Assembly (NCBI GenBank): GCA_903830625.1
Contig: CAIKUK010000012.1
Coordinates: 1-36,672, forward strand
Reading direction: 5' to 3'
DNA length: 36,672 nucleotides
From: Candidatus Yanofskyibacteriota bacterium
GTDB taxonomy: Bacteria; Patescibacteriota; Minisyncoccia; 2-02-FULL-40-12; GWA2-44-9
In this document: positions 1 through 36,672 of the stretch, in pieces
Numbering within the stretch: the first letter of the stretch is position 1
How the letters are laid out: every line of letters starts with the position of its first letter
Made by a program: the position numbers and the translations under genes
The notes under the pieces: generated by a model
The model's database searches: none
The model's input: the letters and a program-made list of their open reading frames with translations, nothing else
What the model was told of the DNA's origin: nothing

Positions 1-811
1 CCAGTAAATACATGGCCCCGAAAATAGAAGCCACGGCATCTATCCGGTTATCCGCCTCTGTCGCTTTGAAATATCCATCCTTGCTGTAAAGTTTTTGGAG
101 GATGCTTTTTTTAACTTTTTCGAACTCAGCTCCATATTCTTTGGTTTTAGTATCCTGGCCAAGCTTGGTATATATATCACGCATGTATTTGAGGCTTTGG
201 GCCCACCAAATGTTTATATCCGACAGTTTCCCGCCCCGATTGATACTGTCGGCCCAATCCGGGGTATGATTTTTAAAAAATGCCAAACCGTCGTCAGGGT
301 CTATTTTTGTTTTAAAAAAAGAAACGGCTTTTTCTACTTGTTTAATATGACTTTTGACAAATTCCTCCCCCTCTTTTGAATTTTCAAATAATTTTCCGAT
401 TGAAATTAAAATTACCGGCACCGTATCCTCGGCTCCGGAAAAATCTTGACCTTCGTATACTGGACGTTCCGGCCAACCCTTGCTTTTGCGTTCTATCAAA
501 GCAAACAAGGGCCATGCCAAAAAACGCAGGCCGGGCACTAAACGCAATAGCAAATACTGACGCTCCACCCTGAAAGGAAGCGCGCCATCTGCTCTTTGGT
601 ATTTAAAGATTGTTCGCAAAGAGTCTACTACTGCCTGCGGGTTAGTAATGGTGAAATAATTTCCAGCCGCATGAGCAAAATCTCTTGACCAGAGTTGGTT
701 ATAATAATTCGACTTAGGATCGCTTGACGGCATGATACCGAACCCGGGAAAATAATTAGATTCCAGCCGCTTCGTTATATCCTCGGCTATTTCGTCAACA
801 ATATTATTCAT
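1..811 (-). CDS. Partial (alpha/alpha)6-type glycosidase, glycogen-debranching/trehalase-like; C-terminus runs off the window
   Basis: Open frame from ATG at 811 (MNNIVDEIAEDITKRLESNYFPGFGIMPSSDPKSNYYNQLWSRDFAHAAGNYF...) to the window edge. The 'LWSRDF' motif and 'YQRADGALPFRV' resemble amylo-alpha-1,6-glucosidase-like proteins. Overlaps the end of the next gene. Confidence 0.6.
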   Translation of the reverse strand, partial: MNNIVDEIAEDITKRLESNYFPGFGIMPSSDPKSNYYNQLWSRDFAHAAGNYFTITNPQAVVDSLRTIFKYQRADGALPFRVERQYLLLRLVPGLRFLAWPLFALIERKSKGWPERPVYEGQDFSGAEDTVPVILISIGKLFENSKEGEEFVKSHIKQVEKAVSFFKTKIDPDDGLAFFKNHTPDWADSINRGGKLSDINIWWAQSLKYMRDIYTKLGQDTKTKEYGAEFEKVKKSILQKLYSKDGYFKATEADNRIDAVASIFGAMYLL

Positions 812-1667
812 GATTTTCTTCTTTGGGCTGTTTTTCGGATGGCATTAACTCCACTATTTTATCAATAAGAATCCTAGATTGGATTTTTAACTGCTCCTTA
901 AGAGAATCGAATTCTTGCAGTTCCTGTTTGTCTATTGTTACTCCCTTTTTTCTTTTTTCGATAATTTCGGCCAATCTATCAAGCCCTTCAATATGTTGAA
1001 GTTCAAAAGACGGCCCTATTTTAATATCTGCAGCTGGCCTTTGCAGAAGTGTCTTGATTTTATGGTCAGACATTCCAACCTTGGTTCCTTCATCTGATTT
1101 GACATCTACTCCCACTGGTAATACCACCGCATTGGTTATTTCCGATAAATAAACGGCACCATACCCACTGCGCTCCACGACACCTTGATGTGACGGCTGA
1201 TGGCCCGCAATTATAATACTTCTACCATCCTGCATTGCATCAGCCATTGGTTTGAAATTTTCGGGATTAAATTTTCTTGGTTTACCACTCGCAGGCAATT
1301 CCCAATCTATGGGCAAGAAGTTTCCCGTCCCTAAAACTTTCATTCCCACGTTGGACCCCATATCCTGGCTGAATTTATACTGGATAGATTGATTGGTGAT
1401 TATCACATCAAAATACTTGGAAAGCAGGCCGGCCGCTAGAGGTAAATCCAAATCTGACGCGTGAGATACAGCGATAACCACCTTCCGGTCAGAAGGTATT
1501 TCAAGGACGTGTTCAAGACCATCAACTTTCACCTCCCGAACCGCAACTTTAGTGAAAACTTCCAAAGCCGTAATAAGCCGTTTCGAACTTTTATCTTTAC
1601 GTTTCCAGATTTTTTCTGGATTGTTTTCTATATTTTTATCTACAACAGTGGGACGTTCTAAACTCAT
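804..1667 (-). CDS. 1-acyl-glycerol-3-phosphate acyltransferase-like (PlsC-like) protein
   Basis: 287 aa; HX4D motif in 'VVIAVSHASDLDLP'. Confidence 0.6.
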   Translation of the reverse strand: MSLERPTVVDKNIENNPEKIWKRKDKSSKRLITALEVFTKVAVREVKVDGLEHVLEIPSDRKVVIAVSHASDLDLPLAAGLLSKYFDVIITNQSIQYKFSQDMGSNVGMKVLGTGNFLPIDWELPASGKPRKFNPENFKPMADAMQDGRSIIIAGHQPSHQGVVERSGYGAVYLSEITNAVVLPVGVDVKSDEGTKVGMSDHKIKTLLQRPAADIKIGPSFELQHIEGLDRLAEIIEKRKKGVTIDKQELQEFDSLKEQLKIQSRILIDKIVELMPSEKQPKEENHE

Positions 1668-1700
1668 GTTTTTATTTGATTATTTACCTTATTGTACCAT

Positions 1701-1731
1701 AAAAGCCGGCCAGTTGAACTGGCCGGCTTTT
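1701..1731. terminator. Perfect inverted repeat, probable bidirectional intrinsic terminator
   Basis: AAAAGCCGGCCAGTTgAACTGGCCGGCTTTT between two minus-strand genes. Confidence 0.85.
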
Positions 1732-1740
1732 ATGATTAGT

Positions 1741-2139
1741 CTACTCGCTCGTAACCCCGTCAAAATGCTCTCCTTCATCAGCTACGGCATCAGCTTTGGT
1801 TTTGTGAATTTTCCCATCCTTGTGATTAGGTGGAGAATAAACGGTATAAAGTTTAAGAGGCGTGTCGGAGGAGGTATTAATGATATTGTGTTTGGCGCCG
1901 GCCGGAACGACTACCGCAAATCCGCTTTTAATTTCATGTTCCACATCATCCAAAATCGCTTTGCCTTGTCCTTCTTCAACGCGAATGAACTGGTCAAGCT
2001 GATGTATTTCTTCTCCGATATCTTCACCGGCATTTATGCTCATCACTACCAATTGGCTATTCTTGGCGGTATATAAAACCGTACGAAAATTCTCATTCTG
2101 AATAGACGCTTCTTCTATATTTATGACATATCCTTTCAT
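1741..2139 (-). CDS. Cupin-domain protein
   Basis: 132 aa; 'EEIHQLDQFIRVEEGQGKAILDD...GFAVVVPAGAKHNIINTS' matches the two cupin motifs. Confidence 0.8.
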   Translation of the reverse strand: MKGYVINIEEASIQNENFRTVLYTAKNSQLVVMSINAGEDIGEEIHQLDQFIRVEEGQGKAILDDVEHEIKSGFAVVVPAGAKHNIINTSSDTPLKLYTVYSPPNHKDGKIHKTKADAVADEGEHFDGVTSE

Positions 2140-2218
2140 AATGTATGCGCCGCATTACTGAATCCGGCGTTTTAAAGCTTAACCTAATTATAATAAAACC
2201 CCGTAAAAAAAGAAGAGC

Positions 2219-2244
2219 GGGCGGCGGGACAAGTCCCGCCGCCC
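2219..2244 (-). terminator. Intrinsic terminator of the 24-aa ORF unit
   Basis: GGGCGGCGGGACttgtCCCGCCGCCC followed on the minus strand by GCTCTTCTTTTTTT. Confidence 0.8.
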
Positions 2245-2248
2245 TGAG

Positions 2249-2323
2249 TCACCCTGCTCCGCAACCGCAGCTGCAACTGGCCGGGCAGGCCAGCTGGCGG
2301 AGCCAACGACGTCCAAGAAACAT
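2249..2323 (-). CDS. Putative 24-aa Cys-rich micro-ORF (MFLGRRWLRQLACPASCSCGCGAG)
   Basis: SD-like AAAGGAG 8 nt before the ATG; a strong terminator follows directly. Too short for homology evidence. Confidence 0.45.
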   Translation of the reverse strand: MFLGRRWLRQLACPASCSCGCGAG

Positions 2324-2367
2324 CTCTCTTACTCCTTTCACCTTACTATTTAATTATACCACACCTG

Positions 2368-2526
2368 TCAACCGGTATGGTTATCTTTTCTGGTGTTTTT
2401 CTCTATTTTTTCCAGTAAATCTATGGCTTTATTCACTTTCCAGTACCAAAGCACGGCTTTTCTGAAGATCAAAAGCAGAACCGAAAAGATGACTATCAGT
2501 GTCAGCAGAATTTGAAGGTTTTCCAT
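2368..2526 (-). CDS. Small single-TM membrane protein (52 aa)
   Basis: MENLQILLTLIVIFSVLLLIFRKAVLWYWKVNKAIDLLEKIEKNTRKDNHTG; sits directly downstream of the SPFH gene. Confidence 0.65.
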   Translation of the reverse strand: MENLQILLTLIVIFSVLLLIFRKAVLWYWKVNKAIDLLEKIEKNTRKDNHTG

Positions 2527-2532
2527 ATTTTA

Positions 2533-3291
2533 TTATTTCTTAACTTCTTCAGCGAGGAATCCTTGGATATCCTTGATAGTACCCATGAATTGTGCCGGGA
2601 AAATGATAGTGGAATTCTTCTCGGTGGCAATTTCGGCCAGGGTCTGCAAATTACGCAACTGAAGCGCAATGGGATGAGCCATCATAATATCGGCGGTGTC
2701 GGCCAGTTTTTGGGCGGACAAGAATTCGCCTTCGGCGGAAATGATTTTCGCTCTCTTTTCTCGTTCGGCTTCGGCTTGCTTGGCAATCGCCCGTTGCATG
2801 TCATCGGGCAATTGAATATCTTTTATTTCCACCGAACTGACCACGACGCCCCAGCTTTCCGTAAAGGCGTCAAGAATCTTCGTGATCTCGGCATTGATCG
2901 TTTCTCTTTCGGAAAGAATTTCATCCAACTGGAATTTGCCGACAATATTGCGAAGCGAGGTCTGGGCAATCTGGTCTATCGCCGCTTGAACATCCTGAAT
3001 AGCGACGATACTTTTAATCACGTCGGTAATGCGATAATACGCCACCGCCGAGACATCTACTGACACATTATCTTTAGTAATAATCTTCTGGGGCGGGACC
3101 GGCAAAGTCACGGTTCGCAAATCTATTTTTCTCATGCTTTCAAAATAAGGAATAATCATGCTCAAGCCCGGCCCTCTGGTGCCGACAATTCTGCCAAATC
3201 TAAAGACGACACCTTGTTTATACTGCTTGACCGTCCGTAAACCCGGAAAAATGAAGACAAAGAACACGAATAAAATATAGTAAAAAATCAT
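2533..3291 (-). CDS. SPFH/Band 7 (slipin/stomatin-like) membrane protein
   Basis: 252 aa; N-terminal TM, 'VVFRFGRIVGTRGPGLSMIIPYFESMRKIDLRTVTLPVPPQKIITKDNVSVDVSAVAYYRI', 'AIAKQAEAEREKRAKIISAEGEFLSAQKL'. Confidence 0.9.
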   Translation of the reverse strand: MIFYYILFVFFVFIFPGLRTVKQYKQGVVFRFGRIVGTRGPGLSMIIPYFESMRKIDLRTVTLPVPPQKIITKDNVSVDVSAVAYYRITDVIKSIVAIQDVQAAIDQIAQTSLRNIVGKFQLDEILSERETINAEITKILDAFTESWGVVVSSVEIKDIQLPDDMQRAIAKQAEAEREKRAKIISAEGEFLSAQKLADTADIMMAHPIALQLRNLQTLAEIATEKNSTIIFPAQFMGTIKDIQGFLAEEVKK

Positions 3292-3380
3292 ATTTTTATT
3301 GGTTAAATTGTTATACCCAAACGATACACCTTGTCATAAGCCCGGTCAATAAACCAAATCATTAGAAAAAGAAGGGGGAA

Positions 3381-3536
3381 TTAGCTCTCCCCCAGGAGCT
3401 GAAAGCACTTCGTGCAAATCCACTTCTTGATTCCCTTAATCAAGGCAAAGACGGTGTAGCAGTTGTACCCGTTCACCGTGCTGCATCGCTCACAGAAAAA
3501 CGTATCCGTCTTGCACAGTTCCGCTTTTTTCCCCAT
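3381..3536 (-). CDS. Putative 51-aa zinc-ribbon-like small protein
   Basis: MGKKAELCKTDTFFCERCSTVNGYNCYTVFALIKGIKKWICTKCFQLLGES; two CxxC pairs; SD AGGAGG; terminator GGGGGAgagctaatTCCCCCTTCTTTTT at the stop. Confidence 0.65.
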   Translation of the reverse strand: MGKKAELCKTDTFFCERCSTVNGYNCYTVFALIKGIKKWICTKCFQLLGES

Positions 3537-3560
3537 TCACTGCCTCCTATCCACTACTAC

Positions 3561-3842
3561 TTATTCATCGACATCATTCCCCCATTGCCAGCGCGGTTTT
3601 TCTCCTTTCCAGTAACCGAAAGTAAATATAAGCGTCATCATCAGCAGGAAGCCTAAGAGCGCCGCGCCAGGAGCGTCATCAGTATCCCCAACGTAAACAC
3701 CGGCAAAAAGAATAGCTATGCCAATAACCACGACAAGCCAACCCTGCCAAGTCACCGGAGTCCAGCCCCAGCCATAAAGTTTCCGTTTAAACCAGTACCC
3801 TTCCGGATTATCTTTTAAATATTGTAAGTATTTCTTAAACAT
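3561..3842 (-). CDS. Conserved-looking small membrane protein, unknown function (93 aa)
   Basis: ATG lies 1 nt from the tRNA 3' end; two predicted TM segments; Trp/Gly-rich N-terminus. Confidence 0.65.
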   Translation of the reverse strand: MFKKYLQYLKDNPEGYWFKRKLYGWGWTPVTWQGWLVVVIGIAILFAGVYVGDTDDAPGAALLGFLLMMTLIFTFGYWKGEKPRWQWGNDVDE

Positions 3843-3843
3843 G

Positions 3844-3914
3844 CTGCGGGACTTGGATTCGGACCAAGATACTGGGCTTCAAAGGCCCATGTCCTACCAT
3901 TAGACGATCCCGCA
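3844..3914 (-). tRNA. tRNA-Gln (anticodon TTG), CCA not encoded
   Basis: TGCGGGA acceptor paired with TCCCGCA; anticodon stem TGGGC-CTTTGAA-GCCCA; T arm CTTGG-TCCGAAT-CCAAG; discriminator G. Confidence 0.93.
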
Positions 3915-3953
3915 AATTAAAACTATTATGCCCTATTTCGGGCTTTTTTTCAA

Positions 3954-5024
3954 TTAGAGTTGCATCACCGCAAGCTCCAGAGGAAGTTGAGGAATGGGGG
4001 AAAACTTAATTTGACTGCGGGCAAGCGTGAAAACATTTATTATCTTAATAAGCTTATCATTGTCAATAGATGCCAATGTGACGAATTGATTATGAGCTTC
4101 GGGACCTTCAATTGAACCTGAGAGGGTTGGATTGACCCGCGAGAGCAACGCGCCCCGGGCATATGAAATAAATTCTTTGGTGAAGTGTTCCAAATCCATA
4201 CCAGCATCATGAATACTATGAATCAGGGCCACAGCGGAGGCTTTGTCGCCGGAAGCTAGATAACCCATGAATTGCGGATGGTAGGTATAAGGAATAAGAC
4301 CCAGCACATTACTGACTTGAGCGAGACTGATCTGACCACTCGGAATCATACTACGAATTTTGGTCAAAGCCACTTCGGCATCACGAAGCGCGCCGTCGGC
4401 CGATTTGGCCACGGCCAGTAAAGCATCGTCGTCAATCTGAATTTTCTCGACTCTGGCGATAGATTTTAATTTTCCGGCAATATCGCCGGGCGTGATGCGT
4501 TTAAAATCAAAGCGCTGAACGCGCGAAAGCACGGTTGTCAAAATTTTGTGCGGCTCAGTCGTAGCCAGAATAAAAACCACATGTGAAGGCGGTTCTTCCA
4601 GCACTTTCAAAAGAGCATTGAATGATTCCTTGGTCAGCATGTGAACCTCATCAATGAGAAAAACTTTGTATCCGCCGGACGGAGCAGCCACTTGGGCCGA
4701 TTCTTTAAGAGCGCGAATCTCATCAATACCGCGGTTGGAAGCGGCATCTATTTCAATCAGATCAAGAGAGATACCATTATTGACCGCGAGGCACGCCACA
4801 CAAGCATTGCAGGGCACCACTGCACCTTTTTTACCAAACTCGGCGCAATTCAAAGCCTTGGCAAAGATTCTAGCCAGAGTCGTTTTCCCTGTTCCCCTTG
4901 GCCCGGTAAACAAATAAGACTGGCCGATTCGCCCACTCGAAATCGCCCCTTCCAGGGTTCTGACGACGTGTTCCTGCCTCACTACTTGTGAGAAGGATTG
5001 AGGCCTGTATTTGCGATATAACAT
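3954..5024 (-). CDS. dnaX: DNA polymerase III subunit gamma/tau (short, gamma-like form)
   Basis: MLYRKYRPQSFSQVVRQEHVVRTL; GPRGTGKTT Walker A; zinc module C-x10-CxACxAC; SRVQRFDFKRI. Confidence 0.95.
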   Translation of the reverse strand: MLYRKYRPQSFSQVVRQEHVVRTLEGAISSGRIGQSYLFTGPRGTGKTTLARIFAKALNCAEFGKKGAVVPCNACVACLAVNNGISLDLIEIDAASNRGIDEIRALKESAQVAAPSGGYKVFLIDEVHMLTKESFNALLKVLEEPPSHVVFILATTEPHKILTTVLSRVQRFDFKRITPGDIAGKLKSIARVEKIQIDDDALLAVAKSADGALRDAEVALTKIRSMIPSGQISLAQVSNVLGLIPYTYHPQFMGYLASGDKASAVALIHSIHDAGMDLEHFTKEFISYARGALLSRVNPTLSGSIEGPEAHNQFVTLASIDNDKLIKIINVFTLARSQIKFSPIPQLPLELAVMQL

Positions 5025-5119
5025 TGCTCAACTACAGTATATCAATTTTCAAAAATATTAAAGTCTCTAGATTGACAATAATTCCACATGCCTTATTCTA
5101 AAAAGGGAGGAGGTGCGTG

Positions 5120-5260
5120 GTGATAAAGAAAATTGTGAAAATTGTCCTTATCTCGTTGTTCTTTGTTGCACTTCTTGTCGCGGGAGTGAATCCGAGGCCG
5201 CTCGTGACCTGGGGCTGTATCATCTTTGCCATCGTTGATTTAATTTATTTGGCGAGGTGA
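5120..5260 (+). CDS. Putative 46-aa two-TM hydrophobic peptide
   Basis: GTG start (an in-frame GTG also occurs at 5117) after SD GGGAGGAGG; VIKKIVKIVLISLFFVALLVAGVNPRPLVTWGCIIFAIVDLIYLAR; followed by a terminator. Confidence 0.55.
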   Translation: MIKKIVKIVLISLFFVALLVAGVNPRPLVTWGCIIFAIVDLIYLAR

Positions 5261-5282
5261 AGCATGTGGTTCTTTCCCCGAT

Positions 5283-5307
5283 GGGCTTGACAACAGCAGT
5301 CAAGCCC
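5283..5307 (+). terminator. Intrinsic terminator
   Basis: GGGCTTGACaacagcaGTCAAGCCC followed by TTTTGGTTTT. Confidence 0.85.
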
Positions 5308-5333
5308 TTTTGGTTTTAAGAGTTTGTTCCGTA

Positions 5334-5951
5334 CTACTTGAAGACGGCCAGTTTGAAGCCGACGAAGCTGAAGATGAGACCACAAGCGGAGCCGGCGACA
5401 GTGCCGACATTGGCCCAAGCATTGGGGGTTAAACCTCCCAGCGGATGAACAAAGTTGACGACCAGCGAGGCAATACTCACATTAACAATGAAAGCGATAA
5501 TGGTCACAATAAAAAATTTAGCAAACTCACCTGCACCGCCTTCATTATTTTTGGATTTGAACGCCCAATACTTGTTCCAGATGTAACTGGAGAGTACGCC
5601 GACGATAAAAGAAGCGCCGGAAATAATTGAGTAGCCGATGCCGGAAGTATAACCAGTATTGTATAAGAGGATATTCAATACGCCAGCCGTAACGGCAAAA
5701 TTAGTAAAACCAATGGCGGCGAATTTTCCAAATTGATTAAAGAAGTTCAGCCATTGGCCAAGCAAGTAGCCGAGCATCACGCCGAGAATCCAGACAATCG
5801 GCACAATGACAATTAGCGACATCCACGGCAAACCGTAAACTTCAGGCGTTTTTAAAAACACGAATATCTGCCACCCAATCGTCCCTGTCAACGCTCCCGT
5901 CAGTACTGCGAACCCCAAGTCTCTCTTCGTAAATTTTGAGACAAAACTCAT
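5334..5951 (-). CDS. GtrA-family membrane protein
   Basis: 205 aa; 'NQFGKFAAIGFTNFAVTAGVLNILLYNTGY...SYIWNKYWAFK' is typical GtrA. Confidence 0.85.
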   Translation of the reverse strand: MSFVSKFTKRDLGFAVLTGALTGTIGWQIFVFLKTPEVYGLPWMSLIVIVPIVWILGVMLGYLLGQWLNFFNQFGKFAAIGFTNFAVTAGVLNILLYNTGYTSGIGYSIISGASFIVGVLSSYIWNKYWAFKSKNNEGGAGEFAKFFIVTIIAFIVNVSIASLVVNFVHPLGGLTPNAWANVGTVAGSACGLIFSFVGFKLAVFK

Positions 5952-5965
5952 AGTTTATTTGTTAT

Positions 5966-6277
5966 TTATTGATTCTTTTTTAGGTCTAACACGGTCCTAC
6001 ACACTGCAATTTTACGGGACAGTTCTAAAAATAATTCTTCCGATTCTCCCGCCTCTACATCTGACCTAATACAGACCTTCTCAATCTCAATTCGAAGTCT
6101 ATCCCATTCAATTTGGAGTTCTTCGACAGTAGAGGGTCCTCGCAACTGTTCGTGAAAATCTTTCATAAGCTCCCTTGCTGTTGTACCAGAACTTTTTGTT
6201 TTTGAAAAAAATTCTTTTAAAAATGGATAGCTCTCAATCTCTCTTTCTCCTAAATCATCTGGCATCTCGTGGTTCAT
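5966..6277 (-). CDS. Hypothetical protein (103 aa)
   Basis: ORF overlapping the end of the T4SS-like ATPase gene by 4 nt (operonic). Confidence 0.6.
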   Translation of the reverse strand: MNHEMPDDLGEREIESYPFLKEFFSKTKSSGTTARELMKDFHEQLRGPSTVEELQIEWDRLRIEIEKVCIRSDVEAGESEELFLELSRKIAVCRTVLDLKKNQ

Positions 6278-8703
6278 GATTTATTTTGATTAAATTTTGA
6301 TTTGATTTCGTCTTCGACCTCTTGGCGGATACGGGAATACTTAGAACGGGAAAGCTGTTTCAGGTATTCTGTCATTTCGGGATTGCCCGCGCCGAACACG
6401 CGTTCGGTTTCTAGTTTCATGTTGAATGGTTGGGTGGTCTGGCCGTTGACCAATAAATTAGCGTAAGCGTTCAGATTATCAATATTGATTAAATCCTGGG
6501 GCGAGAAGACCGGTTCAAATTTATTCTTCATGAATTCGGCATCATCGGGACCGATGCGGAAAGAGACCAAGGAGCCAACATTACCGAAAACAGAATCGCG
6601 GATGCCTTCTTTTAATTGTTTAATGAATTGATGGGCAATAATCAAATCCAAGCGATATTTGCGCGCTTCCGAGAGAATGGTGGCGATGCTGTCGGTGGTA
6701 AAGTTCTGGAACTCGTCTATATACAAATACATGTCCTTGCGGGCCGATTCGTCCACAATATCCGCCCGCGACAGCGCCGACATCAAAAGTTTGCCGACAA
6801 TAATCATACCCAGCAAATTAGCATTTAGATCGCCAATCCGGCCTTTGGACAAATTCACGACTAAAATCTTCTGGTTATCCATCACTTCCCGGAAATTAAA
6901 CGAACTTTTCTGCTGGTTGATAATGGGTCTAAGGAATTCATTAAAGACAAACGAAGTGATTTTGGAAGTGATATACGGCGCCATACTAGACAGACTTTGT
7001 TCGCCTTGAGCTTTCTCGGCTTCAAGTTTCCAGAATTGGGACACCAGCGGATTGGTTTCGCGACTTAATTTATCGGCGCGATAAGCATCGTCCACCAGCA
7101 CTCTAGAAATATCGGCCAGCGTCGGAACTTCGTGGACATAATCATCCAACAGAAGCAAAGCGGAATTTTTGAAATATTTTTCAAACATCGGACCGCCAGT
7201 AGTTTTCAAATCGTAGAGCTTGTCAAAAATTCCGAAAAGCTCGTCAATAACCATTGATTTTTGTTCAGGATGGGTCGGGTCTATCTCCAGCATATTCAAG
7301 CCCATCGGATAATCGACATCGCCCGGGTCAAAATAAATCACATCTTCAGCCCGTTCGGGCGGCACGATTGATAAAACAAATTCGGCAAAATCTCCGTGCG
7401 GATCAATAACACAGACGCCTTGGCCATTTTCCACGTCCTGACGGAGCATGGACTTCATAAACACGGTTTTACCGGTACCGGTTTGCCCGATAACGTACAG
7501 GTGCCGGCGGCGGTCGGCATCAGTCATGTGAACTTCTTTTTCCACACCCCGAAAAACATTTTTACCAAGAATTATTCCTTCGTCCGGAAGATTAAGCGGC
7601 GGCGGAGCGGATTTGGAATTTACAAATTTAACACCGGCGGCAGTGGCTGAAACCGGAAAATGATACAGACTGGCCAGCTCTTCCGATGAAAGCAATACTT
7701 TTTGTCTCTCATTGAACATGCGAAAAGAGAAATTAAAAAGCAACGAACGAAGATACCGGCCAGCCATCTTTTTGACCGAGAATTCATTCTGGTTAGTCGT
7801 AGAAAATTGGGCCAAGGCGCCGGCCAAAATATCCAGTAATTGATTGGCTCGGGGTTCGGATTCGGCCGAGACCACTAATCGAATATTGGCATCAAACCAC
7901 GGCTTGGCCGATTTCGCCTGAATACTTTTAATCACCTCTTCTTCAAATGGCGTCACCACTTTAGGTTGTTGCTTAGCTAATTCTTCCGGCGTTGGTTCTT
8001 TGGGTGGATGCTTGACCCGATTAACAGCATCTTTAAGCTGGTAGCCTTGTTGCATTTGACGGACTACCTTTTCGGCAAATTTACGCTGGCTGTCTTGGTG
8101 GGATGGTTTAAATAAAACTTGTAATGCCGCGCCTTCACCTTTATTGTTTATTTTGGAAAGCCCGGCCAAAATTTCGCCCAGCGAATCGCTTTCCAGTTTT
8201 TGATAAGTTTTAACAGGTAGGATTGAATTGTTTTTTTGAGCGACATAAGCGCCAGCTGTCGCACCACCGGGGTGGAACACGGAATAATCCTGGACCTGGT
8301 CGATTTGCGCTTCCGGATACAAGCCATGAATTTGTTTTTCAAATATATCTTCAATGCTTCGGGGTACAGCCATATAAAATTGGATATCTTGGCCAGTATG
8401 ACTGACAGCAATTTCCAGGGCCAGGTACGGTTCGCCATAAACAAACTTGTTCCAGCCCTTGGCATGAATGTTGGTAAAGGAGCCATACAATTGCTCCATG
8501 ACGCCGATAAGCTCTTTTTCAGGTCGTGGAGAAGCGCCTGGAGTGCCTGGCGGAGCCGGACGGGGCAGACTAACCGAAAAAAGCGCCATATTAAGCGCCC
8601 GTGCAATCGAACCTTTGGACCGCATGGAATTAAGCGTAATTAATGCCGCAATGAGGATTAAAACAAGAACGACACCATATACGCCAACGAGAAATATAGA
8701 CAC
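6274..8703 (-). CDS. T4SS/conjugation-type ATPase (TraD/VirD4/DUF87-like), membrane anchored
   Basis: 809 aa; N-terminal TM, 'YVIGQTGTGKTVFMKSML' Walker A, 'VCVIDPHGDFAEFVL', 'MYLYIDEFQNFTTDSIATILSEARKYRLDLIIAHQF'. Confidence 0.85.
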   Translation of the reverse strand: MSIFLVGVYGVVLVLILIAALITLNSMRSKGSIARALNMALFSVSLPRPAPPGTPGASPRPEKELIGVMEQLYGSFTNIHAKGWNKFVYGEPYLALEIAVSHTGQDIQFYMAVPRSIEDIFEKQIHGLYPEAQIDQVQDYSVFHPGGATAGAYVAQKNNSILPVKTYQKLESDSLGEILAGLSKINNKGEGAALQVLFKPSHQDSQRKFAEKVVRQMQQGYQLKDAVNRVKHPPKEPTPEELAKQQPKVVTPFEEEVIKSIQAKSAKPWFDANIRLVVSAESEPRANQLLDILAGALAQFSTTNQNEFSVKKMAGRYLRSLLFNFSFRMFNERQKVLLSSEELASLYHFPVSATAAGVKFVNSKSAPPPLNLPDEGIILGKNVFRGVEKEVHMTDADRRRHLYVIGQTGTGKTVFMKSMLRQDVENGQGVCVIDPHGDFAEFVLSIVPPERAEDVIYFDPGDVDYPMGLNMLEIDPTHPEQKSMVIDELFGIFDKLYDLKTTGGPMFEKYFKNSALLLLDDYVHEVPTLADISRVLVDDAYRADKLSRETNPLVSQFWKLEAEKAQGEQSLSSMAPYITSKITSFVFNEFLRPIINQQKSSFNFREVMDNQKILVVNLSKGRIGDLNANLLGMIIVGKLLMSALSRADIVDESARKDMYLYIDEFQNFTTDSIATILSEARKYRLDLIIAHQFIKQLKEGIRDSVFGNVGSLVSFRIGPDDAEFMKNKFEPVFSPQDLINIDNLNAYANLLVNGQTTQPFNMKLETERVFGAGNPEMTEYLKQLSRSKYSRIRQEVEDEIKSKFNQNKS

Positions 8704-8708
8704 GTGAA

Positions 8709-9110
8709 TTATTTAAGCTCCGGCAGTTTCCCCCGCTTTACCATCTCTTGAAAAACTTCGTTGCTTGTCAGGGCCTTATGAAGTGGATCGAAAAGAGACG
8801 GGTCACCTGAATCTTTGGCCGCTTTTACGCCAGCCGAAGGATCATTAAGAGCCAGGCTGACCCATGATCTAACTTTTGCCTGCGCTTCTTCCGGCAATTC
8901 GTCAGCCGTTCGGCCAGGTTCGTGAGAAGAAGCTTTGAATCCCGGATCCTGCTCCTGAATCATATTTTCCGTCACTTCTGAAACGGCCTGATGTTCGGGG
9001 GCTATCTCAGAAGAACGCTCGCCGGTTTCGGTGGCTTTTTGTATTTCGGCTACTCGGCGCTCGTATTCCTTCTTTAATTGTTGGACTTGCTGTTCGGGAG
9101 TTCCTTCCAT
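8709..9110 (-). CDS. Hypothetical protein (133 aa), probably cotranscribed with the ATPase
   Basis: ORF spaced 5 nt from the ATPase gene; coiled-coil-like N-terminus. Confidence 0.65.
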   Translation of the reverse strand: MEGTPEQQVQQLKKEYERRVAEIQKATETGERSSEIAPEHQAVSEVTENMIQEQDPGFKASSHEPGRTADELPEEAQAKVRSWVSLALNDPSAGVKAAKDSGDPSLFDPLHKALTSNEVFQEMVKRGKLPELK

Positions 9111-9167
9111 ATAGATATTCTACTCTTTTATCGGCTAGAATGCTTTATTTAATGTGGATAATTAAAT

Positions 9168-9195
9168 TTGAAACTTGCAACACGAATGCTATCAT
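9168..9195 (+). promoter_or_regulatory. Candidate promoter for the 556-aa gene
   Basis: TTGAAA - 16 nt - TATCAT in the divergent intergenic region. Confidence 0.45.
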
Positions 9196-9220
9196 AAAAT
9201 CAAAATTATAACTCATAAAT

Positions 9221-10891
9221 ATGCCTACAGAAACAAGGCTGGAGCCGATTAAAAAAGACGAGCAGGAAGAAGAACGCGAATACAACGAGGATAAGGAAAG
9301 AGGTTATAAGACAATCGATAAGCGTGTCGGCCCAGACGCCCTAAAGGAAGCGGAGGAAGAGTTGGTTCAAAATAAGCCCCCTATGACTAGGGAGCAGATG
9401 GAAGAATCAGAATACAACAGAGATAAAGAAAGAGGTTTTAAAATAGGAGAAGACAGACCAGTCGGCATGCGACAAGGGATTGTAGAGATAGAATCAGTGG
9501 AAGCATCCGAAGCCATCAGAAAGGCCGCCAAGGAGTATGATGACATGATGGTGGCAAAAGACGCTGGTAACATTGATGTCTATCAGACCGCCCGGGAAGA
9601 ATTCAATAAAGACAAGCGGGACATAGACCAGATGCGCGAATCAGAACCGACGGAACCCCCGCCTACGTTGCACCATTTGGAAGACCACCCCGAGCAGATG
9701 TCCGTTGAGTATATCCAGCGGCAATTTGAATTGTCTAAGAGCCAAGGCGTGTTGTCACGCTACTATTGGGAGAGTTTATTGAAAGAAGCCAAGGAAGCTG
9801 AACAAAGGACACCAGCACCACAAAGAGAAAAAGAACAGGCATCAGTCAACGAAGCGCGACAAGGGGCGGTTGAAAATCTGAAAAATAATAGGAAGGAAGG
9901 TTGGGGTAAGCGCTTTAAGGACTCGGTGCGCTCAAAGTATGAGACTGCCAAGGATAAAGTCAAGTCAATATGGCCATTTTGGAAGGAACGGGCAAAAGGA
10001 CTGGCGACAGCTGGTGCGCTTGAATACATTCATGCTGAAAAATTCAGACGAGCCACTAGGGATGTCGGCCGAGATACGGAAACTCAGTCCCGTCTCGTTA
10101 AGATAGAAGATTACGTGCCATTTGACGAACTCACTAAAAAAGCCAAAGAAGCCGGATTAATAAAAGAAGGGGAAACATTCAGAGATGCTGACAAAAAACA
10201 GCTTGAGCAGGTTTCTAATGAAGTTCTGGGTGAACGTATTTTAGTTAATGAACACGTGGAAGATAGCATCGTTGCCGATGCAAAAGAGCGATTAAGTAAA
10301 CGGCTTGAAAAATTCATAAGCACCGGAGGAACAAAAGGATTGACCGAAGAAAAGTGGGCCCAAATAGAACCGCTCCTCCGCCAAAATATCAAGAACATCA
10401 GGAAGAACACGGCTTTAGACAGTATGACTGACTATATAAAACTATACCGGCAAGGATTTGATGCAGGAGAGAGTGGCTGGAACAAATGGAAAATGAGGTA
10501 CCTTTATGGGGCCGTTGAATCGACACTTTGGCTGAGCGGCATCGCTATATTGTTCTCGAAACTATCCGGTGCCGGAGCAATGCCTTTATTGCCACCTAAG
10601 CCAATTCTTCCTGGGACTGAATCGTTACCCCAAGTGACTGGTTTGGACCCAATGGATAAATCTGTCTGGCACACTATCAGTAATGTCGCAAAAAATGAAT
10701 TTGGAATCAACTTAAATAACGATCAACTTCTTAGATTTGGTAAAGGTGTGGTTAGTAACCCAAACAATCATATTGGAGTCAAGATCTGGAATATTCCCGG
10801 GAATCCTCTTGATATACATATGCAACAAGGCCATTTGCTTGATCTCAAATATGTGAGAGATGTTCTAACTCAACTTTCCGTACATCCATAA
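9221..10891 (+). CDS. Large hydrophilic hypothetical protein with one C-proximal TM
   Basis: 556 aa; N-terminal duplicated motif 'EEREYNEDKERGYKT' / 'EESEYNRDKERGFKI'; hydrophobic segment 'YLYGAVESTLWLSGIAILFSKL'. Confidence 0.75.
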   Translation: MPTETRLEPIKKDEQEEEREYNEDKERGYKTIDKRVGPDALKEAEEELVQNKPPMTREQMEESEYNRDKERGFKIGEDRPVGMRQGIVEIESVEASEAIRKAAKEYDDMMVAKDAGNIDVYQTAREEFNKDKRDIDQMRESEPTEPPPTLHHLEDHPEQMSVEYIQRQFELSKSQGVLSRYYWESLLKEAKEAEQRTPAPQREKEQASVNEARQGAVENLKNNRKEGWGKRFKDSVRSKYETAKDKVKSIWPFWKERAKGLATAGALEYIHAEKFRRATRDVGRDTETQSRLVKIEDYVPFDELTKKAKEAGLIKEGETFRDADKKQLEQVSNEVLGERILVNEHVEDSIVADAKERLSKRLEKFISTGGTKGLTEEKWAQIEPLLRQNIKNIRKNTALDSMTDYIKLYRQGFDAGESGWNKWKMRYLYGAVESTLWLSGIAILFSKLSGAGAMPLLPPKPILPGTESLPQVTGLDPMDKSVWHTISNVAKNEFGINLNNDQLLRFGKGVVSNPNNHIGVKIWNIPGNPLDIHMQQGHLLDLKYVRDVLTQLSVHP

Positions 10892-10912
10892 TAAAAATTA
10901 ACAACCAATAAA

Positions 10913-11218
10913 ATGCCGGACGAACAAACACAAAATAAAATCGCAGAAGAACTCGCAGGATTACTGGCCAAGTCGGATCTTAACGAGGATATAAAAGAAA
11001 AGATACTGGATAAGCTAGACGAGCTTCCTGACTATCTTATATTCGGTCTCATTGACGCGCTAAAACGGGAAGAGAAGGACATTTCAAGAATGCTGCTGGA
11101 TATAGACCTATTCTCCAAAGACCAAGATAGGGTTTGGGAAGAGACTGAAACCGCCCAAAAAAAGGCAGCTGACTCAATCATTGAAGAAGGAGCCGTAAAA
11201 ATAGAGTCAGGAAATTAA
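10913..11218 (+). CDS. Hypothetical acidic protein (101 aa)
   Basis: ORF in tandem with the preceding gene. Confidence 0.6.
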   Translation: MPDEQTQNKIAEELAGLLAKSDLNEDIKEKILDKLDELPDYLIFGLIDALKREEKDISRMLLDIDLFSKDQDRVWEETETAQKKAADSIIEEGAVKIESGN

Positions 11219-11231
11219 AACTGAATAAAAA

Positions 11232-12749
11232 ATGAAGTGTAAACCAAGCAGTGAAGTATTTGTTGTTCTTATTATTTTGGTTGTTGCCGTCTTTTTTCGA
11301 TTTTATCATCTTGAACAAACACCTCCGGGTCTCTATCCCGATGAGGCCATGAATGGTTCAAACGCGCTCGTGGCCAACGCCACCGGGCATTATCAAATTT
11401 TTTATCCTGAAAATTACGGTCGGGAAGGATTATTCATCAATATTCAGGCTCTGGCCATTAAATTTTTTGGTATTCATCCTTGGGCTTTGCGAGGCGTATC
11501 GGCCATGTTTGGTGTTTTAACCGTCCTCGGTCTTTATTTATTGGCTAAGGAACTTTTTGACTGGAAGATCGGGGTGATCTCAAGTTTTCTGCTGGCTATT
11601 TCGTTTTGGCATGTAAATTTTTCACGTATTGGCTTTAGAGCTATCATGCTGCCTTTTATTTTGGTTTACGCTTTTTATTTCCTCTGGCGAGGACTGAAAC
11701 AATCTCATTGGGGCAGTTTCTTTTGGGCCGGCATTTTCGGCGGACTAGGTTTTTATACCTATTTCTCCTATCGTATCGCGCCTTTAATCGTCATCGCGGT
11801 CTTTATTAATTATTGGATGTTCTTGAAAAAAGATTACCACCACGAAAATTACGAGCATACCCGCAACCGATTCCTGGGCGGATTTTCGTTGTTCATAATC
11901 ACAACGTTCTTCGTTGCTCTACCAATCGGTATTTATTTTTTAAAAAATCCTGATAACTTTTTACAACGAAGCACCCAATCGGTCTTTGTACAATCCCAAC
12001 CGCTCCAAGAACTAGCTACTAGTGTCGTTCGCACGCTAGGCATGTTCACTTTTGCCGGTGATGGCAATCCGCGCCATAATTTAGACGGTCAAGCCATGCT
12101 CGGCTGGCCGATTGCCATTTTGTTCGCTATTGGATTTATAAAAGAACTTTACCACTGGCTCCGGCGCAAACACGGTCATTTCTCGCCTGTTCATACGCTT
12201 ATGTTCGCCTGGTTTTTTGTGATGCTTCTCCCTGGTTTCCTTTCCACCGAAGCGCCGCACGCCTTGCGAGTCATTGGTGTCATTCCTATTGTGATGATTT
12301 TTGCCGCCCGGGGCCTCATGTGGTTATTTAGCGCTTCCGAAGGCTGGGAGGCAGTAACTCATCCATGGGAAGGCCGAGGACATTACCAATTTATCGCTCC
12401 GGTTTTGGCCGCACTGGCGCTGATGGGCGCTCTGGGGTTCTATGAATATAATCGTTATTTCAATGTTTGGGCGCCCAGTCAAATAACCGCCGATGCTTTT
12501 GCGGCAAATTATGTTGATATTGCCAATCAGATAAACGCCCAATCAATTTCCAAGAAGAAATATGTCGTCGTTGATGCCTCGACAAGCATTGAAGCTTACG
12601 GCTTACCGATTTCCGCGGAAACAGTGATGTTTTTAACTAACACAGTTTTGCCTTCCACCCAGCGCGCCAAGAATTTAACTTATCTTACCACCAGTCAATC
12701 AATTAATTATAAATTTAACCCCAATGCCATTATTTGGCATATCCGATAA
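11232..12749 (+). CDS. GT39/ArnT/PMT-like polytopic glycosyltransferase
   Basis: 505 aa; 'RFYHLEQTPPGLYPDEAMNGSNALVA', 'HPWALRGVSAMFGVLTVLGLYLLAKELF'. Confidence 0.8.
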   Translation: MKCKPSSEVFVVLIILVVAVFFRFYHLEQTPPGLYPDEAMNGSNALVANATGHYQIFYPENYGREGLFINIQALAIKFFGIHPWALRGVSAMFGVLTVLGLYLLAKELFDWKIGVISSFLLAISFWHVNFSRIGFRAIMLPFILVYAFYFLWRGLKQSHWGSFFWAGIFGGLGFYTYFSYRIAPLIVIAVFINYWMFLKKDYHHENYEHTRNRFLGGFSLFIITTFFVALPIGIYFLKNPDNFLQRSTQSVFVQSQPLQELATSVVRTLGMFTFAGDGNPRHNLDGQAMLGWPIAILFAIGFIKELYHWLRRKHGHFSPVHTLMFAWFFVMLLPGFLSTEAPHALRVIGVIPIVMIFAARGLMWLFSASEGWEAVTHPWEGRGHYQFIAPVLAALALMGALGFYEYNRYFNVWAPSQITADAFAANYVDIANQINAQSISKKKYVVVDASTSIEAYGLPISAETVMFLTNTVLPSTQRAKNLTYLTTSQSINYKFNPNAIIWHIR

Positions 12750-14497
12750 TGAAAAAACATTCTTTTATCGCCAGTGTTCTAGTGGCGGTTGCCAGTGTTA
12801 TTGCTATCGCCAGTGCCTGGCATGATTCGCCTATCGTCGATGAAATTCCTCACATCGGCGCCGGTTATTCCTATATCATCGGTCGGACTTATGAATTTAA
12901 TCCCGAACATCCCCCGCTCGCTAAAGACTTGGCCGGTTTGGCTCTTCTCCCGCTTGATATAAATTCCAGTATCATTCCAAAGATTGGCAGCGCTAATCCG
13001 CCTAATGGCGTCAATGATCAGTGGAATTTTGGACGATTATTGATTTATCATTCCGGCGATGACCCGATTGCCATTGTTCACGCCGCCAAACTGCCCCTTA
13101 TTCTTCTCTTTATTTTTTCTGCTATCCTGGTTTTTGCGTGGACTAAAAGAACCTACAACTCCCGCGCCGCGCTATTGGCCGTTTTCTTGTTTTCTTTTTG
13201 TCCAACCATTATTGCCCATAGCCGATTTGTTACAACCGATATCGCCGCTCTCTTCGGGGTTTTGTTCTCAACTTATTTCTTCGTCCGTTATCTCCAAGAA
13301 CAGAACACCGCTAATTTTTGGTTAGCGGCATTATCATTCGGTGTGGCTTTGCTTACCAAATTTTCGACATTTCTTTTGGTGCCATTCTTCGTGCTTACTG
13401 CAATCGCCTGGGCTTGGACTCATCATAACCAGTGGTTTAAACCGATGTGGCGGTTAGTCGTTAAAAGCATTCTGGTTATGGCCGTCGGTTTTGTGGTTGT
13501 AGTCGGTCCGGTTTATCAATTTCATATTTTAAATTATCCGGCCTCTCAACAAAAATCCGATTCTATACAAATCCTAGGTAGTTACGGAGTTCCGATAATA
13601 AAATCGGCTATTATCTGGAGCGCCGATAAACCGGTTCTTCGGCCGTTCTCTCAATTTGGTCTTGGACTAGCCATGGTCACTCAGAGGGCAGAGGGCGGAA
13701 ACCGCACTTATTATCTCGGGCAAGTTTCAAGCCAGTCGTTCAAATCATATTTTCCGATTGTCTATTCACTCAAGGAACCGATTCCGTTCTTGATTCTCCT
13801 TCTTGGCGCTATCTGGTTCGGTTTCAAATCTTGGCGAAAAGAACGTAAACCATTTAAAGAAAAGGTTAAGGAGCATTTCCTCGGGTTTACGATGCTTCTT
13901 TGGATAATTATTTATATGGTCGCCAGTATCAATGCCAATCTCAATATCGGCATCCGCCATCTCATCCCGATTTATGGATTCATCTTCATCTTAGTGGCCG
14001 GTCAAATCGAAGCGGTAATAAATAGAGAAAATATCAAAAAATGGTTCAAGATTTTTGTCTTTATTCTTCTTGGTTGGTATGTTGCCGAATTCGCATCTGT
14101 CTATCCGTACTATCTGACTTACTTTAACGAATTCGCGGGCGGGCCGGCGGGTGGTCATCGCTTTGTCGCTGATTCCAATCTTGATTGGGGCCAGGACCTT
14201 TGGCGCTTGGGAGATTTTGTAAAGCAAAATAATATTCAAAAGATATATACCGATTATTTCGGCTGGGCTGATGCCTCTTTCTATCTTGGTGATTCCTTTG
14301 TTTGGATGCGCGGCGGACAATACACCAGTGCTGATGCTTTTCTAAGAGAAAATCCTAATGGCGGCTGGTTGGCTATTTCCGCGACATTCTATCAGGAAGC
14401 GTCCGTTGACCCAAATCATCCCTATTTATGGCTTGAAAAATACACGCCAGTGAAAGTCATTGGGAACTCGATTTTTGTCTGGCACGTCACTCCGTAA
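12749..14497 (+). CDS. GT39/PMT-like polytopic glycosyltransferase
   Basis: MKKHSFIASVLVAV...DSPIVDEIPHIGAGYSYIIGRTYEFNPEHPPLAKDL; start overlaps the upstream stop (TAATG). Confidence 0.8.
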   Translation: MKKHSFIASVLVAVASVIAIASAWHDSPIVDEIPHIGAGYSYIIGRTYEFNPEHPPLAKDLAGLALLPLDINSSIIPKIGSANPPNGVNDQWNFGRLLIYHSGDDPIAIVHAAKLPLILLFIFSAILVFAWTKRTYNSRAALLAVFLFSFCPTIIAHSRFVTTDIAALFGVLFSTYFFVRYLQEQNTANFWLAALSFGVALLTKFSTFLLVPFFVLTAIAWAWTHHNQWFKPMWRLVVKSILVMAVGFVVVVGPVYQFHILNYPASQQKSDSIQILGSYGVPIIKSAIIWSADKPVLRPFSQFGLGLAMVTQRAEGGNRTYYLGQVSSQSFKSYFPIVYSLKEPIPFLILLLGAIWFGFKSWRKERKPFKEKVKEHFLGFTMLLWIIIYMVASINANLNIGIRHLIPIYGFIFILVAGQIEAVINRENIKKWFKIFVFILLGWYVAEFASVYPYYLTYFNEFAGGPAGGHRFVADSNLDWGQDLWRLGDFVKQNNIQKIYTDYFGWADASFYLGDSFVWMRGGQYTSADAFLRENPNGGWLAISATFYQEASVDPNHPYLWLEKYTPVKVIGNSIFVWHVTP

Positions 14498-14601
14498 ATC
14501 GAATTGGGCTTACGTCCCTCTCGGACCGATAATAAACCTGCTCCTGCGGCAGGTTTTTATCTACATGCTCGCGAACCGGACCGTAAGCCCAATTCGATTT
14601 A
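14495..14601. repeat. 20-bp perfect inverted repeat enclosing a terminator hairpin
   Basis: TAAATCGAATTGGGCTTACG (14495-14514) and its reverse complement (14582-14601); inner AAACCTGC...GCAGGTTTTTAT. Confidence 0.85.
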
Positions 14602-14628
14602 CTCCGTTCTTTTTTGTTTTTTTGGAAT

Positions 14629-14660
14629 AAAAAAACGCCCCGCCGCAGAACGGTCGGGGC
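14629..14660 (-). terminator. Intrinsic terminator of the structured RNA
   Basis: Minus strand CCCCGaCCGttctgCGGcGGGGCGTTTTTTT. Confidence 0.85.
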
Positions 14661-14697
14661 ATTGTTAGCCCATGGGCCACCTCCTTGAAAGAACGTT

Positions 14698-14723
14698 GGG
14701 CGATGCGGTGCACCGCATCGCCC
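14698..14723. repeat. 26-bp perfect palindrome inside the candidate ncRNA
   Basis: GGGCGATGCGGTG|CACCGCATCGCCC. Confidence 0.95.
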
Positions 14724-14758
14724 TCGAAGCACTCGAAGCTTTCGAAGCTTTCGAAGCC
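14724..14758. repeat. Four tandem copies of a 9-bp unit TCGAAGCNN
   Basis: TCGAAGCAC TCGAAGCTT TCGAAGCTT TCGAAGCC. Confidence 0.85.
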
Positions 14759-15203
14759 GAAGCGAGAAGAAGGGGGTCCGGACGGCACCAGCGGAGTCAT
14801 TACTTCCGCGACGCCGTCCGGTCGCCGGCCAGGCCAGCACGCTTTCGGCGGATGTTGGGCTTGACGTGGTCCTACAAGCCCCACGTACCCTCACCACGAG
14901 CGCGCGGCTCGGTCAGCTTCTTGTCGCGACATATGCGACATTTAAGAGCCCGACTAAACGGGCTCGCAAAAACCAATACTTACTCGCCCGGCCGTAGTTA
15001 TACGGAGGAGGGCTTACGCTCGTTAGCTATGACGAACTTACTATGAATTTCTATGGGCCTATCACTAAAAATGTGTTGTTGCCCGAAAAATAGCGTACTT
15101 ACTGGTTTTTGCGAGCCCATTTCGACAGAGATTCCAGGCCGGCTAAAGCACGGCCTAAAACCTTATCCGATAGGGCTCTTGTAAAGAACAAGTGTGTACT
15201 ACC

Positions 15204-15232
15204 ATTATAGCAGGTAGGGACTTTTATGTCAA
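15204..15232 (-). promoter_or_regulatory. Consensus sigma70-type promoter for the candidate ncRNA
   Basis: Minus strand TTGACA-TAAAAGTCCCTACCTGC (17 nt)-TATAAT. Confidence 0.85.
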
Positions 15233-15304
15233 CTACCCCAATAAAGACGGCTGTTTTATTGAAAAATAGCGAGGTTTTTCGCTTTTTCTTCCATCTGCAC
15301 AATC

Positions 15305-15441
15305 GGCTGCTATTTAAGCATCTTTGACGCTATTTCTCTGGGTGCCGGCCCGAGGATGTCGGGAACGGCTGAAAGCCGCATGGCCCGACAGGAGTGGCTT
15401 CGGCTGGCCAGAGAAATAAGGAGAAGATGCTATAAATAGCC
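15305..15441. repeat. ~137-bp multi-nested inverted repeat (large hairpin)
   Basis: Nested arms AGCATCTT/AAGATGCT, ATTTCTCTGG/CCAGAGAAAT, TGTCGGG/CCCGACA, CGGCTgaaAGCCG. Confidence 0.8.
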
Positions 15442-15479
15442 CGAGCGGAAGCCGGAAGAAAAAGTGGAATCCGAGCGAC

Positions 15480-16334
15480 CTATTTGAAGTAAACCCGGCC
15501 GTCAAAGCGCAAATCGACATATTGGGGTCTAAGCGTGCCACTGGCCATTTTCTGGGTTCTGAAGATGCGAAAGATATCCAGTTGGTTCTGCAAATCAGAA
15601 TCCAGACTGAATTTAACAGAATAATTTCCTGAAATAGAAGCGTCGGAACTATAACCTACCAAAACATCGAATTCAGTGTAAGTGTCGGCGGGGATGGTAA
15701 TTTTTTTAACTTTTATATCTTGGCCTGTGAGTACTGGTATTACCACCTGGATGGCTTTAAAAAATCTTGGGTCAACTGTGGCTAGAGAGGTCGAGGCTGA
15801 TTGAATCCGCATATCATCAACATTGAGCAACAACACGCCCGACGACTGAATAGCCTGACCAAAAGTTATGCCATTATGGTCAAAATATCGGCAATCAGGA
15901 CCATTGGTTGATGAAGTTGAAGCAAAGCACCACACTCCTTCCGCTTGGCGCTCGGTGGCTACGACTTTAAGTGTGTGAAAATATTTTTTCTGGATAGAAA
16001 TATTGTCTAAAAAAGAGAACTGCGAAGTTAAATCGGCCGCCAACGAACCTGGCCGGACAAATAAAATATCTCGTCCGACCGGAATCCCTAAAACTTTACC
16101 GTCTAAATTCTGCTCTATCGCCTGTTGAATTTCGGTTTGATGCTGACTGGTTAATCCTTCAAGATTAATTGTATTTACTTTTAGCCAAGGCATGTAAAAA
16201 AGCGCGTAACCAATGCCAGCGAGAACCACAATAGCTAATACAATAATTACTATAGCTCGGATATTAAAGTTTCGGCGTCGTTTCGACGCCAGATTGCTTC
16301 CATATTTAAATTTCTTAACATCGACAGGTCTCAC
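15480..16334 (-). CDS. FtsQ-like POTRA-domain cell-division protein
   Basis: 284 aa; short cytoplasmic N-terminus, one TM, 'WLKVNTINLEGLTSQHQTEIQQAIEQNL', 'ISIQKKYFHTLKVVATERQAEGVWC'. Confidence 0.75.
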   Translation of the reverse strand: MRPVDVKKFKYGSNLASKRRRNFNIRAIVIIVLAIVVLAGIGYALFYMPWLKVNTINLEGLTSQHQTEIQQAIEQNLDGKVLGIPVGRDILFVRPGSLAADLTSQFSFLDNISIQKKYFHTLKVVATERQAEGVWCFASTSSTNGPDCRYFDHNGITFGQAIQSSGVLLLNVDDMRIQSASTSLATVDPRFFKAIQVVIPVLTGQDIKVKKITIPADTYTEFDVLVGYSSDASISGNYSVKFSLDSDLQNQLDIFRIFRTQKMASGTLRPQYVDLRFDGRVYFK

Positions 16335-17582
16335 TTATTTCTGGGGCTTAATTTCCTTAAAGCCGGTGTATTTCTGAAGTAATTTAGGAATTTTGATTCC
16401 ACCATCTTTGGTTTGGAAGTTTTCGGCAATAATTAATGGCCAACGGCTATTATTCAAGGCTGTACCATTAAGTGTGTGAACAAATTCAGTTTCGCCATTT
16501 TCTTGGCGATATCTGATATTTAATCGGCGGGCTTGGTAGTCAGTACAATTGGAAGCACTAGTAATTTCACCGTAATCATTCTTCATGGTCATCCAGGCTT
16601 CTATATCAAATTTTCTATAAGCGGGACCACCAAGATCTCCACTGGCAATATCAATGACTCGATATGGTATTTCTAATCCAGAAATTAATTCTTTTTCTAC
16701 CTCGCAGATGTGGTTATGCATAATCTCACTTTCTTCCGGTTTGCAGAAAATGAATAACTCCAGTTTCGTGAATTGGTGTATTCGATACAATCCTTTTGAT
16801 GTTTTACCATAAGCGCCAGCTTCAGTCCTGAAACAATGTGAGATGCCAGCATATTTAATCGGGCCTTTTGATAAATCCAGGATCTCATTGGCATGATATC
16901 CTCCCACCGTTATTTCTGCGGTTCCAATTAAACTTAAATCGCTATCTTGAATTGAATAAACCTGGGTTTCCGGGCCACGAGGATTAAATCCGATCCCTTC
17001 TAGGATTGAGTCCTTCGCTAAGTCTGGTGTTTCTATCAGTTTGAATCCATGCTTACTTACAATATCCATGCCGTACTGAATAAGAGCGTGGTTTAATTGA
17101 ACTAATTTATTTTTAACAAAAAAGAATTTATTACCGGTTACCTTAGTTCCTCGTTCAAAATCAATTAAGTCCAATGCCGTCATTAATTCTTCATGATCTT
17201 TTGGTTTAAAATCAAATTCTGGGGGCTGGCCATTAGTTTCAAGAACTTTAAAATCAACCTCGGTACCAATAGGCGCTTCAGGATGAGTTAGGTTGGGCAC
17301 TGCCATCATGAGCTTATTATAATCAGCTTCAATGGTGGCCAGTTCTTTTTCTAAACGTGTAATATCATCGCCGACTTGGCGCATTTTTGCGATATCTTCA
17401 TCGCTCGGTTTGCCTTTAGAACCTTGATTGCGCTGGGCGCGCATTTCTTCTATCTGATTAATGTAATTGCGGCGTTCGTGGTCAAGAGACAATAATTTAT
17501 CCAAAACCAAAACCACTCCCCGGTTCTTCAAATTTTCCCTGATTATTTCCGCATGTTCGCGGATATATTTAATATCAAGCAT
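16335..17582 (-). CDS. serS: Serine--tRNA ligase
   Basis: 415 aa; MLDIKYIREHAEIIRENLKNRGV, 'GTAEITVGGYHANEILD', 'CFRTEAGAYGKTSKGLYRIHQFTKLE', 'NGTALNNSRWPLIIAENFQ'. Confidence 0.97.
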   Translation of the reverse strand: MLDIKYIREHAEIIRENLKNRGVVLVLDKLLSLDHERRNYINQIEEMRAQRNQGSKGKPSDEDIAKMRQVGDDITRLEKELATIEADYNKLMMAVPNLTHPEAPIGTEVDFKVLETNGQPPEFDFKPKDHEELMTALDLIDFERGTKVTGNKFFFVKNKLVQLNHALIQYGMDIVSKHGFKLIETPDLAKDSILEGIGFNPRGPETQVYSIQDSDLSLIGTAEITVGGYHANEILDLSKGPIKYAGISHCFRTEAGAYGKTSKGLYRIHQFTKLELFIFCKPEESEIMHNHICEVEKELISGLEIPYRVIDIASGDLGGPAYRKFDIEAWMTMKNDYGEITSASNCTDYQARRLNIRYRQENGETEFVHTLNGTALNNSRWPLIIAENFQTKDGGIKIPKLLQKYTGFKEIKPQK

Positions 17583-17613
17583 TTTTTAGTAGTTAGTGAT
17601 TAGCCATTAGGAC

Positions 17614-17934
17614 TTAGGACTCCAAAGGATAAACATCCAAAGCCACTTCCTCATACGGATGAACGGTTTTGACAGCTTCGATTATATCAGCTAATTTCGA
17701 ACGTTCACACACCACTTCAATCCGTTCTTCCTCAACTTTTTCTAATGTACCCACCTTGCCTATAGTTGGATGGGCACCCTCCATGGGTTTAAATCTCCCT
17801 AGACCTTTTGTTGAAAAACTACAGAAGGTGTAATTACCTATTTTACCTGCACCAGCTTTTCCCATAGCCTCCCTGACTATTTCAGAATGAGATTCTGGAA
17901 CGAACACAACAATTTTTACGTTTTTTGATTCCAT
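17614..17934 (-). CDS. Stand-alone NIF3/YqfO-type CutA-like domain protein
   Basis: 106 aa; 'VKIVVFVPESHSEIVREAMGKAGAGKIGNYTFCSFSTKGLGRFKPMEGAHPTIG...VHPYEEVALDVYPL'. Confidence 0.8.
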   Translation of the reverse strand: MESKNVKIVVFVPESHSEIVREAMGKAGAGKIGNYTFCSFSTKGLGRFKPMEGAHPTIGKVGTLEKVEEERIEVVCERSKLADIIEAVKTVHPYEEVALDVYPLES

Positions 17935-17964
17935 AATATGTTTCTATGTTCTAATGGCTAATTA

Positions 17965-19302
17965 CTAGTGGCTATCCTTCGGTCGCATCGTTGGGAACAG
18001 GATAATTTCGCGAAGAGAACTGGAATCGGTCAGCAGGGCAATCAGACGGTCTATACCGACGCCAATTCCGCCTACCGGCGGCATGCCGTATTCCAGAGCT
18101 TCAATAAAGTCCGTGTCCATGCGCTGGGCTTCTTCATCGCCTTTGGCCCGGAAGTTTTCCTGGGTCGCAAATCTTTCCCGCTGATCAATCGGATCATTGA
18201 GCTCGCTGAATATTTTTGCCAGCTCAATGCCGTCTGAATAAAACTGAGCCCCTTCAACAGTATCATCCGAGCCAGGTTTGAGTTTAGTTAAAGGCAGCAT
18301 GTCTTTGGGATAATCCATCACAAAAGTTGGTTCAACCAAAGTGTGAAGGACTTTCTCTTTGAAAACAGCGTCGTCCAAGCTGCCGGCATCTTTCATGAGT
18401 TCGGCATATTTCACTCGGCGAAATGGTTTCTTGAATTTATCCGGCGCAATAGTAGCCAACATATCTTCCAGCAAATCCATCACCCAATTATAGTCTTTGT
18501 AGGCGGCATAAAACTCCATAGCCAAGAATTCCGGATTATGTTCGCGATCAATGCCTTCGTTGCGGAAATTAGTGGTAAATTCAAAAACTTTATCAAATCC
18601 GCCGACCATCAGACGCTTTAAGTATAACTCCGGAGCAATGCGAAGATACATATCAATATCCAAAGCATTTAAATGCGTTTTGAACGGCCGGGCTGAAGCC
18701 CCGCCATATAATGGCTGGAGGGTCGGCGTACTCACTTCCAGAAATTCATTTTTAATCAAATAATCCCGGATACCCTGAATAATTTGGGCGCGTTTGATAA
18801 ATTTAGATTTCACTTCTTCATCCATCAATAAATCCAGATAGCGCTTACGGAAACGTTCCTCGACATCCTGAAGACCGTGCCATTTTTCAGGCAAAGGCAG
18901 AAGCGCTTTCGTAAGCATGCCGATCTTTGAAGCCTCGATGGTCCGTTCATCTTGTTTGGTTTTAAAAAGCGTGCCGGTTACTTCTATGATATCGCCAATA
19001 TCGACAAGTTCTTTAAAAAATTTAAAGCCTTCTGCGCCCAGCGTGTCTTCTTTGGCACAGCCCTGAATTCTTGAACCGCCGTCGTTGAGATCAAAGAAAA
19101 CCAAACCGCCATGGCCTCGCTGAGCCATGATCCGGCCTGCTAGAGTAATTTCTTTCTTAGACTCGGCCAGCGAGTCAAATTGGGCAATAGCCTCGCCCAC
19201 GCTCACGGAGCGCTTCGTAGTCGCCGGATACGGGTCAACCCCCGCCTTCCGTAATACTTTTAATTTATTCAGTTTTATCTGCCTAATCTCATCAAGTGCC
19301 AT
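17965..19302 (-). CDS. lysS: Lysine--tRNA ligase, class II
   Basis: 445 aa; 'RFRKRYLDLLMDEEVK', 'TPTLQPLYGGASARPF', 'NFRNEGIDREHNPEFLAMEFY', 'GMPPVGGIGVGIDRLIALLTDSSSLREIILFPTMRP'. Confidence 0.97.
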   Translation of the reverse strand: MALDEIRQIKLNKLKVLRKAGVDPYPATTKRSVSVGEAIAQFDSLAESKKEITLAGRIMAQRGHGGLVFFDLNDGGSRIQGCAKEDTLGAEGFKFFKELVDIGDIIEVTGTLFKTKQDERTIEASKIGMLTKALLPLPEKWHGLQDVEERFRKRYLDLLMDEEVKSKFIKRAQIIQGIRDYLIKNEFLEVSTPTLQPLYGGASARPFKTHLNALDIDMYLRIAPELYLKRLMVGGFDKVFEFTTNFRNEGIDREHNPEFLAMEFYAAYKDYNWVMDLLEDMLATIAPDKFKKPFRRVKYAELMKDAGSLDDAVFKEKVLHTLVEPTFVMDYPKDMLPLTKLKPGSDDTVEGAQFYSDGIELAKIFSELNDPIDQRERFATQENFRAKGDEEAQRMDTDFIEALEYGMPPVGGIGVGIDRLIALLTDSSSLREIILFPTMRPKDSH

Positions 19303-19332
19303 ATCTAAATATAATAACAGAATCCGTATAAA

Positions 19333-19360
19333 AAACCACCGCCCAGAGGGCGGCGATTTT
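19333..19360 (-). terminator. Intrinsic terminator after greA
   Basis: Minus strand CCGCCCtctGGGCGG followed by TGGTTTTTTAT. Confidence 0.85.
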
Positions 19361-19361
19361 C

Positions 19362-19823
19362 TTATTTGACCTCCAGAATCTTGTACTGCTCTACACCGCG
19401 AGGAGTGCGGACTTCAACCACATCGCCTTTTTTGTGGCCGATGAGGACTTTGCCCAAAGGAGATTCGTTGGAAATGAAACCGGCAGTGGGATTAGATTCA
19501 GTCACGCCGACAATAACAAATTGCTGAGGACCTTTGCCGGCATCGGCCTTGACACTTGAGCCGACCACAATCACTCCGCTGGATTTGTTTTCATCGGATA
19601 TAACGATGGCGTTCTCAAGGATTTGGTGGATTTCTTCGATGCGGCCCTCATTGATTGACTGGGCTTCTTTGGCAGCGTCAAATTCGGCATTTTCTGATAA
19701 GTCGCCTTGTTCTTTCGCTTCTTTGATACGGTTGGCAATTTCCGGACGCAAAACGTCAGTTCGTTCCAGAAGTTCTTTTTTTAATTTCTCTAATCCTTCC
19801 TTGCTAAAATATTGGTTTTGCAT
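19362..19823 (-). CDS. greA: Transcription elongation factor GreA
   Basis: 153 aa; 'RPEIANRIKEAKEQGDLSENAEFDAAKEAQ', 'SPLGKVLIGHKKGDVVEVRTPRG'. Confidence 0.95.
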   Translation of the reverse strand: MQNQYFSKEGLEKLKKELLERTDVLRPEIANRIKEAKEQGDLSENAEFDAAKEAQSINEGRIEEIHQILENAIVISDENKSSGVIVVGSSVKADAGKGPQQFVIVGVTESNPTAGFISNESPLGKVLIGHKKGDVVEVRTPRGVEQYKILEVK

Positions 19824-19909
19824 TCGTTGGGAGGTTATCTAGCTTTTGAGATACCAAACTATACTACGATTATTACCGTTCTGCAAGACGGTGTGGATAA
19901 ATGTCTTTC

Positions 19910-19987
19910 CTACTAATTACGAATATTTACTAATGTACAAATAAAGAATTCGACATTCGTATATTTGTATTGATTAGTAATTGGTAG
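19910..19987. repeat. AT-rich imperfect inverted repeat downstream of mrdA
   Basis: CTACTAATTAC...GTACAAATA paired with TATTTGTAT...GTAATTGGTAG. Confidence 0.6.
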
Positions 19988-19988
19988 T

Positions 19989-21854
19989 TTATCGAGTAAA
20001 ATACCATTTCAAAATATTGTTAGCCGCACGGATAGCCAAACTTTCGTCAGTCGGGTTCTCTACCAGTATCGTCATAGCAATCTGGGGATGATCAAACGGG
20101 GCAAAGACGGTAAAGAGTGAATTGATTTGTTGACCGTTAACAACTTGGGCCGTGCCGGTTTTGGCGCCGGCTGTTACGGGCAAATCTTTCAAGAGGGTGG
20201 CTGTGCCGGACAAGATGGTTTCACGCATATCGTCTTTGATGATAGCCAGATTTTGGTCGCTAAACGATAATTTATCCAAGACTTTGGGGGCAAAGGATTG
20301 AAGAGTGTTTTTATTATTATCTACAATACGACTGGCTACTTGGGGCTGGTATAGTGTGCCGCCATTGGCAATAGCGGAAATATAGGTGTTCAACCAGAGA
20401 GGTGTCACCGATAAATCGCCCTGGCCAATGGAAACATTATACGTATCGCCTTGGTACCAAGATTCGCCTCGGGTTTGTTTTTTCCAGTCAGGAGTAGGCA
20501 CAAAACCGTGGCCTTCGCTCGGCAAATCAATACCCAAGATTTTGTCCACAAAACTCGCTTTAAAATACTGGACCATTCTATTGATACCCAAACCAGCAAT
20601 ATTGCCAAAACCGCCGCCAACAGTGGCAAAGAAAATATTACAAGAATTAGCGATAGACCGGCGTAGATTAAACGCCCCACGATCCACTCGCCAATTATTA
20701 AAAGTATAGGTTACGTCCGGATTGAACGGATTGGGAATAGAGATACTGATACAATCCTGAATAGACGTATTCGACGTAATGACCTTCTCCTGCAAACCCA
20801 TTAAACCCATTAAAGGCTTGATGGTGGAACCGGGGTTATAGGTGCCACTCACCACACGATTGAATAATGGCCGGCCAGAATTTTGAAATATTGAATCATA
20901 TTCAGCCTGAGACAAACTGTCAGAAAAAACATTATTATCAAAACCAGGGAAACTCACCATAGCTAAAACCGCGCCTGTTTGAGGATTTTGAATGATGGCC
21001 GAGCCGCGCGATAAGCCTGCACCCGCTAAAATACTGCGGAGCTCCTTGTAGGTGCGTTCTTGAAGAGCAGAATCAATATTCAAAACCACATTACCGCCAT
21101 TTTTGGAATTAATATTTATTTTATCCGCCGTATCGCCGAAAAATATCCGGCCATGTTCGCCGCGGAGGATTGACTCATATTGGGCTTCAATCCCCAATCG
21201 GCCGATAGTATCAGTAGATATATAATAAGAATCGCCAGTAAGATCATCTTTATTGACCTTGCCGACATACCCAAGCACCGTTGAGAATTCGGGTCCATTA
21301 ATATACGTGCGTTGAACATCGGGAATGATATAAACGCCGGGTGATTCGAGGCCCTGAATAGCTAGAATCTGCTCCTTGTTCAAATTGTTGGCAATGGAAA
21401 AAACGTTCGCTTGTTGGACTTGATCATTAAACATGGTTTCAAGATCGCCGGCGCTCATGTTTAAAGCCGAGCCAAGCTTAACAAGATCAAGCGTGTTTTT
21501 TTTCATCGCTAATTTAATTTCTTTGGAAACCCCGACCACATCAAACCGGGGAATATTTTTAACTAACGGCTGCCCGCGCTGGTCGAAAATAATGCCCCGT
21601 GGCGGTGGAACAGAAAAATTAGCCGAACGATTTTGAAGCGCCAAAGTAGAATAATATGAGTTTTTAACAATGCTTAGATTTGCACTTACGAGAAATATTA
21701 TCCCCAAGAGTCCGGCCACGCCCCAAAATATCGCCCGGAACACACCGGGCCGAATTGGCCGTTCAATATTCGAAAACGCGCTATCACCGTCCAAAAGAGT
21801 TTCTTCGGGCATAGCGATATCGCTTTCAATATTGACGTAATATTCTTTAGCCAT
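19989..21854 (-). CDS. mrdA: Penicillin-binding protein 2
   Basis: 621 aa; 'GIIFDQRGQPLVKNIPRFDV', SxxK 'SGTYNPGSTIKPLMGL', SxN 'SNSCNIFF'-region, KTGT 'AGAKTGTAQV'. Confidence 0.95.
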   Translation of the reverse strand: MAKEYYVNIESDIAMPEETLLDGDSAFSNIERPIRPGVFRAIFWGVAGLLGIIFLVSANLSIVKNSYYSTLALQNRSANFSVPPPRGIIFDQRGQPLVKNIPRFDVVGVSKEIKLAMKKNTLDLVKLGSALNMSAGDLETMFNDQVQQANVFSIANNLNKEQILAIQGLESPGVYIIPDVQRTYINGPEFSTVLGYVGKVNKDDLTGDSYYISTDTIGRLGIEAQYESILRGEHGRIFFGDTADKININSKNGGNVVLNIDSALQERTYKELRSILAGAGLSRGSAIIQNPQTGAVLAMVSFPGFDNNVFSDSLSQAEYDSIFQNSGRPLFNRVVSGTYNPGSTIKPLMGLMGLQEKVITSNTSIQDCISISIPNPFNPDVTYTFNNWRVDRGAFNLRRSIANSCNIFFATVGGGFGNIAGLGINRMVQYFKASFVDKILGIDLPSEGHGFVPTPDWKKQTRGESWYQGDTYNVSIGQGDLSVTPLWLNTYISAIANGGTLYQPQVASRIVDNNKNTLQSFAPKVLDKLSFSDQNLAIIKDDMRETILSGTATLLKDLPVTAGAKTGTAQVVNGQQINSLFTVFAPFDHPQIAMTILVENPTDESLAIRAANNILKWYFTR

Positions 21855-21996
21855 ACCGAGATAGTAGAAATTCGACCTGCGCTTTTGGTTTTCTGTACCT
21901 AAATACGTCTTATCGAATGTCTATGAAAAATGTGATTATGCCAAATATTAATTTTAAGCGCCAGGAAAACCTAGTCGAATTTTCACTACCCGGCAT
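21853..21996. repeat. Imperfect-palindrome repeat family, copy A
   Basis: Left ATACCGAGATAGTAGAAATTCGAC, right GTCGAATTTTCACTACCCGGCAT; internal sequence matches copy B. Confidence 0.75.
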
Positions 21997-22516
21997 AGAT
22001 TGGATTTTTTGATCTATACCCAAAACGAAGGATAAAAATTGTAACTGAAAGTTCAATTAAAATAATGATGCAAATTACCGGCAACCGAAAAATATTAATT
22101 AGGGTCATTATGTTCAGACCTGATTTGTAAACAAAATTACTTATTGCCCACAAAACACCCTCCCCAATAATAAAAAGGCTAAACCCCAACATTGTAAGCG
22201 GAATAAGAACCATAAGAGAAACGTTTTCGTTGGCCAGATTTATATTTAAAAATCGATTTAAAATGTGCCAAACCCAAGCTATAACTAACCAAGCACTGAT
22301 AATGGTTCCGAAATATAACCCCAACATCAGCTCAGTAATTCCAGCTAATACTATTCCTAAAATAATAACCCAGCGATAAATACCGAAGGTTACCGCTAGA
22401 GCCGACAGTAGGGCTATGATGCCAAAACCTGCCGGCAAACCGGTCAGAGCCGAAAGAATAGTGCCATCGCCCACAATTATTGCGAACCACACAACGATGA
22501 TAATAAAATATTTCAT
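21986..22516 (-). CDS. Polytopic membrane protein in the MreD position
   Basis: 176 aa, multi-TM, located between mreC and mrdA. Confidence 0.65.
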   Translation of the reverse strand: MKYFIIIVVWFAIIVGDGTILSALTGLPAGFGIIALLSALAVTFGIYRWVIILGIVLAGITELMLGLYFGTIISAWLVIAWVWHILNRFLNINLANENVSLMVLIPLTMLGFSLFIIGEGVLWAISNFVYKSGLNIMTLINIFRLPVICIIILIELSVTIFILRFGYRSKNPIYAG

Positions 22517-22639
22517 CCCGTTAGAGACAGGTTGCGACCAAGTCGCAACCGTGCCTAGCTACTTTGTTATTGATTTTTATTAAGATATCCCGCACACTGA
22601 TTTTTGATAATGTTTTATTTAATATGTCTCTAACGGGAT
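22515..22639. repeat. 15-bp perfect inverted repeat spanning the mreC-mreD gap
   Basis: ATCCCGTTAGAGACA (22515-22529) and TGTCTCTAACGGGAT (22625-22639); inner hairpin GGTTGCGACcaAGTCGCAACC. Confidence 0.85.
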
Positions 22640-23425
22640 TCATGGTTGGATAACAACAACCGAACCTTGGCCAGGTTGAATCGAGGGATTAATTTCTACT
22701 TTTTTAAAAAGCTGAGTTTCATTATTTTCAACCCGCCGGACAACTCCGATTACCAGACCGGCTGGAATCAAATCATCTCCTGTAGTCACAATCGTATCTC
22801 CTTCCGAAATAGTGTCGGCTTGCGTGATAAAATTTAAACTTAGGCCTTCGGCTAATGCGCCGGAAACGATACCATTTGTTTTGTTACCCAACACTTTGGC
22901 CGTGACAGAAAAAGCCGGGTCAGTCACGAGCATCACCTGAGATGACGTTGAAAAAACAGTCACCACTTTGCCGATGAGTTCGCCAGCCAAAGAAATTACC
23001 ACTTGCTCGGCAACGATTCTGTCCACAGATCCCTTATTTATTAGAGCGTAATAGCCATCTGGCGAGAGAGAAATATTGAATATTCCGGCCGGCAACAAAT
23101 TTCGTTTCAAACGAGTGGCCAGACCGGCTGTTTTTCTTAAGGTTTCATTTTCAGTTTGAAGAGATTTAATTGTCGCTGTCGCAGACACATCATCGGCTAC
23201 CAGGCTCCGAAGATGAGCATTTTCAATAGATAAATTTTGCCATTGTTTAATATACCCGAACCATTCTCGAACCTGACCGGCAATATCAAACAACGAAGCA
23301 CCGGCAGATGTTCCAGGAGTATATTGCCGACGGACAGCATGAAGCGCGACAACATTAAATACCATCAGTATCGCCAGTACTATAATCGTAATGAATATAA
23401 ACCTAGAAATGCTTTGGTTGCGCAT
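22640..23425 (-). CDS. mreC: Rod-shape-determining protein MreC
   Basis: 261 aa; N-terminal TM, coiled coil, 'LLPAGIFNISLSPDGYYALINKGSVDRI', 'SQVMLVTDPAFSVTAKV'. Confidence 0.9.
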   Translation of the reverse strand: MRNQSISRFIFITIIVLAILMVFNVVALHAVRRQYTPGTSAGASLFDIAGQVREWFGYIKQWQNLSIENAHLRSLVADDVSATATIKSLQTENETLRKTAGLATRLKRNLLPAGIFNISLSPDGYYALINKGSVDRIVAEQVVISLAGELIGKVVTVFSTSSQVMLVTDPAFSVTAKVLGNKTNGIVSGALAEGLSLNFITQADTISEGDTIVTTGDDLIPAGLVIGVVRRVENNETQLFKKVEINPSIQPGQGSVVVIQP

Positions 23426-23427
23426 TT

Positions 23428-24477
23428 TTAAAAGAAGTTATCGTTTTGCGTGGACAAAAGCACCGACCGAAGTTCATCAATATTCTCCAGAACAAATCCG
23501 CAACCACGAGCCACCGCCGTTAATGGGTCGTCTACAATTTTAACGGCCAAATTGGTTTCATGAGCAATCAACTCATCCAGACCTTTCAAAAGCGCGCAAC
23601 CACCAGCCAAATAGATATTGCGGTTCACCAAATCAGCCGTCAGTTCCGGCGGAGTTTCTTCGATGGTATTTTTAATGGCTGCCACAATACTCTTCACTGA
23701 TCTCTGAATGGCCGCCCGAATCTCTTCTGAAGTAACCGTGATTTCTTTTGGCAATCCCGAGACTAAATCCCGACCCCGAACATGCCCGTCGAGTTCTTCT
23801 TCGGCCGGATAAGCGGAACCGAGATTGATTTTTAAATTTTCAGCCGTGGCTTCGCCAATCAGCAAGTTTCTTTCTTGGCGCATGTAACGTAAAATGTCGT
23901 CGGTCAATTTGTCGCCCGCAATTCTCAAAGAACGTGAAGCAATTATTCCGCCCATGGAAATCACCGCTACTTCAGTGGTCCCGCCGCCCATATCCACAAT
24001 AACATTGGCCACCGCTTCTTGAATCGGCAGACGAGAACCGATGGCCGCCGCCATCGGTTCTTCAATCAAATAAACTTCGCGCGCGCCGGCGCTGTAGGTC
24101 GCATCTTCCACGGCCCGTTTTTCCACTTCGGTCACGCCTGACGGCACGCCAATAACCACGCGCGGACGAGGCAATAACGAAAACCGGCCCTGATGGACTT
24201 TATCTATAAAATATTTAAGCATCTGCTCGGTCACTTCAAAGTCCGAAACCACGCCATTAACCAACGGCCGAGTAACCGTAATGTAGCCCGGCGTTCGTCC
24301 AACCATTGTTCGGGCTTGGGTACCGATGGCCAGAATCTTGCCCGTTTTTTGATTTAAAGCGACTATCGACGGTTCGTTGATAGTAATACCTTTTCCGCGC
24401 ACATAAACCAGTGTATTGGCGGTGCCAAGGTCAATGCCGATGTCTTGTGACCAAAAGCTAAAAAGCTTGTTTAACAC
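23428..24477 (-). CDS. mreB: Rod-shape-determining protein MreB
   Basis: 349 aa; 'DIGIDLGTANTLVYVRGKGITINEPSIVA', 'VVIGVPSGVTEVEKRAV', 'IEEPMAAAIGSRLPI'; GTG start. Confidence 0.98.
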   Translation of the reverse strand: MLNKLFSFWSQDIGIDLGTANTLVYVRGKGITINEPSIVALNQKTGKILAIGTQARTMVGRTPGYITVTRPLVNGVVSDFEVTEQMLKYFIDKVHQGRFSLLPRPRVVIGVPSGVTEVEKRAVEDATYSAGAREVYLIEEPMAAAIGSRLPIQEAVANVIVDMGGGTTEVAVISMGGIIASRSLRIAGDKLTDDILRYMRQERNLLIGEATAENLKINLGSAYPAEEELDGHVRGRDLVSGLPKEITVTSEEIRAAIQRSVKSIVAAIKNTIEETPPELTADLVNRNIYLAGGCALLKGLDELIAHETNLAVKIVDDPLTAVARGCGFVLENIDELRSVLLSTQNDNFF

Positions 24478-24550
24478 AATAAAAATACGGTTAAATCCGA
24501 TACTTTAGGATAGCAGAAAAGTTTGTCTAAACAAGAGGATAAGAAAAGGC

Positions 24551-24587
24551 GGCTCAGCCATCAACGCACGTGCGTGACAACTGAGCC
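24551..24587 (-). terminator. Intrinsic terminator of the 107-aa ORF unit
   Basis: GGCTCAG...CGCACGTGCG...CTGAGCC, then CCTTTTCTT on the minus strand. Confidence 0.75.
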
Positions 24588-24589
24588 GT

Positions 24590-24913
24590 TCAGTAGTTGC
24601 CGGCCCGACTTCCACGGACACGGAAAAGAAAATCCTTCACTTCGGCATCTAGCGCCACTTGCTCTAGACGGCAACGCCGGAGGCCTTCAGCGATGGTGTC
24701 GTAGAGAAACACAAGGAAGTTCTCATCGCTCAGATTGGGCGAACATTTCGCCACAAATGAAGCCATGAGACCTTCCAAGGTGTTGGTTGGGTGGCATTGA
24801 ATAGCCACGCGAAGCTTGTGTTCCTTGTCCATCGCCAGTCGAACAGAGTTGGATTGCTCAGGCGATAAAGGCATACCCGAGCGTTCTAACGGAAGCTTAA
24901 GCTGTAGTTGCAT
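24590..24913 (-). CDS. Hypothetical 107-aa protein with strong SD
   Basis: Start MQLQLKLPLERSGMPLSPEQSNSVRLAMDK after SD AAAGGAG; own terminator. Confidence 0.65.
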   Translation of the reverse strand: MQLQLKLPLERSGMPLSPEQSNSVRLAMDKEHKLRVAIQCHPTNTLEGLMASFVAKCSPNLSDENFLVFLYDTIAEGLRRCRLEQVALDAEVKDFLFRVRGSRAGNY

Positions 24914-24993
24914 CAAGGAACTCCTTTCCCTCTTCTTATCACACCATGATAATGAGTCAACAGACACCCACACCAGCACTGATTATTAAAACA

Positions 24994-25140
24994 CTAAACT
25001 TCTTTGTTGGTAGAAATAAAGACAAACAGCGCAATGGCTGAAAAGTAATAAAGCCACATTCCCTGCCAATCCATAATTTGCGCTGTCACAGCCAATAAAA
25101 CAACGGGGATAAGAAGAATCGGTAAAATAATTAATTTCAT
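24994..25140 (-). CDS. Small membrane protein (48 aa)
   Basis: MKLIILPILLIPVVLLAVTAQIMDWQGMWLYYFSAIALFVFISTNKEV; two TM segments; immediately downstream of proS. Confidence 0.6.
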   Translation of the reverse strand: MKLIILPILLIPVVLLAVTAQIMDWQGMWLYYFSAIALFVFISTNKEV

Positions 25141-25157
25141 AAATATAATCTAACACA

Positions 25158-26375
25158 CTAAAGCATTCCGGCAAGTTCTGACCGTTTGATAATTTGGGGC
25201 TTGGCTTCAGTTCGTTTTTTGATTTCTATTTCATCCGGCCCCATCTTTCCACTCACAACTAATCTCCAAGGAATACCCATCAGATCGGCATCGGCAAATT
25301 TTTCGCCGGCGCTCTTGTCTTCTCGGTCGTCATAAAGCACTTCCACACCCTGGGTTTTCAAGTTTTCATATACGTCATCCGCGTTCACTCCCAAAGAAAT
25401 CAGATGGACTTTGAAAGGCGCAACATTTTCTGGCCAAATGATACCCTTATCGTCATGCGATACTTCCACGACCGTGCCCATTACCCGGCCCGGCCCGATA
25501 CCATAAGAAGCCATGACGACCGGCATATTCTGGCCAGTAGCATCAGTATAAGTGAGCCCGAGAGGTTCAGAAAATTTAGTTCCTAATTTGAAGATGTTGC
25601 CCACTTCGATGGCCGGTTTTTCGACTAACTCTTCTTCCTTCCAGTTAAGATCTTTCAAAACCTCGCCGGTGTTTATTTCTTTGTTCACAGCCCGGTTTTC
25701 TTTTTCATTTATATAAATTATATCTTCCCCGATATCGGCCACGACTTGAAATTCGTCGGAGAATTTGGAGAACAATCCGCCGGAGGCGAACGTTCTTATA
25801 GCCTTCAAACCCGTCCGTTCAAATATTCGGACATAAGCCTCGGCCACTTTTTCGTAATATTCGTCGCAATCTTTTTGATCGGTGTGAAAACTGTACAAAT
25901 CTTTCATTAAAAACTCGCGGCCGCGCAGGAGGCCTGACTTGGCCCGGGCTTCATTGCGGAACTTCGTCTGAATCTGATAAACAGCTTTCGGCAAGTCTTT
26001 GTAAGAACTAATGAAATGGCGGGCGGCGGCGGCCAGCGGTTCTTCGTGAGTGAAACCGAGGCCATATTCTTTGCCGTTCGTGTCCTTGAATTGATACATC
26101 ACTTCTTTGGCGCTTTCCCAACGGCCCGAGGTTGACCAAGTTTCTTTATCTTGAAAAACAGACATGGAAAGCTCCTGCCCGCCGACAGCATTCATTTCTT
26201 CTCTGATAATGTTGTTGATATTGTTCAGGACGCGCAAGCCAAGTGGCATATACTCATAAACGCCGGCCATGACCTTGGAAATAAAACCGGCCCGAATTAA
26301 TAATTGAGCATTAACCGCCACTTCTTCGGCTGGAGCGTTCTTTAAGGTTTTACTGAATAATTGTGAAAATTTCAT
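25158..26375 (-). CDS. proS: Proline--tRNA ligase (short form)
   Basis: 405 aa; 'MKFSQLFSKTLKNAPAEEVAVNAQLLIRAGFI', 'GLGFTHEEPLAAAARHFISSYKDLP', 'QTKFRNEARAKSGLLRGREFLMKDLYSFH'. Confidence 0.95.
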   Translation of the reverse strand: MKFSQLFSKTLKNAPAEEVAVNAQLLIRAGFISKVMAGVYEYMPLGLRVLNNINNIIREEMNAVGGQELSMSVFQDKETWSTSGRWESAKEVMYQFKDTNGKEYGLGFTHEEPLAAAARHFISSYKDLPKAVYQIQTKFRNEARAKSGLLRGREFLMKDLYSFHTDQKDCDEYYEKVAEAYVRIFERTGLKAIRTFASGGLFSKFSDEFQVVADIGEDIIYINEKENRAVNKEINTGEVLKDLNWKEEELVEKPAIEVGNIFKLGTKFSEPLGLTYTDATGQNMPVVMASYGIGPGRVMGTVVEVSHDDKGIIWPENVAPFKVHLISLGVNADDVYENLKTQGVEVLYDDREDKSAGEKFADADLMGIPWRLVVSGKMGPDEIEIKKRTEAKPQIIKRSELAGML

Positions 26376-27637
26376 TTTATAAAAAATTTGGCGACGTCTT
26401 TATAAGTTATATAAACCATGAGCGCGACCAGAAGATAAAAGCCTATCATATTAACCCAGGATTCAACGCTTTTGCGGACAGGCGAACCTTTTATCTTTTC
26501 AATAATCAGCATCAATACTCGGCCACCATCAAGCGCAGGAAACGGGATAATGTTCAACACGGCCAGATTGATTGATATCATCGCTACAAACTGTAACAAA
26601 TAGTTGAAACCTACCCGAGCGGCCTGGCCCGTCAGACTGGCAATGCCAATCGGCCCTGAAACATCTGCAATCAATTTACCATGAATAAACAAGGTTTTCA
26701 AAAGTGAATAGTAACCTTGAACCGTGGCCATGGTTAAAAAGGCGGCATCGGAGATGCCTCGCCAGATGGCTTCGTACCACGGATAAGCAATCGTACCCGT
26801 TAAGGCCAATGAAATCCCCATGGCGCCTTGGCCCTCCGGCGGATTGGCACGAGGAATAAGAGTTTTCTCAATAACACCATCCCCGTGACTAATCTCTAAT
26901 GTAAGCGATTGGCCTAAATGCGAATTAACGGCATCCTGAACATCTTTTGCGGTACGGATAGGTACAATTGCGCCGTTCTGTTTATATCCTTCAATGGCAT
27001 CAAGAGGCTGAAGGCCTGCCATTTCAGCGGGACTGCCCGCAGTCACACTCACAATCTGAACCTTGATGTCTTTGGCCGGACCGATTTGATCATCAATCAG
27101 CCCGATCCGCAGACCAAAGAAATTAACCACCATCAGTAAAACCGCCGCCAAAAGAAAATTCATGACCACGCCCGCCACCAAAACAAGAATTCGATTTAAG
27201 AATGACGCCGAAGCAAAACTATGAGCTTCGCGAGTATCGCCGTCCTCGCCGAGAATTTTTACAAAACCGCCAAAAGGAATCCAATTGATGGAATAAATCG
27301 TCCGATCTTTGCTTAAGGGTTTTTGTTGCCCCCAAGTAAAATGCCATCTATTTCTGCGAATTCCTTTAGATTCTTTTATTTCATCTGTGATATTTTCAAC
27401 TATTGTTTCCCCATTTTTAGATTCAATGACTTCTCTTTCAATTGTTATTTTTTCAAAAGTTCTAATTTTATCTACTTCGTTATCACTAAAAATTTGAATT
27501 CCAAGGGCTCTTGGCGGAAATCCAAATCCAAATTCTTCTACTTTCATTCCCGCCCGCTTCGCCAACACAAAATGCCCGAACTCATGCACGAGGACGAGCA
27601 CCCCGATAACAATAATGAAAATAATAGCAGTAAACAT
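26372..27637 (-). CDS. rseP: Site-2 membrane zinc metalloprotease (RseP family)
   Basis: 421 aa; 'VHEFGHFVLAKRAG' HEXXH variant, PDZ-like region, 'NIIPFPALDGGRVLMLIIE'. Confidence 0.93.
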   Translation of the reverse strand: MFTAIIFIIVIGVLVLVHEFGHFVLAKRAGMKVEEFGFGFPPRALGIQIFSDNEVDKIRTFEKITIEREVIESKNGETIVENITDEIKESKGIRRNRWHFTWGQQKPLSKDRTIYSINWIPFGGFVKILGEDGDTREAHSFASASFLNRILVLVAGVVMNFLLAAVLLMVVNFFGLRIGLIDDQIGPAKDIKVQIVSVTAGSPAEMAGLQPLDAIEGYKQNGAIVPIRTAKDVQDAVNSHLGQSLTLEISHGDGVIEKTLIPRANPPEGQGAMGISLALTGTIAYPWYEAIWRGISDAAFLTMATVQGYYSLLKTLFIHGKLIADVSGPIGIASLTGQAARVGFNYLLQFVAMISINLAVLNIIPFPALDGGRVLMLIIEKIKGSPVRKSVESWVNMIGFYLLVALMVYITYKDVAKFFIK

Positions 27638-28135
27638 TTAGCCTTTAAAACTATCTAACTGATTAGGTGATTGAACAGTTAATATCTTAACTTTTGAAGC
27701 AAGTGTTTTAAATTCGTTTTCCTTTTTCTTTTTTCGATCTGGAGTCGTTATTACAAATAACTTGTCAAATCCTATATATGCGGTTCGCACAAATTGATCT
27801 CCATTCACATGGCAAAGGACAGATCCGATCATGATAACCGGTATGATAACTTCGCCATGAATCTTCATTTCTTTTAATTTTTTCTGAAGAATAAATTTAT
27901 TTTTATTGAGAATATTTTTTGCCAATATTTTATCTTTTAATAATTTTAATTCTCTCCCCAAAGGACCGTGTTTGGTCAATGTTAAACCCTTGCTTTGAAA
28001 GATTTGGTTTATTTGTCTTCCTCCACCGACACAAATTGTGAGATCGTAATCTTCGCTTAATTTTTTCAAGATTCTGAGAAACCCTGAAGAGATAAACAGA
28101 TCACCGGAAACTTTAAAAAATGCTTTTTGTTTCAT
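27638..28135 (-). CDS. Short amino-acid-kinase/UMP-kinase-like protein
   Basis: 165 aa; 'FKVSGDLF', 'LTICVGGGRQINQIFQSKGL', 'FDKLFVITTPD'; adjacent to frr, where pyrH usually lies. Confidence 0.55.
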   Translation of the reverse strand: MKQKAFFKVSGDLFISSGFLRILKKLSEDYDLTICVGGGRQINQIFQSKGLTLTKHGPLGRELKLLKDKILAKNILNKNKFILQKKLKEMKIHGEVIIPVIMIGSVLCHVNGDQFVRTAYIGFDKLFVITTPDRKKKKENEFKTLASKVKILTVQSPNQLDSFKG

Positions 28136-28139
28136 CGTC

Positions 28140-28718
28140 TTAGCTACTCATCAGCTCCTGCTCTTTCTTCTTAACCATCTCGTCGATTTTTTTATGGAGG
28201 TCGTCGACTATTTTCTGGAGTTCATCTTTGGCTTTGAAAGCTTCGTCCTCGCGGGCGGTTTTATCTTTAACGGCATTTTGGACTTTTTTAAGAATATCTT
28301 CGCGGGTTTGGCGGATGCGGACGCGGACTTCTTCAATACGCTGGTGAAGAATTTTAGTGAATTCTTTGCGACGTTCCTCGCTCAAAGGCGGTATGGTCAG
28401 ACGGATGGCATGGCCGTCACTGGCCGGATTTAAACCCAGAGAGCTTTCACGGATAGCTTTTTCAATCAAAGGCACGGCAGCCGCATCCCAGGGCTGAATG
28501 ACAATCACCCGAGGCTCAGGTGCGCTAATACTGGCTAATTCTTTAACCCGCGAACGCGCGCCCATATATTCAACCGGAATATCTTCCACCAGCGACGGGC
28601 TGGCCCGCCCAGTCCGGATAGATGAAGCTTCCATTTTGGCGGCTTCCAACGCGACATCGAAGTCTCTTTTTCTGGAAGCGATAAGTTCTTTATACACCAG
28701 GTAGTAGAGATTCGACAT
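28140..28718 (-). CDS. frr: Ribosome recycling factor
   Basis: 192 aa; 'IRTGRASPSLVEDIPVEYMG', 'APEPRVIVIQPWD', 'LNPASDGHAIRLTIPPLSEERRKEF'. Confidence 0.95.
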   Translation of the reverse strand: MSNLYYLVYKELIASRKRDFDVALEAAKMEASSIRTGRASPSLVEDIPVEYMGARSRVKELASISAPEPRVIVIQPWDAAAVPLIEKAIRESSLGLNPASDGHAIRLTIPPLSEERRKEFTKILHQRIEEVRVRIRQTREDILKKVQNAVKDKTAREDEAFKAKDELQKIVDDLHKKIDEMVKKKEQELMSS

Positions 28719-28836
28719 ACGCCTTAGGTTTTAGACCTAAATACGTATCTATAGAATCACTTATTTATATTTTACATGGCCAGATAATCGATATAACCGG
28801 CGTTGCTAAAACCCAGTCGAATCTTCACTACCTGGT
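28696..28836. repeat. Imperfect-palindrome repeat family, copy B
   Basis: ACCAGGTAGTAGAGATTCGAC (28696-28716) vs GTCGAATCTTCACTACCTGGT (28816-28836), 19/21 paired. Confidence 0.85.
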
Positions 28837-28849
28837 ACATACGCCTATC

Positions 28850-29704
28850 TTAAAGGTTTATGAGCGTATTTTCAAGTAAGACGCGGTGGTTGTATTGGGG
28901 CTGATTTATATACTGATGCAGCATGAGCAACTGACTGAGGACGTTGTGGGCATTGGGAAGCGAAGAACGGTTAGTATAAGCCCAAGCTAGCCAGTAATTT
29001 ACCTGCTCTTTATAATCCTGTTTTTCGAATAGATCTTTGGCAAACAGCATCCGTTCTGCCAGAGGACTTTTTAGAATAGCGCCAAAATCATTGATGGCTT
29101 GTTTAATATCCTTTATATTTTTGTTTTCAGCAGCTGTTATCGCCCAACCGATACGTCCGCCGGCCAAAGATGTAACTAGCTCTTGATCGGTTTTGGACAA
29201 TTTGCTTGTTGTAAGCGCTTGAACCACCACTTCGTCGTTATGAGGCAAAAAAGAAATGTGTTGCCCACGCGAACTTATAGTCTGTAACAGTTCTTGAGGC
29301 TGGCTGGTAATTAATATAAAAACAACTTTGCCAGTCGGTTCTTCCAAAAGTTTTAAAAAGGCATTGGAGGCTTCGGGTGTCAGACGATGAGCATCGTCAA
29401 TGATGGCAAACTGATAAGGCCCGCGAAAAGGTTTCAACGAAAGAAACGTTTTTAAATCTCGGATGTCTTCAATATATATTTTTGTCTCCCCTTCGGTCAC
29501 ACGCGGGGCGATGGCAAAAAAATCAGGGTCAGTGGAATCGAATTTATCTTGGCCATTGGCTAAAACAAAAACATCTTGCGCGAACAGTTTTTTCCCGATT
29601 TGTTCCGGACCCTGAAAGATATAGGCGTGCGATAACGCATCCTGTTTAACAAGGTTTTCAAATATCTTCTTCTGTTGTATGAATCCAGTCGTTCGCCAAG
29701 TCAT
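28850..29704 (-). CDS. holB: DNA polymerase III delta' subunit-like clamp-loader ATPase
   Basis: Start at MTWRTTGFIQQKKIFENLVKQDALSHAYIFQGPEQIGKKLFAQ; 'FAIIDDAHRLTPEASNAFLKLLEEPTGKVVFILITSQPQELLQTISSRGQ'. Confidence 0.85.
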   Translation of the reverse strand: MTWRTTGFIQQKKIFENLVKQDALSHAYIFQGPEQIGKKLFAQDVFVLANGQDKFDSTDPDFFAIAPRVTEGETKIYIEDIRDLKTFLSLKPFRGPYQFAIIDDAHRLTPEASNAFLKLLEEPTGKVVFILITSQPQELLQTISSRGQHISFLPHNDEVVVQALTTSKLSKTDQELVTSLAGGRIGWAITAAENKNIKDIKQAINDFGAILKSPLAERMLFAKDLFEKQDYKEQVNYWLAWAYTNRSSLPNAHNVLSQLLMLHQYINQPQYNHRVLLENTLINL

Positions 29705-29716
29705 AAAATCTGTTAA

Positions 29717-29825
29717 AAGTTGACCGTATGCCTTTTGGCCCAGACCCGGGAAACCAGTCCCGTCGGTTTCCCCACTGCTGTGGGTCCCCATCCGCTACTG
29801 GGCCATAAAGACATACGGTCAACTT
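29717..29825. repeat. Imperfect long inverted repeat between murG and holB
   Basis: AAGTTGACCGTATG (29717-29730) / CATACGGTCAACTT (29812-29825), extended by TGGCCCAG/CTGGGCCA. Confidence 0.85.
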
Positions 29826-30934
29826 AATAATACTTGCGCAATATTTCTTGCCGCGTCGGGTTTGGCGAAAGTTTTTATTTGAGCGCTGACGGATTGATAG
29901 TGGGCCGGCTCAAGAAGTTCTTGAATCTGATTTACGATAATGTGAGGTGTGATATTCGCTTCCTCAATGACCACGGCGCCGTATTTTGAAAATTCCTCCG
30001 CATTATGGATTTGATCTCCCCGGCTCGCATCACGGGAAAGCGGAATAATGATGGCCGGTTTACCCAGCGCCGAAATTTCAAACAAATTAGAAGAACCGCC
30101 TCGAGAAATAATAATATCCGCCACGGCATAAGCCAGACCCATCTCTTGCGAATTCATAAACGGATACAAACGGTAATTAGCGCTAATCATCGGGCCGTAA
30201 GACTGCTCGCCTTCTTTTATAAATTGATCCACGGCCGCTTGGACAGCCGAGTATTGAGATTCGCCACACTGATGGATTATTTGAAAGTTTTGAACCAATT
30301 GAATGAGCGCTTCCAGAATAGCATCGTTCACTCGTTTAGCGCCCTGACTGCCTCCGGTAACTAAAATTGTTTTTTTATCCGCTTGAAAATTAAATTGCTG
30401 AAGAGCAGTGGCTTTATCTCCATTTAGTAAATCAGGTCTGATTGGGTTGCCAACGAGAACGGCTTGACCTGATTTAAAATATTGAGCTGTTGATTCAAAA
30501 GAAGTAAAAACAGTAACCGCCAGCTTGCTTATGAATTTATTAGCCAATCCGGGAATGGAATCGGATTCGTGAGTATAGACGGGTATCATGTACAACTTAG
30601 CCACCAGAGCAGGCATCACGGAAGCATAACCGCCTTTCGTGAACATAACATCGGGCATGTAGGCAAAAAGAATCCAGAGAGACTGGAAAAACCCGGCAAT
30701 GGCTTGAAACGGCGACAGAAGAGTCCATAAACTAAAATAACGGCGTAGTTTGCCAGCCTGAACAGTTTTGAACGGCAAGCCGGCTGTAGCCGCCGCAGAA
30801 GCCAGAAACGGGCCATCACCGAGAACTAGAAGCTCCACGCCAGGATCAGCCGTACGCAAAGCCTCCGCCACCGCCATTAGCGGGAAAACGTGGCCGCCCG
30901 AACCGCCCCCCACCAGAATAATCCTTTTAGGCAT
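29819..30934 (-). CDS. murG: UDP-N-acetylglucosamine--(pentapeptide) pyrophosphoryl-undecaprenol GlcNAc transferase
   Basis: 371 aa; 'GGGSGGHVFPLMAVAEAL', 'FTKGGYASVMPALVAKL', 'TGGSQGAKRVND', 'IISRGGSSNLFEISALGKPAIIIPL'. Confidence 0.95.
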   Translation of the reverse strand: MPKRIILVGGGSGGHVFPLMAVAEALRTADPGVELLVLGDGPFLASAAATAGLPFKTVQAGKLRRYFSLWTLLSPFQAIAGFFQSLWILFAYMPDVMFTKGGYASVMPALVAKLYMIPVYTHESDSIPGLANKFISKLAVTVFTSFESTAQYFKSGQAVLVGNPIRPDLLNGDKATALQQFNFQADKKTILVTGGSQGAKRVNDAILEALIQLVQNFQIIHQCGESQYSAVQAAVDQFIKEGEQSYGPMISANYRLYPFMNSQEMGLAYAVADIIISRGGSSNLFEISALGKPAIIIPLSRDASRGDQIHNAEEFSKYGAVVIEEANITPHIIVNQIQELLEPAHYQSVSAQIKTFAKPDAARNIAQVLLS

Positions 30935-30982
30935 AGAACCATTATATGAATAAAAAACAACCCGCGCAATTAAAAATTATGA

Positions 30983-31001
30983 AGCCCGCAGGGAGCGGGC
31001 T
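30983..31001 (-). terminator. Intrinsic terminator of the 71-aa ORF unit
   Basis: AGCCCGCtccctGCGGGCT then TCATAATTTTTAA (minus). Confidence 0.7.
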
Positions 31002-31022
31002 CCAGGCGGGCATTGGAATCCA

Positions 31023-31238
31023 TCAGACGCTCGTCAGGACTGGAGGGGAAGAACAGCTGTTCATCGGGAAATGTTCGCGCATTGCATTGAGTCTGGTGTC
31101 AGGCGAATCGGAGCGAGGAATGACCACGAAATCGTTTTCGTCTTCAATGACCTCATGCCAGATGTCCTCACTCCTTGGGAAAGTATGCACCACTCCGTTT
31201 GAAATTACCCGAATCACTCCACCGTTCTTATTGTCCAT
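31023..31238 (-). CDS. Hypothetical 71-aa protein with strong SD
   Basis: MDNKNGGVIRVISNGVVHTFPRSEDIWHEVIEDENDFVVIPRSD...; SD GAAGGAG upstream. Confidence 0.65.
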   Translation of the reverse strand: MDNKNGGVIRVISNGVVHTFPRSEDIWHEVIEDENDFVVIPRSDSPDTRLNAMREHFPMNSCSSPPVLTSV

Positions 31239-31301
31239 TGTTTCTCCTTCATGAAGACACGATATTAAATCATTTTAAATAAATAAAATCAAATTAAAAA
31301 C

Positions 31302-31356
31302 GCCGGTGAGGAACGCTCCGGTCAGATATCGACCCAGAGCGTTCCAATCAACCGGC
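31302..31356 (-). terminator. Bulged long terminator hairpin
   Basis: GCCGGT..GGAACGCTC / GAGCGTTCC..ACCGGC followed by GTTTTTAATTT (minus). Confidence 0.7.
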
Positions 31357-31575
31357 ATTGAGGCGGAGTTTGGGAAAACGCCACCTGAAGAGACGTACCA
31401 GCTTGCGCATCCAGGACAACCGGAAAAGCTCCCCGGCATCCCTTACAGTATCCGTTACCGGGTCACGTATTGCGTAGCCAGACGGCTGCTTAGGATCTGG
31501 AGACATGCGCTCACCCATCAAGCGTTCATCCACCTCGCAGCTACGATCCGAACAAAGAACTTCAGTTTCAGCCAC
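31348..31575 (-). CDS. Hypothetical 75-aa protein with strong SD, GTG start
   Basis: AAGGAGGATAGGACA-GTG; MAETEVLCSDRSCEVDERLMGERMSPDPKQPSGYAIRDPVTDTV... Confidence 0.55.
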   Translation of the reverse strand: MAETEVLCSDRSCEVDERLMGERMSPDPKQPSGYAIRDPVTDTVRDAGELFRLSWMRKLVRLFRWRFPKLRLNAG

Positions 31576-31669
31576 TGTCCTATCCTCCTTCCTGTGGTAA
31601 GCATGGTACAGCAATTAAAATAAAAGTCAACAACCGAGCTCGGTTGTTGACCAATCTATATTTAGTTAT

Positions 31670-32290
31670 TTATCCTATTTTATTAGGAATTGGTTCAACT
31701 TGGCCTTGAGGAACTTTCTTTCTAATGTGGTGGAATATTCGGATTTGCATTAACCCACCAAAGATGGCGAATAGACCGCCGGCAAAAAACACAAAATTAA
31801 ATCCGAATCGCTGAGCCAATAATCCACCGATAGCCGCCGCGCCCGCCGCTCCTAGACCAACCGAGATTGAATCAAGCGACCATTCGAAACTTTCTTGAAG
31901 TTTGTCGATGTGGCGAGTAAAAATCGCATACCAAGGCGGTACTGAAAACGCTATACCGACGCCGTAAATAGCTTGGATGATATAAATATGGACGACTTGA
32001 GTGGCGAAAAGATATAAGAACGGCACCAGAGCAATGAGTGTACTGCCAAATATCAAAGAATAAAAATCATCGTACTCACCATGATTTTTATCAAGAATCT
32101 TGGCCACTGGCAGTTCAACCAATATTTTTGCTATCTGAACGATAGCGGCACCGAATCCAACGACGGCCATAGTTCCTCCATCGACCTGACGAGTAACAAA
32201 AATGGCAAAGACTGGGGCAAAGACACTGAACCCGGCATTAGTAAAAAAATCAGCCAAGACCAGTGTTCGGACAACTTGGTTTACTTTCAT
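31670..32290 (-). CDS. Half-length MFS-like transporter (about six TMs)
   Basis: MKVNQVVRTLVLADFFTNAGFSVFAPVFAIFVTRQVDGGTMAVVGFGAAIVQIAKILVELPVAKILDK...; ends after one MFS half. Confidence 0.7.
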   Translation of the reverse strand: MKVNQVVRTLVLADFFTNAGFSVFAPVFAIFVTRQVDGGTMAVVGFGAAIVQIAKILVELPVAKILDKNHGEYDDFYSLIFGSTLIALVPFLYLFATQVVHIYIIQAIYGVGIAFSVPPWYAIFTRHIDKLQESFEWSLDSISVGLGAAGAAAIGGLLAQRFGFNFVFFAGGLFAIFGGLMQIRIFHHIRKKVPQGQVEPIPNKIG

Positions 32291-32428
32291 CCCGCACATA
32301 ACAGCCATCAGTTGCTGTAACGCAGTACAATTTAACTTTGTTCATGCGTTTAGCTTCTAGAATGGTCTGTCTTGTTAATTTCACTTATTCCCGCAACATG
32401 TACTGCCTATGGCTGTTATGTGCGGGAT
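32289..32428. repeat. 20-bp perfect inverted repeat upstream of the MFS-like gene
   Basis: ATCCCGCACATAACAGCCAT (32289-32308) and ATGGCTGTTATGTGCGGGAT (32409-32428). Confidence 0.9.
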
Positions 32429-32448
32429 TCATAAATATATTTTAACCG

Positions 32449-32486
32449 AATCAAAAGGTCTGTGCAACAACACAGACCTTTTGATT
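32449..32486 (-). terminator. Intrinsic terminator after the S8 protease gene
   Basis: AATCAAAAGGTCTGTGcaacaaCACAGACCTTTTGATT. Confidence 0.8.
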
Positions 32487-32511
32487 CCAAACCAATATTT
32501 AAAAAATAAAA

Positions 32512-33699
32512 TTATAATTGAGGCATACCCCACCCAGACGCGGAATCATCGCCGGCCGGAAGAATGTCCAAGGAGAATTTATGTAAAAGCTCGCGAGTGG
32601 CTTCGGCTGGGTATTCGGCATCAGTTTGCCATTCTTTGGCTGCCAGGCCGGCAATGTGAGCCGCAGCCATTGAAGTGCCGGATGAGGTCATATAATAGCC
32701 GTTATTCGCGGTTGATTCGATATTCACGCCCGGTCCGACAAGTTCAATATCGCCAGTATTTTTGCTGTATGAGGTGGATGCTTCATTAATGCCCTGGGCA
32801 CTCCAATCGGGAACAATGATTGTATTATCGACAGCGCCGACACTGACAACATTTATATTTGAAGCCGGATAATCGATACTGCCGGCATATGGACCGTCAT
32901 TTCCAGCCGCACCGACAATCATTACGTCTTTGCTCATGGCATATGAAATTGCATCATTAATGAGTGAACTTTCAGAATCAGAACCGAGGCTTAAGAGAAT
33001 AATATTGGCATCATTATCAACCCCATAATAAATGGCGCTGGCGACATCATCGGCAAAACAAGTGCCATCGTTAGCGCAAACTTTATAAATCATCAGATTT
33101 GATTTGGGTGCCACGCCATAAATACCCTTTCCCTCGGGACCGCCGTTGGCCGCCACTACTCCGGCCACTAAAGTGCCGTGGCCGTTTTTATCTTCACAAA
33201 CATTTTTAACGAACGGTTCCGCACCGGAAAAATCATCACAGACACCAATTTGGCTCTTTATATCCGGATGACTGATAAGCGCGCCCGTGTCCAGCACCGC
33301 CACATTAACCCCTTCTCCGCCGGACGGCAGAGAGTTGCCGAGAGTATTGCCATAGATAGATTTAATACCCCAACCTATTTGAGAAGTCGGGGTTTTAATC
33401 GGAGATTTTACGGTTGTTTTTTTGACTGGCGTTGGCGTCGCAGTGGCCGCGGCTAAGATATTAAGCTTCTTAACCGGAACGACTTCCACGCCAAAAACCT
33501 TGGCCACTTTTAATTGCCAGTCTGACAGATTAGCGGTAAATCCAGAGTCAAAAACATTCCGTACTTGAAACGATTTTTTCCAGAACTGAGAGGTGGATTT
33601 TACGAAATAGCGGCTATCGGTTCCAGCCGCTTGGACACTCGACGCCGTCGCTAAAAACAAGGTAAAAGCTAAACAAACCAAAGCTTTCTTTGTATTCAT
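32512..33699 (-). CDS. Secreted subtilisin-like (S8) serine protease
   Basis: Start at MNTKKALVCLAFTLFLATASSVQA (signal peptide); triad contexts 'NVAVLDTGALISHPDI', 'NGHGTLVAGVVAA', 'SSGTSMAAAHIAGLAA'. Confidence 0.92.
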   Translation of the reverse strand: MNTKKALVCLAFTLFLATASSVQAAGTDSRYFVKSTSQFWKKSFQVRNVFDSGFTANLSDWQLKVAKVFGVEVVPVKKLNILAAATATPTPVKKTTVKSPIKTPTSQIGWGIKSIYGNTLGNSLPSGGEGVNVAVLDTGALISHPDIKSQIGVCDDFSGAEPFVKNVCEDKNGHGTLVAGVVAANGGPEGKGIYGVAPKSNLMIYKVCANDGTCFADDVASAIYYGVDNDANIILLSLGSDSESSLINDAISYAMSKDVMIVGAAGNDGPYAGSIDYPASNINVVSVGAVDNTIIVPDWSAQGINEASTSYSKNTGDIELVGPGVNIESTANNGYYMTSSGTSMAAAHIAGLAAKEWQTDAEYPAEATRELLHKFSLDILPAGDDSASGWGMPQL

Positions 33700-33754
33700 A
33701 ATTGTACTGACAAGTATAGCATATCGAGGCAATCTCTACAATCCACAGGCCATT

Positions 33755-34429
33755 CTATGACAGAAGTTTATCGATGCCATCTTTGAACAAATCACCAAGC
33801 TCGCGAAGGCGTTCCATAGCGGTTAAAGATTGGATAAACTTTGATTTAAAGACAACCTTGAAAGCATAAACCAAAATGATGGCCCCGGCCAGGAACAGAA
33901 CGACATAACCCACGTGGTCCACTATGGTTGTGGCCCGATAACCTTTACCGAAGACGAAGCCGACCGTAAAGGTAATCGCCACCCAGCCGAGACCGCCGAT
34001 AAAATTATAGAGCGAGAATTTCCTAAAATTATATTTAAATGAACCGGCCATAATCATCGTGGCGATTGTGAGAGACCAGGTTAATTTTGTGAAAATAATG
34101 GCCCGACCGCTATAACGATGGAAATAACGTTCCACGGTTTCAATAACTTTACGGCTCTTGGGATCTTTCCGGCCCCATTTATCAATTGGCTTGGCGCCGC
34201 CAAAATACCCAACCGCGTACCAGCCCCAGCCGTTAATAAAATCCCCCACGATACAAATTAGAATCGCTGGAATTACAGCCACGGTTCCCAGAGAGGCCAG
34301 AAAGCCCGCCAAAATAATACTATTAAAACCCTCGATGGACGTGGCGATAAGCAGAAATAAATACTTATACTGGGCCAGGACTGGAAAACTTATCTGAATG
34401 GAGTCTACAATTGATGCGAAAAAATCCAT
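33755..34429 (-). CDS. DedA-family (SNARE-associated/VTT) membrane protein
   Basis: 224 aa; 'FLLIATSIEGFNSIILAGFLASLG', 'YFHRYSGRAIIFTKLTWSLTIATMIMAGSFKYNFRKFSLYNFIGGLGWVAITFTVGFVFGKGY'. Confidence 0.88.
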   Translation of the reverse strand: MDFFASIVDSIQISFPVLAQYKYLFLLIATSIEGFNSIILAGFLASLGTVAVIPAILICIVGDFINGWGWYAVGYFGGAKPIDKWGRKDPKSRKVIETVERYFHRYSGRAIIFTKLTWSLTIATMIMAGSFKYNFRKFSLYNFIGGLGWVAITFTVGFVFGKGYRATTIVDHVGYVVLFLAGAIILVYAFKVVFKSKFIQSLTAMERLRELGDLFKDGIDKLLS

Positions 34430-34430
34430 A

Positions 34431-35030
34431 TTATATATTCTGCTTTAAAATCTTGAAATCTTCAAACAATGTTTCTTTCGAGTGTTGATTATAAATAGCC
34501 ACCGCCGGATGGTAAAGAGAAACAATATTCACCGGCCCGTATGAAGCTTGGGCCATTATACTGGTACCGTGCATTTGACTGATTGGTTTTAATTCTTTTT
34601 CCAGACCGAATTTACGGATGATATATTCCATCGAGAATCTACCCAGTGTCGCAATCACTTCAGGTTGGATAATATCAATTTGGCGGTCCAAAAATGGGCC
34701 ATATACCACAATTTCTTCGGGCAAAGGATCACGATTAAACGGCGGCCGGTCTTTAACAATGTTGGTGATATACACATCGGGCCGATTGATTCCAACCGAA
34801 ACCAGCAATTCATCCAAAATCTTGCCCGCCGCGCCGGCAAATGGCCGGCCAGTTTTAGCTTCGTTCTTTCCAGGCGCTTCGCCAACAAACATTATCCTCG
34901 CCTTATGGCTCCCCTCCCCAATCACGGGAAATACGCCGTTTTTAATCCGCTCGGCATAGAGCGGTGATTCCTTCAGAGCCAAAACCTCATTTTTGATTGC
35001 CCTAAGTAATTCATCACGATTTTCTAACAT
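34431..35030 (-). CDS. Family 4-like uracil-DNA glycosylase, apparently lacking Fe-S cysteines
   Basis: 199 aa; 'ARIMFVGEAPGKNEAKTGRPFAGAAGKILDELLVSVGINRPDVYITNIVKDRPPFNRDPLPEEI', 'SLYHPAVAIYN'. Confidence 0.85.
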   Translation of the reverse strand: MLENRDELLRAIKNEVLALKESPLYAERIKNGVFPVIGEGSHKARIMFVGEAPGKNEAKTGRPFAGAAGKILDELLVSVGINRPDVYITNIVKDRPPFNRDPLPEEIVVYGPFLDRQIDIIQPEVIATLGRFSMEYIIRKFGLEKELKPISQMHGTSIMAQASYGPVNIVSLYHPAVAIYNQHSKETLFEDFKILKQNI

Positions 35031-35090
35031 GGGTAAATAGTAACCAAAAGAATCTAATTTGAAAAGGAATCCTAATTATTTAGTTTGTTT

Positions 35091-35138
35091 AGTTACTGCT
35101 TTAAAATGTAACATATGTTACATTTTAAAGCAGTAACT
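35091..35138. repeat. 48-bp perfect palindrome
   Basis: AGTTACTGCTTTAAAATGTAACAT|ATGTTACATTTTAAAGCAGTAACT. Confidence 0.98.
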
Positions 35139-35145
35139 TTGAATA

Positions 35146-36450
35146 TTATATCGCTCCAGCAAGAAGACCGAGCACGAGCCAAAACATAAGTCGGCCTGTT
35201 TGAATAGTCCAAATAAAGTGGTCGAAAAGACCAAAAATAAAGACCGAAAGGATAACTAGACTGAATGAGAAATGGTAGAGTTTTTTAAACCCTAAACGCT
35301 TATAAAAATCGTAGAGCAGAAATGATAAGAAGAGTAAAAACAGAGAGATGCCGACAACGCCCGTTTCGGAATAGATGAGCAGGTAAATATTATGAACGGG
35401 CTGATATACTTCCCGATTAAGGTGAAGATTTTGAGTCAAAAGCCAGGGCACAAAATTACCCATGCCTAGTCCTAATATATTGTGTCCGCTCGCCAGGGAT
35501 TCATGATTATACAAAATCCGAAGCTGAACCGTTTCGTCGGCAGATGAAATCACCGACCGATTTAATACGTACGGCCAGTAAACAGCGACAAAAACAATGC
35601 CGACTGCAATCGTCGTCCAGAATATCTTTAAACTTCGGCGCCGCATTTCCGCGTTGTCCCAAAATTCTTTACGGAACCGAGGATAGAATCTTATTAGTCC
35701 CGACTGGACAATAAAAGTAACCAGCCATAGTCCAATAATGACGCGGGAAAATGTCAGTAAAAACGCCCAGAGAATCAGGGTATGAAATGCGTGCCACCAC
35801 CAAGCTCGCTTCTGATAAATCGCAATGGAATAAAATGCGCCTAAGGCCACAAATAAATACAAGGCCAACACATTTGAATGGGGTGTTGTGCCATAGGCCC
35901 GCATGATTTTAATGCCGGCCACGAAAAAAGCGGCTATTCCACTCATGGCCGGAGCCAAAGGACTTTCTCCCAAATATTTCAAACCCAGACTTCCCTGCGT
36001 CATAAATTGAGCAATAGCAATGACCGATTGAAAAGCCCCTCCCAGCACAAGCGCCACAAAACCATTAGATAATGTAAAACGTTTTAAAGCGTAATCTTTA
36101 ATGTAAAAATACAAAACCACACCTTCAATTAATTTAACCCACTGGAACACCGCCGTTTGGACATCAATTGCGTTTCCAATTGAAAATCCGGCCACGGCAA
36201 CAAAGGCGATTAAAAACCAATCGGCTGGCTTAATTTTCAATTTCCAATTTTCAATTTTCAGTAAATTACCAATTTTCCAGTTTGCAAACCAGAAACCAAA
36301 CAACGCCAACAAAATTAAATCGGTGCCGTAAACATAAATCGCCGTCCATTCAATAAAATTAAACGGCTCATACCAAAAAATATGCCGAAGAGAAAGCGGT
36401 ATCGCAAAAAGAAAAAAATAGAACAGCCAATTTTCTATTTGTCTAATCAT
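35146..36450 (-). CDS. O-antigen ligase/polymerase-like polytopic membrane protein
   Basis: 434 aa; 'LTFSRVIIGLWLVTFIVQSG', 'GHNILGLGMGNFVPWL...PVHNIYLLIYSETGVVG' typical of Wzy_C. Confidence 0.85.
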   Translation of the reverse strand: MIRQIENWLFYFFLFAIPLSLRHIFWYEPFNFIEWTAIYVYGTDLILLALFGFWFANWKIGNLLKIENWKLKIKPADWFLIAFVAVAGFSIGNAIDVQTAVFQWVKLIEGVVLYFYIKDYALKRFTLSNGFVALVLGGAFQSVIAIAQFMTQGSLGLKYLGESPLAPAMSGIAAFFVAGIKIMRAYGTTPHSNVLALYLFVALGAFYSIAIYQKRAWWWHAFHTLILWAFLLTFSRVIIGLWLVTFIVQSGLIRFYPRFRKEFWDNAEMRRRSLKIFWTTIAVGIVFVAVYWPYVLNRSVISSADETVQLRILYNHESLASGHNILGLGMGNFVPWLLTQNLHLNREVYQPVHNIYLLIYSETGVVGISLFLLFLSFLLYDFYKRLGFKKLYHFSFSLVILSVFIFGLFDHFIWTIQTGRLMFWLVLGLLAGAI

Positions 36451-36485
36451 AGAGTAATCTTAACAAATTATATGGAAACAAAAAG

Positions 36486-36521
36486 GTCCGCGTGGATTCG
36501 CCGGCACGAATCCTCGCGGAC
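36486..36521 (-). terminator. Intrinsic terminator of the Cys-rich ORF unit
   Basis: GTCCGCGaGGATTCGtgccggCGAATCCaCGCGGAC followed by CTTTTTG (minus). Confidence 0.85.
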
Positions 36522-36525
36522 AAGA

Positions 36526-36672
36526 CTATGGTCCCCCATAGGCACACCCCGTACAGAATTTCTCATCCGGCTTCTTGTGGTCAGGAACCACAGTATGCTT
36601 AGGACAGGTATTTCCATGGCAATTGGAACACTTGATGAGGCTCTTCGCTGCGAACTCGTCCCCGCAGCAACA
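36526..36672 (-). CDS. Partial Cys-rich zinc-ribbon-like small protein (N-terminus off window)
   Basis: ...CCCGDEFAAKSLIKCSNCHGNTCPKHTVVPDHKKPDEKFCTGCAYGGP*; CxxC pairs; own terminator. Confidence 0.65.
   Translation of the reverse strand, partial: CCCGDEFAAKSLIKCSNCHGNTCPKHTVVPDHKKPDEKFCTGCAYGGP

Follow-up and report, generated by a model that had tools for sequence, protein, structure and literature searches.

The minus strand of the window, a stretch of 36,672 nucleotides from Candidatus Yanofskyibacteriota bacterium, carries what is, as judged by sequence comparison, almost certainly an independent gene encoding a structured non-coding RNA. No catalogued Rfam family matches it, and the predicted RNA belongs to an undescribed family. 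Such a gene, together with the mechanism proposed below, is the best overall explanation of the locus and one that we regard as fairly probable. The locus comprises the following features.

15480–16334, minus strand: upstream gene for an FtsQ-like protein, used as synteny marker (weak POTRA_1 match, E 0.021, below the cut-off)
15204–15232, minus strand: promoter, with TTGACA at 15232–15227, a 17-nt spacer ending in TGC, and TATAAT at 15209–15204
14629–15197, minus strand: whole predicted transcript of about 569 nt, promoter to terminator, its start placed from the −10 element
15182–15189, minus strand: GUUCUUUA, a boxA-like leader element conserved in the leaders of most homologs
15173–15178, minus strand: segment 1, GAGCCC, the 5' arm of the leader hairpin, which pairs with segment 2
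15122–15170, minus strand: REP-like dispersed repeat with the AGGCCGUGCUUUAGCCGGCCU hairpin, which interrupts the leader hairpin loop
14960–15118, minus strand: conserved core of about 160 nt (80.5 bits, E 2.7e-17, with model R1, which was not trained on the window)
15100–15118, minus strand: 5' strand of the closing stem, GGGCUCGCAAAAACCAGUA, showing covariation and including segment 2 (15118–15113)
15048–15088, minus strand: apical hairpin UUUC-GGGC ... GCCC-AUA-GAAA, whose 3' side has a conserved bulge, a motif present in all close relatives
14960–14978, minus strand: 3' strand of the closing stem, UAUUGGUUUUUGCGAGCCC, including segment 3 (14965–14960), for which an alternative pairing with segment 4 is possible
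14946–14951, minus strand: segment 4, GGGCUC, which can pair with segment 1 or segment 3
14661–14945, minus strand: variable GC-rich 3' extension, including the CCGGACGGC hairpin (14773–14826) and a palindrome (14698–14723)
14629–14660, minus strand: intrinsic terminator, a GC hairpin followed by T7
12734–14497, plus strand: convergent downstream gene for a PMT_2 glycosyltransferase, used as synteny marker (PF13231, E 1.1e-14)

An earlier note on this DNA had proposed a TTGACA-17nt-TATAAT promoter at 15232–15204 on the minus strand and a terminator at 14660–14629. Both signals are present there. The promoter agrees with the sigma70-type consensus in 12 of 12 positions, has a TG before the −10 element (extended −10), and is one of just five sites in the 598-kb genome that match perfectly; T-runs behind GC-rich stretches were found in G001–G003 at the place matching the terminator of the window. 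At the sequence level, the unit thus has the own promoter and terminator of an independent structured RNA gene. Its predicted minimum free energy is −267.9 kcal/mol, as compared to a mean of −201.2 kcal/mol for shuffled sequences (z = −9.9), and none of 100 shuffles folded as well. A perfect 21-bp inverted repeat, GTAAATCGAATTGGGCTTACG, located at positions 14494–14514 and 14582–14602 of the window at the 3' end of the glycosyltransferase gene, is possibly a terminator for this convergent gene; in G002, the position is occupied by another long inverted repeat.

Homologs were detected by blastn in related genomes, where transcript positions 75–245 were matched in three congeneric genomes and in one genome of another genus. 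The matches lie, as in the window, between the gene of the FtsQ-like protein, which follows serS, and the convergent gene of a PMT-type glycosyltransferase, the latter neighbor being common to the window, G001–G003 and G009. Further homologs were collected using the FtsQ-like protein as anchor and reading downstream. Their parts follow the order promoter, GUUCUUUA, hairpin GAGCCC-loop-GGGCUC, A-rich strand, UUCAGGCAACAC, GCCGAUAGAA, and U-rich strand ending in GAGCCC. Candidatus Yanofskybacteria bacterium RIFCSPLOWO2_02_FULL_44_18 carries a homolog with a sequence identical to that of G012. The covariance model R1, built from four relatives with the window left out, gave matches in 20 of the 45 genomes of the order, some of which belong to other families, and a second covariance model of 13 sequences matched at least 25 of 387 genomes of the class, among them members of families that do not belong to the order. 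Since scoring was limited to nine candidates per genome when the class and the phylum were searched, the matched fractions obtained there are lower bounds; roughly every second genome of the order and the majority of those of the class were without a match, with few candidates per genome scored in the large searches. The weakest class match, G077, lacks the apical motif and was left out as a homolog. In a phylum-wide sample searched with model R3, the window's own genome was the only match among the genomes listed, which did not include the other known carriers. Neither a search of viral contigs for the exact core pattern nor a distant blastn search of a plasmid collection extended the distribution, the former giving no match and the latter only short chance or GC-hairpin matches.

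As a rule, a genome contains one such locus, and its position is conserved within the family. G003 has a second, core-only paralog (L156, 1501–1657) with its own 11/12 promoter, and G002 a weaker match at C8:45622. Core-only versions of 97–157 nt with their own promoters occur in other families, the minimal ones measuring 97–99 nt. G044 has a hairpin and T-run closely behind the core; in the case of G193 and G089, the closing stem is itself continued by Ts. Among 27 homologs, the best upstream site matched the sigma70 consensus in 9–12 of 12 positions, with 11 or 12 matches in more than half; nearly all homologs have promoters within this range, and most of these a TG before the −10 element. 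For G009, the better site TTGACT-17-TACACT was chosen over a wrong automatic pick, and upstream of the G089 core no convincing promoter was found.

The core consists of a closing stem of 19–20 bp enclosing a hairpin with a conserved bulge, which is 3–4 nt in size and located on the 3' side. The consensus around this apical bulge in the homologs is UUC-A/G-GGC ... GCC-N-WUA-GAA. Alignment A4 comprises 13 sequences and excludes the window; 98% of its cells are paired, and both partners have changed in 16 of its 25 pairs (5.4 in shuffles). In A5 with its 19 sequences, the respective values are 97% and 15 of 25 pairs (7.7 in shuffles). Both are structural alignments that were fitted to the models, and the kinship of their sequences is incompletely controlled for. 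When the alignments were slid as a control, paired cells fell to 33–52%. In the closing stem, 10–11 of the 19 pairs show changes on both sides with 97–98% of cells paired, and in the apical hairpin each of the six pairs of the model is variable yet maintained in 97–100% of cells (A4, A5). RNAalifold by itself predicted the identical closing stem; of the 20 pairs, 11 had changed in both partners while pairing was preserved. Sixteen of 17 homologous cores fold with z values of −3.8 to −8.4, the remaining one with −2.6. The compensatory changes expected in the conserved structure of an independent non-coding RNA gene are thus present. The 16-bp stem at 14960–14975/15103–15118 pointed out previously is real and forms part of a 28-nt inverted repeat with 86% complementarity.

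The earlier note's idea of a structured non-coding RNA is therefore supported by homologs with compensatory changes, found by iterative Infernal search of relatives; the conserved RNA, however, is the core of about 160 nt with a short leader and not the whole unit of 570 nt. Its statement that the unit lacks a coding ORF also agrees with our data. Open reading frames of 67–136 aa do overlap the unit, but they have no Pfam match, and conservation follows the stems. A small encoded protein is moreover disfavored because the core lengths of close relatives (159, 127, 159, and 137 nt) differ by numbers that are not multiples of 3, and we consider this reading extremely improbable.

Covariation within a palindrome can also reflect an element that acts at the DNA level, and the long inverted repeat, together with the insertion of a dispersed repeat into the copy of the window, would suit a long palindrome, a mobile-element remnant or an attenuator rather than an RNA gene. 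Such a DNA element would, however, hardly be expected to occur as a rule at one syntenic locus per genome with the promoter kept on one strand. R1 scored the core of the window with 80.5 bits in the sense and 38 bits in the antisense orientation, and CAGGCAACAC and GCCGAUAGAA are conserved though largely unpaired with each other. An RNA gene is thus by far the preferred reading, and a DNA element is very unlikely.

The GC-rich 3' extension, roughly 200–400 nt in the window's family, is less conserved than the core and absent from the core-only versions of other families; in the window, the extension with its terminator folds with z = −5.4. Two helices highlighted by the earlier note lie within this variable part: the CCGGACGGC hairpin is real but common to the nearest relatives only, and the perfect palindrome of 26 bases at 14698–14723 likewise exists, but has no counterpart in the relatives read. 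The CCGGACGGY/RCCGUCCGG hairpin of the extension covaries in G000–G002. Two further helices do not belong to the conserved RNA, since a proposed CTTGT/ACAAG hairpin is not conserved in relatives, and the AGGCCG/CGGCCT hairpin, which the earlier note had included in the RNA, is part of the dispersed repeat that interrupts the copy in the window. The presence of this REP-like repeat within the loop of the leader hairpin is, by comparison of the sequences, a peculiarity of the window copy: it is absent at this position from G001–G003, the loops of which are short. Further copies of the repeat hairpin (GGCCGTGCTTTAGCCGGCCTGGAATC) are located on contigs C10, C11, C14, C21, C23, and C24 of G000, and there are more in relatives.

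Most homologs share the leader motif NGU(U/A)C(U/C)UU at about +5 to +10. Untranslated transcripts such as rRNA leaders and some CRISPR arrays bear a boxA, and GUUCUUUA near the 5' end of the RNA resembles the consensus of this element. NusB is encoded in the genome. Since the 16S leaders of the family contain no motif equal to GUUCUUUA, the similarity is to be regarded as a resemblance only. In G000, two TTGACT/TATAAT promoters (C8:21691 and C24:17407) are followed by leaders that are nearly identical to each other (GAAGCTCTGAAATAGGGGCTTC ... GCTCTTTGAAAA) and precede open frames; they perhaps represent a shared regulatory leader.

The beginning of the RNA has a second property which may bear on its folding. 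Segments 1 and 2 covary and are complementary in 112 of 114 cells of 19 homologs, a value reached by 0 of 2000 permutations. For segments 2 and 3 in the 19 homologs, the value is 113 of 114 cells, reached by 13 of 2000 permutations. These statistics are based on hand-picked six-letter segments and ignore kinship. Because segment 2 (GGGCUC) can pair both with segment 1 upstream and with segment 3 downstream, the sequences suggest a folding switch or folding intermediate. The 3' hairpin involving segment 4 has a predicted energy of −14.5 kcal/mol in the window and is weak or absent in several homologs.

Folding of the SRP RNA is thought to involve an early 5' hairpin which is replaced by the long closing stem. 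The RNA described here, with its candidate early leader hairpin and subsequent closing stem, both predicted, resembles the rod-like bacterial SRP or 4.5S RNA (RF00169), a housekeeping RNA, in this respect. A divergent SRP RNA might also be considered because RF00169 gave no match in the window, its own genome, or any of the 45 genomes of the order, other SRP models being covered through the Rfam scans. However, pattern searches revealed no GGAA-capped domain IV motif in the core, relaxed domain IV patterns had no convincing match, and neither Ffh nor an FtsY-like protein was detected in the genome when E. coli Ffh served as the query for tblastn and phmmer. The G000 assembly, in which Ffh, FtsY, and SRP RNA were not detected, is rated 100% complete. 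Since ffh and 4.5S RNA were reported missing from Parcubacteria in a survey (PMC4508563), absence of SRP from the genome is expected, and identity of the RNA with SRP RNA is very unlikely, to the point of being barely conceivable. Inspection of the apical bulge by eye led us to reject two other readings, namely a kink-turn, for which the GA steps on both strands are missing, and an SRP-like motif, for which the GGAA cap is missing.

The Rfam scan of the window yielded no family at the gathering score and none that is meaningful at E ≤ 10, and the RNA in 19 homologous loci likewise had no match, consistent with the earlier note, in which signature motifs gave no match to tmRNA, RNase P RNA, or SRP RNA. 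On all other contigs, Rfam detected only tRNAs, tmRNA, RNase P RNA, a group I intron, and a 16S rRNA that contains a long insertion. tmRNA (RF00023) is thus encoded elsewhere in the genome, at C23:2796–3179 (114.8 bits), as is RNase P RNA (RF00010), at C24:10357–10777 (108.4 bits). A limited set of literature on non-coding RNAs of Parcubacteria and Patescibacteria contained no description of the RNA. OLE, GOLLD, ROOL, and raiA are large structured bacterial non-coding RNAs which are long, promoter-driven and lineage-restricted and were found by comparative genomics. The RNA of the window is likewise long, promoter-driven, highly structured, and lineage-restricted, but differs from them in that it has no Rfam match and that its conserved core is small, the 3' extension being optional.

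6S RNA (RF00013), a single-copy rod-like RNA with its own strong promoter that binds sigma70 RNA polymerase and serves as template for pRNA, deserves closer comparison. A rod-like RNA with a long stem and apical arm, encoded in single copy behind a strong promoter in a genome in which the 6S family was not detected (no match at E ≤ 1), could bind and sequester RNA polymerase holoenzyme. The covariance model, however, matches neither the window nor the 19 homologous loci, and the minimal versions are only 97–99 nt in length. 6S RNA is defined by a large central single-stranded bubble between two helical arms, whereas the predicted folds of G015, G035, and G042 lack such a bubble, the apical stem abutting the closing stem; as some other homologs do have loops between these stems in their predicted folds, a large central bubble is not a consistent feature. 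To our knowledge, neither the conserved bulged apical motif nor an A/U-rich closing stem occurs in 6S RNA. We therefore consider a 6S-like function unlikely.

In the mechanism that we propose instead, the RNA would be made constitutively and at a high level. Its boxA-like leader may load Nus factors, and RNA polymerase would therefore pass the long, untranslated, hairpin-rich unit. During transcription, the leader hairpin of segments 1 and 2 would form first, to be displaced by the emerging segment 3, with which segment 2 would build the long closing stem. Once complete, the rod and its bulged apical hairpin may act in trans as a docking site for protein and thus constitute the RNA part of a housekeeping ribonucleoprotein. 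A trans-acting, protein-binding housekeeping role is our best guess at the function, put forward tentatively. A base-pairing regulatory sRNA would instead use the unpaired GUUCUUUACAU in the leader and the apical loop as seed regions for mRNA. The stretches in question are indeed conserved and unpaired, but the most conserved part of the RNA is a long helix and not a seed, which makes this role about as doubtful as a 6S-like one.

Whatever its role, the retention of the RNA with near-perfect promoters in genomes of 0.4–1.2 Mb deserves attention. The Candidate Phyla Radiation comprises a large part of bacterial diversity and is characterized by tiny genomes with few known RNAs. Because the RNA is kept in tiny genomes from which the otherwise universal SRP is gone, it likely does something basic. 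Both SRP RNA (45 genomes) and 6S RNA (own genome) were not found in the searches of the lineage; that the RNA is a Parcubacteria housekeeping RNA forming the core of a previously unknown ribonucleoprotein, and does the job which SRP or 6S RNA performs elsewhere, is a conceivable extension to which we give little credence. With the covariance model and the homologs that the family provides, expression, structure, and protein partners are open to direct tests.

Two further observations concern other RNA genes of G000. The 16S rRNA match at C8:6966–9170 spans about 2.2 kb, and the insertion of roughly 700 bases in this gene is probably an intron. A group I intron (RF00028, 78 bits) was matched at C18:8642–8852, just upstream of a tRNA match at 8948–9020.
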